From NCBI GenBank assembly GCA_033584155.1, contig CP138355.1:682001-746000 (forward strand): a DNA stretch of 64,000 nt, read 5' to 3'. Source of the stretch: Candidatus Electrothrix scaldis (GTDB lineage Bacteria > Desulfobacterota > Desulfobulbia > Desulfobulbales > Desulfobulbaceae). Shown in pieces: positions 1 through 64,000 of this stretch. The stretch's first letter is position 1, and each line of letters starts with the position of its first letter. The notes under the pieces are model-generated. The model worked only from the letters and a program-made list of their open reading frames with translations. It was not told where the DNA came from and did not search any database. Made by a program: the position numbers and the translations under genes.

Positions 1-1
1 G

Positions 2-457
2 AAATTTTGGGGACGGCGAAATGTTACCGCTCTAAATGCTCATTATGCGGCTTCAAAATTATATGCTAAAAAACATTACCTTGTAGGTATTCCAGCTGTT
101 GTTTTAGCATCATTTGTAGGCACAAGCGTTTTTGCCTCTCTTAGTCAAGAAATTAGTCCATTTATAAAAATAGTTGTATCATGCTGTAGTGCTTTGGCTG
201 CGATACTCGCTGGTGTTCAAACCTTTCTTAACTATAGTCAGAAGTCTGAGAAACATCGTCTAATTGCATCAAAATACTCTTCAATGGGAAGAGAAATTGA
301 ACAATTGCTTACTAATACTGATGAACAACTAGCTAAAAAGCAGGAAGAGATAGACATTCTAAGAAAAAAAATTGATTTAATCGCTCAGGAAGCACCTATA
401 CTTCCAAAAGGTCTCTATGAGAACGCTTACAACAAAAATCATGAAAATAAATTTTAA
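2..457 (+). CDS. SLATT-domain membrane protein, 3' part (5' end outside window)
   Basis: The reading frame is open from base 2 to the stop at 457, so the gene begins upstream of the window; the TTG at 194 is internal. The visible 151 residues start with WGRRNVTALNAHY, followed by two hydrophobic segments (about residues 30-48 and 60-75) and then AGVQTFLNYSQKSEKHR, a helix pair and a coiled-coil-like tail. The order two TM helices, then AGVQTF..F, then EKHR..A.KY, is what I know of SLATT domains. These are predicted pore-forming effectors of nucleotide-signalling and other defence systems. The segment is AT-rich compared with the core genes further on, which fits acquired DNA. The partner gene, expected upstream, is not visible, so which system it belongs to is unknown. 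Confidence 0.75.
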   Translation, partial: KFWGRRNVTALNAHYAASKLYAKKHYLVGIPAVVLASFVGTSVFASLSQEISPFIKIVVSCCSALAAILAGVQTFLNYSQKSEKHRLIASKYSSMGREIEQLLTNTDEQLAKKQEEIDILRKKIDLIAQEAPILPKGLYENAYNKNHENKF

Positions 458-520
458 CCAGATGTTCAATCGGGCTTGATGAAGCTCGCTAGTAACTCCC
501 GCACTGCATAGCAAAAACAC

Positions 521-709
521 CCTCTGCAAGAGGAAAACCCCTCGCTGCAACGGGAGAAACCCTTCCAGAAGCGGCAGAAATCACCCTGAAACAGGAGACA
601 GAGATTCTGGAGCAGGCAGAACTCGTTCTGCAACGGGAAAAAGTCGTTCTGTAGTAGGAGAAAGTCATTCTGCAGCAGGAGAAAACGGTTCTGCAGCACT
701 GCAACGCCA
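521..709 (+). repeat. 21-bp tandem repeat tract (about 9 degenerate units)
   Basis: Nine consecutive 21-base units can be laid out from 521 to 709, each close to TTCTGCAACGGGAGAAAGTCG. In one forward frame the units read as heptads such as LQREKVV, LEQAELV and LQQEKTV, the pattern of a coiled coil. The seventh unit has two stop codons (CTG TAG TAG), and no start codon with a ribosome site precedes the tract. It looks like a remnant of a coiled-coil gene or a non-coding expansion. Minus-strand ORFs over it are repeat shadows. Confidence 0.8.
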
Positions 710-775
710 TTTTCTCCCCCTGCACCCGCTCATCATCCGGGAAATCCTTCCCACAACCCAATTCAGGAGGACACC

Positions 776-883
776 ATGCCAGCACCGTATCATTCCATCG
801 AAGATCGCCTGAACCGCTACCAAACCGGCCTCACCAATGCCCGCGATGTCCCGGAACTGCTAGAGATGCTTGATCGCGGATAG
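776..883 (+). CDS. Small ORF, probably the truncated start of a larger gene (35 aa)
   Basis: An ATG at 776 sits eight bases after the end of a strong AGGAGG ribosome site and is followed by 35 codons (MPAPYHSIEDRLNRYQTGLT...) ending at a TAG. The good ribosome site and the soluble helical sequence suggest the real 5' end of a gene. The stop is followed immediately by a cluster of short palindromes (896-993), so the remainder has probably been lost. I do not recognise the family with certainty. Confidence 0.4.
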   Translation: MPAPYHSIEDRLNRYQTGLTNARDVPELLEMLDRG

Positions 884-895
884 CTTTTTGCCTGA

Positions 896-993
896 TTCCA
901 AAGCTCCGGTTTGGGAACTGCTTTTTCGGGAAGCTCTGCTTCATTCTCCGAAGCTGGAGCTTCTGTATTCAAGATGCCCAGGCAGAGCCTGGG
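896..993. repeat. Cluster of four short inverted repeats (REP-like)
   Basis: Four palindromes follow one another: TTCCAAA..TTTGGGAA (896-917), GAAGCTCTGCTTC (930-942), GAAGCTGGAGCTTC (950-963) and CCCAGGCAGAGCCTGGG (977-993, a perfect 7-bp stem with a 3-base loop). Together they look like REP-type extragenic palindromes rather than a coding sequence. They lie between the truncated ORF and the RhuM gene. Confidence 0.55.
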
Positions 994-1040
994 TACCAGT
1001 AAAAAGAAAGTGGATAATTCACCGCACAGGTCAATTTTTT

Positions 1041-2087
1041 ATGGATGCAAAAAAAGGACAGCAGCTGATTCGCAACAGCACGGCAGAGTTTTTGATCTTT
1101 ACCACCCAAGCAGGCGAGCAAAGCATTGAGGCCCGGTATGAAGATGAAACAATCTGGCTCTCACAAAAATTGATGGCTCAACTTTTTGATGTGGATGTGC
1201 GAACCATAAACGAACATCTTGTAAACATATATAATCAAAAAGAATTGATCCGCCAGGCAACTATCCGGAAATTCCGGATAGTTCAAACGGAAGGCAAGCG
1301 AGAAGTAACCAGGCAAATTGATTATTACAACCTGGATGCCATTATTTCAGTGGGTTACCGTGTAAACTCAGTTCGTGCAACACAATTCCGGCAATGGGCC
1401 ACCCAGGTGCTGAAAGAATTTGCCGTCAAAGGCTATGTGTTGGATAAAAAGCGGATGGAAAACGGAGCGTTCCTCGGAGAAGATTACTTTGAGCACCTGC
1501 TTGAAGAAATCCGGGAAATCCGACTCAGCGAACGTCGTTTCTATCAGAAAATCACCGATATTTACACCACCAGCATAGATTACAATAAAAACGCTCCGAC
1601 CACCAAAACGTTCTTTGCTAAAGTCCAGAATAAACTGCATTATGCTATTCACGGCAACACAGCAGCTGAACTGATCATGCGGCGAGCTGATAGCAGCAAG
1701 GCCAATATGGGATTAACCACATGGGAAAAAGCTCCGAACGGCAAAATTGTACAAACAGATGTCTCAGTGGCCAAAAACTATTTGTCAGTTGAAGAACTGC
1801 AATCATTGGGGCGCATCGTCAATGCCTATTTGGACTTGGCCGAAGAGCGGGCACGGCGAAAAATCCCCATGACTATGGAAGACTGGGCTAAACGATTGGA
1901 TATGTTTCTGGAGTTTGACGACCGTAAAATTCTACAGAATGCTGGTAAGGTGACAGCAAAACTGGCTCGAAAACATGCCGTGTGTGAATTTGAAAAATAT
2001 CGAATTGTTCAGGACCGATTTTTTGAGAGCGACTTTGATCGGATGGTCAAGCAGCTGGACCCAAAAGACGTGGGTGAAGAAGAGTAA
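1041..2087 (+). CDS. rhuM: RhuM-family protein
   Basis: The 348-residue product matches the Virulence RhuM family in length and pattern. The N-terminal part has WLSQKLMAQLFDVDVRTINEHL (about residues 38-60), a helix-turn-helix-like element typical of phage and toxin-antitoxin-associated DNA binders, followed by VGYRVNSVRATQFRQWATQVL (about 108-130), the hallmark segment of RhuM. A longer ORF opens at 870, but its first 57 codons run through the palindrome cluster and look non-coding, so I chose ATG 1041. RhuM was named from Salmonella SPI-3; its biochemical function is not established. Here it sits among a SLATT protein, a nuclease and VapBC, in what appears to be an accessory or defence island. 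Confidence 0.85.
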   Translation: MDAKKGQQLIRNSTAEFLIFTTQAGEQSIEARYEDETIWLSQKLMAQLFDVDVRTINEHLVNIYNQKELIRQATIRKFRIVQTEGKREVTRQIDYYNLDAIISVGYRVNSVRATQFRQWATQVLKEFAVKGYVLDKKRMENGAFLGEDYFEHLLEEIREIRLSERRFYQKITDIYTTSIDYNKNAPTTKTFFAKVQNKLHYAIHGNTAAELIMRRADSSKANMGLTTWEKAPNGKIVQTDVSVAKNYLSVEELQSLGRIVNAYLDLAEERARRKIPMTMEDWAKRLDMFLEFDDRKILQNAGKVTAKLARKHAVCEFEKYRIVQDRFFESDFDRMVKQLDPKDVGEEE

Positions 2088-2114
2088 TATTGGAGCACCT
2101 CAACAACCCTGATT

Positions 2115-2142
2115 TTAATTCCGTCGAATTCGAGGGAATTAA
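2115..2142. other. Inverted repeat after the RhuM gene
   Basis: TTAATTCC and GGAATTAA form a perfect 8-bp stem with a 12-base loop, 27 bases after the RhuM stop codon. There is no T run, so it is a weak terminator candidate at best. Confidence 0.35.
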
Positions 2143-2198
2143 CAAACAAGCCGGGTTGAACCAGTAAATCGAACCCACAGGAGCACGATACAGAATCA

Positions 2199-3008
2199 AT
2201 GACTGATCAAGGCGAAGTCTTAATTGCTCTTCTCAATAATAAAAGCGATTTCAAGATTGTGCGTGACCGAAACTGGTATCGGATCCCTATAAGCAGTGCG
2301 CATAAATGGTTGAAGAATCGTTGGCCACCGCAGTGGATAGCTTTCTATCAAACCAAAATATTCGGGCCGGAAGCCTACTCAATCAATTACTACACGAAAG
2401 TCATTCAAGTTCGCAAAGTCTATAGGCAACAACTCTTTCCCAGTGAGCTGCCTAACCGCAAAAGCAACCAGCAATATTATCAGCTCATCCTGAACCCGTT
2501 GCAGAAATTACCAAAACCAATACTCAGCCAGCGACGACGCAGAATAATTTTTATCCCGACAACATGGTATAAATTTATCCATGCGGCTGAAATTAATGAT
2601 CTGTACGACGACAGCCCGTTGGAAGACAGTCTGTGGGCGGAATTAAAACGCCGCAAAATTCCTGCTGAACGACAGGAGTTTGTAAAGGTTGATAATCAGA
2701 ACTATGCCTTAGATTTCGCTGTCTATTGCTCCAAAGCAAAAATTGATATCGAAACTGACGGTGACAGCTGGCACACAAACAGAACCGCTAAAGATAACCA
2801 TAGGAACAATGCCCTGGAAGCGGCAGGTTGGAAAGTACTACGATTTACAACTCAGCAGGTTCAGGAAAAAATGGAGAGCTATTGTATCCGCAATATTACG
2901 GAAACCATCAATAATGCTGGGGGAGTGGATGAAGGCAAGATGGTTGCACGAAAAATCAACCCAAAAGCAAACGGTGCGCACCAGTTATCACTGTTCGACT
3001 GTTTTTAA
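2199..3008 (+). CDS. DUF559-like PD-(D/E)XK endonuclease with C-terminal clamp-binding motif
   Basis: The 269-residue protein ends in a Vsr/DUF559-type nuclease fold. It has the helix with LEDSLW (about residue 141), the strand ALDFAVYCSKAKIDIETDG carrying D-(x)n-ExD, then DSWHTNRTAKDNHRNNALEAAGW, as in very-short-patch-repair-like nucleases. The last residues are HQLSLFDCF. QLSLF matches the QL(S/D)LF consensus by which DNA polymerases and repair proteins bind the beta sliding clamp. The N-terminal half (about 1-130) is not recognised and may be a DNA-recognition domain. The gene stands alone between the RhuM gene and the truncated lipoprotein ORF. Substrate and role are unknown; repair and defence are both possible. 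Confidence 0.75.
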   Translation: MTDQGEVLIALLNNKSDFKIVRDRNWYRIPISSAHKWLKNRWPPQWIAFYQTKIFGPEAYSINYYTKVIQVRKVYRQQLFPSELPNRKSNQQYYQLILNPLQKLPKPILSQRRRRIIFIPTTWYKFIHAAEINDLYDDSPLEDSLWAELKRRKIPAERQEFVKVDNQNYALDFAVYCSKAKIDIETDGDSWHTNRTAKDNHRNNALEAAGWKVLRFTTQQVQEKMESYCIRNITETINNAGGVDEGKMVARKINPKANGAHQLSLFDCF

Positions 3009-3217
3009 ACCCGCCTCTCTTTCGCCTGATTCCCGGCGAGCTGGAGTATCTTGTTGGTCTTCTTTTTTTGTCTTCATAACTGCCGCGATTAGCCGAGATA
3101 GAGCTTCAGGATAATAATAGGGGACGTGCCGTGCCGCCAATCATTTTCACAATCCCTGGAAACCTTGGGAGAACTCCATGTTGACAGACCCGCCCCATAA
3201 CGGAGGTTCATCACATC

Positions 3218-3382
3218 ATGCCTAATTCACTTTTGTTGAGCGGCTGCGCCACGTCTACCACCTTACGGGTGCTGGATGCAAAGACAAAGCAGCCCATTGA
3301 GGGAGCGATGGTTTTGACCGAATGGACCGCAGGTAGAGGTTTACCTGGGCTCAGTAATACCGTCGCAAATAAAGTGGGTTAG
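3218..3382 (+). pseudogene. Truncated lipoprotein ORF (54 aa)
   Basis: An ATG at 3218, after CGGAGG, opens a 54-codon frame beginning MPNSLLLSGCATSTTLRVLD. LLLSGC is a good lipobox, and the residues after the Cys (LRVLDAKTKQPIEGAMVL) look like the first strands of a carboxypeptidase-regulatory-like beta domain. Both ends look damaged: the signal peptide lacks the usual basic N-terminus and hydrophobic run, and the domain stops after about 45 residues. I read it as a gene remnant; a very short genuine lipoprotein is the alternative. Confidence 0.5.
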
Positions 3383-3394
3383 CTACTTTAGAGT

Positions 3395-3415
3395 GCCCTG
3401 ATTTTGAATCAGGGC
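3395..3415 (+). terminator. Hairpin after the lipoprotein remnant
   Basis: GCCCTGATT-TTG-AATCAGGGC is a perfect 9-bp stem with a 3-base loop, followed by a pyrimidine-rich stretch rather than a clean T run. It is a likely weak terminator, 12 bases past the stop codon. Confidence 0.5.
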
Positions 3416-3457
3416 AACTTTCCTCTCTTTACTTCACACAAAAAAAAGAACTATATT

Positions 3458-3488
3458 ATGTGTAACTTTTATATGGAGGTTTACACAT
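3458..3488 (+). promoter_or_regulatory. Inverted repeat over the vapB start, putative autoregulatory operator
   Basis: ATGTGTAAC (3458-3466) and GTTTACACAT (3479-3488) are inverted copies flanking the GGAGG ribosome site and reaching the vapB start codon at 3487. Antitoxins of this kind repress their own operon by binding such repeats. Assigning this one to VapB is inference from position. Confidence 0.45.
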
Positions 3489-3687
3489 GGCTACGAATCT
3501 CGCTATAGACGATTGGCTTATTGAAGAAGCAAAGGCCCTTGGCAAGCACCGCACTAAAAAAGGGGCTGTAATAGAGGCGCTACAGGAATATATCCAGAAA
3601 AGACGGCAAATGAAAGTAATGAGTATTTTCAATACTATAGAGTACGAGCAAGACTATGACTACAAAAAACAAAGGCTCGAAAAATGA
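3487..3687 (+). CDS. vapB: VapB-type antitoxin
   Basis: The 66-residue protein has the layout of the VapB subfamily that begins MATNLAIDD: a short ribbon-helix-helix-like N-terminus (TNLAIDDWLIEEAKALG.HRTKKGAVIEALQEYI) and a C-terminal tail rich in Asp, Tyr and Lys that would wrap the toxin. GGAGG lies eight bases upstream of the ATG. The stop overlaps the vapC start by 4 bp, the usual arrangement. Because vapC is now interrupted, the antitoxin is probably an orphan. Confidence 0.85.
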   Translation: MATNLAIDDWLIEEAKALGKHRTKKGAVIEALQEYIQKRRQMKVMSIFNTIEYEQDYDYKKQRLEK

Positions 3688-4332
3688 AGGTCATCGTAGA
3701 TACAAGTGTGTGGTCGCTGGCTTTGAGGAGAAATATTCCTCAAGATGATCTGTATGTTAACGAGCTGAAAGAGCTTATAAAAGAGTCACGTGTACAGCTT
3801 ATAGGTCCAGTTCGCCAAGAGCTTCTTAATGGAATTAAGCATGAGAACGACTTCAATTCTCTCAAGGATCATTTAAGGGCTTTTAAAGATCTTACTCCCC
3901 ATTCGCTCATTTCAAAACGCAGTTCGGAGAATTTCACCAAACCTGACTAAAAAATCCTGATTTCGATGTCAGAGACGGTGAAATTCGTTTTATGTGACAA
4001 CAAATTTCTCGCCCTTCAACATGGGGAGCGAAAAACTATCTGAAATTGATTTTGCGCAAAAAAACGACTCACGCAATTACAGAGAGTTAAAAATTCCTCA
4101 AACTGCAAAAAAAATAAGCGAATGGGGAGATCTTAAGCTTGAAACAGAAGATTACGAATTAGCATCTGAATATTTCAATAAAGCAAGAAGAAGTGGCATT
4201 CAGGGCTCAAACAGAGACTTCCTTATTTGTGCAATTTCAACTCGTAATAATATGCCGATTTTAACCACAGATAAAGATTTTGAAAATTTTCAATCTGTAC
4301 TCCCCGTAACTCTGCATGAAGTAAAAAAATAA
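3684..4332 (+). pseudogene. vapC: VapC PIN-domain toxin, interrupted by a MITE-like element
   Basis: The gene starts MKVIVDTSVWSLALRR (first PIN acidic residue in VDTSVW) and runs in frame to AFKDL at 3893. It resumes at 4129 as DLKLETEDYELASEYFNKARR..., with the C-terminal acidic region DFLICAISTRNNMPILTTDKDF, and stops at 4332. Removing the insertion together with one copy of the short duplicated target restores one continuous frame of about 135 codons, the normal VapC length. As it stands, the frame shifts and stops at 3948-3950. The toxin RNase should therefore be inactive. The downstream ORF from 3994 partly reads through the element and is not a gene of its own. Confidence 0.85.
3895..4128. 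mobile_element. MITE-like element inserted in vapC
   Basis: The ends are inverted copies: the left end reads TCCCCATTCGCTCATTT from 3896 and the reverse complement of the right end reads TCCCCATTCGCTTATTT from 4128. Weaker similarity (GCAGTT..AATTT) extends to about 40 bp. GATCTTA occurs directly at both borders (3888-3894 and 4129-4135), a 6-7 bp target duplication; one G may belong to either element or target. The 234-bp interior has no transposase-sized ORF, only an internal AATTTCACC/GGTGAAATT pair. The structure is that of a non-autonomous transposon. Confidence 0.8.
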
Positions 4333-4394
4333 TTTGTATTGTCCTTTTTGCCAAGAAATAGCGCTTTCTTCCTTTCTCCTGTTCTATTTTGCCT

Positions 4395-5222
4395 CTAAAA
4401 TCTTCCTTTGCTCTTGCTTGAGATAACAGTATCCCGCATCCTCAACCCCTTCACCACCTCATAAACCAGCCCTTCCCCATCAAAAATCAGCAAATCAAAG
4501 ACGAGCTCCTTCTCTAACAGCGCAACAGCAGACACCTTGGTCAGGTATTCCTCACCGGGTTGCGTCGGGCACAGAATAACCCGCTGATCAATACCAACCG
4601 GTAATGGTGTAAAGTCTACCTTCTGCTGCCCCAAAACACTGGCCGCATGCATGGCACCATCCAAAGAAAATGGAGAGCCGAGCTGATCCTGAACCGCGTA
4701 AATAAAGGGCAACGCAGGAGCTTTCACCACGCCCCAAGCACTGTCCTCATGCAAAAATAGGGTATTCTGAAGGGTCTGATACTGCGGGCCAAAGGGCACC
4801 AGTTCACGATAAAGCTGATCAACAGGAATTTTTTGTAGCGGGTTTGCTGGTTGGGTCGGATCAATCCGGGAAGGCGGGTGCTCTTCTGACTTCGTCAGGG
4901 GAAAAAAGACCTGACTATGCTCCTTAATCCTGCTCATCTTCCCGCATGCCTTCCGGGTGAGCAACTGTGCCCCTACCCTATCCCCATCAGGCGAAAACTC
5001 AACCAGAACATTCAGCTCCGTAGCCTCAGGCGGGATTTCAAGAAACTTGGCAAAACGCATGTCCTCCATAACAGAGATATCTGCGCCAGGAAAGGCTTTG
5101 GCAACCTGCGCTGCGAGCAGCAGGAGGCTCTCTACCGCAGGGAGAACTATTTTACCGGCAAAGGAATGGTCCTGGAACCAGGGTTGAACAGAGAGGGTGA
5201 CAGAGAGGCGCTCGTTACTCAT
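4395..5222 (-). CDS. Polyketide-synthase-dehydratase-like double-hotdog protein
   Basis: The 275-residue protein has the two-hotdog layout of PKS dehydratases as a free-standing enzyme. The N-terminal half carries HSFAGKIVLP (about residue 19), which fits the catalytic HxxxGxxxxP motif. The C-terminal half carries SLDGAMHAA, which fits the DxxxH/Q partner. It would dehydrate 3-hydroxyacyl chains held on an acyl carrier protein. Its start overlaps the thioesterase gene by 4 bp and it is the last gene of the minus-strand lipid cluster. A catalytically active dehydratase is the likelier reading given both residues, but the substrate is unknown. Confidence 0.75.
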   Translation of the reverse strand: MSNERLSVTLSVQPWFQDHSFAGKIVLPAVESLLLLAAQVAKAFPGADISVMEDMRFAKFLEIPPEATELNVLVEFSPDGDRVGAQLLTRKACGKMSRIKEHSQVFFPLTKSEEHPPSRIDPTQPANPLQKIPVDQLYRELVPFGPQYQTLQNTLFLHEDSAWGVVKAPALPFIYAVQDQLGSPFSLDGAMHAASVLGQQKVDFTPLPVGIDQRVILCPTQPGEEYLTKVSAVALLEKELVFDLLIFDGEGLVYEVVKGLRMRDTVISSKSKGRF

Positions 5223-5698
5223 GAATCAGGAAATTCCTGCCAGAGGCGCAGGGTCTGTGGATCAATCTCCACCGGAATCCCCTTCTCATTGATCGCGCAA
5301 TGGCGGGTAAAGCCGGTGCAGGAGATTTCGCCTCCCTCCGCCTTGGTGATCAGGTACTCAAACTGGAGCCTGACGCGTTCGAGTTTTCCGGGCCGGATGT
5401 GGATGTACATCAGATCATCATAATAGAGCGGCGAGTAATAGTTCAGCTCGGTCTTGATGATAGGATAGACAAAGCCGTCCTCCTCTATCTGCCTATACGG
5501 ATACTTGGTCTCCCGCATCAGGGAGGCCCTGGAAAATTCGAAATACTTGAGATAGTTGGAATGATAGACCACCTGGGAGCGATCAGTATCAATGTACAGG
5601 GTCCGCATTTCGCAGCGAAACCAGACCAGGCCATTGGTGGCATCCCGGACAAAGGAGGAATTTTCTAAGGGCTGAGGACGAAAGGGTTTAGGTCGCAT
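5219..5698 (-). CDS. Acyl-CoA/ACP thioesterase, 4HBT hotdog family
   Basis: The 159-residue protein contains DTDRSQVVYHSNYLKYFEFSR (from about residue 37), the signature of the YbgC/FadM group of 4-hydroxybenzoyl-CoA-type thioesterases, with the catalytic Asp in the D(x)nVVYHxxY element. It probably releases or edits acyl chains made by the ketosynthases encoded just upstream. It overlaps the ketosynthase stop by one base and the dehydratase start by four, so translation is likely coupled. The N-terminal 27 residues are an extension of unknown role. Confidence 0.85.
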   Translation of the reverse strand: MRPKPFRPQPLENSSFVRDATNGLVWFRCEMRTLYIDTDRSQVVYHSNYLKYFEFSRASLMRETKYPYRQIEEDGFVYPIIKTELNYYSPLYYDDLMYIHIRPGKLERVRLQFEYLITKAEGGEISCTGFTRHCAINEKGIPVEIDPQTLRLWQEFPDS

Positions 5699-6963
5699 CA
5701 GATACCTCGTAAGACTAGGCAGCAGTTGGTTCCACCGAACCCGAAGGAGTTGGACAGGACAAATTCATAGCTATGGTTGCGTACCGCATTGGGCACCACA
5801 TCCAGGTCGTCAAAGGCAGGGTCAGGGATATGATTCACCGTGGGCAGAACCAGACCTTTATTCATGGCCTCGATAGAGAGGGCTGCTTCTATGGCCGCTG
5901 AGGCCCCCAGGGAGTGTCCAACCTGGGATTTATTGGCCGAGATCGGTATGCCGGACAGGGATTGCCCAAAGACCGTGCGCAGGCATTCCACCTCAGTGGC
6001 ATCACCGGTAGGGGTAGAGGTGCCGTGGGCATTGATGGAGCCGATGTCCTCGGCGCTGATCTCCGCATCATCCAGGGCATCATGGATGGCCCGAATGATG
6101 GTAGTTGCGTTGGGCCGGGTAAAGTGGTGGGCATCCGAGTTCCAGCCTATCCCTAAGACCTCTGCCTTTGGATGGAGTCCCAGGGCCTGCACTGCCTCTT
6201 CTGCGGCCAGCACCAGTGCTGCTGCGCCTTCGGCCAGGACAAAGCCCTTGCGGTCACGGCTGAAGGGACGAGAGGCCTGGGTCGGATCCTTAAAGGCCCG
6301 ATCCTTTTCCCCCACCTTGATGCTGGCCAGCATATTGGAAAAGCCCTGGATAATTTCCGGGACTAGGCAGGTCTCCACCCCGCCTGCCAGCATGAAATCG
6401 CAGTCTCCATCCCGGATCATTCGGGATCCCAAGGCAATGGCATGATTGCCTGAGGCGCAGGCCCCTTGGGGGGAGAAGATCGGTCCGGTAAAGCCGGTGA
6501 GCATGCCCGCCTTGCCGCCGGGTAGGTTGGCGCAGACATTGGGCAGGAGATAGGGGCTGACCTTAAAGGGGCCGCCGACACGGTAGTTCTCTGTCGCAAT
6601 TCGGTAGGCATCAGTTCCATTCAGGGCCGAGCCGATCAGGCAGCCTGTCCGTGGACCGGTTTCTTCATTCATTTCCAGCCCGGCATGTTCCAGGGCCCGG
6701 CGACAGACCTCCATCGTCAGGAAGACATAGGCCGCATTCCAGAGTGAGGCCTCTTTCCGGTCCACATAGGGGAGCTGGCTGGGGTCCCAGTCCGGGATTT
6801 CACCCACCACATTACTGCGGCTGGCGGTTTCACAGCGGGTGACCCTGCGGAAGCCTGCCTGGCCTTCGATAGCGGCCTGCCAGGTTGCGGTAAAGGTATT
6901 GCCCAGGGCGGTGGCCGCATCATAGCCGACCACAAAAACACGTCTGTTCTTTGGAGCTTTCAT
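5698..6963 (-). CDS. Beta-ketoacyl-ACP synthase, FabF-like (first of three)
   Basis: The 421-residue protein has the complete thiolase-fold ketosynthase set: active Cys in QGACASG (about residue 169), His in NAHGTSTPTGD, and Lys/His in NKSQVGHSLGASA, plus the C-terminal SFGFGGTN loop. It condenses malonyl-ACP with an acyl primer. All catalytic residues are present, so it is not an obvious chain-length-factor decoy. It lies three bases after another ketosynthase gene on the same strand, so the two may work as a pair. It differs enough from that neighbour that a recent duplication is unlikely. Confidence 0.92.
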   Translation of the reverse strand: MKAPKNRRVFVVGYDAATALGNTFTATWQAAIEGQAGFRRVTRCETASRSNVVGEIPDWDPSQLPYVDRKEASLWNAAYVFLTMEVCRRALEHAGLEMNEETGPRTGCLIGSALNGTDAYRIATENYRVGGPFKVSPYLLPNVCANLPGGKAGMLTGFTGPIFSPQGACASGNHAIALGSRMIRDGDCDFMLAGGVETCLVPEIIQGFSNMLASIKVGEKDRAFKDPTQASRPFSRDRKGFVLAEGAAALVLAAEEAVQALGLHPKAEVLGIGWNSDAHHFTRPNATTIIRAIHDALDDAEISAEDIGSINAHGTSTPTGDATEVECLRTVFGQSLSGIPISANKSQVGHSLGASAAIEAALSIEAMNKGLVLPTVNHIPDPAFDDLDVVPNAVRNHSYEFVLSNSFGFGGTNCCLVLRGI

Positions 6964-6966
6964 GGA

Positions 6967-8217
6967 TCAGGCGACCTTTTGCAGGACGGCGCAGGCATTA
7001 CAGCCGCCAAAGCCGAAGGAGTTTTTCAGGATATACTCCTGCTCAAGCGAGCGGCTGCCTTCAGACACGCAGTCCAGTTCCAGTTCAGGATCAGGAGTAT
7101 AGTTGATGGTGGGTGGCAGCAGGCTGTCCTGCATGCCCTGGAGGGCAAAGATGGTTTCAATGACGCTGGAGGCCCCCATTGCGTGTCCGATCAGGGATTT
7201 ATTGGCTGTGATCGGTGGCATCTGATCGCCAAAGACGGCGTGTAGGGCCTCGTATTCCACCTTATCACCCACCTTGGTGGAGGCGGCATGGGCATTAACC
7301 ACAGCAATATCCTGGGGGGAAACCCTAGCATCAGCCAAGGCATCCTCCATACATTGTTTGACCGTAGCCAAATGTGGAGCCACAAAATGATGGGCATCCG
7401 AGGTCATTCCCCAGCCAGCTAGGCGGACAGCGTAAGGTAAGCCGTGGGCATCGGCAAATTCCCTGGTTGCAAGGATTACGGCCCCGGCCCCTTCGGAGAT
7501 AACAAAGCCCCGCCGATCAGTGGAAAAGGGCCTGCTGGCGCTTTCTGGGGGATCATTTTCCCTCCCCTCTTTCGGATTATAGGCCCCATTCATGGTATGA
7601 AAACCTGCTACAATGGGCTCAACCAGGGCAAAATCCACTGCTCCACAGATGGCGAGATCTGCCCGTCCTTGGGCCATGAGCAGGGCTGCAATGAGCATAG
7701 AGGTCAGGCCAGTGGCACAGGCGGTAATAGTGGAGGTAATCGGTCCCTGGGCACCAGTGGCAATGGCGATCTTGCCGCCGATCATATTGATACAAGAATT
7801 GGGATTGGCATAGGGATGGGGAAGCTTGTTCTCGGCCAGCAGGCGTCTGTCTGACCTGAGGACGGCATCCAAGCCACCAATGGCTGAGCTATAGGTCACA
7901 GCTGTGCGCGGCGCCAACTCTGGGGTCAGTTCAATACCGCTGCGCTTCAAGGCGCGAATTACGGTGAGCAGGGAATATTTAAAGACTGGTGAACTCCAGG
8001 CTGCCTGATGGCGGGCAGTGAGAAAGGGATAGTCCAGATGGTCAATATCCGGGACCTGACCAGCAATGCGGACCGGGAAGTCCTCTGGCAGGGAAAAGCG
8101 GGTGAGCGGGCCAACGCCGCTTTCCCCTGCCAAAGCACGCTGCCATTGCTCATCCAGCTCAATCCCCAAGGGAGAGACGGCATCACAGCCTATAATGACG
8201 GCATCTTTCGCCCCCAT
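6967..8217 (-). CDS. Beta-ketoacyl-ACP synthase, FabF-like (second of three)
   Basis: I set the start at ATG 8217 (MGAKDAVIIGCDAVSPLG), because ketosynthases begin with this strand. The upstream 32 codons of the open frame overlap the radical SAM gene and look non-coding. The 416-residue protein keeps the triad: Cys in TACATGLTS, His in NAHAASTKVGD (NAHAAST replaces the usual NAHGTST), and Lys/His in NKSLIGHAMGASS. It should elongate an acyl chain on one of the two cluster carrier proteins. The altered His motif suggests an unusual substrate, but that is inference. Confidence 0.9.
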   Translation of the reverse strand: MGAKDAVIIGCDAVSPLGIELDEQWQRALAGESGVGPLTRFSLPEDFPVRIAGQVPDIDHLDYPFLTARHQAAWSSPVFKYSLLTVIRALKRSGIELTPELAPRTAVTYSSAIGGLDAVLRSDRRLLAENKLPHPYANPNSCINMIGGKIAIATGAQGPITSTITACATGLTSMLIAALLMAQGRADLAICGAVDFALVEPIVAGFHTMNGAYNPKEGRENDPPESASRPFSTDRRGFVISEGAGAVILATREFADAHGLPYAVRLAGWGMTSDAHHFVAPHLATVKQCMEDALADARVSPQDIAVVNAHAASTKVGDKVEYEALHAVFGDQMPPITANKSLIGHAMGASSVIETIFALQGMQDSLLPPTINYTPDPELELDCVSEGSRSLEQEYILKNSFGFGGCNACAVLQKVA

Positions 8218-8224
8218 CAACAGC

Positions 8225-9223
8225 TTACCAGGGGATGAACTGGTAGAGTTTGGCGAACATCTCGTAGACTTCGATCCAGTTCTGGAAGTCCTTGGTACTT
8301 CGCATGTGGGCACGCTTATTGACCATGACCCAACTCATATGGGCCGCGCCGTCCTTACAGGTGGAACAATCTCTGGTCTCTGAGGTGCAGCAACGGTGCA
8401 TGGTCTGAAGGTCTGAGGACCAGCGGATGAAGTTGATCAGACGCTTGGGCTGGGGCTCGCGATTATCTTTGGAGATGGTCACGGACGGGCATTCCAACCA
8501 GCCAAAGGGACGGCCCAGCATTTGGCCGGTGGTAATGATCTCATGGTAGTATTTGCAGGAAATCACCGTTTCCCGATAGGCATCCAGCATAGCATCCATC
8601 TCGTCCCGGATCGCGATCAGTTCCTCGGGCTTCCAGGAAAATCCATCAACGCCCTCGTCATTGGAGAGAAGTTGCATATGGACCTTCAGGCCAACATCTT
8701 TGATTTTGCGGATGATCTCTTCGGTCTTGCCCAACTGCTTGGGGGTGATGGTATAGAGATAATAGGTATGGGGGTCACCTGCGTAGTTAGCACTGGAGAT
8801 CTTAAAGGTATCCTTACCGCGCAGGGTTGCCTCATCCTCGGGGTTCCCCCAAAGGGAGAGTCCGACCATCATGTCCGGGAAGCGATCCCTGGGCACCTTG
8901 ATCAGGCCATTAGTGGCGCAAAAGGTGGGCATGCGCTTATAAAAGGCCTCAATCCTATCCAGGCAGAGAGTGGGTTCACCGCCGATGAGAATGGCCAGGT
9001 TTACCCCGCGCTCCATCTCCTTTTCCACAAAGGCATGCCACTTTTCGATGTCATTTTCTTCAGCTGCCGCCTCATGCTCACCAGAGGAAAAGAAAAAGCA
9101 ACCTTTGCAACGCAGGTTGCAACGGTTGGTTACATCGTAAATGGAACTGCGGAAATTCAGCTTGGAAATTCGTTTATAGCGCTCGTACCAATGGTCATCC
9201 AGCAGGGAACTGACAGTTTTCAT
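8225..9223 (-). CDS. Radical SAM protein (cluster enzyme A)
   Basis: The 332-residue protein has the radical SAM [4Fe-4S] motif CNLRCKGC (Cys35, Cys39, Cys42), a GGEP motif in ILIGGEPTL for SAM binding, and a C-terminal Cys group (RCC..CSTC) that could hold a second cluster. It resembles the neighbouring gene product at 9235-10302 in layout: a YDVTNRCNLRC start, the same spacing and the same LSLWGN-type strand, so the two are probably ancient paralogues. In ladderane-type clusters such enzymes are proposed to act on ACP-bound acyl chains. The reaction is not established. Confidence 0.85.
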   Translation of the reverse strand: MKTVSSLLDDHWYERYKRISKLNFRSSIYDVTNRCNLRCKGCFFFSSGEHEAAAEENDIEKWHAFVEKEMERGVNLAILIGGEPTLCLDRIEAFYKRMPTFCATNGLIKVPRDRFPDMMVGLSLWGNPEDEATLRGKDTFKISSANYAGDPHTYYLYTITPKQLGKTEEIIRKIKDVGLKVHMQLLSNDEGVDGFSWKPEELIAIRDEMDAMLDAYRETVISCKYYHEIITTGQMLGRPFGWLECPSVTISKDNREPQPKRLINFIRWSSDLQTMHRCCTSETRDCSTCKDGAAHMSWVMVNKRAHMRSTKDFQNWIEVYEMFAKLYQFIPW

Positions 9224-9234
9224 AATGGAGAATT

Positions 9235-10302
9235 TTACTGAGTATTTGAAGGCGGATTGCTAAGGCTTGTGCAGAGATTTGCTCCTTTCTCATAGCCCCT
9301 GACCCAAACGCTGAGATAGGTGTCCACATAATCAAGCCAAGCTGAGAAGGTGCTTGGATCGGTGGCATGGCGATACATCCTAGCCGTGACCACAGCGCTA
9401 CCCGCTGCATAATGGCGGCAGTCGGCGCAATCTGTATCCGGGACACAGCAGGCCGCATCGCGGTCCCATTGCAGATCTGTCCTATATTGTCGGAATGAGC
9501 GACCCAGGCCGATATCGGTGGAGGGGTTCATTCGGGGATAGGGACAGGAAAACAGGGCATGGAGCCCCTGCTCATGGGTATGGGCAACGATATTATAGGG
9601 AGAAAAGAGGACGGTCTCGGGATATTCTCTCAGCAAGTCCAGCATGACCTTACGGGTCTTTTCCAGGCTTGCAGCGCTATGACGAAGAGGGCCATTATAG
9701 CCCACAGGAGCAGAAAACATGTTAAAGGTGATCTGCTGCTTATTCTTTGCCAGCAACTCGGTCACTTCCCGGGCATCGTGAATGTTTTCCGAGGTAAAGG
9801 TGTAGACAAAGACCGCCCTGGGGTCATCGGCATAGTTTTCCATCTGGCGAGCCAGCATATCCGGGGCCTTCCGTACCGCTAGGCTGGTCTGATCATTCCC
9901 CCAGACAGAAATATGGATACGGTAGTCAATTTCTTTGGGGAGCTGCTTGAGCCCGTTGCTGGCAATGGCACCGTGTGGAATCACCTTGTAGGCAGCAGCA
10001 CAGAGTTCCGGCACCAGAGAGGGTTCAGCACCGGCCAGGACAACAAAGGTGATACCCCGCTCTTTTTCTGCTTCAAAAAGCTGGAGCCAGGCCTGCTCAT
10101 CCCGCACTTCCTGGGCAAACTGTTTCTCGCCGTTATAGTAATAACAGCCCTCGCAACGCACATTGCAGCGGTTGGTCATATCATAGGTGGATTCGCGGAG
10201 AAAGAAATATTTGCGCACCTTTTCCCAGCGTTCTTTGATTGCCGGGTCCGCTATGATATCAGAGAATTTATACTCCTGTTTATACTCCGGTTGGGCAGCC
10301 AT
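9235..10302 (-). CDS. Radical SAM protein (cluster enzyme B)
   Basis: The 355-residue protein carries CNVRCEGC (Cys46, Cys50, Cys53). The SAM-binding GGEP motif appears as AGAEPS, a one-residue change from its paralogue. A C-terminal Cys group (ACCVPDTDCADC) may bind an auxiliary cluster. The start follows the carrier-protein stop by no intervening bases, so the two genes are almost certainly co-translated. It is paired with enzyme A just downstream. Likely substrate is an acyl-ACP; the chemistry is unknown. Confidence 0.85.
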   Translation of the reverse strand: MAAQPEYKQEYKFSDIIADPAIKERWEKVRKYFFLRESTYDMTNRCNVRCEGCYYYNGEKQFAQEVRDEQAWLQLFEAEKERGITFVVLAGAEPSLVPELCAAAYKVIPHGAIASNGLKQLPKEIDYRIHISVWGNDQTSLAVRKAPDMLARQMENYADDPRAVFVYTFTSENIHDAREVTELLAKNKQQITFNMFSAPVGYNGPLRHSAASLEKTRKVMLDLLREYPETVLFSPYNIVAHTHEQGLHALFSCPYPRMNPSTDIGLGRSFRQYRTDLQWDRDAACCVPDTDCADCRHYAAGSAVVTARMYRHATDPSTFSAWLDYVDTYLSVWVRGYEKGANLCTSLSNPPSNTQ

Positions 10303-10569
10303 CTATTCGTCGCTGTTCAGCTTATCAATGATGTATTGGGCAATGATGCGCACAGTGGTCAGTTTGGGATAATCGTCTTCATCAATCCGTATCCCGTATT
10401 CATCCCGCAGCACCAAGGCAACAGTGGCCAGATCCATAGAATCAATACCCACCTCATCCACCAGATCCAGATCCGCGTCAAAGGTTTCAGGGGTAACGTC
10501 CTCAAGCTTGAGTTCGTTAATAATGATTTCAGCAACCCGAAGGACGGTTGTATTAAGGTCGTTACTCAT
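10303..10569 (-). CDS. Acyl carrier protein (cluster, second)
   Basis: The 88-residue acidic helical protein has the phosphopantetheine site GIDSMDLATV, with Ser in DSM. It begins MSNDLNTTVLRVAEIIINEL and would carry the growing acyl chain for the cluster. The DSM site and surrounding helix II fit dedicated carrier proteins of secondary lipid pathways. It sits directly in front of radical SAM enzyme B. A 125-bp gap with a strong palindrome separates it from the upstream dehydratase gene. Confidence 0.9.
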   Translation of the reverse strand: MSNDLNTTVLRVAEIIINELKLEDVTPETFDADLDLVDEVGIDSMDLATVALVLRDEYGIRIDEDDYPKLTTVRIIAQYIIDKLNSDE

Positions 10570-10600
10570 GCATCCGCTATTTCATTTGTTTATATGAAAA

Positions 10601-10619
10601 TGGTCAGCGCGGCTGACCA
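10601..10619 (-). terminator. Strong hairpin inside the lipid cluster
   Basis: TGGTCAGC-GCG-GCTGACCA is a perfect 8-bp stem with a 3-base loop, followed on the minus strand by TTTTCAT. It lies between the dehydratase and carrier-protein genes, where it could be a partial terminator or an mRNA-processing or stability element that sets the expression ratio of the two halves. Confidence 0.5.
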
Positions 10620-10694
10620 AGGTTCCAGCCAGTTTTTATTTTTTATCCCGGCCTCAGTATAAGCTCAGCATATGAAGAGGGGCCAGGATGGGAA

Positions 10695-11003
10695 CTACTG
10701 CGCAAGAAAGATACTGCCGGAGCATACATCTTGATTATCACCGATGACCTTAAAGGTATATTGGTCTTTTTTCGTACCCGGTGCAACCTGAATATCCAAC
10801 AGATCACCAGGACGCACGATTTTTCTGAATTTTACTCTGCTCATCCCGGTCAGCTTTACGGGCCTTCCTGTTGTTTCGGAAAGAAGCGTGACGATCATTT
10901 CCAGCTGGGCGACCCCAGGCAGGATGGGATTATCAGGAAAATGGCCGGAGAACCACGGAGAGTCATCGGCAACTTGTATGGATTTTTGCACGATTGTATC
11001 CAT
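10695..11003 (-). CDS. FabZ/FabA-like 3-hydroxyacyl-ACP dehydratase
   Basis: The 102-residue single-hotdog protein contains SGHFPDNPILPGVAQLE, the FabZ-type active-site segment with catalytic His in GHFP. It is shorter than housekeeping FabZ (about 140-150 residues), and the conserved Glu/Asp of the central helix is replaced (AQLEMI may supply a Glu). It is therefore either a compact dehydratase or a binding-only relative. It lies 25 bases after a SPASM radical SAM gene in the same direction. Confidence 0.8.
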   Translation of the reverse strand: MDTIVQKSIQVADDSPWFSGHFPDNPILPGVAQLEMIVTLLSETTGRPVKLTGMSRVKFRKIVRPGDLLDIQVAPGTKKDQYTFKVIGDNQDVCSGSIFLAQ

Positions 11004-11028
11004 CAGATGAGAACAATATTACCCGGTC

Positions 11029-12069
11029 TTAACATTTTGTCAATGCAGCGTTACGCCAGCAGGTGGGGTCGGAGGCAAGGTAGTCTCCGGTGAGTTGATA
11101 GGCCGCACCCCGGCAGCCGTAACATTCTTCTGCTTTTTCGCAGGTTCGGCAGGCCCCTTTTATGGTCTCCCGAAAATTTTTTAGATTTTGTATTTCTTCG
11201 CTATTATGGAGAATATGGGCAAGCGACCTGTTACGAATATTCCCCAGAGGAATGGTCACCCCGACACAGGGCATAACAGCTCCATTCGAGGTCACGAGGC
11301 AAGAAACCTGATGCCGCATACATCGGTTACCGACCAGAGGGGGCTGAGGCTCCCAATCGCGCCCGAATTTTTTCCGATCAAGGTCAGCGAGCTGGGTAAA
11401 GAGAGTTTGCAATTCTTCAGGACTCACCCCAAGCCAGGTATTTTCTGAGGCATTGGCCTGTGGAGTGAGGACTTCAAAGAGGGGCTCAATGTCCTGCTCT
11501 CGTAGCCATTGCCAGATTGCCGGGAGTTCTTCAATATTCTGTTGGCAAATGACTGTGCTCATGGCCAGGTAGAGCTCCTCCCCTGGATACCCAGCCGCAC
11601 GCAAGCAACTCAAGGCTCGTTGGATAGACTGGTAGGCACCTTGTTTCCCAGCAAGCGTATCCTGCAACTCCTCGTCTTGGGAATTGAGTTTTAGGGCAAC
11701 CCGAACCTTTTCCTGGGCAAGAACATCAGCAAGCTCCTGGGTAATCCCCGAGCCGTTGGTGAACATCTCTATTTCCAAACCTTCCTGCCCAAGAAAATGG
11801 AGCATTTCCGGGAGGTGGGGGTAAATAGAGGGTTCGCCTCCCAAGATAATAATTTTTCGGGCACCTAAGGCCTTAGCCTGGAGAATAACGTCCTTAATCT
11901 CATCCCGTGAAAGTTCATTTTTCCAGGTATCCTGCCCCTCAACATAGCAGTAGGAGCAGCGGAAATTGCAGACCCGGCTGAACTCAATTTCCATCGAGAG
12001 GAGTTGGTTGGCAGCAACTGCCTCGCGAATTTCCTGCTCAGTAAATTCAAGGTTATACGTTTTTTGCAT
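11029..12069 (-). CDS. Radical SAM/SPASM-type protein
   Basis: The 346-residue enzyme has CNFRCSYC (Cys34, Cys38, Cys41), the GGEP motif in ILGGEPSIYP, and a C-terminal Cys-rich domain (CMRHQVSC..CVGV..CRTCEKAEECYGCRGAA..C) typical of SPASM/twitch enzymes with two auxiliary Fe-S clusters. SPASM proteins usually modify peptides, but relatives act on small molecules. Here the gene overlaps the upstream B12-radical SAM gene by one base and is embedded in a lipid cluster, so it probably acts on the same product. Confidence 0.85.
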   Translation of the reverse strand: MQKTYNLEFTEQEIREAVAANQLLSMEIEFSRVCNFRCSYCYVEGQDTWKNELSRDEIKDVILQAKALGARKIIILGGEPSIYPHLPEMLHFLGQEGLEIEMFTNGSGITQELADVLAQEKVRVALKLNSQDEELQDTLAGKQGAYQSIQRALSCLRAAGYPGEELYLAMSTVICQQNIEELPAIWQWLREQDIEPLFEVLTPQANASENTWLGVSPEELQTLFTQLADLDRKKFGRDWEPQPPLVGNRCMRHQVSCLVTSNGAVMPCVGVTIPLGNIRNRSLAHILHNSEEIQNLKNFRETIKGACRTCEKAEECYGCRGAAYQLTGDYLASDPTCWRNAALTKC

Positions 12070-13565
12070 TATTCTCCGAACTCTTTAAGATCAGCAAACC
12101 TGTTCATTCTGTTCAGGCGGTTGATCTCCTGTTGATAACGGGTTGCCCAGTCGTCTTTTTCAAACTGCAAGGCATAGCGGAGCTTCAAAAAGGGTTTAAA
12201 AAAGAAGCGCCAGATAAATATCCAGAGCTGCCCCTGTTTCCCTGTTTGCGATGAGGGATTCCACCACCCCAACACAACTTGACGCTGATACCAAAATTGG
12301 TAATGGAGCTGGGAGGAATCTAAGTACTTTGTCCGTACATTCGCCCATAAACCATTGTATTTTTTGTAATCCCTTGGGTTGCTGATTAAACCTTGCTCAA
12401 GAAGGTGTTCGCGCATCCCTGTTTTTGGATATGGGGTCAGAATTTGACAATAGGCGGCATCGCACTGAAGATCCTTGAAAAATTCGTAATTTTTCTTAAT
12501 AGATATCTCTGTGTCTTCAGGAAATCCGAAAATCAGGCCACCAATGACCATTATTCCATATTTATGACAGTTTTCAACTGCCTTTTTTGCCGCAGTGATA
12601 ATATCCCCCTTACAGGCTGTACTCAAGTTTTTTCGGGAGACATTTTCAATGCCGAGAAAGATTGAAGCAAAGCCTGCTGTTGCCATCCTGGCCACCATTG
12701 CTTCGTTCTTGGCGATGGTGATACAATCGGCCTGGACAAAGAGTTTCAACCCCTTGTACTTCCTGGAGATGATCGCTTCGCAGAGCTCCATAAGCCGGGC
12801 CTGATCCAGGACAATATTATCGTCTGTGATAAAGATGCAGCGTGTTTTTTTCTGAAAATAGATATCGTCAATATCCCGCAAAACACGCTCAATAGGAAAG
12901 GTCCTGAAGCTCCGCCCGTACATATGTTTCATTGAGCAAAAATTGCAGGAACGGGTACAGCCCCGTGAGGTCTCGATGACCTCAATCTTGGAATGCACCA
13001 GATGGTAGCCCCAGGTCAGACGCCGTTTATCCCGGATAGGCAGCTTCAAGGTGCTCAAATCCAGGTTATCTCCTCTGGGATTATGGACAAAGTGACCGTC
13101 TTTTTTATAGGAGAGCGAGGGGATTGCAGACAGATCATCCTGACCAGCTAAGGCATTGACCAAACGGCGGCATGCCTCCTCCCCTTCCCCCCGGATCATA
13201 AAATCAAGCCACTGTGCCTCTGGGGAGCGAGCGATTTCCTCATGCATGAGGGTGGCGTGGTAGCCGCCGATAACTACCTTAACCTCTGGCTGCAAGCTCT
13301 TGAGGAGCCGGGCAATGCGAATACAGGTGTCATACTGCCAGGCCATAGCCGATAGGCCGACAAGGTCCGGTTGTAGTTTCCTGATAACCTTGGTCAGATA
13401 TTTTTTGATTGAGCGACGCTTACGGACCAGATCAATGAGCCAGACATCATGCTCTGCGTCAATATTTCCCCCCACGCTGGCAATGCCATGATTGGGTAGG
13501 TGGACAGCCGCCTCATGGATGAGAATGGGAGCAACATCGGGCATGGATATCAGGATGACTTTCAT
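12069..13565 (-). CDS. B12-binding-domain radical SAM enzyme
   Basis: The 498-residue protein has an N-terminal Rossmann-like domain (about 1-140; LVGLSAMAWQYD, VVIGGYHATL, IRGEGEEA) of the cobalamin-binding type, followed by a radical SAM core with CTRSCNFC (Cys203, Cys207, Cys210) and a basic, aromatic C-terminus that may touch the membrane. This is the BchE/HpnP/class B layout, used for methylation, ring closure or other C-C chemistry. The classical DxHxxG B12 ligand is not clearly seen, so cobalamin may bind without a His ligand or not at all. In anammox, similar proteins lie in the proposed ladderane clusters. Confidence 0.85.
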   Translation of the reverse strand: MKVILISMPDVAPILIHEAAVHLPNHGIASVGGNIDAEHDVWLIDLVRKRRSIKKYLTKVIRKLQPDLVGLSAMAWQYDTCIRIARLLKSLQPEVKVVIGGYHATLMHEEIARSPEAQWLDFMIRGEGEEACRRLVNALAGQDDLSAIPSLSYKKDGHFVHNPRGDNLDLSTLKLPIRDKRRLTWGYHLVHSKIEVIETSRGCTRSCNFCSMKHMYGRSFRTFPIERVLRDIDDIYFQKKTRCIFITDDNIVLDQARLMELCEAIISRKYKGLKLFVQADCITIAKNEAMVARMATAGFASIFLGIENVSRKNLSTACKGDIITAAKKAVENCHKYGIMVIGGLIFGFPEDTEISIKKNYEFFKDLQCDAAYCQILTPYPKTGMREHLLEQGLISNPRDYKKYNGLWANVRTKYLDSSQLHYQFWYQRQVVLGWWNPSSQTGKQGQLWIFIWRFFFKPFLKLRYALQFEKDDWATRYQQEINRLNRMNRFADLKEFGE

Positions 13566-14305
13566 GGCTCTGCGCTACGATACGCTTTCTCTATTTTTCG
13601 CATCAGCTGGGTTGCGGAAGGAGGCGATGCACCATCGGTTTCTAAGCGTTGCAATACCTTGAGGGTAATTCTGTTTTTTTTTCTCGTCGCAAAAAGAAAT
13701 TTTCCCGGAGGAAAGAGTTTCTCCGTATTGCGCAATTGGAGAAGATAAATGGGCGCGCCAAGGAGCCTGGCGATTTTTATGGCCCCTTGCTGCATAGTCC
13801 CAATTTCTCCACTGCGACTTCGTGTGCCCTCTGGAAAGACAAAGAGGTTACCTCCAGCTTGTAAAAATTTGGGCATGCTGTCCATCTGGTGAATCATGAG
13901 ACGGGAAAAACGCCCTCCTCCGTCGCCCGGTAGATAGCCTGACGTGGCTATGATCTGACCGAAGATCGGCATCAGGAAAAAACGGGGCTTCACAATGGTC
14001 CGGTGGCGAGGAAAAAGAGCGATGAGCAGGAGAGGGTCCAGGTAAGAAAGGTGATTGCAGATAATCACCGAGGAACGAATCGCCGCGACCTTGTTATCTA
14101 TGCATATTTTTTGTCCTGGAGCGGTTCGGCCAATGATACTGAGGAGGATTTGGAAAAAACGACTGTTCAGCCCCTGGAAAGTGCGTTCAGAGTCGGAGCT
14201 GAACAGGGCCGCAACATATCGCCAGGAAAAGATAAAAAGAAAGCCGAAGATGAACCAGACCCAGTAGAGAAGGGTTATGCAGAAGTCGATGCCTCGGCTC
14301 AACAC
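13562..14305 (-). CDS. 1-acylglycerol-3-phosphate acyltransferase, PlsC family
   Basis: The 247-residue protein has an N-terminal membrane segment (about 8-33), the acyltransferase block I motif NHLSYLD (NHxxxxD) and block III FPEGTRSR, in the right order and spacing. It would transfer a fatty acyl group to a lysophospholipid or a related acceptor. Housekeeping PlsC is usually elsewhere, so this copy may load the unusual acyl chains of the cluster into membrane lipids. It overlaps both neighbours by 1-4 bp. Confidence 0.88.
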   Translation of the reverse strand: MLSRGIDFCITLLYWVWFIFGFLFIFSWRYVAALFSSDSERTFQGLNSRFFQILLSIIGRTAPGQKICIDNKVAAIRSSVIICNHLSYLDPLLLIALFPRHRTIVKPRFFLMPIFGQIIATSGYLPGDGGGRFSRLMIHQMDSMPKFLQAGGNLFVFPEGTRSRSGEIGTMQQGAIKIARLLGAPIYLLQLRNTEKLFPPGKFLFATRKKNRITLKVLQRLETDGASPPSATQLMRKIEKAYRSAEP

Positions 14306-15537
14306 TATGCCTTTTTCACCAACACACAGGTATTGACCCCGCCAAAGGCGAAATTCTGAATGGCTGCGATATTGATGTTCGCTTCCGTGATCTCCTGACA
14401 GTGGCGGAGCATAGCACAGCGTTCGTCAACCTCGTCCAGGTTCAACGTGGGAGCGATAAAGCCCTGTTCCATCATGTAGAGGGTCAGAATGAGTTCTATG
14501 GCCCCACAGGTTGCCATTGTATGGCCCATATAGCTTTTCAGGCCACTGACCAGCGGTTTATCGCCGTATACAGAATGCATGGCCTGGGCCTCAATGACAT
14601 CGCCCATCTTGGTCGCTGTGGCATGGGCACTGATGAAATCCACCTCCTCAGGAGTGATTTCCGCATTTTCAAGGGCGAGCTTCAGGGTTGCTTTAATGCC
14701 GTCGTGATTAGGCAGGATCAGATCACCGCCGTTATTATTGCAGGCAAAGCCGATGATCTCTCCCAGGATAGTTGCGCCGCGTTTTTTCGCGAACTCGTAT
14801 TCCTCCAGCATCACAGCACCGCCGCCCTCACCAACAACCAGGCCATCCCGTTTGCTGTCAAAGGGCCGAGGGGTGCATTCCGGCGTCTCGTTATATTTGA
14901 CAGAGCAGGCCAGCAGGTTATCGAACACAGCCACAGTGGTGGTATCGTATTCATCTGCCCCGCCACAGAGCATGGCATCCTGCATCCCGAATTTAATCGC
15001 CTCGTAGCCGTAGCCGATGGATTGGCTACTGGTGGTGCAGGCCGTGGATGAGGAGATGACCCGTCCAGTAATACCGAACATACGGGTTATATTCACTGCC
15101 GTGGTATGGACCATCGAACGGAGATAGTCTACAGCCCCGATGGAGGAAAACTTTGTGTCGAGTTCGTTGAAATAGGCCTTATATATATCGCGCTGCACTG
15201 TGGGACTGCCGTGGATCGAACCAAAGGCAACACCGAGGCGGCCTGAGGTAATGAAATCCTGGTCTAAGCCTGACTGCTCTAAGACGTCTTTAGCAACCTG
15301 ACAGGCATAATAGGCCACTGGGCCCATGGTTTTACGAAAGTAGCGGGAAAAATTATACTCAATAGGATATCCTACGGTCCCGAAGACCCTGGAGTGGATA
15401 TGCTTGGTCAGCAGGCCATCGTCTCGAAGCGGGGCCACACCTGATTTCCCGTAGAGAAGACTGTCTATGATGTCTTGTTTATCGTACCCGATGGGGGTAA
15501 TTGCGGAACATGCGGTGATGACGACACGTCTTTTCAT
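14305..15537 (-). CDS. Beta-ketoacyl-ACP synthase (third of three)
   Basis: The 410-residue protein starts MKRRVVITACSAITPIG and keeps Cys in SSTACTTSSQS, His in SAHATATKMGD, and Lys/His in LKSYMGHTM, with the closing FAFGGVNTC loop. The motifs differ from both other ketosynthases of the cluster, giving three non-redundant condensing enzymes. It overlaps the acyltransferase gene by one base. A 120-bp gap containing a hairpin separates it from the first carrier-protein gene. Confidence 0.9.
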   Translation of the reverse strand: MKRRVVITACSAITPIGYDKQDIIDSLLYGKSGVAPLRDDGLLTKHIHSRVFGTVGYPIEYNFSRYFRKTMGPVAYYACQVAKDVLEQSGLDQDFITSGRLGVAFGSIHGSPTVQRDIYKAYFNELDTKFSSIGAVDYLRSMVHTTAVNITRMFGITGRVISSSTACTTSSQSIGYGYEAIKFGMQDAMLCGGADEYDTTTVAVFDNLLACSVKYNETPECTPRPFDSKRDGLVVGEGGGAVMLEEYEFAKKRGATILGEIIGFACNNNGGDLILPNHDGIKATLKLALENAEITPEEVDFISAHATATKMGDVIEAQAMHSVYGDKPLVSGLKSYMGHTMATCGAIELILTLYMMEQGFIAPTLNLDEVDERCAMLRHCQEITEANINIAAIQNFAFGGVNTCVLVKKA

Positions 15538-15560
15538 GAGGATAATTGAGGTAGCTAAAC

Positions 15561-15584
15561 AACCCCGCCCCTTGGGGTGGGGTT
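15561..15584. other. GC-rich hairpin between carrier protein and ketosynthase genes
   Basis: AACCCC GCCCC TTGG GGTGGGGTT forms a strong stem in the 120-bp gap. On the minus strand it is not followed by a T run, so attenuation or RNA stabilisation is as likely as termination. Confidence 0.45.
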
Positions 15585-15657
15585 GATAAAAAATGTTCTG
15601 CTGTTACGCCGCAAGCAGCGGAGTATCAGACCCGGAGTTTTGCAATGAACAGCGGAG

Positions 15658-15915
15658 TTATTCGGGGCTAGAGCCTGTGAGCTTCCCTATATAATCAAGA
15701 ATATCATTAATAGTCCTGATCTCCATAGCCTGCTCTTTTTCCTCTCTGGTGAGCGTTTTATCGAGGATATGCTCTATTTTTCCCAGTAACTCGATAGCGT
15801 CGATACTGTCAAAATTATGATCATCGCGGAGATTATCATCCAAGCCTGGATTTTCAAATTCAAAATCCTCTGTTAGAATCGTGAGGATACGCTCTTGCAA
15901 TTCATCTCTGGTCAT
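15658..15915 (-). CDS. Acyl carrier protein (cluster, first)
   Basis: The 85-residue acidic protein has the 4'-phosphopantetheine site NFDSIDAIELL with Ser in DSI. Its sequence is clearly different from the other cluster carrier protein (GIDSMDL), so the two may carry different intermediates. As the most upstream gene of the minus-strand cluster, it is the first translated from any promoter in the 155-bp gap before the SEC-C gene. Confidence 0.9.
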   Translation of the reverse strand: MTRDELQERILTILTEDFEFENPGLDDNLRDDHNFDSIDAIELLGKIEHILDKTLTREEKEQAMEIRTINDILDYIGKLTGSSPE

Positions 15916-16069
15916 AATATGTCAGTCGCTCTGGAGATATTTTAATGAAGTTTCTTTTGTTACTCCTGCATTCATTACCATTTTTTCAGGAACTCTGAAA
16001 GAAAAAGAAGAGGCATAGATTATAAGCAGGTAGATAGATTCGTACATGAGAGGAGAGATGAGAGAAAAA

Positions 16070-16591
16070 TTACGCCGATGCCACGTCTTCCTCATCTCGT
16101 ATGTGGACCTTATTGAGCAATTCTTGAGGGTACAGCTTTATGATTCGGCGAAGCGCTGCGCTGATTTGCTGGGTTGGAGCTGTAATAATTTCCTGCTCCT
16201 TTCCGTCCTTGTACGCTGTCATAAAAAGACGTTTTTTCTGAAGAGCAAAGTTGTGGCTCCAGTCGACCACGATTCGCTCCTTATCTTCACTCACCGGAGG
16301 TTTGTGTACCTGTCCTTGAGTAGCCACTTGCACGGCATCACCGTCTGTCACTTCCAGTACCCAAGCATCTCCATTTTCCATGCTAAAGAAGATAAAGACG
16401 CCGAGCTGATAGACCTGCGTTTTAAACTGGGTGGCGCTTTGTTGGATTTTTTCTATCTCTCCCAGTAAAGATATCTTGATCTGTTGTATGGGAGAGGGGG
16501 CGTGTCTCTCTTGACGTAAGGGTAAGCAGCAATGTTTGTGCTTCTTACCCGAGCCGCAGGGGCAGGACTGATTGCGCTGTATCTTTGCCAT
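16070..16591 (-). CDS. SEC-C motif protein of unknown function
   Basis: The 173-residue protein begins MAKIQRNQSCPCGSGKKHKHCC, a complete SEC-C zinc motif (CxC....CC) as found at the end of SecA and in many small proteins. The rest is a soluble alpha/beta region with alternating hydrophobic strands (VYQLGVFIFFSMENGDAWVLEVTDGDAVQVA) that I do not recognise. It lies 50 bases downstream of nrdJ on the same strand and may be co-transcribed with it. Confidence 0.75.
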   Translation of the reverse strand: MAKIQRNQSCPCGSGKKHKHCCLPLRQERHAPSPIQQIKISLLGEIEKIQQSATQFKTQVYQLGVFIFFSMENGDAWVLEVTDGDAVQVATQGQVHKPPVSEDKERIVVDWSHNFALQKKRLFMTAYKDGKEQEIITAPTQQISAALRRIIKLYPQELLNKVHIRDEEDVASA

Positions 16592-16640
16592 AGTTGCTCA
16601 AAGTAAGGTTGTCTTGCCCCGGGCGCTCCGCGTTATGGCG

Positions 16641-18833
16641 TTATGAGCACTTGGAGTAGCCACATTCCCGGCAAACTTCGCAGCCTTCTTCAAAGACTAA
16701 GGTTCCTGGACATTCGGGGCATGCAGACGAAAACCCGTTTCGGGTTCCGGCCATAAACGATTTAAGCAGTTTACCCAATTGGGCGGGTAAGTCAAGCATA
16801 TGTCCGCTGGAGCGGTCAAGTTGTTTGATAACCTCTTCCATAGGAATCTGGTAGCGCAGGGCCAGAGAGACCAGGCGACAGGTGGTTGTCCACATCGTGG
16901 ATTTATCCTTTAGGTCAACCCGATTATCAAAGGGGAATTTGGCGAAAACCTCCATTGGTGTCTCATTTTCTGCAAAGCAAACAATAATGTAGATGGTATT
17001 GCCGTTGGCATCTTTTAGGCGGTAACGCTTTGCACTGAGGACATCTGGTAATTCCTTTTTCTGGAAAAGGCCTTGGCTGGAAACCGTTGCTGTTTTTTGC
17101 TCATTGCCACTGCTGGTATTACCGGTATTAAGTACCTGGGCATCACGAGAACCATCGCGGTATACGGTCAGGCCCTTGCAGCCCAGTTCAAAGCCGAGCA
17201 TATAGGAGAGCCGGACATCCTCTTTGCTGGCAGAAGAAGGCAGGTTGATAGTCTTGCTGATGGATGAGTCCACCCCATTGGTCTGCAAGGCTCCTTGCAT
17301 CTTGATGTGTTCTTCCGGGCTGATATCCTGGGCAGTGCGGAAGATGTTCTGCCATTTTTCGGGAATTTCATCATGCCCGACAACCGTACCAGTGCAGGCA
17401 ACTTTTTGCATCAGGGCATCTGAGAAAAAGCCTTCTTTGCGGGCAACGGCCTCAAAATGCTTGTTGACCATCAAAAAGCGATCTCCGTCCATAACGTTTT
17501 TTTCCATGACTACGGAAAAGTATGGTTCACAGCCAGAGGCACAGTCTGCAATCATGGAAACAGTTCCAGTGGGTTGAATAGAGGTCAGGGCTGCATTGCG
17601 GCGGGCCGGATAGTCATTGAGTTTGCCATTATATGCAGGAAAGGCCCCTTTGGTTGCCGCAAGTTCAACAGAAGCCTCCTCAGCCTGCTGGCGAATAAAG
17701 CGCGTCACCTCAGAGCATGCTTCCCTGCCCTCTTCTGTGCCATAAGGAAGCTCCAGTTGGATGAGCATGTCATGCATGCCCATGATCCCGAGACCTATTT
17801 TTCTGGTTTTCCTGGTCATCTCACCAATTTCTGGGATAGGAAAACGGTTGCAGTCAATGACATTATCAAGAAAGCGCACAGCCGTTTTTACGGTACTTGC
17901 AAGGCGTTCAAAATCCACCTTTCCTTCGCAGATATATTGCCCCAGATTAATTGAGCCTAAATTGCAGGATTCATAAGGAAGCAACCATTGCTCGCCGCAA
18001 GGATTGGTTGCCTCGAATTCGCCCAACTGCGGGGTGGGATTGCTTCGATTGGCCGCATCAATAAAAAGGACACCTGGCTCTCCATTATGCCAGGCCAGAT
18101 CTATAATTTTATTAAAAACCTTTGCTGCATTGAGTGAGTCCACCACTTGGTTATTGGAAGGATCAATCAGGTCATAATCACTGTCATTTTTTGCCGCTTC
18201 CATGAAGGCATCAGTGATCGCCACCGAGAAGTTAAAATTGGTGAATTTAGTTTGATCCTCTTTTGCGGATATAAAATTCATGATGTCTGGATGGTCAACC
18301 CTGAGTACCCCCATATTGGCACCACGTCGTTTGCCACCTTGCTTGATGGTCTCGGTGGCAGCGTCAAAAACTGCTGCAAAGCTGAGCGGCCCAGAAGCGA
18401 CCCCTTGAGTAGAGCGAACAGAAGAATTTTTGGGACGAAGACGAGAGAAAGAGTACCCTGTCCCTCCTCCGGTTTTATGCACCAAGGCACCGTTACGGAT
18501 AGAGGTGAAAATGCCATCCATTGAGTCATCTACCGGGAGCACAAAACAGGCTGAGAGCTGACCAAGGTCAGTACCGGCATTCATGAGACAGGGAGAGTTG
18601 GGCAGAAAATCGAGCTGGTGAATCATCGTATAAAAGTCTTCCCGAATGGTCTCGTAATCCTTTTGATCACTATCTACAGATGCGACGGCATCTGCAACTC
18701 GCCGACAGAGTGATTCCCAGTTTTCCAGCGCACTGCCGTGTCCGTCTTTAAGATAATAACGACGTGCCAAGACCGTTTCAGCGGTTTCTGTCAAAAGCTG
18801 CTGAGAGATATTGCTGCTCATATCTTTACCCAT
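16641..18833 (-). CDS. nrdJ: Adenosylcobalamin-dependent ribonucleotide reductase (class II)
   Basis: The 730-residue protein reduces ribonucleotides to deoxyribonucleotides using B12, independent of oxygen. Visible features are NSPCLMNAG (first redox Cys), HKTGGGTGYSFSRLRP, the active-site segment TNPCGEQ, ANMGVLRVDHPDI, and a C-terminal CxxC-rich tail (CPECPGTLVFEEGCEVCRECGYSKC) for re-reduction. I chose ATG 18833, with AAGGGA seven bases upstream, over a TTG at 18875 that only extends the open frame. The promoter region carries two NrdR-like boxes. The protein may also indicate that the host makes or imports cobalamin, which fits the B12-type radical SAM enzyme nearby. Confidence 0.95.
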   Translation of the reverse strand: MGKDMSSNISQQLLTETAETVLARRYYLKDGHGSALENWESLCRRVADAVASVDSDQKDYETIREDFYTMIHQLDFLPNSPCLMNAGTDLGQLSACFVLPVDDSMDGIFTSIRNGALVHKTGGGTGYSFSRLRPKNSSVRSTQGVASGPLSFAAVFDAATETIKQGGKRRGANMGVLRVDHPDIMNFISAKEDQTKFTNFNFSVAITDAFMEAAKNDSDYDLIDPSNNQVVDSLNAAKVFNKIIDLAWHNGEPGVLFIDAANRSNPTPQLGEFEATNPCGEQWLLPYESCNLGSINLGQYICEGKVDFERLASTVKTAVRFLDNVIDCNRFPIPEIGEMTRKTRKIGLGIMGMHDMLIQLELPYGTEEGREACSEVTRFIRQQAEEASVELAATKGAFPAYNGKLNDYPARRNAALTSIQPTGTVSMIADCASGCEPYFSVVMEKNVMDGDRFLMVNKHFEAVARKEGFFSDALMQKVACTGTVVGHDEIPEKWQNIFRTAQDISPEEHIKMQGALQTNGVDSSISKTINLPSSASKEDVRLSYMLGFELGCKGLTVYRDGSRDAQVLNTGNTSSGNEQKTATVSSQGLFQKKELPDVLSAKRYRLKDANGNTIYIIVCFAENETPMEVFAKFPFDNRVDLKDKSTMWTTTCRLVSLALRYQIPMEEVIKQLDRSSGHMLDLPAQLGKLLKSFMAGTRNGFSSACPECPGTLVFEEGCEVCRECGYSKCS

Positions 18834-18930
18834 GTTATGTCCCTTGTTTGCTTGTAGCTTGAATCTTATAGCCAAGAATTTTGTGGAAATTGCTTAGAAG
18901 AAGAACCTTCGATTTAGAACTGACGAGAGC

Positions 18931-18983
18931 TTTATAGCACAATATATAGAGGTTTATCAATTGATAAGTTCTATATATTGTAT
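18931..18983 (-). promoter_or_regulatory. nrdJ promoter with two NrdR-like boxes
   Basis: On the minus strand a sigma-70-like promoter reads TTGATA (18960-18955), an 18-bp spacer, then TATAAA (18936-18931). The spacer holds a 16-bp NrdR-like box (18937-18952, CACAATATATAG core). A second, CTATATATTGT, lies at 18968-18983. The box centres are 31 bp apart, with 15 bp between them. Known NrdR boxes (consensus close to ACACWATATATWGTGT) occur in pairs with 15-16 bp spacing. Together the two also form a 43-bp near-palindrome. Binding by NrdR is inferred; nrdR itself is not in the window. Confidence 0.75.
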
Positions 18984-19119
18984 AATTCTGCAAAGCTCTA
19001 TAAAAAGAACTGCTTGCGTGCAGGAAGGGCTTTTTTACCCTGGAACAGGGAAAAAAAAGATAAAGATACAGTGAAAATGCGGTGAAAACGATAAAGATGA
19101 GAACGGTGAAAAGATGTTC

Positions 19120-20730
19120 CTAATCGACCATGCCCTTTGCCAGAACTGTGTCCTCACCAAAGAGCACATCATCCCGCTGCGGGTAATCAAGGAGGTAATG
19201 GAGTCCTCTCGACTCCCGACGGAGTGAGGCACTCTTGATGATTAAATCAGCCATCAGAACAATATTGCGGAGCTCTATCAGGTCCGGTGTGAGTAGGTAG
19301 TCATAGAAGTGTTCTTTGGTTTCAATGAGAATAGGCCGCATACGGCGCTCCACAAGCTGGAGGCGTTTTTTGCTACGCACTATACCCACATAATTCCACA
19401 TCAGGCGTCGTACCTGATCCCAGTTATGGCTAATCAGAACGTTTTCTTCAATAGATTGGGCACGTCCTGTCCGCCAATCCTGGACATGGCAAGCTTTCTG
19501 GTTGCTGATCTCAGTCCAATGTTTTTTTACCCATTGCGCAGCCCTATGGGCAAAAACAACGGCTTCCAGCAGAGAGTTGCTAGCTAAGCGGTTTGCTCCA
19601 TGTAGGCCTGTGCAGGCAGTCTCGCCCAGAGCGAGCAAATTATTTACACTGCTAACGCCCCATTGATCGGTCAACACGCCGCCGCACATATAATGAGCAG
19701 CTGGCACCACTGGTATAGGCTCCTGACTGATGTCTACGCCATAGTTTTTGCAGGTACCATAAATAGTAGGAAAACGTTGCTCCAGAAATTCCTTCCCTTT
19801 ATGGGTGATATCCAGGTAGACACAGTCAGCACCGCTTTTTTTCATCTCTGTATCTATACCCCGGGCAACAGCATCCCGTGTTGCCAAATCCCCCCGCACA
19901 TCGTATTGCTGCATGAAGGGTTGGCCCTTTTCATTAATAAGGATGCCACCCTCGCCTCGTACAGCTTCTGAGATAAGAAAATTTTTAACCTTGGGGTTAA
20001 AAAAGCAGGTGGGATGGAATTGGACAAACTCTAGGTCTGCTACTTTTGCTCCAGCCCGATAGGCCATTGCAACACCATCACCTGTCGCGATATCAGGATT
20101 TGTCGTATACAGGTAGACTTTTCCGCTTCCCCCTGTACAGAGGACGGTGATCCCTGCCCTCCAGGTTTCCACCTCGCCTGTTGAACGATTCAATACATAG
20201 GCACCAATGCAGCGGTCTTTATCTCCTGTCAACTTTCCTTGAGCCTTGGATTCAAGGAGAAGGTCGACGGCCATATGGTCTTCCAATATTTCTATCTGAG
20301 GATGTTCCTGAGCCCGGGCAAGTAAGGCACGTTCTATTTCTCGCCCGGTCATGTCTTTGGCATGTGCAACCCTGCGAGCAGAATGCCCTCCTTCCATACC
20401 AAGGTCAAACTCCTCCCCTCGTTTTCCCTGCTGGAAGCTAACACCAAGCTCGACCAACTCTCGGACCCGACGAGCACCCTCTTCCACCACGATTTGCACA
20501 GTTTCTCGATTACAGAGACCATCTCCTGAAATAAGGGTGTCCTGAATATGATCTTCCAGCCGATCATCCTCTGAGAGTACTGCCGCAATACCTCCTTGAG
20601 CGAGATTGGTTGCAGTGTCCGCACTTTGTTTTTTAGTCACCAAGGTGACACGGGCAAAGGAAGATACCTTGAGAGCAAAGGAGAGACCTGCAACGCCACT
20701 GCCGATAATGAGAATATCTGTCGAGAGCAT
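19120..20730 (-). CDS. nadB: L-aspartate oxidase
   Basis: The 536-residue flavoprotein catalyses the first step of NAD biosynthesis, aspartate to iminoaspartate. It begins with the FAD dinucleotide motif IIGSGVAGLSFAL, followed by NLAQGGIAAVLSEDD, EGGHSARRVAHAKDMTG (substrate and FAD contacts), LEFVQFHPTC, SEAVRGEGGILIN, HYMCGGV and NRLASNSLLEAVVF, all in the order of NadB/fumarate reductase flavoproteins. The combination EGGHSxxRVxHAxDxTG is diagnostic of NadB rather than FrdA/SdhA. It stands alone between nrdJ and the divergent parAB region. Confidence 0.95.
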   Translation of the reverse strand: MLSTDILIIGSGVAGLSFALKVSSFARVTLVTKKQSADTATNLAQGGIAAVLSEDDRLEDHIQDTLISGDGLCNRETVQIVVEEGARRVRELVELGVSFQQGKRGEEFDLGMEGGHSARRVAHAKDMTGREIERALLARAQEHPQIEILEDHMAVDLLLESKAQGKLTGDKDRCIGAYVLNRSTGEVETWRAGITVLCTGGSGKVYLYTTNPDIATGDGVAMAYRAGAKVADLEFVQFHPTCFFNPKVKNFLISEAVRGEGGILINEKGQPFMQQYDVRGDLATRDAVARGIDTEMKKSGADCVYLDITHKGKEFLEQRFPTIYGTCKNYGVDISQEPIPVVPAAHYMCGGVLTDQWGVSSVNNLLALGETACTGLHGANRLASNSLLEAVVFAHRAAQWVKKHWTEISNQKACHVQDWRTGRAQSIEENVLISHNWDQVRRLMWNYVGIVRSKKRLQLVERRMRPILIETKEHFYDYLLTPDLIELRNIVLMADLIIKSASLRRESRGLHYLLDYPQRDDVLFGEDTVLAKGMVD

Positions 20731-20920
20731 CTTGTGCCTTATATGGAAAAGAGATACATGAAGCCGCTGGTAACGCTTTGGAGCCGTCAGGTCTTACTTT
20801 TAAAATTTTACTGTCTCAGCTCAGAGACTAAAAGAGACTTTTAAAAGAAGGAAAACTCTCTCTGTGCTGAGATTTTTTTTGAGAGGTATAACATTCCTTG
20901 TCAGAGAGGTACAGAGAAAA

Positions 20921-20936
20921 TGTTTCACGTGAAACA
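20921..20936. promoter_or_regulatory. parS centromere-like site
   Basis: TGTTTCACGTGAAACA is an exact match to the canonical 16-bp chromosomal parS palindrome bound by ParB/Spo0J. It lies 205 bp upstream of parA, where such sites are commonly found, and supports an origin-proximal location. Confidence 0.95.
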
Positions 20937-21030
20937 TAAAAAAACATTCACCACTCATGGAGAGTAGTGTACTATACCCGGAAAGGTGGATATCAACAAT
21001 CGACATTCTATTCTTTGAGCCTGTTTTTTT

Positions 21031-21064
21031 ACAAACCGAGTCATTGTCGACGGTTTGTTTTTTT
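21031..21064 (+). terminator. Rho-independent terminator upstream of parA
   Basis: ACAAACCG and CGGTTTGT form an 8-bp stem around a 12-base loop, followed by a run of seven T. It faces the plus strand. Since nadB runs the other way, it implies a plus-strand transcript starting between about 20731 and 21030. Confidence 0.7.
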
Positions 21065-21140
21065 GTTATATATAGTTACATTTTTTTACATTAGGTAAAA
21101 TTATGTCGCAATCCAGTTCAAAAAGAGGGTTGTTTGTCAG

Positions 21141-21917
21141 ATGAATTCGAAAATTATTGTACTTGCAAACCAAAAAGGTGGCGTAGGGAAAACCACTACA
21201 GCAATAAATCTTGCTGCTACCTTGGCTACAAAAGGAAAAAAGGTGTTGCTTGTTGATTCCGATCCTCAGGGGAATGCATCAAGCGGTGTGGGACTCTTCA
21301 ACGCGGATCCAGAAAAGCATCTTTATAATTGTTACATGGGGACGCCCAATACAATAGACTGCATTCAGGGGACCAGTATCAAAAATCTGTCCATCCTCGC
21401 AGCATCTATTGATTTGGTTGGCGTTGAGATAGAGCTGATCTCGAAAGAAAATCGGGAGAAGCAATTACGAGGGATCCTTAAAGAGGTTCGAGAACTCTAC
21501 CATTATATTATTATAGATTGCCCCCCTTCTCTTGGGCTTTTGACCATTAATGGTTTAACGGCGGCTGATTCAGTTCTTATTCCTATGCAATGCGAATACT
21601 TTGCTATGGAGGGGCTCGCACAGCTGATTGGAACTATTCGTAAGGTGAAAAAGAGTCTGAACCGAGGCCTGTACATTGAAGGGCTCTTGATGAGCATGTT
21701 TGATCAGCGGAATAGCTTGACTCACAAAGTGGCAGGGGAAATAAAGAAGCATTTCAAAGATCAGGTGTTCAAAACGATCATCCCAAGAAATGTACGGCTG
21801 AGCGAGAGTCCCAGTCATGGTAAAACGATTATTGAGTATGACAAGAACTGTGCTGGAGCCAAGGCCTTTAATCAACTCGGTAATGAGTTCTTACGAAGAA
21901 ACAGGAAAGCACAATGA
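21141..21917 (+). CDS. parA: Chromosome-partitioning ATPase ParA/Soj
   Basis: The 258-residue protein has the deviant Walker A motif [14 protein letters not shown], Walker A' [13 protein letters not shown] and Walker B-like [16 protein letters not shown], the set of chromosomal ParA/Soj. It lacks the N-terminal helix-turn-helix domain of plasmid type Ia ParA. It forms ATP-dependent dimers on DNA and moves ParB-parS complexes to segregate the origin. It overlaps parB by 4 bp and lies 205 bp from a perfect parS. Confidence 0.97.
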
Positions 21918-22801
21918 GTTCAAAAAACGTGTTAGGTCGAGGAGTTGCCGCTCTCCTACCGGATGATATGTCATTGGATGAAGAGTCTAGGTTTTTCTTT
22001 TGTGATATAGATAAGATAGAGGCTAATCCTCATCAGCCTCGAAGTAATTTTGATGAGGAAAAGCTCCAGTTATTAGCAGAATCCATTCGAGAAAAAGGCA
22101 TTATTCAACCCCTCTTGGTCAGCAGTAATGGTGGAAATAGGTATAAATTGATAGCCGGAGAACGAAGGCTCAGAGCTGCTCGCCTCATTGGCGAGGATGA
22201 AGTTCCTGTGGTTATTATGGAGACCAGTAGTGAGGATGAAACCTTGGAGTTGGCCCTGATTGAAAATATTCAACGCCAGGACCTGAATCCCATAGAAGAG
22301 GCCATCGCCTACTCTCGTCTTATAGAAGAGTTTCACTTAACCCAGGAAGAGGTTGCTCAGAAGGTCGGGAGAAAACGCTCTACGGTGACGAATACTCTCA
22401 GGCTTTTGAACCTGCCCTCTTCTTTGCAAAACGATGTTGCAGGTGCAATTATCTCTGAGGGGCATGCTCGGGTGCTTTTGCGCCTGAAAGATGAGCCTCT
22501 CCTGATGCAGGAAATCAGGGATCGCATTGTGAAGGAGGACCTTTCCGTACGCCAGACAGAAAGCCTCTGTCGCCAAGTGGTGCAGAAAAAGAAGCAAACC
22601 CCGGCAGAAAAGAAGCAAAAACAGGGCGAACTCTCTTCTTCTTATTGTAGTGCTCTTACTACCCAGCTCACCAATCAGTTTAATACCAAGGTGAGGATTG
22701 TCCAGAATGGAGCACGTGGTAAATTGGAGATTGAGTATTATTCCCCTGATGATCTTGACCGGTTAATCAGTTTAGTGTCTGATAGGAATATTGAAGCATA
22801 A
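21914..22801 (+). CDS. parB: Chromosome-partitioning protein ParB/Spo0J
   Basis: The 295-residue protein begins [18 protein letters not shown], the ParA-interacting start. It then has [17 protein letters not shown] and [10 protein letters not shown] (CTP-binding ParB/Srx domain), [14 protein letters not shown], and the helix-turn-helix [26 protein letters not shown] that reads parS. The C-terminal region (about 215-295) would dimerise. The CTPase motif GERR is intact. It is translationally coupled to parA. Confidence 0.97.
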
Positions 22802-22813
22802 CCGGAGAGAAAA

Positions 22814-23134
22814 ATGGCATTTATGCAGATTACAGTGCTGCCGATGGAAACAGGAGACACAAGCCTGAGCGCTTATATTGCAGATATTCAGGAAATCCTG
22901 CGTGATACAAAGCTTGATTACGAAATGAATGACATGGGGACAGTCATCAATGGCTCCCCTGCTCTTCTTTTTCAAGTTGCCGAGGCATTGCATTCCTGCC
23001 CATTCCAACACAGTGTCCAGCGTGTGATAACTCAGATCACTCTTGATGAACGTAGGGATAAGACACAACACCTTGGTGAGAAAAAAGGAGCTGTCTTGAG
23101 CGTCTTGGCTGAAAGAGAAAAAAATCAGCAGTAA
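22814..23134 (+). CDS. MTH1187/YkoF-type thiamine-binding-like protein (DUF77)
   Basis: The 106-residue protein, with a GGAGAG ribosome site, reads MAFMQITVLPMETGDTSLSAYIADIQ...YEMNDMGTVINGSPALLFQVAEALH. This is the pattern of the MTH1187 family: ferredoxin-like folds that form tetramers and bind thiamine or its precursors. It follows parB by 12 bases and is probably in the same transcript, although no functional link to partitioning is known. Confidence 0.85.
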   Translation: MAFMQITVLPMETGDTSLSAYIADIQEILRDTKLDYEMNDMGTVINGSPALLFQVAEALHSCPFQHSVQRVITQITLDERRDKTQHLGEKKGAVLSVLAEREKNQQ

Positions 23135-23172
23135 CCACAGAGAAAACTCAAAAAAAACAAATCTTGAATACC

Positions 23173-23634
23173 ATGAAAAAAAATACTTTTATCATTTTAT
23201 TCATTTTTGTTCTTCTGAGCAGCTTGACCGCACAATCGGTTTGGGCCCGGATGGTTGCTATTAAGAACGATGATGTCAATATGCGCTCCGGTCCGAGCCT
23301 GGACAAAGAGATCACCTGGAAACTTGGTGTGGGCTTTCCTCTCAAGATAGTAAAGGCATCAGGCGATTGGATTAAAGTAAAGGATTTTGAAGGAACTGTG
23401 GGCTGGGTGCATAAAGATGTTGTTGACCGCTCCGGTCATATGATCGTCAAGGCACAAAAGAAGAATAAGGGAAAAATTAATATCCGTAAGAAGCCCGATA
23501 CCAAGAGTAAGGTTGTTGCTAAGGCCTATTATGGTGTCGTGTTTAAGACCCTAGAACAGAAAAGAGGATGGGTAAAGGTACAGCACGGGGACGTGACCGG
23601 ATGGATTAAGCGCTCATTACTTTGGGGATTCTAA
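23173..23634 (+). CDS. Secreted SH3b-domain protein
   Basis: The 153-residue protein has a signal peptide (MKKNTFIILFIFVLLSSL to about AQSVWA) and then two SH3b-like repeats. The first is DDVNMRSGPSLDKEITWKL with GVGFPLKIVKASGDWIKVKD..GWVHKDVV, the second KINIRKKPDTKSKVVAKAYYGVVFKTLEQKRGWVKVQ..GWIKRSLL. I chose ATG 23173; the TTG at 23164 only extends the frame. Such domains bind peptidoglycan or regulate cell-wall enzymes in the periplasm; partners are unknown. A strong bidirectional terminator follows 166 bases later. Confidence 0.88.
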   Translation: MKKNTFIILFIFVLLSSLTAQSVWARMVAIKNDDVNMRSGPSLDKEITWKLGVGFPLKIVKASGDWIKVKDFEGTVGWVHKDVVDRSGHMIVKAQKKNKGKINIRKKPDTKSKVVAKAYYGVVFKTLEQKRGWVKVQHGDVTGWIKRSLLWGF

Positions 23635-23800
23635 AGAATTTTTTTAAATCTCTTTGTATGATGCTTCTCACTCATTTTCATGTCCTGAAAATCAGGAGGC
23701 AAAGATGTACCTTAGAAATTTTTCCAGCAGAAAGAGTCTCACTTTAAAAGCACTCCCCAACAAGATGATGAAGCAGAGCGAAAAAAGAGCAATAAAAAAA

Positions 23801-23827
23801 GCCGCTCTTACAAGAAGAGCGGCTTTT
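23801..23827. terminator. Bidirectional terminator before the tRNA-Ser genes
   Basis: GCCGCTCTT-ACAAG-AAGAGCGGC is a perfect 9-bp stem flanked by an A run on the left and TTTT on the right. It can end plus-strand transcription from the SH3 gene and minus-strand transcription from the tRNA genes. Confidence 0.85.
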
Positions 23828-23834
23828 CAATTTA

Positions 23835-23927
23835 TGGCGGAGAGAGAGGGATTCGAACCCTCGGTGGAGTTTAACCCCCACACTCGCTTAGCAGGCGAGC
23901 ACCATCGGCCAGCTCGGTCATCTCTCC
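23835..23927 (-). tRNA. tRNA-Ser (GCT anticodon)
   Basis: The minus strand folds as a class II tRNA: acceptor GGAGAGA/TCTCTCC, D arm, anticodon stem CTCGC/GCGAG around CTGCTAA (anticodon GCT), a long variable arm, GGTTCGAATCC T arm, discriminator G and an encoded CCA (TGG at 23835-23837 on the plus strand). It decodes AGC/AGU. Confidence 0.95.
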
Positions 23928-23957
23928 TTTGTCTTGCAAAGCAAGGACAAAATATCC

Positions 23958-24043
23958 TGGCGGAGGAAGTAGGATTCGAACCCACGGTACTTTCGTACAA
24001 CGGTTTTCAAGACCGCCGCCTTCAACCACTCGGCCATTCCTCC
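23958..24043 (-). tRNA. tRNA-Ser (TGA anticodon)
   Basis: The minus strand folds as acceptor GGAGGAA/TTCCTCC, GGCCGAGTGGTTGAAGGC D arm, anticodon loop CTTGAAA (anticodon TGA), variable arm, GGTTCGAATCC T arm, discriminator G and encoded CCA. It decodes UCN codons. It lies 30 bases upstream of tRNA-Ser(GCT), and the two are probably one transcript. Confidence 0.95.
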
Positions 24044-24120
24044 GAACTCAGCAATTGAGTGTAGAGTTTTTATACCACTTAAAATTTATTCTGTCAATAT
24101 TCTCCTGATGTTGATTCATT

Positions 24121-25749
24121 ATGACCACTGACTTACATACTTCTATAAAAAATCAAGATCTTGCGCGACAAGATCTTTCCTGTCTTTACGAAATTACAAA
24201 AAATCTTGCTGCCGGGACTGACCTTCAGGAGAGTCTGAACAGCGTGGTCCGGGTGCTGGCTGATATGAAAAAAATGGAAAACGGTACAGTGACGATCGTT
24301 AATCCATTGACCAGAGAACTGGAGATTGAGGTTGCCTGTGGAATTACAGCGACAGCACAAAAAAAAGGAAAGTACAAACTGGGTGAGGGAATTACCGGTC
24401 GAGTTGTTTCCACCGGTGAGCCGGTTATTGTTCCTCGTATCAGTGAAGAGCCGCTTTTTCTGAATCGAACGGGTATTCGAAATGATGAGCAGAAAAAGAA
24501 AAGCTCTTTTATCTGCGTGCCTATCAAGGTCACTTTTGAAAGTTCCGAACAAAAGGTTTTTATTCAGGATATCCATGACCGATCGGATAATCTCTCTATA
24601 GGGGCCTTATCGGTCGCTGTCTATTATGAAAACGAGTTTGGTTCACAATCAGAACAGGATCTTCGTTTTCTTACTATTGTGAGCGCCTTGATAGCCCAGA
24701 CCGTGCATCGAGTTCAGGTTATTAATAGAGAGAAGGAGGCCTTACAGATGGAAAATCAGCGCCTCCGCCGAGAACTTTCCGGCAAAAATCGTCTCAGTGA
24801 CATTATTGGTAATTCCTCACGGATGCAGGAGGTCTTTGAGATGGTACATAGGGTAGCCGATTCCAATGCCACCGTCCTTTTGCGAGGGGAATCCGGTACA
24901 GGAAAGTCTATGGTTGCCAAGTCCTTGCACCATAATTCCCGTCGGGCAGATAAGCCTTTTCTGGTGGTGAACTGCTCTGCCCTGCCTGAAAATCTTTTGG
25001 AAAGTGAGCTTTTTGGACATGAGAAAGGGGCCTTTACCGGGGCTGAGCAACGGAAAAAAGGACGCTTTGAGCTTGCAGAAGGGGGAACCCTCTTTTTGGA
25101 CGAAATTGGTGAAATCAGCACCACGGTGCAGATTAAACTCCTTAATGTGATTCAGGAGCGTTGTTTTCAGCGTCTTGGGGGAACTGAGCTGATTAAATCC
25201 GATATTCGCTTGGTTGCAGCCACCAATCGTAATCTTGAAGAGGCTGTACTTGAAGGGGTCTTCCGTGAGGATCTGTACTACCGGCTGAATGTTTTTCCGG
25301 TTCATTTACCCCCTCTTCGAGAGCGCCGCACCGATATATTATTATTGGCAGAATATTTTCTGGAGCAATATTGCCAAGAAAATAATAAACGGATTGAACG
25401 TATCTCGACCACGGCAATTGATTTGTTGATCAAATACCACTGGCCGGGTAATGTGCGGGAATTGCAAAACTGCATGGAGCGAGCTGTCCTTATCTGTGAT
25501 TCCAATACGATAAGTGCAGTGCATCTTCCTCCGACCTTGCAGAGTTCAGATTCGGTAAGCACTGATAGTCCGCTCTCTCTGTCCGGTGCGGTGGAAAGCT
25601 TTGAGCGGGAGTTGATTATTGACGCGCTCAAGCATACCAATGGAAATCAAACCAAGGCGGCTGCTCGCCTGGAAACAAGCCTGCGCATTATCAACTATAA
25701 AATTCATAATTACGGTATTGATCCTAAGCAGTTCAAGGTGAAATCGTGA
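24121..25749 (+). CDS. Sigma-54-dependent activator, NifA-like (GAF-AAA+-Fis)
   Basis: The 542-residue protein has an N-terminal GAF sensor (about 20-200), a linker coiled coil, the AAA+ domain with GESGTGKS (256-263) and the sigma-54 contact loop GAFTGA (303-308), the arginine-finger region, and a C-terminal Fis-type helix-turn-helix ([20 protein letters not shown]). The layout is that of NifA. No nif genes are in the window, and related GAF-AAA+-Fis proteins control other targets, so the symbol is left blank. The NifA-specific interdomain CxxxxC is not evident. It overlaps queH by 4 bp. Confidence 0.88.
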
Positions 25750-26288
25750 GGGTTCTGCTCCATGTTTGTTGCGGACCCTGTACAGTATATCCACTGGAGG
25801 AGCTGCGCAGACAGGGGCATGAGGTAAAAGGATATTTTTTTAATCCCAATATTCATCCCTATCGAGAATTTAAACAGCGGATCAAGGCCCTGGTCGAATT
25901 TTCTGAGCAGAAAAAATTCAAGGTCGATATTGATCGAAATTATGGTTTAACAGAATATCTTCGCAAGGTTGTCTTTCATGAAACCAGACGCTGCGCAATA
26001 TGTTATGATATGCGCCTTGAAGTCGTTGCCGAACGGGCTGCTGCTGAAGGATATGATGCCTTTACGACCACCTTGCTCTATTCAAAATATCAGGGGCATG
26101 CCATGATCAAGGAGAAATCCGAGGCCTTGGCGCAAAGGTTTGCCGTGCAGTTTTTGTATCAGGATTTTCGTGAAGGCTGGCAAGAGGGCATTGATCAATC
26201 CATTGCGATGGATCTCTACCGCCAGCCCTATTGTGGCTGCATTTATAGTGAGCAGGAGCGGTACGATAAAAAGATGCGAAAGAAATAA
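25746..26288 (+). CDS. queH: Epoxyqueuosine reductase QueH
   Basis: The 180-residue protein reduces epoxyqueuosine to queuosine in tRNA, the last step of Q synthesis in organisms lacking QueG. It starts with GTG and has HVCCGPC at residues 6-12, [12 protein letters not shown] and PYCGCIYSE, the Cys set that binds the [4Fe-4S] cluster and nearby metal. Length matches the DUF208/QueH family. It overlaps the regulator gene by 4 bp and precedes the pyrophosphatase gene. Confidence 0.93.
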
Positions 26289-26322
26289 AATATATAGAGA
26301 CCTTTTTTATGGAGATAAACCT

Positions 26323-27006
26323 ATGAACAACATTATTGTTCTTGCCACGAATAACCAAAATAAGGTGAAAGAATTCCAGGCCCTGGTAAAGGATTTTCCC
26401 ATTGAGGTAAAATGCCTGAAAGATTATGGCCCCTTGCCTGAAGTTATTGAGGACGGTGCAACCTTTGAGGAGAATGCCTATAAAAAGGCCCATCATTATG
26501 CCCGTGTTCTCGGAGTGCCTGCCCTTGCAGATGATTCCGGTTTGGTGGTGGATGCTCTGGATGGGGCTCCTGGTGTGTATTCTGCCCGCTACAGTGGAGA
26601 GAAGGCAACAGATTGGGATAATTGCGAGAAACTGCTGCAGGAGATGAAAGGCCAGACAGACCGCACAGCCCGTTTTCAATGTGTTCTCTCTTTAGCCACC
26701 CCTGGCGGCCCTGCCCTGACCTGGGAAGGCAGCTGTGAGGGAAAAATTACCGAAGAGCGGCAAGGTGACTCAGGATTTGGCTATGACCCGGTTTTCTTTT
26801 ATGAGGATTTTGGTAAGACCTTTGCCGAGGTCAGCATGGAAGAGAAGAGCGGGGTCAGCCATCGTGGTAAGGCCATGCAGGAGATGAGCTCTGAGTTTGA
26901 TAAGGTTATGGTGTGGCTCCGACAGCGCATGGAGGAGATACGTCCGAAAAAGCCGGATCATTCAGAGTTTGAGCATAATGACTGGTCGCAGGAGCGGATG
27001 GTCTAA
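26323..27006 (+). CDS. rdgB: XTP/dITP pyrophosphatase (non-canonical purine NTPase)
   Basis: The protein is about 227 residues from ATG 26323, which has GGAG upstream. It begins MNNIIVLATNNQNKVKEFQALV, the SxxKxxE-type substrate loop of the Ham1/RdgB family, followed by EDGATFEENAYKKA, ADDSGLVVDALDGAPGVYSARYSG and GDSGFGYDPVFF, all diagnostic. It hydrolyses ITP, XTP and dITP to monophosphates and so protects DNA. A longer ORF from 26140 is read across the end of queH and is not the real start. The C-terminal 30 residues form a variable tail. Confidence 0.95.
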   Translation: MNNIIVLATNNQNKVKEFQALVKDFPIEVKCLKDYGPLPEVIEDGATFEENAYKKAHHYARVLGVPALADDSGLVVDALDGAPGVYSARYSGEKATDWDNCEKLLQEMKGQTDRTARFQCVLSLATPGGPALTWEGSCEGKITEERQGDSGFGYDPVFFYEDFGKTFAEVSMEEKSGVSHRGKAMQEMSSEFDKVMVWLRQRMEEIRPKKPDHSEFEHNDWSQERMV

Positions 27007-27039
27007 AGCATTCTTTGTTCATGCTTGCAGGAGTATCTC

Positions 27040-27063
27040 AGGAGGCGTTCTTGCCTCCTTTTT
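27040..27063 (+). terminator. Rho-independent terminator after rdgB
   Basis: AGGAGGC-GTTCTT-GCCTCCT forms a 7-bp stem with a 6-base loop, followed by TTTTT. It ends the regulator-queH-rdgB transcript 34 bases past the stop codon. Confidence 0.85.
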
Positions 27064-27144
27064 CATTTCGTCACTCTACTCTCCGCTGGCACAATATCCC
27101 GAAATTACATTTTTTCTCTTTTCATTATACATTCCAAGCTGAAT

Positions 27145-28230
27145 TCAGGGGAAAGTGATTGTAAAAGCCGTTCCTCCCTTACTTGAATCCTTGGGCTTTT
27201 CTATGGTGAATTCTCCATCAAGTTGTCCTGATAAAAGAGGAACCAATTTAAGGCCGATGGAGTCCGTTTGTTGGGTATCCATTTGCTTGGGGAGACCTAC
27301 ACCATCATCACGCACGACAAGAGCATATCCTCCTTCGGAATGAGGGGTGAGACTGATAGTAATGGTCCCCTTCCTGTTATCAGGGAAGGCGTGTTTCAGG
27401 GCATTGGACACAAGTTCGTTAATGATGAGTCCGCAGGGTATGGCCCGATCAAGGTTCAGAGAAACATCAGCAATGTCTGTGTTTAATTGGATCAGGTGAG
27501 GAGATGCTGCATAGGAATATATCAATGATTCCGCAAGATCACGAATAAAATCCTTAAAATTAATATTCTTCAGATCCTCTGTATGGTAGAGCTTTTCATG
27601 GACAAGGGCCATAGTATAAATACGGTTCCGCGTATCTATGAAGCGTTGTAAGGCCTCAGGATCTTTGACCTGTTGTATTTGCAGTTGGAGAAAGGAGGAC
27701 ATCATAGCCATATTATTCTTTACCCGATGATGGATTTCCTTGAGCAGGACGTCTTTCTCCTTGAGTGCCACCTTAATTTGCTCTGTGACCTGTTGCAATT
27801 CCGAGGTTCGTTCCTGGACCATTTCCTCCAGATGATGCTTCATCCGGCTCATGGATAAATGAGTCTGCACTCGGGCAAGGATTTCCTGTGACTGAAAAGG
27901 CTTGGTGATATAATCAACTCCTCCTACTTCAAAACCCTTTATCTTGCTTTGACTATCCTTTAAGCCGCTGATAAAGATAACCGGAATATTTGCTGAAGCA
28001 GGATCATTTTTTAGATGACTGCAAACCTCATAGCCGTCCATATCAGGCATTTTAACATCAAGAAGAATAAGGTCTGGCAATTTTTTGGTGATGGATTTCA
28101 GCGCGTAGCGGCCACTGTTTGAACCCCTGACCTGGAAATTATTTTCCGTGAGTATTTTTGCCAATAATTTAAGGTTCTCTGGAGAATCATCGACAATCAG
28201 GATATCTCCTTGCATAGGGTTTTCTGTCAT
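27145..28230 (-). CDS. Response regulator/histidine kinase (REC-HisKA_2-HATPase)
   Basis: The 361-residue soluble protein starts with a receiver domain (about 8-125; ILIVDDSPENLK, phosphoacceptor Asp in LILLDVKMPDMDG, K in YITKPF). A coiled coil follows, then a HisKA_2-type kinase module (EIHHRVKNNMAMMSSFLQLQ with His in HHRVKNN) and an HATPase (NELVSNALKHAF, DDGVGLP). A receiver in front of a kinase core suggests phosphorelay control of the kinase. The start overlaps the giant kinase gene's stop by 4 bp, so the two are co-expressed and probably exchange phosphoryl groups. Confidence 0.9.
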   Translation of the reverse strand: MTENPMQGDILIVDDSPENLKLLAKILTENNFQVRGSNSGRYALKSITKKLPDLILLDVKMPDMDGYEVCSHLKNDPASANIPVIFISGLKDSQSKIKGFEVGGVDYITKPFQSQEILARVQTHLSMSRMKHHLEEMVQERTSELQQVTEQIKVALKEKDVLLKEIHHRVKNNMAMMSSFLQLQIQQVKDPEALQRFIDTRNRIYTMALVHEKLYHTEDLKNINFKDFIRDLAESLIYSYAASPHLIQLNTDIADVSLNLDRAIPCGLIINELVSNALKHAFPDNRKGTITISLTPHSEGGYALVVRDDGVGLPKQMDTQQTDSIGLKLVPLLSGQLDGEFTIEKPKDSSKGGTAFTITFP

Positions 28231-31200
28231 TTTTTTCTCCCAAGAATACGTTCAACTTCCTCGAACTGGTAGTTCTCTACTAATGCCCGTAAAGAGGTAG
28301 CTATTTTCTCATGAAGAGGGGGAAGTTTCTCCAGAGCGGAAAAAAAGGCTTCCTGATTGAGATTGACTGTTGCTTCAAGTAAGGTATTTCTGATTCCCTC
28401 TGGTAAGGCATCAATGCCTTGAGGTTCAAGGTCTTCTTTAGTGTCACCACCATCAGAATCAAACTCCTGGATCCCCTTATTCTGATAAAGAAATTGGATA
28501 TCCAGATGTTTTCTCATGAGGACAAAAAGCTCTTCTTCTCTATATGGCTTGCTGATAAAATCATCACAGCCTGCGTTCAGAGCTTTTTTTCGTTCCTTCC
28601 CAAAGGTCTGGGCTGTTAAGGCGATAATAATAACATCCTGGCCATTCTTCAATTTCCTTATCTGGCGAGTTGCTTCATAACCGTCCATAACTGGCATGCG
28701 CATGTCCATCCAGATCAGATCAGGCTGCCAGGTTTTAAAGATTTCGAGCCCTTGGGCGCCGTCAGAGGCCTCTTTTACCTTGAAACCGATACTCTTAAAG
28801 AGTTTCACCAGGACTTGACGGCTTTCCATAACGTCCTCAACAATAAGAAGGCGAAAGGTCTTCCTATTAGACGCAATACCTATAACCTGAGGGCTAGGTC
28901 GATCACTTCTAATATTAGCGTGTTCTGATTTTGCTATTATCACCTTGAAACGAAAAGTAGATCCTTTACCGGGGGTACTGCTGACCGCAATCTCTCCCCC
29001 CATCAACCCGATGAATTGTTGCGTGATGGACAGACCTAATCCCGTTCCAACGCTTTGATCCACGCTTGCTGACGACTGGACAAAAGGGGCAAAAATTTTT
29101 TTTTGGTGCTCAGGATCAATACCTATACCTGTGTCTTCAACCTCGCAGTGAAGGGATTGGATACCTCCAGCCTCTTGTACTGTATCTACGCGTAAGGAGA
29201 TACCGCCGCTCTTGGTAAATTTAAAGGCATTGCCGAGCAGATTAATGAAGATCTGACGTAACTTTCCCTCATCAGTCTTGATGTAACGCAACACCTTCTT
29301 CCCTTTCTTAATATGGAAAAAAAGTCCTTTTGTATCTGCCTGTTGTTGAAAAGTCTCTTGCAGAGAAGCAAGAAAATTTTCCAGATCAAAACTGGTTTCA
29401 TCTAAGGAGGCTTGGCCTGCTTCAATCTTGGCAAGGTCCAGCACCTCGTTAATAAGAACCAGGAGATGCTGGGCATTTCGGCGGATTGTGGCAATTTCCT
29501 CCAGGGATTCTTCGCTGATGGTTTGATCTCGCTCCAGAATCTGGGAAAAACCAAGAATAACATTGAGCGGTGTTCGAAACTCGTGACTCATATTGGAGAG
29601 AAAATCGCTTTTTGCCTTACTCGCCGAGTTTGCCTTTTCTTCAGTGCGCTTACGTTCTGCTATCTCCTGTTGTAAGGCACGAGTTCGTTCTGCAACCTTT
29701 ATCTCCAACTGATTGTATAAAAGAGAGTTCGTAATTGAAATAGCAAGTTGTGAAGAAAGAAGAGAGAGGACTTCCAGTCGTTGCTGATCAAAGGCCCCTG
29801 CTGTTAAATTATTTTCCAGGTATATGATACCAGTAAGTTCTCCCTGATTAACCAACGGCATGGCCAGGATGGACTTGCACTGTTCGCTGAGGATGTAATT
29901 GTCCTGCCTGAAATTCCCCTCTTGGGCGGCATCGGCCAGGACCACATTTTCCTGGGTTCGAGCGACATAATGAATAATTGTATCAGAAATCTGCGCGTAA
30001 TCTTCAAGAGGCTGGGAGTGCAGGATTTTTATTTCATCCTTGTCTGCATATCCTTCTGTTTCAATAAACCAGGTATCCTGCTTGGACAAGAGGAGCAGTC
30101 CTTTTTGCGCCCCGGCATTTTCGATAACGATTCGCATCATATTGGCCAGTAATTTACTGAGCACAATTTCTTTGGATAAGGTCTGAGAGGCCTTGATGAC
30201 ACTGGTCAGGTCCAGCTGCATTGGCGAGGGAAAGCTGCTGGGAATAATGGTTGCCATTGTCGGATTGATATCCTGTGGTGCTCTGCGAGAGGAATCTAAG
30301 ACCTCAGGATGTTGTGCTTCAAGATGCAGGACCTTGGCTGTTGCTCCCCATTTGCTATAGGCAGAGTGTGCCTCCTGAAGAAAGGTTCGGGCAATCTTGC
30401 GCATATTCCGCTCTGCGTAATATTCTCCGGCTAATTCATAGGCCAAGGCTTCTTCTATGCGGTATCTATTTTTTTCCGCAAGAAGGATCGCCTGTTCATA
30501 CCAGTCTCCAGCGTCTGTTTTCCTGAGGACCCGTGCTTTTTCAGCCTCCACTAAGGCGTAACGATGTTGAAAATTATCTGGTGCATGAGTAGCCCAGAGC
30601 TTCATCTGTTTTTGCTTCTTTTCTATTTTTTGAATGATTTCAAGCTTTTTGTCATCGGATGCATTCGGGAAGACAGCAAGCAGGGTCAGGGAAAAATAAA
30701 ATTGGTAGATGGGAACAACCAATACACCGGTGTTCGCCTGCTCATATTTTTCAGCCAGTACGGCATAGTCCAATGCCTGATCAATTTCCTTAAACAGAGA
30801 GCAGAGGAGGATTTTTGCAAGATACACAGCAAAGATGGCCATTCCATAATTATTTTCTATGAGCACCGGAAGCAATTCCTTCTCATCAAAGGCTTCCCCT
30901 TGTAATATGCAGGGGTTGCTGCTTTTTCCTTGCAGGTTAAAAACCATCTGTTGCCAGATGTTGAGATAGATAATCTGGTATTCCAGATTAAAGCGCTGTA
31001 TTAAGTCGCTGAACTTCTTATGCTGCTCCTCGACAATAGTCAGGGGATGCCCCAACCAACAGAGATAACTTGAGCAATGCATCAGGGTAATGCCTGCAAA
31101 TTCAAGATCCCCTGTCTCCAGCCCATATCTGCATCCTTCAATCAAGGGCTGGATACTCTCCTGGGCATGTCTTTTCCAGTGATGCACGGTGACATAGTAT

Positions 31201-34115
31201 GAGGCAAAAACTTTTGCCCGTAATGACTCTGAGGAAAATTCATCCAGGACCCAGAGTCCTGCCTGGCCTGTCTCATAGCCCTTTTTTATATCGCCAAAGG
31301 CACAGCAGAGGAGAGAGGCGAAATTGGTGTAACCAAAAGCAGAGAGAGAGGAGTTGCCATAGGTTATTGATAACCTGACCATAGTAAAAACAATACGGGG
31401 ATAGAACTCTGGCGCGACTGTATAGGCTGGGGAAATCGCAAAATTAAGAATGCGCATGGCTGCAAGCTGCTGAGGATCTGTCATCTCACCCAGGGTGTAG
31501 ATATGTTCAATGGAAAAATTTTCCGGGGGAGCTTGATCTAACTGTACCCCTAACATTTCCAGAACTTCTAATGCCGTTTCCAGGGCTTTATCTATCTGAT
31601 TTTTGACCATATACAGCTGGATAAGAATCTCGAACACCTTTATTCTGTCAAGTAAGGGGATTGCCTCTTGCAAAATAACCTCAGCTACCTTCTCAACTTC
31701 TGCAAATTGTCCTATCAGAAACAGGGTCTCTACGATTTCTTCATAGATCTTGAGAGATAGCTCGTACTCACTGTGCCAATGATCGTTTGGCAGGCATTTC
31801 TTGGCAAATTCTAAATATTTTATCGCAACCTGATCTGCCATTGATGACTTTGCCTTCTGACTTGCCTGCAAATTAAGGCGGACAACGGCGAGCATTTCTT
31901 CAGGAGAGTGGATAAGGTCAATACTTTGATTGAAATGCCAGCAGATATCAAAGAGATGCTCTGAAAGTCGGGAAGAAGAGGAGGCCTTTTTTAAAAGAAG
32001 ACGTCCGAGTTGCAAGTGAATAGATTTTTTTATATTTGCAGGGAGAAGCTCGTACGCCGCTTGTCTGATTTTATCATGGGTGAATTTGAATGATGCGTGA
32101 AGTGCCAGTTCAATATGTTTATAATTTTCATTCAGCGGTTGGATGAGTCCCTCTTTCATGGCGTGCCATAAGAGGGGGAGTGCATCGATACTCGAACGGT
32201 TGGAGCAGGTAGAAAGGGGTAAAAAGTCAAAATTGTTGCCTATACAGGCTGCTGTCTGCAAAAGAGAACTGGCTTCATGGGGGAGACTGTTGATTTTTTC
32301 CGCCAGTAACTCGACAGCATTATCAGTGATATTCTTTGCAGCTATCTGTTGAACATCCCATTGCCATTGTTGTTGTTCAAAGCTGAAATGTAATAATTTT
32401 TCTTCTCTGAGGACGTGCAGAAATTGATGGGTGAAAAAGGCATTTCCCTGGGTTTTTTGATACAGTAACTGAGCGAGGGAGGTTGTTTTTTCTTTTGGAC
32501 AAACGAGACTTTCCTGCAAGAGTTGCTCAATATCAGATAATCGTAAGTCATGGAGTTCAATGGTGTGAAGAATCGCATTATCTTGCTGCGATCTTTTCAG
32601 GAAGCCCTTCAGAGGGTGCTGTTCATGCACTTCATTACTTCTATATGATCCTATGATAAAAAGGTACTGAATATTTTTTTCTGTAATAATTTTTCTTAAT
32701 AAAAATAAGGAATCTGCATCAGCCCATTGCAGATCATCAAGAAATAAAATGATGGGGTGTTCTTTATCGCAGAGCGATTCGACGAATTTGAGAAAAAAGA
32801 GGACAAAACGATTTTTTGCCTCTCCAACCTCTACCGTGGGGACAGCTGGCTGGGAGCCGATAATCAGCTCTAAAGTTGGTATCATTTCAATCAGGAGCTG
32901 AGCATGTTCCCCCAAGGCGGAGAGGAGCTTGTCCCGCCATTTTGCCAAGGCCTCTTCATTTTCCATTAAGAGATAATGGCAAAATGTATCATATGCTGCT
33001 GCAATACCTGCGTATGGAGTATTCTTTTGGAATTGATCGAATTTCCCGACAAGAAAATACCCATTTTGGGAGGTCACTGGTTTATGAATCTCCTGAATAA
33101 GTGCTGTCTTGCCGACCCCGGAATAGCCGCTGACCAGCAGGAGTTCGCTTGGCCCCTGGCAGACCCGGTCAAAGGCCTGGAGTAAGGCCGTAAGCTCTTT
33201 TTCCCGTCCATAGAGTTTTTGGGGAATTTCAAAGCGTCCAGAAATATCCTCCAGAGCTAAGGGGAAGGAGAAAAAGGGTTCGCTTTGGATTCTTTTCACA
33301 TTATGAAAGCATTTCTCCAGGTCCGCCTTGACGCCGAAAGCTGATTGATATCGGTCATCAGCGTTTTTTCTGAGAAGCTTCATAATGATGTCCGAAAGGA
33401 TTCTCGGAACATGGGGAGCCATCTCATAGAGAGGCGTCGGTACCTTGGCGATATGGGCATGCACCAACTCCAGAGGATCACTTGTCTGAAAAGGCAGGTA
33501 TCCGCTGAGGAGTTCATAGAAAATGATTCCCATTGAGTATAAATCGGTCCGATAATCTATTTTACGATTGATTCTGCCTGTTTGTTCTGGAGATAAATAG
33601 GCTAGGGTCCCCTGTAATCGTTCAGGGATATGTAATGAAGGAGCTTCGTACACCAGACGACTTGCAGCACCGAAATCAGTAATTTTCAGACGCTTTGTTT
33701 CCTGATTTAGAATGATATTATCCGGTGTGATATCCTTATGGATAATGTCAGCCGCATGGATGTAGGCCAGGCTGTCTGCAAGTTGGAGGGCAAGAGGGAA
33801 AAAAGACTGGAGGAGTACCTGTTGCTTGTTCGGAATTCTTCTCAGGGATTCTCCGCCAAAATCCTCCAGCACGATAAAGACCGTGTTGCGATACTGCTCA
33901 ATAGCGTATGCTTGAATAACTCCCGGATGGGACAGGCCTGTTATGATTTCATACTCCTGTTTCCGACGAGAGAGTTCCAGATCTGAGGCGTACTCTTCCC
34001 GGAGGAGTTTGAGGATCACAGGTCGCTGATCCTGCCTTCGGATGCTGCGATAGATAATGGACAGAGGACTCTCGTAGAGCTGTTGTACGACTTGGTACTG
34101 AGGATGCGTCAGCAT
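28227..34115 (-). CDS. Giant Ser/Thr kinase-AAA ATPase-GAF-histidine kinase-receiver fusion
   Basis: At 1962 residues this is the largest gene in the window. An N-terminal protein kinase domain (about 1-270) has HKDITPDN (about 126) and DFGAASR. An AAA/STAND ATPase follows (P-loop GYSGVGKT at about 330, Walker B-like IILFLDDLQWAD), then a long helical/TPR-like region, a GAF domain (about 1340-1490), HisKA with SNMSHEFRTPLN, an HATPase (NLLGNAFKFTKSG, GTGLGLSI) and a receiver (DLIWMDMRMPVMDGYEATR). The architecture is known from cyanobacterial and deltaproteobacterial multisensor kinases. No transmembrane segment is visible, so it is likely cytosolic. Its stop overlaps the start of the response regulator/kinase gene. 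Confidence 0.92.
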   Translation of the reverse strand: MLTHPQYQVVQQLYESPLSIIYRSIRRQDQRPVILKLLREEYASDLELSRRKQEYEIITGLSHPGVIQAYAIEQYRNTVFIVLEDFGGESLRRIPNKQQVLLQSFFPLALQLADSLAYIHAADIIHKDITPDNIILNQETKRLKITDFGAASRLVYEAPSLHIPERLQGTLAYLSPEQTGRINRKIDYRTDLYSMGIIFYELLSGYLPFQTSDPLELVHAHIAKVPTPLYEMAPHVPRILSDIIMKLLRKNADDRYQSAFGVKADLEKCFHNVKRIQSEPFFSFPLALEDISGRFEIPQKLYGREKELTALLQAFDRVCQGPSELLLVSGYSGVGKTALIQEIHKPVTSQNGYFLVGKFDQFQKNTPYAGIAAAYDTFCHYLLMENEEALAKWRDKLLSALGEHAQLLIEMIPTLELIIGSQPAVPTVEVGEAKNRFVLFFLKFVESLCDKEHPIILFLDDLQWADADSLFLLRKIITEKNIQYLFIIGSYRSNEVHEQHPLKGFLKRSQQDNAILHTIELHDLRLSDIEQLLQESLVCPKEKTTSLAQLLYQKTQGNAFFTHQFLHVLREEKLLHFSFEQQQWQWDVQQIAAKNITDNAVELLAEKINSLPHEASSLLQTAACIGNNFDFLPLSTCSNRSSIDALPLLWHAMKEGLIQPLNENYKHIELALHASFKFTHDKIRQAAYELLPANIKKSIHLQLGRLLLKKASSSSRLSEHLFDICWHFNQSIDLIHSPEEMLAVVRLNLQASQKAKSSMADQVAIKYLEFAKKCLPNDHWHSEYELSLKIYEEIVETLFLIGQFAEVEKVAEVILQEAIPLLDRIKVFEILIQLYMVKNQIDKALETALEVLEMLGVQLDQAPPENFSIEHIYTLGEMTDPQQLAAMRILNFAISPAYTVAPEFYPRIVFTMVRLSITYGNSSLSAFGYTNFASLLCCAFGDIKKGYETGQAGLWVLDEFSSESLRAKVFASYYVTVHHWKRHAQESIQPLIEGCRYGLETGDLEFAGITLMHCSSYLCWLGHPLTIVEEQHKKFSDLIQRFNLEYQIIYLNIWQQMVFNLQGKSSNPCILQGEAFDEKELLPVLIENNYGMAIFAVYLAKILLCSLFKEIDQALDYAVLAEKYEQANTGVLVVPIYQFYFSLTLLAVFPNASDDKKLEIIQKIEKKQKQMKLWATHAPDNFQHRYALVEAEKARVLRKTDAGDWYEQAILLAEKNRYRIEEALAYELAGEYYAERNMRKIARTFLQEAHSAYSKWGATAKVLHLEAQHPEVLDSSRRAPQDINPTMATIIPSSFPSPMQLDLTSVIKASQTLSKEIVLSKLLANMMRIVIENAGAQKGLLLLSKQDTWFIETEGYADKDEIKILHSQPLEDYAQISDTIIHYVARTQENVVLADAAQEGNFRQDNYILSEQCKSILAMPLVNQGELTGIIYLENNLTAGAFDQQRLEVLSLLSSQLAISITNSLLYNQLEIKVAERTRALQQEIAERKRTEEKANSASKAKSDFLSNMSHEFRTPLNVILGFSQILERDQTISEESLEEIATIRRNAQHLLVLINEVLDLAKIEAGQASLDETSFDLENFLASLQETFQQQADTKGLFFHIKKGKKVLRYIKTDEGKLRQIFINLLGNAFKFTKSGGISLRVDTVQEAGGIQSLHCEVEDTGIGIDPEHQKKIFAPFVQSSASVDQSVGTGLGLSITQQFIGLMGGEIAVSSTPGKGSTFRFKVIIAKSEHANIRSDRPSPQVIGIASNRKTFRLLIVEDVMESRQVLVKLFKSIGFKVKEASDGAQGLEIFKTWQPDLIWMDMRMPVMDGYEATRQIRKLKNGQDVIIIALTAQTFGKERKKALNAGCDDFISKPYREEELFVLMRKHLDIQFLYQNKGIQEFDSDGGDTKEDLEPQGIDALPEGIRNTLLEATVNLNQEAFFSALEKLPPLHEKIATSLRALVENYQFEEVERILGRKK

Positions 34116-34495
34116 AATGAAACCTCATCGTCGGATTTTTTCAGGAAAACTTCTTCCCACAAACAGGTCGGCAGGGATGCTTGTCTTGGTCTGCCCGTTC
34201 GGCGAGGTGCAGAGTAAAGAGAGGGTGAGCAAACAGGGATATACAGACTTTTCAGACGTTTTTTCCTTATTGCGCCGAGATATATACCATACCATAGGGT
34301 GTTTTCTTTTGCCAGAGATCTGAACACCCGAATAAAGTCTTCGAATATTCTCCTTATCTCAGATGGATAAGCATCTTTAAGGTGTGGTGTCATTTTGCAT
34401 CTTTGTAAGAAGTAATGACAGGAGAGCAGAGGATGCTTATCCTCTTTTACGAAGAGCTTACTGCTCATTTTATGCAAGGACATCAGGAAAAAAAC
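34116..34495. other. Divergent intergenic region before uvrC
   Basis: This 380-bp stretch separates the giant kinase gene and uvrC and should hold both promoters. A perfect 11-bp inverted repeat, GGATAAGCATC (34365-34375) and GATGCTTATCC (34432-34442), lies in the probable uvrC leader. The right arm overlaps the alternative upstream uvrC start, which favours the downstream start. No convincing promoter hexamers were found. Confidence 0.45.
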
Positions 34496-36334
34496 ATGCA
34501 GGATTCCTCAGCCCCATCTTATTCTCCTCTATCAGACGAATATCTGAAAACAGTCAGCCATAGCCCTGGCGTGTATCAAATGCTGGGGAAAAGGGAGGTG
34601 TTGTATGTGGGCAAGGCCCGGGATCTGCGCAAGAGACTCTCCCAATATGCTCATTATTCCGGGCCAATCCATTCCAAGACCGCTGTGATGCTCTCTCATG
34701 TGCAGCGAGTAGAAACCATCCTCACCACCACGGAGAAAGAGGCCCTGATCCTTGAGGCCTCCTTGATCAAAAAACACCGGCCCCGCTATAATGTTATCCT
34801 CCGGGATGATAAGAATTACCCCCTGATCAAGGTGACGGTCAAAGATGACTGGCCGCGTCTGCATGTGACCCGTAAACGGCTCAAAGACGGTAACCGCTAT
34901 TTTGGCCCCTATACTTCAACGACAGCCCTACGGGCCTCGTTGCATCTCCTTTTTTCTATGTTTCCCCTGCGGCGTTGCCGGACTATAAGCAAGCGGGAGC
35001 GCCCCTGCCTTAATTACCAGATGAAACGCTGTCTGGCACCCTGCTGTGGTCTGGTGAGTCAGGAGGAATATGGGGCGATAGTGGATGAGGTTATCCTGAT
35101 CCTGGAGGGCAAAAGTAAGAAGGTCATAGATCGCTTAGAGGAAAAAATGCGGGTAGCCGCAGCCCAGCTAGCTTTTGAAGAGGCCGCTCTGTATCGGGAT
35201 CAGATCCAGGGGCTGGGGAAGACCCTGGAGCGCCAGACCGTATTTGCCGAGCATCAGCTTGATCAGGATGTCTTTGGTATTGCCCGGCATAATGCCTCGG
35301 TGGGCATTGCCCTGCTCTTTGTTCGGGCCGGTATGGTGAGTGGAGCCCAGACCTTTTTTATCAATGATCCTCTGGGGGAAGATGACCACATCCTGCGCGA
35401 AACCATCTTTCAGTATTATTCGGAGCAGCGCCAGCCTCCTCGCGAGCTTCTCCTACCCCTCAGTCCTGAAGATGAGGATCTGGTATTGGAGCAACTTCGC
35501 GATCTACGCCAGGGCGCGGTGGATCTGCGGGTTCCTCAGCGGGGCAAACGCATGCAGCTTATGCAGATGGCCGCAGAAAATGCCCACCAGATTTTTGCCG
35601 AGCAAAGTAAAAAAGAGAAATCCTGGGAGACCTTGGCCCGCTCTCTGGAAAAATTCCTCAAGCTCCGGCAGCATCCTGATACCATCGAGTGCCTGGATAT
35701 ATCCAACCTGGCAGGTAAACAGCCTGTGGGCTCTCTGGTCTGTTTCCGGCGTGGTGAAAAGGAAGCGTCGCGTTTTCGCCATTATCGGATCCGCCTGAAA
35801 GACGAGCCGGATGACTATGCCATGATGAATGAGGTGCTGGAGCGCCGCATGGAAACTGGGCTGGAGAAGGATAATCTTCCTGATCTGCTCTTGCTGGATG
35901 GTGGCAAGGGCCAGCTCAATATCGCGGTCAATGTTCTGGCTCGCTTTGATCTGCTCAATCGGGTTGATCTGGTGTCCATTGCCAAGGAAAAGCAGGAGGA
36001 GGGGGAAAAGCTCTTTCGACCGGGGAGGAAGGACCCTATCCTTTTACCGGCGCACTCTCCGGCTTTGCTGTATTTGATGCGGATCCGCGATGAATCCCAT
36101 AGGTTCGGGATCACCTTTCACCGGAAGCTGCGCAATAAGGCCACCCTCCATTCACGGCTTGATACCCTGGAGGGAATCGGGGAAAAACGAAAGACCCTCC
36201 TCTTGAAAAAGCTGGGTAGTTATAAGCGAATCATGGAAGCGACAGTTGATGAACTGAGTGCGGTGCCGGGGATCGGCAGGAAGACCGCAGAGTCGGTGTA
36301 TAGGCAGTTGCATGCGGGGGGAGGGCGCAAATAA
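34496..36334 (+). CDS. uvrC: Excinuclease ABC subunit C
   Basis: From ATG 34496 the product is 612 residues, the usual UvrC length. It makes both incisions around lesions found by UvrAB. The N-terminal GIY-YIG nuclease reads SPGVYQMLGKREVLYVGKARDLRKRL. It is followed by YFGPYTS, the Cys cluster region (CLNYQMKRCLAPCCG), a UVR motif, the RNase H-like C-terminal nuclease (ECLDISNLAGKQPVGSLVCF, LLLLDGGKGQLN) and a (HhH)2 tail (LEGIGEKRKTLLLKKLGS, VPGIGRKTAE). ATGs at 34415, 34433 and 34472 are in frame and possible, but the first two fall within a leader inverted repeat. Confidence 0.95.
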   Translation: MQDSSAPSYSPLSDEYLKTVSHSPGVYQMLGKREVLYVGKARDLRKRLSQYAHYSGPIHSKTAVMLSHVQRVETILTTTEKEALILEASLIKKHRPRYNVILRDDKNYPLIKVTVKDDWPRLHVTRKRLKDGNRYFGPYTSTTALRASLHLLFSMFPLRRCRTISKRERPCLNYQMKRCLAPCCGLVSQEEYGAIVDEVILILEGKSKKVIDRLEEKMRVAAAQLAFEEAALYRDQIQGLGKTLERQTVFAEHQLDQDVFGIARHNASVGIALLFVRAGMVSGAQTFFINDPLGEDDHILRETIFQYYSEQRQPPRELLLPLSPEDEDLVLEQLRDLRQGAVDLRVPQRGKRMQLMQMAAENAHQIFAEQSKKEKSWETLARSLEKFLKLRQHPDTIECLDISNLAGKQPVGSLVCFRRGEKEASRFRHYRIRLKDEPDDYAMMNEVLERRMETGLEKDNLPDLLLLDGGKGQLNIAVNVLARFDLLNRVDLVSIAKEKQEEGEKLFRPGRKDPILLPAHSPALLYLMRIRDESHRFGITFHRKLRNKATLHSRLDTLEGIGEKRKTLLLKKLGSYKRIMEATVDELSAVPGIGRKTAESVYRQLHAGGGRK

Positions 36335-36600
36335 CTTGGAAACCTGACTTGCAAAAGACTCTATGGCGGATATACTTTTAGGTAATGGTCATAGCTGAGA
36401 CCACAGGGGACTTGGAAGAGGTGAAAAAATAAAGAATATTGGAATATAAGGATGAAAAATAGCGGATTTTGTTGACAGGGAGTGCCATGAACGACAGAAT
36501 GAGGTGTTTTATTCCTCTTGTTTCAAGAGGATATTTGTTCTGTGCTGGAAACGAAGCTGTAAATAATATCTGGTTCTGTATGGAGAAATTGATTCAATTT
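36335..36600. other. Intergenic leader with the ancestral start of the phosphatidyltransferase gene
   Basis: The region contains a predicted sigma-70 promoter (36472-36500) and an ATG at 36580 that opens MEKLIQF just before the MITE-like element. Without the element this frame continues directly into the phosphatidyltransferase. With the element it now reads 10 further codons and stops at TGA 36631-36633. Confidence 0.6.
36472..36500 (+). promoter_or_regulatory. Predicted sigma-70 promoter
   Basis: TTGACA (36472-36477), a 17-bp spacer, and CAGAAT (36495-36500) give a consensus -35 with a 4/6 -10. It is placed to transcribe the phosphatidyltransferase and MORN genes, and transcripts from it would cross the whole MITE-like element. 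Confidence 0.5.
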
Positions 36601-36784
36601 AGGCATGCTTCATATACCCCGAAAAGTAGTTGACACTTTCCGCAAGAACTGTGCCAAGCTATCGGGACAGGACAAGCCTAATGGTATCGCAACAGTTTAA
36701 CTTTACAGGTGTTGTAATAGATTTCTTGTCTTGGATGAGCCACGACTCATCCAGAAAGTGTCAACCGGCATATGAAGCATGCCT
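36601..36784. mobile_element. MITE-like element at the start of the phosphatidyltransferase gene
   Basis: The 184-bp element has inverted ends. Both read AGGCATGCTTCATAT inwards (36601-36615 and 36784-36770), followed after a short variable gap by GTTGACACTTTC on both sides. CAATTT is repeated directly at the borders (36595-36600 and 36785-36790), a 6-bp target duplication (7 bp if a shared T is counted). The interior has a GGATGAG/CTCATCC hairpin and no transposase. The ends are unrelated to those of the vapC element, so this is a second family. Confidence 0.85.
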
Positions 36785-37312
36785 CAATTTATACCAAATA
36801 CCTTATCGAGCTTCCGGTTACTGCTGTCCCTGCTTTTTCCCTTTGTCCCAGAGTCTGCCTGGATATGGCTGATTATCGGGGGAGGCGGCAGTGACGCCCT
36901 TGACGGCTGGATAGCCAGGCGCTGGCATGTCCAAAGTAAAACAGGGGCGATACTTGATGCGGTTGCGGATAAAATATTTATTCTCTCGGCCCTACTCACG
37001 ATTGCTGCCCACGGGAAATTTTCTCTCTTCGTGATTCCTCTTTTGCTGGCCCGCGATCTTTTGGTGGCAGGAACAGCAATGTATGCTGCTTCCATCAAGG
37101 AATGGTCAGCCTTTCATCGGATGGATGTACGTTGGTCCGGCAAACTGGCAACCACCGCACAGTTTTTTCTCCTCATGACTGCTGTGCTGTGGAGTGATAA
37201 GACCCACTGGATTCTTTGGCCTGCGATCCTGCTCAGTGTCGCATCTGCTGCCGATTATGGCTGGCTTTTTATTTTGGAGCTGCGCCAGCGGGCACAAAGA
37301 AGCTCCTCGTAA
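36779..37312 (+). CDS. CDP-alcohol phosphatidyltransferase (PgsA-like), start altered by insertion
   Basis: The 177-residue membrane protein has the full family motif DGWIARRWHVQSKTGAILDAVAD (DGx2ARx8Gx3Dx3D) and several hydrophobic segments. It would make a phospholipid from CDP-diacylglycerol and an alcohol; glycerol 3-phosphate is the common acceptor, but not proven. The ATG used now lies in the terminal repeat of the MITE-like element (GCATGCCT), giving MPQFIPNTLSSFRLL. Before insertion the protein began at 36580 as MEKLIQFIPNTLSSFRLL. The conserved IPNTLSxxR segment is intact, so the enzyme may still work if the weak new start is used. Confidence 0.85.
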   Translation: MPQFIPNTLSSFRLLLSLLFPFVPESAWIWLIIGGGGSDALDGWIARRWHVQSKTGAILDAVADKIFILSALLTIAAHGKFSLFVIPLLLARDLLVAGTAMYAASIKEWSAFHRMDVRWSGKLATTAQFFLLMTAVLWSDKTHWILWPAILLSVASAADYGWLFILELRQRAQRSSS

Positions 37313-37375
37313 GCTGAGAGTTCCTGAAATACATGTTATTTTCCTCGTTATCCCGCTCAAAAAAGGATGTATGAT

Positions 37376-39085
37376 ATGACAGAAAAAAGTATTCATCAAA
37401 GCAAAGAAGAATATGTCGGCGATTTATCAGACGGCAAACGACACGGACACGGGTTGTGTCTTTACCCTGATGGCGGCCAATATGAAGGAGAATGGGTTGA
37501 TGATAAGCGACACGGCATGGGGACCTATTTAGATCCCAACGGTGGCAGCTTTGAGGGAGAATGGAAAAACGGGATGCGAAACGGTCGGGGCTGCATTGAG
37601 TGGTCTGGCCGCTATTACGGGGACTGGAAAGATAACCTTCGGCACGGACAAGGCACCTGGACCATGCCTGATGGCGCTGTTTATGAAGGCGAGTGGCGGA
37701 ATAATAAACGGGAGGGCAAAGGGACGTTGGTCTACCCGGACGGGTCCGTGTACGAGGGCGAGTGGCGGGAGAATCGTAAACACGGGCAGGGTACGCTGAC
37801 CCTTAAGAGTGGACGCAAGTATAGCGGCAGTTGGGAAAACGATGCACGGCATGGGCAAGGAACGGTCTTTTTTCCTGATGGGGCCAAGTATTTCGGTGCC
37901 TTTGTTCAAGACCAGCGTCATGGTCATGGGGTCTACACCCACCCGGATGGGACAAAATATATCGGTCAATGGGAGTATGACAAGTTCAACGGTCGGGGAA
38001 CCTATACCTATCCTTCCGGGGCCTCGTATACCGGTTTTTGGAAAAACGGAAAACGACATGGCGAAGGAACGCTTGTATATGAAGAAGAGGACAGATACTC
38101 GATAGAAGAGGACATTGAGGTAGAAGAGGACATATACGAGTTAGAAGAGAGCATATACGATGGAGAAGAGGACAGATACGAGGGAAAAAAGGACAGGTAC
38201 GAGGGAGAATGGCACGAAGACATGCGGCACGGGAAGGGCACTTATCTCTATGCCAACGGAGACAGCTACAACGGTGAATGGAGAAATGATAAAAAAGAAG
38301 GGTATGGCACCTTTACCTATGTTGAAGGGGATAGCTATATTGGGGAATGGAGGAACGACCAAAAGCATGGATCCGGGACCTATGCGGCTGCTAACGGCGG
38401 AAAGTACACCGGAGAGTGGCATGCTGATTTGATGCACGGACGGGGAACCTACGTTTCCCAAGACGGGGAACGATACGAGGGATATTTCCACGAGGGCAAG
38501 CGGCATGGAGCTGGAACTTTCACCTTTAGTTCTGGCAATATCTATTCAGGCAATTGGCTGGATGGTGCAATGGAAGGAATGGGCACCTTAACCTGCACTG
38601 ACGGTGCCATCTATGAAGGGGAGTGGAAAAACGGTTTTATGCACGGCACAGGGAAGCTCTCTTTCACAGACGGTATGGTGTATGACGGAGAGTGGGATAG
38701 AGATAAGAAGCACGGAAAAGGGACCTGCACCTACCCTGACGGCGGCGTTTATGAAGGCGAGTGGCATGAGAATAAACAGTATGGCGAGGGAAAATATACC
38801 TATCCTGATGGCTCTGTCTATGAGGGCGAGTGGCAGGATGACAAGCGGCACGGGTATGGCCGTTTGATTGATGCTGACGGTGATACCTATGTCGGCGGCT
38901 GGGATAATGATAAGAAAAACGGTAAAGGTATCCTGACGTTCGCCAATGGGAGTGTCAAGAAAGGCCGCTGGATCAATGACAAGTTCAGTAATGAGAAAAA
39001 GAGCAAAGACAAGGAAACCAGGGATAGGGATTTCATGGAGATGTTCGGCAACGATTTAGCAGATGCCGCCGATCAGGTTGAATAG
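37376..39085 (+). CDS. MORN-repeat protein (21 repeats)
   Basis: The 569-residue protein is almost entirely MORN repeats of about 23 residues (YxGEWxxDKRHGxGTxxYPDGxx). I count 21 full units plus a partial one. Between units 10 and 11 is an acidic insert (about residues 236-272, EEDIEVEEDIYELEESIYD-like) made of 21-bp DNA repeats. No signal peptide or membrane segment is seen. MORN arrays form beta-hairpin rods that bind lipids or proteins and act as scaffolds. I chose ATG 37376 because AAGGA lies eight bases upstream; ATG 37367 is in frame and possible. It follows the phosphatidyltransferase gene by 63 bases. Confidence 0.93.
   Translation: MTEKSIHQSKEEYVGDLSDGKRHGHGLCLYPDGGQYEGEWVDDKRHGMGTYLDPNGGSFEGEWKNGMRNGRGCIEWSGRYYGDWKDNLRHGQGTWTMPDGAVYEGEWRNNKREGKGTLVYPDGSVYEGEWRENRKHGQGTLTLKSGRKYSGSWENDARHGQGTVFFPDGAKYFGAFVQDQRHGHGVYTHPDGTKYIGQWEYDKFNGRGTYTYPSGASYTGFWKNGKRHGEGTLVYEEEDRYSIEEDIEVEEDIYELEESIYDGEEDRYEGKKDRYEGEWHEDMRHGKGTYLYANGDSYNGEWRNDKKEGYGTFTYVEGDSYIGEWRNDQKHGSGTYAAANGGKYTGEWHADLMHGRGTYVSQDGERYEGYFHEGKRHGAGTFTFSSGNIYSGNWLDGAMEGMGTLTCTDGAIYEGEWKNGFMHGTGKLSFTDGMVYDGEWDRDKKHGKGTCTYPDGGVYEGEWHENKQYGEGKYTYPDGSVYEGEWQDDKRHGYGRLIDADGDTYVGGWDNDKKNGKGILTFANGSVKKGRWINDKFSNEKKSKDKETRDRDFMEMFGNDLADAADQVE
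38086..38206 (+). repeat. 21-bp tandem repeats inside the MORN gene
   Basis: About six units resembling AGAAGAGGACATATACGAG-- follow each other with 18-21 bp spacing and encode the acidic insert between MORN units 10 and 11. They have the appearance of slipped-strand expansion. Confidence 0.7.
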
Positions 39086-39088
39086 CTG

Positions 39089-39172
39089 GAAAGCTCTCAG
39101 TGTTTCTGGCGTCAGGCTTCGGCAACACCGAGAGCTTTCATGTTCTGTTATCTCATCCCAAGGGGTGAGATA
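39089..39172. terminator. Two hairpins between convergent genes
   Basis: GAAAGCTCTC (39089-39098) pairs with GAGAGCTTTC (39130-39139), and TATCTCA.CCC with GGGTGAGATA (39149-39172). They lie between the ends of the MORN gene and the convergent zinc-ribbon gene. T runs are poor, so they are only likely terminators. Confidence 0.5.
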
Positions 39173-39177
39173 GGCGG

Positions 39178-40245
39178 TTAGGAAAAATCTGTGATCTCTA
39201 AGCCGTCGATATTGACGAGTTCGTACAAGGGGTCAGCCAGCGGTTCTGTGCAGATATCAACCGGACTCAGAGGGACATATTTTTCTCCGGTATAGAGCTT
39301 ATCTGTGATTTGTCGCTCGGTTATCACCCGTTCCAAGAGCCCATCCTCTTTCACCTGAAGACCGGTTTCGTTGAGGTCAAGCAGATTATACTGCGCACAC
39401 TCCGCAAGATTGACCAGGGCCTGATCTCCGATTTCTCTGATATAAGGACGTAATTGAGGATGAAGCTCGTGATTCTGCAGGTAGAGAAAGGTGTATAACA
39501 CCTTGGCCTCCAGGAGGCGTCCTTTTTTTCGTGCAACTTCCGCAGCTTCAAGAATCTGCGTGTTAATTTCCTTTTTGTGGTTCAGGGTTTTGCTTATGGC
39601 TGCATACTCCTCCTCCGCATCAGGAAAGATGGCAATTAACTTACTAAATCGTTCCTGCGCCAACTGAAAGCTGTTTTCCCCCAAGAGCTCAATGATCTCC
39701 TCCAAAAAACTTTTTTTGATTCGCTCTATTTTTTGGAGATAATTGGTCAGCTTTTCGTCATCTGGATGATTTTTTTGGAGGTTGAGGAAGGCTTTTTTCG
39801 CTTCTCCGTACCATCTCTTTTCATAGAGATCAACAGCCTTTTGGAAGCGTCCCCCGTATTCCCCCTCCTGTTTCGCTTTCTGGCGCAGGGCGATGATTTT
39901 CTCATCCAAACCAGGGGAGAAGGCCTTGATATTTCTTAAGATGAGTCCGACCTGTTCATGTTCTCCCTTGTCAAAGAGTTTTTGGGCCTGTTGATATTTT
40001 TTCGCGATGTTGAGATCACGGTTAATATTTGAGATAAGAAGAATAAAGTCGGTTCTGCTCTCTGGGAATTGCGAGGAGAGGGCTTCTGCCATCTTCTTTG
40101 CCTTCAGCAATTCACCGGCGCTGATCAGCTGATAGACCTCCCCGGTTTTCTCCATCTTCTCCTGTTCGTAGGCCGCAAAGACGAGGTTACAGGAAGGGCA
40201 TTGTTCAGCATCTGTTTTCTGTCGGCATTTAGGACATGTTTTCAT
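39178..40245 (-). CDS. Zinc-ribbon, helical repeat protein of unknown function
   Basis: The 355-residue protein begins MKTCPKCRQKTDAEQCPSCNLVF, a four-Cys zinc ribbon (CxxC..CxxC). The rest is nearly all alpha-helical with TPR-like pairs (GELLKAKKMAEALSSQFPES, KRWYGEAKKAFLNLQKNHPDD, NSFQLAQERFSKLIAIFPD). There is no signal peptide. It may act as a cytosolic scaffold or nucleic-acid-associated factor. I do not recognise the family and no function is assigned. Confidence 0.75.
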   Translation of the reverse strand: MKTCPKCRQKTDAEQCPSCNLVFAAYEQEKMEKTGEVYQLISAGELLKAKKMAEALSSQFPESRTDFILLISNINRDLNIAKKYQQAQKLFDKGEHEQVGLILRNIKAFSPGLDEKIIALRQKAKQEGEYGGRFQKAVDLYEKRWYGEAKKAFLNLQKNHPDDEKLTNYLQKIERIKKSFLEEIIELLGENSFQLAQERFSKLIAIFPDAEEEYAAISKTLNHKKEINTQILEAAEVARKKGRLLEAKVLYTFLYLQNHELHPQLRPYIREIGDQALVNLAECAQYNLLDLNETGLQVKEDGLLERVITERQITDKLYTGEKYVPLSPVDICTEPLADPLYELVNIDGLEITDFS

Positions 40246-40356
40246 GGCACTGTTCTCTCTGCTTCCTTTAATATATTGAATAAACAGGATGACAGAAGAT
40301 ATCCTGTTGTCTCTTCTCTTGCCTTTTTATACCCCACCGAAGCGCGGGGAGGGAGT

Positions 40357-42681
40357 TTATACTAATATTCCATCAAAATTACCCTGCATAATTGCAAGCT
40401 GTTGTTTCCCTTTCCCCTTCCCTATTCTACCTGAATCTGCTTGATTTAACAGGCTGCTGAGCGCTGCTGTTTCCCTGCTTATTGCTCCACTGCTGAGATC
40501 CAGGAGAAGAAAATCGACCCCCATACTTGCTAGATTCTGTCGCTGCTTGAGTAAGGAAAAGGGCAAGGCTGCCCGTGCTGTTGTCAATCCGTCCTGGTGC
40601 TCCAGAATAAAATATTCATCCTGTGGACTGGCAAGGGATTGATGATAGCGAAAATGCTCGCTATCCAGACGGGCTGTGAATAGAGGTGGATGCCCATAGG
40701 CGTAGGCGCCTACCTGTATTTTTTGAGGCAGCCCCCTGCCCTCATTATTTTTATTATCCACCTGCCGTGCATAATGATGGAGGGCGGAGGCAAGGTTATC
40801 TCCTTCGCTTTCCAAGGAGAAAAGTACTCCCTGATAGCCGAGATGCGCCGTTGCCTGAAGGGCTGGGGAATTGAGCAGGTTCAGGGTGTAATTCCCATAG
40901 AGCTCGAAATTATATGTTTTCTGCTCCTCTATAAGAGGAAGGAAGAGACCGTATTGCGAACAATGTCCCAAGGAAAAACGAGTATACCCCTTTTCGCTGA
41001 GTTTTTTAATTTCCTGTCCAACCCAGGCCAGATCTGCCTCATGGATAACCGGAGGAAGGCACCAGAGGAGCCGGGAGCTGTACTTGCGAATTTTATCCCC
41101 AAGCTGATCCAATTGGTTGATGTTTTCCCGATTGAATGGAAGCAAAAAGCGGGCTGGGCGTACCGGCATACGCTGACGAAGATCAGCGAGTTTGGCCACA
41201 GCCACCCACCACGGGAGTTCTTTTCTCCCAGGGCGGCGGCTATTGCCCTTGTTGCCGCCCTGCCCTTTGCCAGCCAGTTTGAGATGAACAGGACCACGTT
41301 TCCAGGTTAATTGGGCAAGGATATCTTCAACCTTAATTTTATCCGGGACCACCTTTTGCCCGGTCAGTTCTTTTCTCCGTTTGCGTCCACTCCGTTCAGC
41401 AGTAATCCTGGTGCTTACATCTACCTTGAATAAGGTTCCTTGGAAATATGGATGCACCTGCTCTTTTCTTTCGACCAGGAAAGACAGCTGTGCTTTTTGA
41501 CCAGCACGGGCTGTTTTTTGGCGTTTGCCGCCTAGTTGAAGGGAGCGTAAGGTGAAACTGAAGCGATTACCGCTCTGCTCATCATGGAGGCGTAGGCGGT
41601 CTCCCTCGTTGACTTGGGCAGCAAGGAGAACTTGAAAGGTTAGCCTATTTTTTCCATCTCGACCGCGATCCTGCTGGATACCTTTCACCCGTCCGAGGAG
41701 CCTCCCGCTATTGCCAGACTGGGATGGCGTAATAACTTCAGCGGGTTTCTCTGAGAGCAAATAGCCACTGGATCGTTTTCTCCCCATTGCCTCATCAAGG
41801 AGCCTGTGGGACTCTTGTAAGATCTCATCCTGAATAGCATCCGGTTTATCAAGGGAATCAAGAGCCATCCGGTAGGCCGCCACAGTGTTGGCCACGTATT
41901 GGGCGCTCTTCAGGCGTCCTTCTATTTTCAGGCAGGTCACCCCGGCATCACGCATTGCAGGCAGCATATCAATGCCGCAGAGGTCGTTCATGGAAAAGAG
42001 ATACCCAGCTGCGGAACTGCCTTTTGGAGCTCTCTTACCTTTTTTAGATTGCGGAGTTCTGCCTCCCTGTTTACTTGGTCTCTGCCAGGCATAATGACGA
42101 CGACAAGGTTGAACGCATTGGCCACGAAGGCTTGATTTTCCCCCATGCATGCTGGAGAAAAGACAGAGACCGGAATAGCTGAAGCACATGGCACCGTGAA
42201 TAAAGACCTCCAGTTCTGCGCCGGTCTTTTGGTGGATTGCTGCAATCTCATTGATGGTCAACTCTCGGGCCAACACCACTCGTTCAAATCCCAGTCTGGC
42301 AAGCTCCTCTGCTGCCAGAGAATTATGAACCGACATCAGGGTGGAGGCATGTAGGGGCAGGTTAGGAAACCAGGTTCTGGCCAGATACAGCAGCCCCAAG
42401 TCTTGGATGATCAGGGCATCGGGCCGCAGGGATTCAAAGCAGGAAAGGGCCTCCAGGGCCGCAGGTATCTCTGCTTCCTTAACCAGGCTGTTCATGGCTA
42501 TATAGAGCTTGACTCCCTTCCGATGGGCCTGGCGAATCATAGAGCCAATTTCGGCAAAAGTAAAATCTCGACTCAGGGCGCGGGCATTGAACCCCGGCGC
42601 ACCTACATATATAGCATCAGCACCCTCATCAAGGGCTGCTTCAAAGGCAGGAAAGCTGCCTGCCGGAGCAAGAAGCTCCAT
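40357..42681 (-). CDS. U32 family peptidase/rRNA hydroxylase-like protein (RlhA type)
   Basis: The 774-residue protein begins MELLAPAGSFPAFEAALDEGADAIYVG and contains the U32 signature EVFIHGAMCFSYSGLCLFSS plus QCVQPCRR, whose Cys residues likely bind an Fe-S cluster. Its length includes the C-terminal DUF3656-type region found in E. coli RlhA, which hydroxylates 23S rRNA C2501. Other U32 proteins hydroxylate tRNA or act in ubiquinone synthesis, so the symbol is left open. An ATG at 42717 is in frame, but the family starts at MELLAPAG. A basic insert (about 210-230) is unusual. Confidence 0.88.
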   Translation of the reverse strand: MELLAPAGSFPAFEAALDEGADAIYVGAPGFNARALSRDFTFAEIGSMIRQAHRKGVKLYIAMNSLVKEAEIPAALEALSCFESLRPDALIIQDLGLLYLARTWFPNLPLHASTLMSVHNSLAAEELARLGFERVVLARELTINEIAAIHQKTGAELEVFIHGAMCFSYSGLCLFSSMHGGKSSLRGQCVQPCRRHYAWQRPSKQGGRTPQSKKGKRAPKGSSAAGYLFSMNDLCGIDMLPAMRDAGVTCLKIEGRLKSAQYVANTVAAYRMALDSLDKPDAIQDEILQESHRLLDEAMGRKRSSGYLLSEKPAEVITPSQSGNSGRLLGRVKGIQQDRGRDGKNRLTFQVLLAAQVNEGDRLRLHDEQSGNRFSFTLRSLQLGGKRQKTARAGQKAQLSFLVERKEQVHPYFQGTLFKVDVSTRITAERSGRKRRKELTGQKVVPDKIKVEDILAQLTWKRGPVHLKLAGKGQGGNKGNSRRPGRKELPWWVAVAKLADLRQRMPVRPARFLLPFNRENINQLDQLGDKIRKYSSRLLWCLPPVIHEADLAWVGQEIKKLSEKGYTRFSLGHCSQYGLFLPLIEEQKTYNFELYGNYTLNLLNSPALQATAHLGYQGVLFSLESEGDNLASALHHYARQVDNKNNEGRGLPQKIQVGAYAYGHPPLFTARLDSEHFRYHQSLASPQDEYFILEHQDGLTTARAALPFSLLKQRQNLASMGVDFLLLDLSSGAISRETAALSSLLNQADSGRIGKGKGKQQLAIMQGNFDGILV

Positions 42682-42811
42682 AGTATTATTTCTTTTCTTT
42701 TTCAATTTATAGTGCATTTTGTGGTGTGCTGTTTCCCTTCATAGCGTATATAGCGTATAAAAGGAGATTCTTGAAACAGTGTACCCAGTGTACCATACGT
42801 GTTGCTTCTGT

Positions 42812-43384
42812 CTATCTCTCTGCTGCTTCAACAGGCGAAACCTCTTCTTTTTGCTGGGGGACGAAAATAAGTTGCTCCGTAGGAAAGCCACGTTCCTTAG
42901 CTTGGTTCATAAAGCGGTCCAAGAGCTTCTGATCCACAGTTGGGGTACGAGCGAGTAGCCAGAGATAGGAAGTATCTGGTCCAGAGATAAAGGCGTATTG
43001 ATAGTTTTCTTTATCTAGCTCAAATATCACATACGAGCCATAAAAGGGGCCAAAGAAGGATACTTTCAGGTAGCCTGTATTTGGTTCCTCCACAAAGAAC
43101 GCCTTACCCACAGCCTCTTTCCACGTATTTTCTGCTTCTGAAAACCCTCGGTTGGTTACAGTGACGCCCCCATCGTCTCGCAATGCATACTCTGCGCTGA
43201 CCTGGACCAGTCCTCGTTCAAAAGAATGATCTAAGCGAGCTATCTCGTACCATGTGCCAAGATACTTGTTCAGTTCAAAGTCGTTAATCGGGGTAACAGA
43301 TTGAGGCATTCCAAGGCAACCATTGAGGCTCAATAAGGTTGCAACAAGGAATATTTTTGAGGAAAGAAAATGCGGCTTGGTCAT
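42812..43384 (-). CDS. blc: Outer-membrane lipocalin, Blc type
   Basis: The 190-residue lipoprotein has a signal peptide ending in the lipobox LSLNGC and the lipocalin first motif NKYLGTWYEIARLDHSFERGL. It continues with EAENTWKEAVGKAFFVEEPNTGYLKVSFFGPFYGSYVIFELD, YLWLLARTP and the C-terminal helix, matching bacterial Blc closely. These proteins bind fatty acids or lysophospholipids at the outer membrane. The tail after QQKEEV is species-specific. A divergent small secreted protein gene begins 238 bases away. Confidence 0.9.
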   Translation of the reverse strand: MTKPHFLSSKIFLVATLLSLNGCLGMPQSVTPINDFELNKYLGTWYEIARLDHSFERGLVQVSAEYALRDDGGVTVTNRGFSEAENTWKEAVGKAFFVEEPNTGYLKVSFFGPFYGSYVIFELDKENYQYAFISGPDTSYLWLLARTPTVDQKLLDRFMNQAKERGFPTEQLIFVPQQKEEVSPVEAAER

Positions 43385-43622
43385 CTTTTTACCATTGCTT
43401 GAGAGGGGGATTTTACAGCATGTATTTGTTGTCGAGTTTCTCTTTTTACGAAGAGTTTTATTTTTATGGAGAAACAGCCTGATAGGTTGTACTGCTCTGG
43501 TGGATTTTTTTTATTGGCGCGCAAGGAAAAAGGAGTTGACAAAAAACCTATATCGGTTCATATATATTATATATGATTCAAACTTGATCCAGTATTTTGG
43601 AATACCACTACGGGGGATAAAT

Positions 43623-43952
43623 ATGCAGCGCTCTATAGCGACACTCTTTCTCTTCTCCTCCCTTCTTCTCGCCAATTCCGTTTATGCCACAACAGGAGTA
43701 TGCCTTAAAGGGTATGGAGACACACCTGAAGAGGCATTTAAAGTAGGGACAAATCTTTTAACGGCCATTGAGGTGGGAAAGGAGCCGCTCTCAGCAAATC
43801 TTCAAATCCGCATTTTGCCAGAAAAGAAAAAAGACCTTTTTACAGTGCTTATCTACTCTATAGATAAACCAACATCCTGTGACCTGCCAGAGAAACAGCA
43901 GACCGCAGAGGGAAAACGAGCGAACTGTACAAAGGATATTTGTTCTCTCTGA
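43623..43952 (+). CDS. Small secreted protein of unknown function (109 aa)
   Basis: ATG 43623 follows GGGGGA at good spacing. The product has a signal peptide (MQRSIATLFLFSSLLLANSVYA) and a mature part of about 87 residues with four Cys (TGVCLKG, TSCDLP, ANCTK, DICSL) that could form two disulphides in the periplasm. I do not recognise it. The longer ORF from 43323 is only an upstream extension. Confidence 0.65.
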   Translation: MQRSIATLFLFSSLLLANSVYATTGVCLKGYGDTPEEAFKVGTNLLTAIEVGKEPLSANLQIRILPEKKKDLFTVLIYSIDKPTSCDLPEKQQTAEGKRANCTKDICSL

Positions 43953-44035
43953 TCTACACCTACACGTTTTAGAGTAAAGATTGTTCTCATCTTGCTTCAA
44001 GGGGAAAGAGTCCCTCTATCAAGCGTGCTACATAA

Positions 44036-44068
44036 AAAGGACAGCCCTTGAAAGAGGGACTGTCCTTT
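44036..44068 (-). terminator. Terminator after nusB
   Basis: AAAGGACAG and CTGTCCTTT form a 9-bp stem. Read on the minus strand it is followed by TTATG and gives a five-T run, 19 bases past the nusB stop. A competing AGTCCCTCT/AGAGGGACT pairing exists on the left. Confidence 0.7.
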
Positions 44069-44086
44069 ATCGATCATGCCGTGAAA

Positions 44087-44509
44087 TCAGCCCGTCTTCT
44101 TTCCTTGCAGATTATCTAGAATCCCGTTGATAAAACTGATTGATTCCGGTTCAGCATAGCGTTTGGCAATCTCCAAGGCCTCATTGATGGCCACTGTCGT
44201 GGGGACATCCTTGGTATACAGCAATTCGTAGGCCGCGATGCGAAGGATGTTACGGTCAACCAGGGCCATTCGTTCTATCCGCCAATGGTGGGAGCTGTCT
44301 GAAAGGGCCTTATCAATCTCCTCCTGTTGGGCGCAGATGCCGTTGATCAACTGTTCCGTATAGGGATGGGTTTTTAGATCGCTTTTAAAACAGGTGTAGA
44401 ACTCCTCTACTTCACCCTGTAAGCTCGGCTCGGCCGAGGGCCTTTCCTGGAGATCGTGTCCGTAAAAAAATTGCAGGGCCAGTTCTCGTGATTTTCTTCG
44501 TAGTCCCAT
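44087..44509 (-). CDS. nusB: Transcription antitermination protein NusB
   Basis: The 140-residue helical protein begins MGLRRKSRELALQFFYGHDLQ, the conserved RNA-binding N-terminus of NusB, and contains WRIERMALVDRNILRIAAYELLY and VAINEALEIAKRYAEPESISFINGILD, both diagnostic. It binds BoxA with NusE in antitermination. I chose ATG 44509; a TTG at 44521 would add four residues. It follows ribH by 77 bases on the same strand, the common ribH-nusB order. Confidence 0.95.
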   Translation of the reverse strand: MGLRRKSRELALQFFYGHDLQERPSAEPSLQGEVEEFYTCFKSDLKTHPYTEQLINGICAQQEEIDKALSDSSHHWRIERMALVDRNILRIAAYELLYTKDVPTTVAINEALEIAKRYAEPESISFINGILDNLQGKKTG

Positions 44510-44586
44510 ATCACGCCACAACCAAGGGCAGATAAGCTGCTGCCCGGTTTGTTTTCAAGTGCTTTCTCATTATCAACAACCCGCTT

Positions 44587-45051
44587 TTACAGCTGCTTCA
44601 TAAGGCTGATCATCTCTATTGCAGCCACAGCTACATCAGCGCCCTTATTGCCCGCCTTGGTTCCGGCTCGTTCGATGGCCTGCTCAATGGTTTCTGTGGT
44701 CAGGACCCCGAAAAGAACAGGGATACCGGCCTCCAGCATAACCTGGGCACTTCCTTTAGCAACTTCATTGGCAACAAAATCAAAATGCGGGGTTGCTCCC
44801 CGAATGACAACGCCGATGCAGATAATTGCATCATATTTTCCTGACTTCGCCATTTTCTGCGCGGCCAGGGGAATCTCAAAGGCACCAGGAACCCGTGCAA
44901 CATCAATATCCTCATCCTTTACTCCGGAGCGCACCAAGGTGTCCAGAGCACCTTCCAGCAGTTTTTCGGAGATAAAGGAGTTAAAACGGGCAACGATAAT
45001 CCCAACCTTGCATCCCTTGCCTTGCAGATTTCCCTCTATATATTTTGCCAT
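44587..45051 (-). CDS. ribH: 6,7-dimethyl-8-ribityllumazine synthase
   Basis: The 154-residue enzyme makes the last riboflavin precursor. It reads [61 protein letters not shown] (catalytic His near ATPHFD), [28 protein letters not shown] chose ATG 45051 ([13 protein letters not shown]) with AAGGA upstream; the ORF upstream to 45105 is unlikely to be translated. Other rib genes normally precede it but are absent here, because the region in front is a GC-rich block and a repeat array. No FMN riboswitch was seen in that region. Confidence 0.96.
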
Positions 45052-45105
45052 CTTGTTCTTTTCCTTCTTCTGAGTTAACCAGCCCTTGGAGGCAATTCTT
45101 GTCAC

Positions 45106-45363
45106 TAGAAATATGTTCCTTGTGGGGCGTTACTATACCAGCGTTTTTTCTAAAAGACAACGTATGGACATCAACAACAAATAAAATCCCCGTGTTCAGG
45201 CGCGGAATTGGAGATACGGTTATCCCGGTCAAGCTTTTTTTCGGGGGGAGCACGGAGCCCCGGAGCTGTCCTGTCCCCAGCTGCTGGCCCAGAGGGTGGT
45301 GGGCTGTGTTGGATTATCCAGGGGGATGGGCCGGGGGCATGAAGTCTCACCGAGGGGCTTATC
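45106..45363. other. Non-coding region upstream of ribH, with GC-rich block
   Basis: From about 45235 to 45360 the sequence is clearly GC-rich (runs of G and C such as TCGGGGGGAGC, GGCCGGGGGC) compared with its AT-rich flanks. A CGGGG/CCCCG hairpin lies near 45240-45265. No ORF with support, no FMN riboswitch and no tRNA were found. It may be a structured RNA or a remnant of foreign DNA. Confidence 0.4.
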
Positions 45364-45497
45364 AAAAGCCTACCCTTTTATGTCTCAAAAGGTCTCCCTT
45401 TTGAGATGTAAACCCCTCCCTTTTGATATATAGAAGGGAGGGGGTTTGATAGGTAGAAGCCAGGGCTTTTGATAGGAAAAGCCTACGCCTTTTGATA
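45364..45497. repeat. 23-bp tandem repeat array, left part
   Basis: Six units of 21-24 bp with the pattern AAAnCCTnnnCCTTTTGATAGG lie end to end; the sixth is interrupted by the IS element. There are no unique spacers, which argues against CRISPR. The units share the TTTTGATA core and a partial AGGC..GCCT symmetry. Confidence 0.8.
45493..45497. repeat. Target-site duplication, left copy (TGATA)
   Basis: TGATA directly precedes the left terminal repeat and is repeated exactly after the right end (47172-47176). Confidence 0.8.
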
Positions 45498-47171
45498 CCT
45501 AAATCCTGCAATTGATCTTTTTGGCTCAAATGACTAACCATTTGGTGTTGTAGAAAACCAAAAATTCTGAAAATAGTTATCAGTTGATAGTAAAAAACAC
45601 CGAAAAGTGCTGTTTCCAGATAAGCAGATGCCTCTTTAAGGCTGATCAAGTAGAATATTTTGCCCCACAAGACGCACTAATCCTGTTGATGGAAAAAAAT
45701 ATTTCAAAAAAAGAGGTAGTAGTGCTGGTCAGTACAGCCCCACCGCCACCCAGTCATCCCACTGAGTGGAATACAGCATTCGTTCGGGAACAAATAGCTT
45801 TTGCTGCCGTCCACCAGTAGTATACTTCCCAGCCACCCGAACGAGAAATGTACGAATTGTACCTGGCTCCCAGCGACGTAATACAGCATTACCGCTCAAT
45901 AAAGCCATCCATCGTATCGTGTTGTATGCCAGAATAGCAGTTTGAAACAACACACTATTTGCCCAGAAATCTTCTGTCTTGATATGTACCAACGCAGTCT
46001 GGTTTTTTGCTTCCTCAATCCAGGTTTCACAAGTTGCTCGTTGGCCGTATCGTTTGTGGACCTGCCATGGATCAGCAATCTCACTGACCACATAACAGAA
46101 GTAATCGAACTCCTTCATCTCAAACAGGGTCGCTGGTTTTGCCGGGTCAGCCGGTTTCTCTCTGCGGACCGCAACAAAGAGTCGGGTCGAAGACCAGGTC
46201 GTACATTTATGAAAAAAGATACATTGTTCCCAACCGGCCTGCCCGGGGACCGGCTCCCAGGATTGTTTGGACAGAAGGGTGACCAGCCCCTTGAGCTTAA
46301 CCTTGATCAGGTAACTATGACCATACTGATCCAAAAGATCAAGCAGGGCACCAACAAAAAAACCGCTGTCGCCCCTGAACAAAATCCGGGTTCCATTGGG
46401 AAGGTGTGCCAGAAGTTGCTTGGTAAACTCGACAATACCATTACTTGTATAGGCATTGCCGCATCGAAGCCACCCTTGCAATATCTCTTTGCTTTCAGCG
46501 CAAAATGCAAGCAGAGGATGATACGATTTTGCACCGCGTTTATGTGGATTAAACCCTTTGGCCGCTCCTTGCTGAGAACCGTATACCGTCTTTTCTGTGG
46601 AATCCACATCAACAACCAGACAGTGGGCTGCACCGACTTTACTTTTCCCGGATCGCAATCCCTTACGCCACATGCGAGCACGCAACCGATGATTAAGAAC
46701 TTCCAGGTTATTGATATGACGATAGCTGAATGTTCGAAAAAGGCGGCCAAAGGTTGTTTCGTCCGGGATTAACCGCCATCCTGCTATCCGGCAAAGTACG
46801 CTATCTGCCCAGACTGTTGCAATATTGCTGATAGAACGAGCTCCGCCGATAATAGCTATCAAAGGGAGAAATATTATATCAACTGCATCATAAGTGGCGG
46901 TGGCTCCGCGTTGATGTTCTAAAGTTTCCTGGATAAGCTGGCCAACATTATGTTTTTGCAGGAACTTTACGGCAGGAATCAAGCCTGCCTGTGCTGTAAC
47001 CCCTTTTGCTCCTTTATTAATTTGTATTTTTTTGGGCGAGACTCGGGCAGATCGTTTATTCTGTTTAGACTTCATAAAAATAGTGACCCTCTTCTGTAGT
47101 AATTTTACCTTTAACATATTGAGGATTATACTATTTTTACGATACCCTTTCAACTAATTGCAGGATTTAGG
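45498..47171 (-). mobile_element. IS1380-family insertion sequence
   Basis: The 1674-bp element has perfect 16-bp terminal inverted repeats CCTAAATCCTGCAATT (45498-45513, and inverted at 47156-47171), starting with CCT as in this family, and encodes one transposase. TGATA is duplicated at both sides. The size and structure are those of a complete, probably recently inserted IS1380-type element, located within the 23-bp repeat array. Confidence 0.93.
45729..47075 (-). CDS. IS1380-family transposase
   Basis: The 448-residue protein has the DDE layout of IS1380/ISEcp1-type transposases: first Asp in LVVDVDSTEKTVYG, second in ILFRGDSGFFVG, and Glu in CETWIEEAKNQ. An N-terminal segment AVKFLQKHNVGQLIQETLEHQRG is also typical. 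The gene is uninterrupted. I chose ATG 47075, with AGAGGG upstream; ATG 47114 or a start at 47153 would add 13-26 residues within the element's end. Confidence 0.92.
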   Translation of the reverse strand: MKSKQNKRSARVSPKKIQINKGAKGVTAQAGLIPAVKFLQKHNVGQLIQETLEHQRGATATYDAVDIIFLPLIAIIGGARSISNIATVWADSVLCRIAGWRLIPDETTFGRLFRTFSYRHINNLEVLNHRLRARMWRKGLRSGKSKVGAAHCLVVDVDSTEKTVYGSQQGAAKGFNPHKRGAKSYHPLLAFCAESKEILQGWLRCGNAYTSNGIVEFTKQLLAHLPNGTRILFRGDSGFFVGALLDLLDQYGHSYLIKVKLKGLVTLLSKQSWEPVPGQAGWEQCIFFHKCTTWSSTRLFVAVRREKPADPAKPATLFEMKEFDYFCYVVSEIADPWQVHKRYGQRATCETWIEEAKNQTALVHIKTEDFWANSVLFQTAILAYNTIRWMALLSGNAVLRRWEPGTIRTFLVRVAGKYTTGGRQQKLFVPERMLYSTQWDDWVAVGLY

Positions 47172-47240
47172 TGATAGACAAACCCTAGGCCTTTTGGAAG
47201 GCAAAATACATGTATTTTGATAGGCAAAACCTCTGTACTC
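47172..47240. repeat. 23-bp tandem repeat array, right part
   Basis: After the TGATA duplication, the sixth unit is completed and two more 23-bp units follow (47180-47202 and 47203-47225), then a decayed ninth unit that runs up to the fumarase stop codon. The array therefore had at least eight units before the IS landed. Confidence 0.8.
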
Positions 47241-47243
47241 ATC

Positions 47244-48857
47244 CTATTGGATGAAAAAGTTATTGCCCTTATTATCAACCAGGAGAAAGGCTGGAAAATC
47301 CTTTGCCTCAATCTTCCAAACCGCCTCCATACCCAATTCCGGATAATCAATGCATTCGACTTTCAGGATACTTTCCTGGGCCAGCAGGGCAGCAGGTCCG
47401 CCGATGGAGCCCAAGTAAAAACCACCGTTCTTCTGACAGGCATCCGTGACCTGCTGAGATCGATTACCCTTAGCAATCATAATCATGGAGCCCTTGTTTT
47501 TTTGCAGAAGATCAACATAGGAATCCATGCGTCCGGCAGTGGTAGGACCGAAAGAACCTGAGGCCATACCTGGCGGGGTTTTGGCCGGACCTGCATAATA
47601 GACCGGGTGTTTTTGCAGGTACTCTGGAAGAGGTTTGCCGCTGTCCAGTAGTTCTTTCCATTTGGCATGGGCGATATCCCGACCGACGATAATGGGGCCG
47701 TTGAGCAGAAGGCGGGCAGCCACGGGTAATTGATCAAGCTGGGCAAGAATTTTCGACATGGGCCGGTTCAGATCAATGCGTACAGCCTGCTCATCTTTCC
47801 TCTCCCGTAAGGTCTCCGGGATCAGGCGCCCGGGAGTATAATCCAGCTCTTCTACCCAGATTCCCTGGCTATCTATTCTGGCCTTGAGATTGCGGTCAGC
47901 AGAGCAGGAGACGCCGAGTCCGATGGGACAGGAGGCGCCGTGGCGGGGCAGGCGAATTACCCGTACATCGTGGGCAAAATATTTTCCACCGAACTGGGCA
48001 CCAATGCCCAGCTTCCAGGCCTCCTGTAAGAGCTCCTGCTCAAGCTCTGTGTCTCGATATGCCTGCCCGTGGGCATTGCCTGTTGTGGGGAGTGCATCAA
48101 GATATTTGGTGCTGGCCATCTTAACGATCTTCAGATTGGCCTCTGCGCTGGTGCCGCCAATGACGATGGAGAGATGATAAGGGGGGCAGGCGGCAGTTCC
48201 CAAGGTTTTCATCTTCTCGACCAGAAATTTTTTCAGGACACCTGGGTTGAGAATGGCTCTGGTTTCCTGGTAGAGATAGCTTTTATTGGCGCTGCCGCCG
48301 CCCTTAGCGAGAAAGAGAAAGCTATAGCTTGCACCAGAGGTTGCGTAAATATCAATCTGGGCAGGGAGGTTGTTTTTTGTATTCACCTCTTCATACATGC
48401 TCAGAGCTGAATTTTGTGAATAGCGCAGGTTTTCTTCTGTATAGGCGGAAAAGATGCCCGCACTGAGCTCCTCGGCATCGTTGCAGTCGGTCCAGACTTG
48501 CTGTCCTTTTTTGGCCATGACAATAGCTGTTCCTGTATCCTGGCAGATAGGCAGAATACCCTTGGCAGCGATTTCAGCATTGCGGAGCATTGCCAGGGCC
48601 ACAGCCCGGTCATTATCCGATGCCTCAGGATCATCCAGGATGGCTGCAACCTGTTGGTTGTGCTCGGGGCGAAGATAAAAGGAAACATTATGCAAGGCTG
48701 TCCGGGCCAACTCGCGAAGAGCCTCTGGGGCTACGGTCAGCATGTCCTTGCCAGCAAAGCTGTCCAGATGTACATATTGTTCGGAGCCTTCTAAGAGGCG
48801 ATATGGCGTCTTGTCTTTGCCTAGGGGGAACGGGTCATGGTAGATGAATTTGGTCAT
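47244..48857 (-). CDS. fumA: Class I fumarate hydratase (Fe-S)
   Basis: The 537-residue enzyme interconverts fumarate and malate. Cys residues in [27 protein letters not shown] and [10 protein letters not shown] are placed as the [4Fe-4S] ligands of FumA/FumB. The N-terminal alpha and C-terminal beta regions ([50 protein letters not shown]) are fused in one chain. GGAG lies eight bases before ATG 48857. The stop lies next to the 23-bp repeat array. It serves the TCA cycle or fumarate metabolism of an anaerobe. Confidence 0.95.
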
Positions 48858-49275
48858 TTTTCACTCTCCAGGGGCTGGTTGGCTGGTATTGACTGGTATT
48901 GTAGGGCTGATGTGTGTGGGTTGTGTAAAAACGATAAGCTTCTTTGGTTGTTTTGGTCTTTTTCTTTTGCGCTTCAGGAACGTTCTCTCCTTCTGAAGAG
49001 AATTATAAAAAATGAATATTGTCGGGATACTGATGAGGTATTGATCAGTATATCTTAGGTTGTTTAAAAACGCACCTGTTCCGTTGCAGCAGAAGGATGG
49101 ACGAAGAGGTCACAATCTATTTGCCAATTAGAAGCAATAGAGTATAATTAAAAAGTTTGATATCGTCGAATTTGAACGGCAATAAAAGGCATTCCTCGTG
49201 ATAAGATCGTATATAACCTGACCTTATTCATCCTGTTTCTCACGACCATTAAACGCCCTGTTTACTTTTGTCAGT
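48858..49275. other. Divergent intergenic region fumarase/amidase
   Basis: This 418-bp stretch should contain two divergent promoters. The only structure noted is the inverted repeat ATACTGAT-N9-ATCAGTAT (49027-49051). No RNA gene, riboswitch or credible ORF was found; an ORF at 48837-49058 starts inside the fumarase gene and has no ribosome site. Confidence 0.4.
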
Positions 49276-51690
49276 ATGTTCTTTGTCGTTCACTCTTCCT
49301 CACCTTTATTTTGTCGCGGAAAAAATCTTTTCCGGCTTCTGATATTTTCTCTTCTGATAGGGCTCTCTGGCGGCCCAGGAGTAACCTCAGCTTTCTCAGC
49401 GTCTCCTGCCTATAAAAAGACCATAGAATGGCAGTATAAGCAAGCTAGTGCTTATTATTATACGCTGCGGAATAACCCCTCCCTCGCTGGAAAGCGTGAG
49501 AAGTGGTTGACCGGCATCCATGAGTTGCAACGTATCTATCGAATAGATCCGAAAAGCAAGAGAGCTTCTTCATGTCTGTATACCATAGCCCGTATGTATC
49601 GTGCTATGTACGAACATTTCAAGCTTACTGCGGACCTTGAGAAGGCGATCTCTTTTTATAGCGATGTGGTCACCTTTTTTCCAAAAGGAAACCAGGCAGA
49701 CAACGCGCTTTATGCCTTGGCGCAAATCGAGCAGGAAGAGAGAGGCAATTTAAAACAGGCCGTGCAGTATTACGATCAGCTGATGCGCTCCTATCCTACC
49801 AGTAGTAAGAAGCGATTGGTGAAGCGGCAGCTGAGTAAGTTGATAGCATTTCTGGAAAAACATCCTGGTTACCAGGAAAAGGTGGAAAAAACGCCTGCTC
49901 CTATCACTCCTCCGAAAAGAGTTCTTCCTCAGCCCAAACCTGTGGAGGTTACGCCAACCGTGGTCCCTCCGGTGCTTCAGAAGCCAGTGACGAGCAAAAC
50001 ACCGGTTGCTGCACCGATTGCTGCACCGATTGCTACGCCGGTAAAGACTTCGGTAAGCCCCCCCCCAGTCAAGCCTGTAGAAAAGAAGATCGCAGAAGCT
50101 GCTCCCGATAAAAAAACGACAGAGCAAAAAAAGGAGAGCACCCCCGCGCCGCAACAAAGTATCCAACAGGTAGCTCAACAAGCGACTCCACCTGCTCTGC
50201 AAGAAGAGCCCACCGTGCAAGAGCAACCAGCAGAGCCTCGAACAAAAATTGTGTTGTCTGCCCTGAAAAAAGTGGAGTCCGTGCAGAAGAAGGGGATCTT
50301 TGCTGGAGTCGGGGGCGAAAAAAATACCTCACAGGTTCCTGCTGTTGTTCAGCAGGAACCTCCTGATACCACAAATCAGTTTCAGGAAAAGACTCCAGGT
50401 ACAGTTGAAGTTCTTCCGGTTCAGTATTGGTCTTCTGATAACTACAGCCGCGTGGTGATAAAGTCCTCAGAGCCGGTTTCCTACAGTGCGAAACTCCTTG
50501 ATCAACAGAGCGGAATGCCTCGCCGCCTCTTTATTGATTTTAAGAAGAGTTATATTCCGCCGAAATACCGTCCTCCCGTTGCCATAGAAGACGGGCTCCT
50601 ACAACGGATCCAGACCAGCCAGCTTGATGCGACAACTGTGCGAGTCTATCTTGATACAGAATCCATTGGCGATTATAAGGTTTTTAACCTCAAAGATCCG
50701 TTTCGGGTAGTTGTAGATGTTCGGGGAGGCAAGGGCAGAGCTGTGCGGGTTCCACAGAGGAAGGTGGCTCCGCAGATCGTAGCAGATATTAAACCGCTGG
50801 TGGAGCAAGCCCCAAAAATAGAAGAAACTGAAACACAGGAAGAAATCGCAGCGAGTGAGACAGCGCCTGAAGAAAAAATTATCCGTCCCCGGAAGAGAAA
50901 AACTGTCCCCGGACTCGCCAAAACAGAAAAGCATGCTGCTGGAGAAAACCTGACCCTGGCCCAGCAACTGGGGCTTGGAGTTCGAAGAATCGTTATCGAT
51001 CCGGGACATGGCGGAAAAGATCCCGGAGCAGTAGGGTTCGGCCTGAAAGAGAAAGATATTGTCCTGAATGTTGCCAAGAAAATCAAAAAGGTCCTGGAGG
51101 AGAAAAACGGTTATGAAGTCCTCCTGACCAGAGATGGAGATGTGTCGCTTTCTCTTGAGGAACGAACAGCGATTGCTAATACTAAGGAGGCTGATCTTTT
51201 TCTTTCTATCCATGTGAATGCGCATCCTGAAAAGGCCATTCGAGGGGTGGAGACCTTTTATTTGAATTTGGCAACACACACGGAAGCTATGCGAGTCGCT
51301 GCTCTGGAAAATGCCACCTCAACCCATAATATGAGCGAAATGCAGGATATTCTCTCCGAGTTGATGCAGAATGAGAAAATTAGCGAGTCCTCCCAACTTG
51401 CTGAATTTGTTCAGTACAATGTGGTGAGCGGCCTAAAGAAAGAAGAGTTTTATGTCAAAGATCTGGGGGTGAAACAGGCACCTTTCTATGTCCTTATCGG
51501 TGCGGAAATGCCTGCCATTCTGGCTGAAATTTCCTTTATTACCAATCCTGAAGAGGCGAAGTTGATGAAAACCGAGAAGTACCTCCAAACACTTGCTGAC
51601 CAGATTGTTGCCGGTGTACTTTCCTATGCTGAAAATCAGAGAACAGCAGCATTGAAAATGGCTCCTTCCCCGGAGACATCGGTGCGCTAG
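49276..51690 (+). CDS. amiC: N-acetylmuramoyl-L-alanine amidase with TPR and AMIN domains
   Basis: The 804-residue protein has a signal segment (about 15-40) and a TPR-like helical region (about 45-200). A Pro/Lys-rich linker with repeats (APIAAPIATP) follows, then an AMIN domain (about 380-490; SSDNYSRVVIKSSEPVSYS, PFRVVVDVRG) and a C-terminal Amidase_3 domain. The zinc ligands are seen in IDPGHGGKDPGA, LKEKDI and LSIHVNAH, with the catalytic Glu in LAEISFITN. It cleaves peptidoglycan during cell separation. The symbol reflects the AMIN-Amidase_3 order; the large TPR front is not in E. coli AmiC. Confidence 0.9.
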   Translation: MFFVVHSSSPLFCRGKNLFRLLIFSLLIGLSGGPGVTSAFSASPAYKKTIEWQYKQASAYYYTLRNNPSLAGKREKWLTGIHELQRIYRIDPKSKRASSCLYTIARMYRAMYEHFKLTADLEKAISFYSDVVTFFPKGNQADNALYALAQIEQEERGNLKQAVQYYDQLMRSYPTSSKKRLVKRQLSKLIAFLEKHPGYQEKVEKTPAPITPPKRVLPQPKPVEVTPTVVPPVLQKPVTSKTPVAAPIAAPIATPVKTSVSPPPVKPVEKKIAEAAPDKKTTEQKKESTPAPQQSIQQVAQQATPPALQEEPTVQEQPAEPRTKIVLSALKKVESVQKKGIFAGVGGEKNTSQVPAVVQQEPPDTTNQFQEKTPGTVEVLPVQYWSSDNYSRVVIKSSEPVSYSAKLLDQQSGMPRRLFIDFKKSYIPPKYRPPVAIEDGLLQRIQTSQLDATTVRVYLDTESIGDYKVFNLKDPFRVVVDVRGGKGRAVRVPQRKVAPQIVADIKPLVEQAPKIEETETQEEIAASETAPEEKIIRPRKRKTVPGLAKTEKHAAGENLTLAQQLGLGVRRIVIDPGHGGKDPGAVGFGLKEKDIVLNVAKKIKKVLEEKNGYEVLLTRDGDVSLSLEERTAIANTKEADLFLSIHVNAHPEKAIRGVETFYLNLATHTEAMRVAALENATSTHNMSEMQDILSELMQNEKISESSQLAEFVQYNVVSGLKKEEFYVKDLGVKQAPFYVLIGAEMPAILAEISFITNPEEAKLMKTEKYLQTLADQIVAGVLSYAENQRTAALKMAPSPETSVR

Positions 51691-51802
51691 GTTCATTTTC
51701 GGAGAGGCTGTTCTTCCCACAAGTCCTTGCAAAATGGTCGTCCGTGGTTATACACTATATTTAAGGGTGGATATTTCAACATCAAGTACCACGGAGGATT
51801 CA

Positions 51803-52081
51803 ATGAAGAAAAAAATAATTTTGTGTGTCTGTGCAGCGCTCTGTCTCTACTTGACGGCATGTGTCGGCCCTGGAACAGGCCCCTATGGTACCTATACAGC
51901 AGCTGATCATTATCGAGATACTGTGAATACGGCTGCCGCAGTTGGGGCAATTGCAATAGGTGCTTCAATTCTTGGCAATTCTTATCATCACGGGAGGCAT
52001 TATCATCGCAGAGCATACTCGCCATATGTCTATCGTCCCCCTGTTGTGCATTACGGGCCGGGAGTATATATCTACAGATAA
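51803..52081 (+). CDS. Small lipoprotein, glycine/histidine/tyrosine-rich
   Basis: The 92-residue product begins at ATG 51803 after GGAGG. It has a lipoprotein signal MKKKIILCVCAALCLYLTAC with the lipobox LTAC, a short hydrophobic stretch (TAAAVGAIAIGASILG) and a His/Tyr/Arg-rich tail (YHHGRHYHRRAYSPYVYRPP). I do not recognise it. The His-rich tail could bind metal. The open frame upstream to 51734 is not the likely start. Confidence 0.65.
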   Translation: MKKKIILCVCAALCLYLTACVGPGTGPYGTYTAADHYRDTVNTAAAVGAIAIGASILGNSYHHGRHYHRRAYSPYVYRPPVVHYGPGVYIYR

Positions 52082-52383
52082 CTCTTCGCTACGGTGAAAT
52101 ACCGCTTTTTTTGATCTGATATTATCGAATTTTTCTTTTCAGTGAGAACCTGTTCTTTTTTCATAAAAACAGGTTCTTGTTTTTTTTATCCTTCCTTGTT
52201 TCCCCCCCTTTCTGCTCCTTATCGTACAAGAAAACTATTCCTTGAAAACCACAGGGCGTGGTTGTCAAACATTGCGGTTTGGAGTATGGTTGTCTCCTAT
52301 AAAAAAGAAGAATGAAATCGGGAGAGGGGCAGCTGGCTTCTTGTTTCCGTCAAGCCGAAATCGGTATATAAAGGACATAAGGT
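52082..52383. other. Intergenic region before pyrG
   Basis: The stretch contains the lipoprotein terminator, then a pyrimidine-rich stretch and the pyrG leader with AAAGGACATAAGGT directly in front of the start. No attenuator-like structure was recognised in the leader. Confidence 0.5.
52145..52187 (+). terminator. Rho-independent terminator after the lipoprotein gene
   Basis: GAACCTGTT (52145-52153) pairs with AACAGGTTC (52168-52176), followed by TTG and a run of eight T. It separates the lipoprotein gene from pyrG. Confidence 0.85.
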
Positions 52384-54030
52384 ATGGATACGCAACCGAG
52401 CAGAAAAACAAAGTTTATTTTTATTACCGGCGGTGTACTCTCGTCCTTGGGCAAGGGCCTTGCTGCGGCTTCCATTGGTGCCCTTTTGGAGAGCCGAGGG
52501 ATGACTGTAACCTTTCAGAAGCTTGACCCCTACATCAATGTTGACCCAGGGACCATGAACCCTTTTCAGCATGGAGAGGTGTATGTGACCGATGACGGCG
52601 CAGAAACCGATTTGGACATGGGCCATTATGAGCGCTACACGGATGCGGTCATGGCTCAGAAAAATAACTATACCTCGGGCCGGATCTATTATTCGGTAAT
52701 CATGAAAGAGCGCCGAGGAGAGTATCTCGGGGGCACGGTGCAGATGATCCCCCATATCACGGATGAGATCAAGCAGGCTGTGATGCAGCTGGACGGCACC
52801 GTGGACGTAGCCATTATCGAAATCGGTGGTACTGTCGGTGATATTGAGGGCCTCCCCTTTATCGAGGCGATTCGGCAACTGCGCGGTGATCTGGGGCGGG
52901 AATACTCCCTCTATATTCACCTGACCTTGGTTCCTTTTATCAAGACTGCCGGAGAAATTAAGACCAAGCCGACACAACACTCTGTCAAAGAGTTACTGGC
53001 CTCGGGTATCCAGCCGGATATTCTGATCTGCCGGACCGAAGTTACTTTGGACGATTCGATCAAGAAAAAAATTGGCTTGTTCTGTAATATTGATGCCCGC
53101 TCGGTTATCACAGCCGTTGACGTGGAGACAATCTATGAACTGCCGCTCCGGTTGCATGAGGAGGAGGCAGATGATCGTATCCTGGAAAAATTAGGCATCT
53201 GGACAGGAGCGCCAAATATCAAGCCCTGGCAGGAGTTGGTCAAAAAAATCAAGAATCCTTCTCATACCGTTACCATTGGTATCACCGGGAAATATGTTGA
53301 ACTCAAGGAGGCTTACAAAAGTCTGCACGAGTCCTTAATCCACGGTGGTATAGCCAACGATACCAAAGTGGAGCTGAAATATATTGCTGCGGATGATCTG
53401 GAAGAGGGAAATTCCTCAGGCGAACTGGAACAATGCGATGGTATCCTGGTCCCTGGCGGTTTCGGGAGTCGGGGCACAGAAGGCAAAATTAAGGCCATAG
53501 CCTATGCTCGGGAAAACAAAGTTCCTTTCTTCGGTATCTGCCTGGGAATGCAACTGGCTGTGGTGGAATTCTCCCGCGCAGTTGCTGGCATAATAGGGGC
53601 TGATTCCAAGGAACTCAACCCGACGACCACAGACCCTATTATCTATCTAATGAAAGAATGGTTCGATTTTCGCAGTGGCAAGACCGAGATTCGGGATGAG
53701 AATTCCAATATGGGAGGCACACTTCGTCTTGGCGCGTATCCCTGTAAACTGCGGGAGGAGACCTTGGCCTATACTGCCTATCAGCAGGATGAGATCAGCG
53801 AACGGCATCGTCATCGCTATGAATTTAATAACGAATATCGTGAGCGTCTGGAGAAGGCAGGCCTCATAGTCAGTGGAACCTCTCCAGATAACACCCTGGT
53901 TGAAATCGTGGAGCTTGCTGACCATCCTTGGTTTCTCGGGTGCCAGTTTCACCCGGAATTCAAATCCAGTCCCATGAAGCCGCATCCGCTGTTCCGGGAT
54001 TTCATCAAAGCGGCTTTGCATAATAAATAA
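52384..54030 (+). CDS. pyrG: CTP synthase
   Basis: The 548-residue enzyme converts UTP to CTP with glutamine. The synthase domain starts [30 protein letters not shown], with the P-loop-like [10 protein letters not shown], and includes [38 protein letters not shown]. The glutaminase domain has the Cys nucleophile in FFGICLGMQ and His/Glu in QFHPEFKS. Length and motifs are standard. It is the first gene of pyrG-kdsA-kdsC-lptC, which makes CTP for CMP-Kdo activation and lipopolysaccharide export. Confidence 0.98.
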
Positions 54031-54078
54031 AAAGCTGCACTGGCTTACAGAGAAATTTTTTCCGGAGTTTGTGTTACG

Positions 54079-54936
54079 ATGAAATCCTTTACAATAGCGA
54101 CAGTCTCGGGGGGAAAACCCGTACCTGTCGGGCCTGAGCATCCTCTTTTATTGCTGGCTGGCCCTTGTGCTTTGGAGTCTGGTGAATTGGGATGGCGGAT
54201 TGCCACGGAAATGAAGGCGATATGTGAGAGATTAGGCATTTCATACGTCTTCAAGGCATCCTTTGATAAGGCAAATCGTACCTCCCTGGATTCCTTTCGT
54301 GGACCAGGGTTGCGAAACGGGTTGCGCCAACTGGATCGTATCCGCCAGGAAGTGGGCGTGCCGGTGGTCTCGGATGTCCATGAAACAAGCCAGATGGATC
54401 TTGCAGTAGATGCGCTTGATATTATTCAGATTCCGGCCTTTCTCTGTCGTCAAACCGACCTTCTTGTTGCTGCGGCAAAAACCGGAAAAACTGTGAACCT
54501 GAAAAAAGGGCAGTTTGTCTCTCCCTGGGATATGCAACATGCTGTGGAAAAATTGCGGGCTGCGGGCTGTGACCGGATTCTTCTGACAGAGCGGGGGGCG
54601 AGCTTCGGCTATAATAACCTGGTGGTGGATATGCGCTCGCTGCCTGTGATGCGTTCCTTTGGCTGCCCGGTTATCTTTGATGCCACCCATTCGGTGCAAT
54701 TACCTGGTGGTATGGGCGGAAGCTCCGGTGGACAACGGGAGTTCATTCCTACCTTGACCAGGGCAGCTATAGCTGCGGGGATTGATGGACTCTTTATGGA
54801 GGTACATCCTGATCCGGATAATGCCCTCTGTGACGGTCCCAACAGCATTCCTCTCAATGAGGTAGAGGCCTTACTGGAGCAACTGTTGGCTATACGGGAA
54901 ACTGTGCAGAAAGTGACTGATAACTTAGCAAATTGA
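54079..54936 (+). CDS. kdsA: 3-deoxy-8-phosphooctulonate synthase (Kdo8P synthase)
   Basis: The 285-residue enzyme condenses phosphoenolpyruvate and arabinose 5-phosphate. Motifs are [68 protein letters not shown] and [12 protein letters not shown]. The Cys in GPCALES, where E. coli has Asn, is the mark of the metal-dependent class of this enzyme as in Aquifex aeolicus. It ends four bases before kdsC, so the two are co-expressed. Confidence 0.96.
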
Positions 54937-54940
54937 TAAG

Positions 54941-55555
54941 ATGCCGGAATATTCTGATTGTGCATTGCGGGAGTCTCTTCGTGAACGGGCCATGAAGCGG
55001 GAGCAGCCTATTCTGCGCAGTAATGCTTGGCGGGCTGCTATGATGCAGGCCAAAAAAGTTAAGGTGCTCTTGCTCGATGTAGACGGTGTTCTCACTGATG
55101 GCACCCTTTTTTATGGCGCCACAGAAGAAGTAAAGGCCTTTAACACCTTAGATGGCTTTGGCTTACGGCTTCTCCGTGAGGCTGGAATTGCTGTTGGGAT
55201 AATTACAGCGCGCAGCTCAGAAGCGGTTTCTCGAAGGGCCAAAGAGCTCAAGTTGGAACATGTCTATACGGACTGTCGTAACAAGAAAGAGGCCTATGCG
55301 GCTATTCGTGAACAACAAGGTCTTCTCCCTGAGCAGACGGCCTTTATGGGAGATGACTGGCTGGATCTTCCGGTCTTGATGCAGGTCGGTTGCAGCTTTG
55401 CTCCTGCTAATGCCGCAGCAGAGGTCCGACGCCAGGTTGATTATGTGACAGAAAAAAGCGGAGGGCATGGAGCTGTTCGTGAGGCCTGTGAGCTGATTCT
55501 GGAGTCCAAGGACCTTCTTGCTGAGCTCCTGAAGAAATATATGCAGGTTCCCTGA
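54941..55555 (+). CDS. kdsC: 3-deoxy-D-manno-octulosonate 8-phosphate phosphatase
   Basis: The 204-residue HAD-superfamily protein has the catalytic pair in LLLDVDGVLTDG, followed by NTLDGFGLRLLREAGIAVGIITARSSEAV (motif II Thr/Ser), the Lys region and YTDCRNKKEAY, FMGDDWLDLPVL (motif IV Asp pair). It is a small type C0 HAD without a cap domain and forms tetramers. It dephosphorylates Kdo8P made by kdsA. Its stop overlaps the lptC start (TGATG). The N-terminal 38 residues before the domain are a little longer than usual; an internal start is possible. Confidence 0.94.
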   Translation: MPEYSDCALRESLRERAMKREQPILRSNAWRAAMMQAKKVKVLLLDVDGVLTDGTLFYGATEEVKAFNTLDGFGLRLLREAGIAVGIITARSSEAVSRRAKELKLEHVYTDCRNKKEAYAAIREQQGLLPEQTAFMGDDWLDLPVLMQVGCSFAPANAAAEVRRQVDYVTEKSGGHGAVREACELILESKDLLAELLKKYMQVP

Positions 55556-56121
55556 TGATAGGAAGTTATCGTAATCTTCTCTGGGTGATACCGGTTGGTG
55601 TGCTTGCTACCAGCCCCTTATGGAAAGGATATGTAGGGGATTTCTTGAAGCCGAGAGGTGGCTACGACGAGGTTGCAGAACGGGCCTACCAGGAGCAGTC
55701 GCAGGATTTTGTTATGGATGATGTCGTCATCGCCTTTACAACAGAGGGTGTCCAGACATGGACCATTAAGGCTAAGCAGGCGCAAACGGGTGAGACAGAC
55801 AGGGAAATCCAGATGACGGATGTTGATGCCCTGTATCATAAAAAGGGCGAATCACCCATCAGTATAATCAGCAAAAAAGGGAAGTACCATATGGATGATC
55901 AGCATCTCACCTTAATTGATGATGTTGTGATCGTCAAACCGTTGCAATATGAAGAGATGTACTCCGATCTGCTGCATTATTATGATACGAATAAGATGCT
56001 GATCAGTCCTGGAGATGTGGAAATAAAGGGGCCTAAGTTCAATCTTAAGGCGGGTAGGATGGATTATGATGTCTCTTCTGGTGCTTATGATTTTAACAAC
56101 AGGGTAGAGGTGGTGCTGTAA
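55555..56121 (+). CDS. lptC: LPS export protein LptC
   Basis: The 188-residue protein has one N-terminal membrane segment (about 7-22) and a periplasmic beta-jellyroll: VMDDVVIAFTTEGVQTWTIKAKQAQ, IQMTDVDALYHKKGESPISIISKKGKYHMDDQHLTLIDDVVIVKP. This fits LptC, which passes lipopolysaccharide from the inner-membrane LptBFG to LptA. The position right after kdsC supports the call, as the same order occurs in many Gram-negative bacteria. lptA and lptB are not downstream here; the genes that follow are in the opposite direction. Confidence 0.88.
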   Translation: MIGSYRNLLWVIPVGVLATSPLWKGYVGDFLKPRGGYDEVAERAYQEQSQDFVMDDVVIAFTTEGVQTWTIKAKQAQTGETDREIQMTDVDALYHKKGESPISIISKKGKYHMDDQHLTLIDDVVIVKPLQYEEMYSDLLHYYDTNKMLISPGDVEIKGPKFNLKAGRMDYDVSSGAYDFNNRVEVVL

Positions 56122-56145
56122 CGCTGTAAGCGTATGCGTAAATTT

Positions 56146-56175
56146 AAAAACATCCCTCCAAGGAGGGATGTTTTT
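56146..56175. terminator. Bidirectional terminator between lptC and the selenoprotein gene
   Basis: AAAAACATCCCTCC-AA-GGAGGGATGTTTTT is a perfect 14-bp stem with A and T runs in both directions, placed between convergent genes. Confidence 0.95.
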
Positions 56176-56189
56176 ATCTGATACCTGTT

Positions 56190-57986
56190 TTATTTCTTTT
56201 CTTTTTTCCCATGAGGAGTAATCGTAGGCATCTCTGCCGATTCAGAAGCCGTAGCTTGCTCTGGCTCTGGCGCTTCTGTCGGTTTTTCCAGAGTATCTTT
56301 CTTTCCTTCTGACTCCTCCTTCTTTTCTTCCTCTGTTGGTTCCTGTTTCGTTTCCTGCTTCTGTGTCTGTGTCTGTGCTTGGGTTTTGGCCGAGCATCCT
56401 AAGCGCTTTGCTTTTTCCGCAAAAACAAAGTGATCGTCATGCTCAGATGTGTGGCATTGGAGACAAACCTTTTCATCCGGGATGGTAACAGGTACCTTAC
56501 CTTGGCCTGCACTATGTGCGGCAGCTGGCCCATGACAGGCCTCACAGCCAACGTTTTTTAGCGTTTTAGGAAGCATTAAGAGGAGATTAGCAGCCTTGAC
56601 CTTATCGGGGGCATAAAAGGGCAGGGTCACATGGCAGATCAGGCAGTCCTCATTAAACTGCTGATTATTTTTTTCCAGCGTTGTCCAGGCTAGTGCATGT
56701 TTGCTTTTCTGCCAGATGGCTGTCTGGGCGGCATGGCATTCCTGGCATTTCTGGGAACCCACGAGATCCTGCAGGGTGATTGTCGGATCATTAAGACCTG
56801 TTTGCGCAAGTCTTTGCTGGTTGATTGCGTTTGCCTTTTGAATTGCCCGATGGACAATTTGTTTAACCTCGGGTTCTTCCGGCAAAGAGGTCTGTAATGG
56901 AATAAAGCGATTAGTATACTTGCATAACCCCTCTTCCTCTTGTGAGGCATCTCTGCTGGCTTTCAGAGTTTTTATGCTCTGGGCAAGTTGTTTTTTCTCT
57001 GTGAGGAGTTTTTTATACTCCTTATCTTTTGCCAGTGCTTTCTTTTCTTTCTGCTTTTCCATGCGGGTAAGCTGCTGCTCCACCCTTTTCAGACGATCCT
57101 CTTCAGCTTTAATTCGAGTAAAGGACTTATCTGTCCATTGTCCGGCCTCTGTCCAGTTGATGTGCATCATGCCCAGATATTTTCCCCGTGTTCCTGTTTG
57201 AGCAATAAGCGTTTCATCTACCTTATAAGGGGCTGTGGTTGGTGCGGCATGGCCTGAACCAAGAATCAGATGCAGTCCACCTACGGTTTCAGCTATTTCC
57301 TTGTTAATTTGATAGGAATAGCTTGAAAGGAGGATCGTCATATCGACCTTCTGACCAATTTTGGCCAATGCTTTGGGTAAAACCTCCTGCCAAGGAAGGA
57401 TGGTATACCCTTTCTTTTCCCCTTCTCCGTCATGCTCTCCCTGATCATCAGTAAGCCCGAACAAAGCTATCTTTACTCCACCAACTTTCGTAATAAGATG
57501 CGGAGTAAAAAGAGGTTGTTTTTTCTCAGGATCAACAAGGTTCATGGAGAGCCAAACGGTTTTATGCCGCTCCTGCAGCTCCTTGAGAAAATCGATACCA
57601 CCAGCCAGATCATGCGCACCTATGCCTATAGCCTGGCAGTTCATAGCCTGCATAGCAGCAGCAATACCATCGGCTTGGGCTTTTTCCGCCAGTTCCCTTT
57701 TGGCCTGTAGCTTTGCGTGTTGAAAGAGCAAAGAACCGCTATCGAGAAAGAGAGCTGGAAGCTTCTCTTTCTCCGCCAGTTTTCTTATTTGTAATGCTTT
57801 TCTGGACAGTCCGCCCAGTTGTTTTTTCTTTCAACCGCAGGGCTGGAGTTCTCCTCGAACGTCATTCCCATAAAAGAGTAAAAATTCTTCTGCCCAGGAT
57901 GTTGGAACTACGGTGAGGAGTATAATAAGCAGAACAAAATGCGGGGCCACACGTTTTACCAGAGAGAGCAAAGCAGGATGATTCAT
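56190..57986 (-). CDS. Putative selenoprotein: 5'-nucleotidase-like phosphoesterase fused to tetrahaem cytochrome
   Basis: The reading frame runs from ATG 57986 to the stop at 56190 through one in-frame UGA (57833-57831), which I read as selenocysteine 52. The N-terminus (MNHPALLSLVKRVAPHFVLLIILL...) is a signal peptide. Next comes GNDVRGELQPCG-U-KKKQLGGLSRKA, a 5'-nucleotidase/phosphoesterase-like start in which, as I recall, relatives have PCGC. A phosphoesterase-like domain (about 45-280), a charged coiled coil (about 300-360) and a cytochrome domain follow. The four CxxCH sites are CQECH, CLICH, CEACH and CLQCH. A Lys/Glu/Gln-rich tail ends it. A SECIS-like hairpin follows the UGA. It is probably periplasmic or outer-surface. 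Without readthrough only 51 residues would be made, and the 57731 start gives a product lacking a signal peptide. Confidence 0.85.
57802..57833 (-). promoter_or_regulatory. Selenocysteine UGA codon and bacterial SECIS-like hairpin
   Basis: On the minus strand UGA (57833-57831) is followed by 12 bases, then CTGGGC-GGACT-GTCCAG (57818-57802), a 6-bp stem (one G-U pair) with a 5-base loop starting GG. The apical loop begins 18 bases after the UGA. Bacterial SECIS elements for SelB typically have such a small stem with a G-containing loop at about this distance, as in E. coli fdhF (loop GGUCU). SelB binding is inferred. Confidence 0.75.
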
Positions 57987-58082
57987 AGTATGAATATATA
58001 GAGTGTTTATGAGTTTTCCGATACGGGATTCTTCTGAGCCAGCAAGGATCAGTGAAAAAATGATCTTTTTCTTCGCGGCCTC

Positions 58083-59441
58083 TTATCCCTGTCGTTTGAT
58101 ATTCTTTTGTTGTTGGGCCCGTTGCTGAAGAATTTTTCGCCATTTGGTCAGGCGATCATGGATAACAGCTTCAAAGCCTCTTTCCGTGGGCAGGTAAAAA
58201 CGCTTACCTGCAAGTGGCTCCGGCAGATGTTCCTGAACAACCAGCCCGTCCTCAGCATCATGGGCATATTGATAGTCCTTGCCGTACCCAATTTTTTTCA
58301 TCAGCCCGGTAGGGGCATTCCGTAGATGAAGGGGAACGGAGAGGGAGCCGAAGCGACGTATTTCATTTTTAACCTTTTTTTCCGTTAAATACAAGGCATT
58401 GCTTTTCGGTGCCGTAGCAAGATACACCGTAACCTGGTACAAAGCCAGTTCTCCCTCTGGAGAGCCCAACATTTCATAGGCCCTTCGGCAGCTTATGGCA
58501 ACTTCGAGAGCCCTTGGATCACTGACACCGATATCCTCGCTGGCAAAGCGAATCAGGCGCCGAGCAATATAGAGCGGATCCTCGCCACTCACCAGCATCC
58601 TTCCCAGCCAATAACAGGCCCCGTCTGGATCACTGTCGCGCAGGCTTTTATGCAGGGCTGAAATGAGATTATAATGCTCTTCTCCTGCACGATCATAGCG
58701 GAGTGTCTGCCCCTGGAGCACTTCATGAACAGTTTCGCGCGTAATAACCAGCGGAGCATCACCTTCTTTTTTTACTATGAGAAGTGCTGCTGTTTCAAGG
58801 TAATTCAAGGCTCGCCGGCAGTCACCATCAGCGGCTCGGGCGATCATGGTGGCGATTTCTTCTTCCAGGGCAATGCCATAGTTTCCCAGTCCAGAAGCTT
58901 GGTTCTGGACGGCGCGTTGAAGAATACCTGTGATGTCCTCCACGGCAAGGGGCTGGAGGAGCAGCATCTGGCAACGGGAAAGCAGGGGGGCTATCACCTC
59001 AAAAGAGGGGTTTTCCGTAGTTGCGCCGATGAGTGTCAGGAGACCACTTTCCACATGAGGGAGGAGTGCGTCCTGTTGACTTTTATTGAAACGATGAATC
59101 TCATCGACAAAAAGGATTGTTTGCCCCCCTTCCTCACCTTTTTTTTCTTTTGTCTCATCAACAATTTTTCTGATCTCTTTTACCCCGGATAACACGGCGG
59201 AAAAGAATATGAAATCAGCCTGGATGCTGTGGGCCAGTATAGAGGCCAGAGTGGTCTTGCCAGAGCCGGGCGGGCCCCAGAGAAGCAAAGAAGGGATTTT
59301 GCCCTTGCTTATTAATTCGTGAAGCAATCTTCCTCTGCCGACAAGATGTTCTTGTCCGTAAAAGTCATCCAGGGAAACCGGGCGCATACGCTCCGCCAGC
59401 GGTATAGCATTACGATGCTCTTGTTTTTTGTTTTTATACAT
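58083..59441 (-). CDS. rarA: Replication-associated recombination protein RarA/MgsA
   Basis: The 452-residue AAA+ ATPase has PLAERMRPVSLDDFYGQEHLVGRGRLL, Walker A in LLWGPPGSGKTTLASILA, Walker B in ILFVDEIHRFNKSQQDALLPHVE, sensor 1 in IGATTENPSFEV, and C-terminal HGLxxxxR-like residues plus SAxHKSLRDSDPDGA, all typical of RarA (human WRNIP1 homologue). It acts at stalled replication forks with the clamp and SSB. I chose ATG 59441; ATG 59489 would add 16 residues without a better ribosome site. It precedes the selenoprotein gene by 96 bases on the same strand. Confidence 0.95.
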   Translation of the reverse strand: MYKNKKQEHRNAIPLAERMRPVSLDDFYGQEHLVGRGRLLHELISKGKIPSLLLWGPPGSGKTTLASILAHSIQADFIFFSAVLSGVKEIRKIVDETKEKKGEEGGQTILFVDEIHRFNKSQQDALLPHVESGLLTLIGATTENPSFEVIAPLLSRCQMLLLQPLAVEDITGILQRAVQNQASGLGNYGIALEEEIATMIARAADGDCRRALNYLETAALLIVKKEGDAPLVITRETVHEVLQGQTLRYDRAGEEHYNLISALHKSLRDSDPDGACYWLGRMLVSGEDPLYIARRLIRFASEDIGVSDPRALEVAISCRRAYEMLGSPEGELALYQVTVYLATAPKSNALYLTEKKVKNEIRRFGSLSVPLHLRNAPTGLMKKIGYGKDYQYAHDAEDGLVVQEHLPEPLAGKRFYLPTERGFEAVIHDRLTKWRKILQQRAQQQKNIKRQG

Positions 59442-59761
59442 AGAACAGTGTCTTGATCCGAGAAGGGAATGTGGAGAATATGATAACATGGAATGAGAAA
59501 ATTATGCAGAAGAATTTCTGCGGCTACGCCACTGTATTATTTGATGAGTTTTGCTTTTTTTATTTTTCCGAAAGGAAAATTTTGAACGATTTCTTCTTGA
59601 AAAAGAATAATTAATCGCCGCTGTTGCCTTGTCCGAAAGTCAATGGTAGAATGTTGATAGAATTCTTTTGCCTGCGAAAGAAAAGACGAGGACATTTGTC
59701 GTATGGATCAGCTCCCGCGATACCCTTCATTCGCTAAAAATTGACCTAAAGAGTACTTATA

Positions 59762-61333
59762 ATGCTGCCGGATATCCTGTTGGTTGCGGACGATCCTAAA
59801 CTCTGTCAACAGGTTACTGATATCTTGTATGAATATGATGTGGACTGGTGCTTCGCTTACGAGGCCTTGAACATTTGTATTCATCAACCGGTCAGAGTTG
59901 TCTTTGTTGTTCAGGACTTGCCAGGGGCCAGCGGACTGGAGTTGTTTGACAGTCTTCACGAGGCTCGACCTGGTCTGCTTGGTTTTTTGATCGTGGATAG
60001 AGAAGCGGCCGGGAGCCTTTGTCCTGCGGCAATGGATAGCGGTTTTGCGGGATTGTTTTCTCCACCTCTTGATCCTGATCATGTGAGGGAACGGGTCGCC
60101 AAGGCAATGGAGTCAGCGGCTCTGCGGGAAGAAAATGCCCGCCTCCGTGCCCTCCTGCCCCTCTACGGACTGGGAGAGCATTTCATGTCCTCCACCAGTC
60201 AGCACGATGTCCTTGAAAGTCTTCTCAATGTTATTGGTGATCAGACTGCTGCGGACAGCCTGTCGGTGATGCTCTATGACGAGGAAGAAGGTGTCCTGCG
60301 TATTGCCGCTTCCCGGGGAATTCCTGAAGAGATGATTGATCAAATCAGGATCAAACCCGGTGATAAAATCGCAGGTCGGGTTTTTCAGGAACGCACACCG
60401 GTTATTCTGAACCAGGAGACCCAGAGTGACTCCAGGTTTGCTGATCTCCTGAAACGACCGGAAATTGTCTCTGCTGTTTCCTTTCCTATGATTGTCCGGG
60501 ATAAAATCCTCGGTGTCCTGAATGTCAGTTATACAGACGGTGATATCCGTTTTGCTGACTCCGATATAGAAATTCTCGGTATCTTCAGTACCCAGGCTGC
60601 TCTGGCCATAGAAAATGTTCATGCCTTTGAATCTGTGGCCCAGGAGGCCCGGTTGCAAGCCTTACTGGAGCAGTATGTTGCACCGGAAGTTGCAGAAGTG
60701 CTGCTAGCCAGTGATGCTGCTCTCACCACCGGCCTTGGGGAAGTGAAAGAGGCAACAGTCCTTTTTGCAGACATCCGGAATTTTACGGGGATGGTTCAGG
60801 AGATTCCTTTGGCTGTCCTGCGCGATTTCCTTAACGAGTTTTTTCAGGTCTTCACGGAAACCATTTTTGAATACCGGGGCACGGTGGATAAATTTATGGG
60901 AGATGCTGTCCTGGCAATTTTCGGCGCCCTGATAGAACTTGAGCATCCCTCCTTTACAGCTATAGAGACCGCCCTTGCCATCCGCAAACGCTTTGCTGTC
61001 CTCAAAGAGGACTGGCAGGCGAGGAACCCTTTTTTTACCACTATTGATCTGGGATTTGCCGTGACCAGAGGTGAGATGTTCCTTGGGAATGTGGGCTCGG
61101 CGAGGCGCTTGGATTATACGGTTATTGGTACTGAGGTGAACATTGCTCAGCGCTTGGCTTCAAAGGCAACGTCTTCCAGAATATATATAACAGACAAGGT
61201 CCTTGATGATTTAAGGCAAAAACAGCTTGACCACAAGGTGGTGGTAAAAGATGTGGGCAAGATGGCGTTGAAAGGTGTACAATATTCAGTCCCAACCTTT
61301 AGTGTGTTGGGATTAAAAGAAGAAATAGAATAA
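59762..61333 (+). CDS. Class III adenylate cyclase with receiver-like and GAF domains
   Basis: The 523-residue protein has a receiver-like N-terminus (about 1-115; LPDILLVADD, VVQDLPGASG), a GAF domain (about 150-305) and a class III cyclase domain (about 330-515). The cyclase has both metal Asp residues in FADIRNFTGM and KFMGDAVLAIFG. The Lys in DKFMGD and the Asp in LDYTVIGTEVN specify ATP, and N/R in NIAQRL stabilise the transition state. It should make cAMP in the cytosol in response to a small ligand or phosphorylation. The phosphorylated Asp of the receiver is uncertain. Confidence 0.92.
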   Translation: MLPDILLVADDPKLCQQVTDILYEYDVDWCFAYEALNICIHQPVRVVFVVQDLPGASGLELFDSLHEARPGLLGFLIVDREAAGSLCPAAMDSGFAGLFSPPLDPDHVRERVAKAMESAALREENARLRALLPLYGLGEHFMSSTSQHDVLESLLNVIGDQTAADSLSVMLYDEEEGVLRIAASRGIPEEMIDQIRIKPGDKIAGRVFQERTPVILNQETQSDSRFADLLKRPEIVSAVSFPMIVRDKILGVLNVSYTDGDIRFADSDIEILGIFSTQAALAIENVHAFESVAQEARLQALLEQYVAPEVAEVLLASDAALTTGLGEVKEATVLFADIRNFTGMVQEIPLAVLRDFLNEFFQVFTETIFEYRGTVDKFMGDAVLAIFGALIELEHPSFTAIETALAIRKRFAVLKEDWQARNPFFTTIDLGFAVTRGEMFLGNVGSARRLDYTVIGTEVNIAQRLASKATSSRIYITDKVLDDLRQKQLDHKVVVKDVGKMALKGVQYSVPTFSVLGLKEEIE

Positions 61334-61365
61334 TGAAGGGGGAGAAAAAAAGGTCCTACGCGTGG

Positions 61366-61773
61366 TTACGACATTCTTTTATGGTGTTCAGTAATAGCAT
61401 TCAATAAATTTCTTACACTGTTCCCTTCACTATCCCGGGTGAACTCGACACCCATAATAAAGTTTCTGCGTTGTCCTTGCTGGAAAATATTGAACCAGAG
61501 CGGCAAGGCTCGGACCTTGAAATCCTCATCAGGGTTTGCTGTGTGCCCCAAGAAAATATTGAGAAAGAGAAGGCTGTTTTCCTGTGTTGAATAAAAAAAA
61601 TGATAATTATGATCCATAATTTCACTCAAGAGTAAACAGGCGCTGTTTTTTGTCAGGTCGAAGAGTCGTCCTCGCAGAGGACCTGCCAGAACTTTTCCGG
61701 TTCCTGCATGTTGTGCTGTAATCTCTATTGGAACAGAGTTTCTGCGTGTTATCTTAGGTTCTGCTGAGATCAT
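61366..61773 (-). CDS. Conserved small protein, possible PilZ-like
   Basis: The 135-residue protein starts MISAEPKITRRNSVPIEITAQHAGTGK and contains GQRRNFIMGVEFTRDSEGNSVRNLLNAITEHH. The TRRNSVPIEI start and the later RRNFIMGVEF strand resemble PilZ domains, which bind c-di-GMP, but the required RxxxR and D/NxSxxG are not clearly present. I call the similarity weak. ATG 61773 is preferred to GTG 61800. It is convergent with the cyclase gene. Confidence 0.5.
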   Translation of the reverse strand: MISAEPKITRRNSVPIEITAQHAGTGKVLAGPLRGRLFDLTKNSACLLLSEIMDHNYHFFYSTQENSLLFLNIFLGHTANPDEDFKVRALPLWFNIFQQGQRRNFIMGVEFTRDSEGNSVRNLLNAITEHHKRMS

Positions 61774-62039
61774 CTTTTCTTGCCGGAAAAAAGCCCTCAC
61801 AATCGCTGTTTTTCAGTTTCCCAAGGAAACAGAACTATGAGCAGCTGAAAAAAAAATGTTCTGCTACAGGGAAAAAAGCGTTGTTGAGAATACATTGCTT
61901 ATAATAGCCTCTCTTTGATTGTTTATCATAAATTTTTCTTTTTACCAGTAAAAAGCACATGCTTTTTACGTCTCACATTGTGGCGAAAGTATCAGGGTTT
62001 AAAAAGTTGTATTTCTTTTCATAAGTTGGAGTTGTTTCA

Positions 62040-63500
62040 ATGAATTTAAAAAATGAGGACTTATTGTGTACCCGTTGCTTTATTAACGGGAAGTGGATCT
62101 CTTCTGAAGAGAAAAAGAGCATCGCGGTCTATAATCCGGCAACCGGCGAATTGGTAGGTGAGGTTGCCTCTTTGGGGCGGAAAGAGACCCTCTTGGCTAT
62201 TGAGGCCGCCGATGCTGCTTGGCCTGCCTGGCGAAGCAAGACCGCTCATGAGCGTTCACGTTGTATTCGACGTTGGTATGACCTGATTATTGAAAATAAG
62301 GAAGATTTAGCGATCATTATGACCGCTGAGCAGGGGAAGCCCTTGGCAGAGTCACGAGGAGAGATCCTCTATGCCGCCAGCTTTGTGGAGTGGTTTGCCG
62401 AGGAGGCAAAGAGGGTTTATGGGGATACCGTTCCCATGGCTCAGCCGGGAAAACGGATTATCGTCCTTAAGCAACCGGTAGGGGTCTGTGCTGCCATTAC
62501 TCCCTGGAATTTTCCTTCTGCTATGATTACCCGGAAGGCTGCTCCGGCTTTGGCTGCTGGTTGTCCTGTCATCGTGAAGCCAGCAAGCCAAACACCCTTA
62601 TCTGCTTTAGCCCTGGCCAAGCTGGCTGAAGAGGCGGGAATTCCCGCTGGTATTTTTAATGTCCTGACCGGATCAGCCTCGGCAATCGGCGGGGCATTAA
62701 CTGAAAGCCCTGTTGTCCGAAAACTCAGCTTCACCGGTTCCACTGAAATAGGGAAAATGTTGATGCGGCAATGCGCAGATACGGTTAAGAAAATTTCCCT
62801 GGAGCTCGGTGGACATGCTCCTTTTATTATTTTTGATGATGCTGATCTGGATGAGGCTGTCACTAATGCCATTGCCTCTAAGTATCGGAATTCAGGGCAA
62901 ACTTGTGTCTGTGCTAATCGTTTTATAGTCCAGGAAGGTATCTATGATGCCTTTGCGGAAAAATTGATCCAGGCCGTCCAGGAGCAGCTTAAGGTGGGGA
63001 ACGGCTTTGATGAAGGCGTTACCCAGGGGCCGCTTATTGATCTGAACGCTGTGCAAAAGGTAGAGCAACAGATTCAGGATGCTTTAGGAAAAGGAGCCCG
63101 CTTAGGTTCTGGTGGCAAGAGAGTGGGAGAAACCGGATTTTTCTTTGAACCGACTATCCTGCTTGATGTGACGACCAAGATGCAAATCGCCTATGAAGAG
63201 ACCTTTGGTCCGGTTGCCCCGCTCTTTTCTTTCTCCACAGAAGAAGAGGCTATAGCCCTGGCTAACGATACGCCCTATGGTCTGGCCTCCTATTTTTTCA
63301 GTCGAGATATAGGTCGTTGTTGGCGTGTGTCCGAGGCCCTGGAGTACGGAATGGTTGGGGTTAATACCGGAATTATGTCAACAGAGTCTGCTCCTTTCGG
63401 TGGTATTAAGGAGTCCGGTATAGGACGCGAGGGCTCGAAATACGGTATTGACGAATACCTTGAGCAGAAATATCTCTGTCTCGGTGGGCTTGAGAAATAA
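62040..63500 (+). CDS. gabD: Succinate-semialdehyde dehydrogenase family protein
   Basis: The 486-residue aldehyde dehydrogenase has ITPWNFPSAMITRKAAPALAAGCPVIVKPASQTPLSALALAKLAEEAGIPAGIFNVLTG, TGSTEIGKMLM, the catalytic Glu in KISLELGGHAPFIIFDDADLD and the catalytic Cys in NSGQTCVCANRF. The run of motifs is closest to GabD (SSADH), oxidising succinate semialdehyde with NAD(P)+. Other aldehydes are possible and no GABA genes are nearby. It stands alone before folE2. Confidence 0.85.
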   Translation: MNLKNEDLLCTRCFINGKWISSEEKKSIAVYNPATGELVGEVASLGRKETLLAIEAADAAWPAWRSKTAHERSRCIRRWYDLIIENKEDLAIIMTAEQGKPLAESRGEILYAASFVEWFAEEAKRVYGDTVPMAQPGKRIIVLKQPVGVCAAITPWNFPSAMITRKAAPALAAGCPVIVKPASQTPLSALALAKLAEEAGIPAGIFNVLTGSASAIGGALTESPVVRKLSFTGSTEIGKMLMRQCADTVKKISLELGGHAPFIIFDDADLDEAVTNAIASKYRNSGQTCVCANRFIVQEGIYDAFAEKLIQAVQEQLKVGNGFDEGVTQGPLIDLNAVQKVEQQIQDALGKGARLGSGGKRVGETGFFFEPTILLDVTTKMQIAYEETFGPVAPLFSFSTEEEAIALANDTPYGLASYFFSRDIGRCWRVSEALEYGMVGVNTGIMSTESAPFGGIKESGIGREGSKYGIDEYLEQKYLCLGGLEK

Positions 63501-63558
63501 AAACACGTGAGGGGGAGGAAGGATGTGTTACGGTCCCCTTTCCCTTTGTTGTTTTCTG

Positions 63559-64000
63559 TTACTCCCTGGCGAACTCTTTCTTGTTGAAGTCCTCATCTAA
63601 ATCCCTGCTGTCTACATAGGCATAGGCGCTGTGCTTGTGGATGGACTCAAAGCTTTCCACACTGACCGAGAACCAGCCTATTGTTTCATGATCGTTTGCT
63701 TTTTGGGCGACCTTCCTGACCACATCCTCAACAAACATGGGGTTGGTATAGGCCTCTTCAGTAACGAATTTTTCATCGGGTCGCTTCAGCAGGGCATAGA
63801 GTTCACAGGAACCACAGCTTTCGACCATTTTGATGAGTTCTTCCAGCCAGATAAATCCCAGAGGCTGTACCGTGAGGATCACCTCTGCCCGCTGGTTATG
63901 GGCACCGTGCCTGCTAATTTCCTTTGAGCAGGGACAAAGCGTAGTGAGCGGAACATGAACCTTTAAGAGCAGTTGGTGTTTCTGACCGTCAATATTCCCG
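63559..64000 (-). CDS. folE2: GTP cyclohydrolase FolE2, C-terminal part (gene continues past window)
   Basis: The frame is open to the window edge, so the N-terminus is outside. The visible 146 residues contain KVHVPLTTLCPCSKEISRHGAHNQRAEV, with the Cys metal ligand of FolE2 in LCPCSKEI, and end with WFSVSVESFESIHKHSAYAYVDSRD, the conserved C-terminal signature. FolE2 opens GTP to dihydroneopterin triphosphate for folate synthesis and uses metals other than zinc. The GTG at 63882 that could be taken as a start is internal. The stop lies 58 bases from the gabD stop, convergent. Confidence 0.93.
   Translation of the reverse strand, partial: GNIDGQKHQLLLKVHVPLTTLCPCSKEISRHGAHNQRAEVILTVQPLGFIWLEELIKMVESCGSCELYALLKRPDEKFVTEEAYTNPMFVEDVVRKVAQKANDHETIGWFSVSVESFESIHKHSAYAYVDSRDLDEDFNKKEFARE

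Follow-up and report, generated by a model that had tools for sequence, protein, structure and literature searches.

A predicted selenocysteine codon in a UshA-like gene with four haem motifs in Candidatus Electrothrix scaldis

Results

The window, a stretch of 64,000 nucleotides of the Candidatus Electrothrix scaldis genome (contig CP138355.1, positions 682,001 to 746,000), carries on its minus strand a frame of 598 codons (57986-56190) which is open except for a single UGA at 57833-57831. Reading through this UGA yields a protein of 598 residues with U at position 52 and 546 codons beyond it, which runs from a leader resembling a signal peptide through PCG-UGA and a UshA-type domain to four CxxCH motifs and a charged tail. 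The features of the locus, all on the minus strand, are:

56190..57986, minus strand: UshA-like (seleno)protein gene, 598 aa, UGA predicted as Sec52 (from the translation; family model NF041198, 606.9 bits over residues 18-522)
57891..57986, minus strand: N-terminal leader resembling a signal peptide, about residues 1-32 (judged by eye on the translation)
57831..57833, minus strand: in-frame UGA, predicted Sec52 of PCG-U (UGA at the equivalent codon in 31 of 35 loci)
57802..57818, minus strand: putative bacterial SECIS, 6-bp stem CUGGGC/GUCCAG with loop GGACU (57812-57808), folding energy -8.4 kcal/mol
56733..56747, minus strand: haem motif CQECH (within the Pfam Cytochrome_C554 match, 413-486)
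56631..56645, minus strand: haem motif CLICH (within the same Cytochrome_C554 match)
56532..56546, minus strand: haem motif CEACH (within the Pfam Cytochrome_C7 match, 477-518)
56451..56465, minus strand: haem motif CLQCH (within the same Cytochrome_C7 match)

In the translation of 57986-56190 the leader is followed by EFLLFYGNDVRGELQPCG-U-KKKQLGGLSRKA, and the PCGU motif occupies residues 49-52. The four CxxCH motifs occupy residues 414-418, 448-452, 481-485 and 508-512, and both Pfam cytochrome matches score over their cut-offs. Under translation table 11 without readthrough, the remaining in-frame ORF starts from a TTG at 57731, measures 513 aa and is missing the leader. An annotation halting at the UGA would truncate the gene, or label as a pseudogene what is a real gene.

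A RarA/MgsA-type AAA ATPase gene (58083-59489) lies 96 bases upstream of the UshA-like gene on the same strand. Gene neighbourhoods were surveyed in 12 regions plus L048 and L050, with Pfam searches on 9 proteins only. The RarA/MgsA-type gene also adjoins in L060 (Pfam) and in L048, L059, L062 and L063 (by eye, from ORF starts), and a DHH/DHHA2 protein is found nearby in L060 and L061 (Pfam) and in L059, L063 and L067 (by eye). Both neighbours were judged to be housekeeping-like. Elsewhere in the window, two tRNA genes are located at 23838-24043 on the minus strand.

The window protein matches the NCBIfam model NF041198 (UshA_like_PCGU, ‘UshA-like (seleno)protein’) over profile positions 7-518 of 519, with its 606.9 bits standing against a cut-off of 275. 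The model covers the UshA part as well as the haem part, and the match extends across both. An alignment (A1, n=25) was built from the window protein and 24 of the remaining 34 loci, leaving out 10, and all of its 25 members match NF041198 at E<=0.001.

Some part of the protein is matched in 244 of 395 searched genomes of the phylum, the window's own genome included. Five records with names came from a separate scan: three from Candidatus Electrothrix and one each from Candidatus Electronema and a Desulfobulbus sp. Among named organisms the nearest relatives found belong to the cable bacteria Candidatus Electrothrix, and their copies are 68-76% identical to the window protein. The codon at the Sec position was compared in 35 loci, comprising the window's own locus, 29 other best-match loci and the five named records, i.e. 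best matches and a non-random sample. In this set the codon is UGA in 31 loci and TGC in three (L044, L050, L051), while one locus (L043) has neither and reads PSGR. All three copies from Candidatus Electrothrix (L048, L049, L052) contain the UGA, as do copies from many further genera of the phylum, and the recurrence of UGA at the equivalent codon in 31 of 35 loci points to more than chance. The sequence-only reading had expected a Cys at position 52 in relatives, and this stood in part: a TGC Cys codon does exist there, but among these 35 loci it is the minority form (3/35) and the usual codon is UGA.

Further Cys-coding members were seen among the matches listed. Fourteen further loci from these matches cover the Sec place and are stop-free inside; judged by best local alignments, the residue aligned with Sec is Cys in 10 of the 14. 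Five of these 10 show CGC; in the other five the partner Cys comes two residues later and the Cys50 column holds a different residue. The remaining 4/14 show Thr at the Sec column in a C-x-T-C form. The PSGR copy (L043/L069, 1-5537) is a member without Cys and Sec that retains four haem motifs.

A SECIS is a hairpin shortly past the UGA with a G at the start of its loop. The putative hairpin of the window spans nt 13-29 past the UGA, and its loop begins at nt 19. Against simple shuffling its folding energy gives a z of only -1.52, with 17 of 200 shuffles equally good. Each sequence was then compared with 400 synonymous recodings of itself, where the hairpin was defined by where its loop lies and by a G at loop position 1 or 2, a definition set after the hairpins had been seen. 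All 31 UGA rows have a hairpin of -5.5 kcal/mol or lower with the loop starting from nt 19 or 20; of these rows, 21 are within the best 5% of their synonymous recodings; for the window hairpin, 8/400 recodings are as good. Because the rows are related, these counts are not independent of each other. The UGA rows fall into two stem registers (17 and 14 rows), and the outer pair of the first register is C-G in 10 of its 17 rows, U-A in 3 and unpaired in 4. The hairpin is almost absent from the nearest Cys-coding relatives (L050 and L051, both TGC, score -0.5) and from L043 (-0.8). The third Cys row, L044, scores -6.8 at a different place, which is unremarkable (105/400).

A less specific test, which compares the entire 42-nt segment with synonymous recodings by folding energy, shows nothing (mean z -0.20, 1/30 UGA rows in the best 5%). 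An Rfam search of the whole window at the gathering score returned the two tRNAs only and no SECIS match, and at E<=10 the region 57600-58000 gave one irrelevant weak match, again without a SECIS match.

The genome containing the window consists of one contig of 5,089,909 bases, and the sel genes by which the selenocysteine claim could be checked were all found in it: a tRNA-Sec (75.3 bits, over cut-off; anticodon tca according to ARAGORN), SelA (627.9 bits), SelB (370.7 bits) and SelD (343.8 bits); the three proteins likewise exceed their cut-offs. The SelD gene (L053, genome contig about 3826318-3827244) has an in-frame UGA of its own in TCGUAAK, which is a second sign of selenocysteine use in this genome. 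A second SelD-like gene, free of UGA, is located at about 3090502-3091443.

Reading of the UGA

Our analysis provides strong support from sequence for a selenocysteine codon, drawn from family membership, the interchange of Sec and Cys, the hairpin and the selenocysteine machinery. We put the probability at roughly 0.93 that the UGA at 57833-57831 is a Sec codon and that the predicted protein belongs to the UshA-like PCGU selenoproteins, a known family. On this reading tRNA-Sec and SelB would decode the UGA as selenocysteine under the direction of the hairpin 13-29 nt past it, and the exported protein would consist of a UshA-type domain joined to a tetrahaem cytochrome part. Most of the sequence-only reading holds up here: the in-frame UGA within PCG-U and the 546 codons after it are confirmed by the translation, selenocysteine at this place is supported by Cys-coding relatives, hairpin and sel genes, and the SECIS-like stem-loop is backed by 31/31 UGA rows, with the whole-segment energy test negative.

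Two other readings of the UGA are both very improbable. If it were read by near-cognate suppression as Trp or another ordinary residue, for which we found no supporting evidence, neither the alternative codon of the relatives, Cys TGC in L050, L051 and L044, nor the hairpin going with the UGA would fit. A gene broken by a true stop, as a pseudogene or through sequencing error, agrees with the frame containing a stop, but not with a UGA shared among L048, L049, L052 and many genera of the phylum, with a conserved downstream frame including all four haem motifs, or with selenocysteine machinery in the genome.

Function of the predicted selenoprotein

The N-terminal domain of the family matches solved 5'-nucleotidases and SoxB by profile (chains 3ivd, 1ush and 2wdc). 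The residues which we take to be the dinuclear-metal ligand set of these enzymes, their places taken from a motif alignment, are mostly not kept in A1 (n=25): the motif-I Asp is found in 20 members, the motif-I His in 4, the Asp of GD in 2 and the Asn of GNHE in none, and the two later His ligand places are filled in 2/25 and 6/25. The first Cys and the Sec/Cys of the PCGU motif are each present in 24/25. The full ligand set of UshA and the 5'-nucleotidases is accordingly lacking from A1, and of the label ‘phosphoesterase’ given by the sequence-only reading the domain homology stands, while catalysis of that kind is left without most of its metal ligands.

A selenoprotein that is still a metal-dependent hydrolase, either a nucleotidase or a SoxB-like thiosulfohydrolase, in which Sec would be an additional metal ligand, seems unlikely, though it survives better than the alternatives above. 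The profile matches to solved 5'-nucleotidases and SoxB and the frequent motif-I Asp speak for it, as does the SoxB model TIGR04486, which is matched by 24/25 A1 members at E<=0.001 (best 1.8e-36). The window protein, however, reaches only 54.5 bits against the SoxB cut-off of 550, the other ligand places are largely empty, and the haem fusion suggests electron transfer. The window protein itself retains the motif-I Asp (Asp42), and its His125 and His246 are close to old ligand places, so that a remnant metal site may persist.

We consider it somewhat more probable than not that the protein is a periplasmic oxidoreductase and no phosphoesterase, in which Cys50-Gly-Sec52 would both react with a substrate, perhaps some sulfur compound, and exchange electrons with the haems. 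This redox function is suggested by the loss of most metal ligands, by the near-universal Cys and Sec/Cys in A1 and by the fusion to four haem motifs. Many members have the haem part; in L026, L027, L032, L035, L041, L044 and L047 the translated stretch stops before it. In such a scenario the Cys50-Gly-Sec52 pair would react with the substrate, and electrons would pass between this pair and the haems or a partner.

Against the redox function stand the retained Asp42 with His125 and His246 near the old ligand places, and the relative L043, in which the haem part is present but the Cys-Sec pair is missing. The surroundings of this motif-less copy (L043/L069), a c7-type cytochrome, Fe-S proteins and NrfD, hint at electron transfer, though for a copy without the motif. 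An AlphaFold model built from 6 sequences was too poor to be of use (pLDDT 45.2).

More tentatively, the UshA-type fold may have swapped the dinuclear metal hydrolase site for a Cys-Gly-Sec centre wired to the tetrahaem domain, giving a Sec-haem oxidoreductase that perhaps acts on periplasmic sulfur compounds of cable bacteria and their relatives. Cable bacteria live by sulfur oxidation; this way of life and the relation to SoxB led us to guess at a sulfur-compound substrate. Against the redox function, the discussion of the 2008 Global Ocean Sampling survey (PMC2398784) treats the UshA-like family as an exception to families with a Cys-based redox motif, and the table of the same paper nonetheless gives CxU for it. 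If true, a redox role would provide a testable function for a selenoprotein family given by name and motif only in the review tables examined.

Comparison with known systems

The window gene is a sound annotation, and the claim of the sequence-only reading that this is not a well-described selenoprotein type is wrong, since the family had already been named. It is curated as NF041198, a COG0737 UshA-like selenoprotein with CxU is tabulated in PMC2398784, whose discussion puts it among the previously characterised families, and UshA-like CxU is listed both in the review PMC9312934 and in a 2026 review (PMC13188914), the latter citing the 2008 survey for the family. With these entries the type was known before. 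A literature search by titles and abstract starts recognised no functional study of the UshA-like PCGU family.

The COG0737 UshA-like protein as tabulated in PMC2398784 shares COG and CxU motif with the window protein; the main text of that survey never uses the word cytochrome, so under that word the haem part is undescribed there. UshA-like (seleno)protein family 2 (NF049981) has a related N-terminal domain, but the window protein scores 43.1 bits, below the cut-off of 140; its model has only 262 positions, and the table in PMC13188914 gives its motif as CxxU. The ExtKL multihaem cytochrome selenoprotein (NF040886) is, like the window protein, a selenoprotein with c-type haems (PMC13188914). 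However, only 5/25 A1 members match NF040886, and weakly (best E 0.00016), and it is absent from the hits of the window protein. The 5'-nucleotidases and SoxB have a homologous N-terminal domain, but most of their dinuclear-metal ligands are not conserved in the UshA-like PCGU family. With NF041198 the window protein shares both the PCGU motif, which is part of the family name, and a full-length model match; it adds a charged C-terminal tail past residue 522 and shows no other difference that matters.
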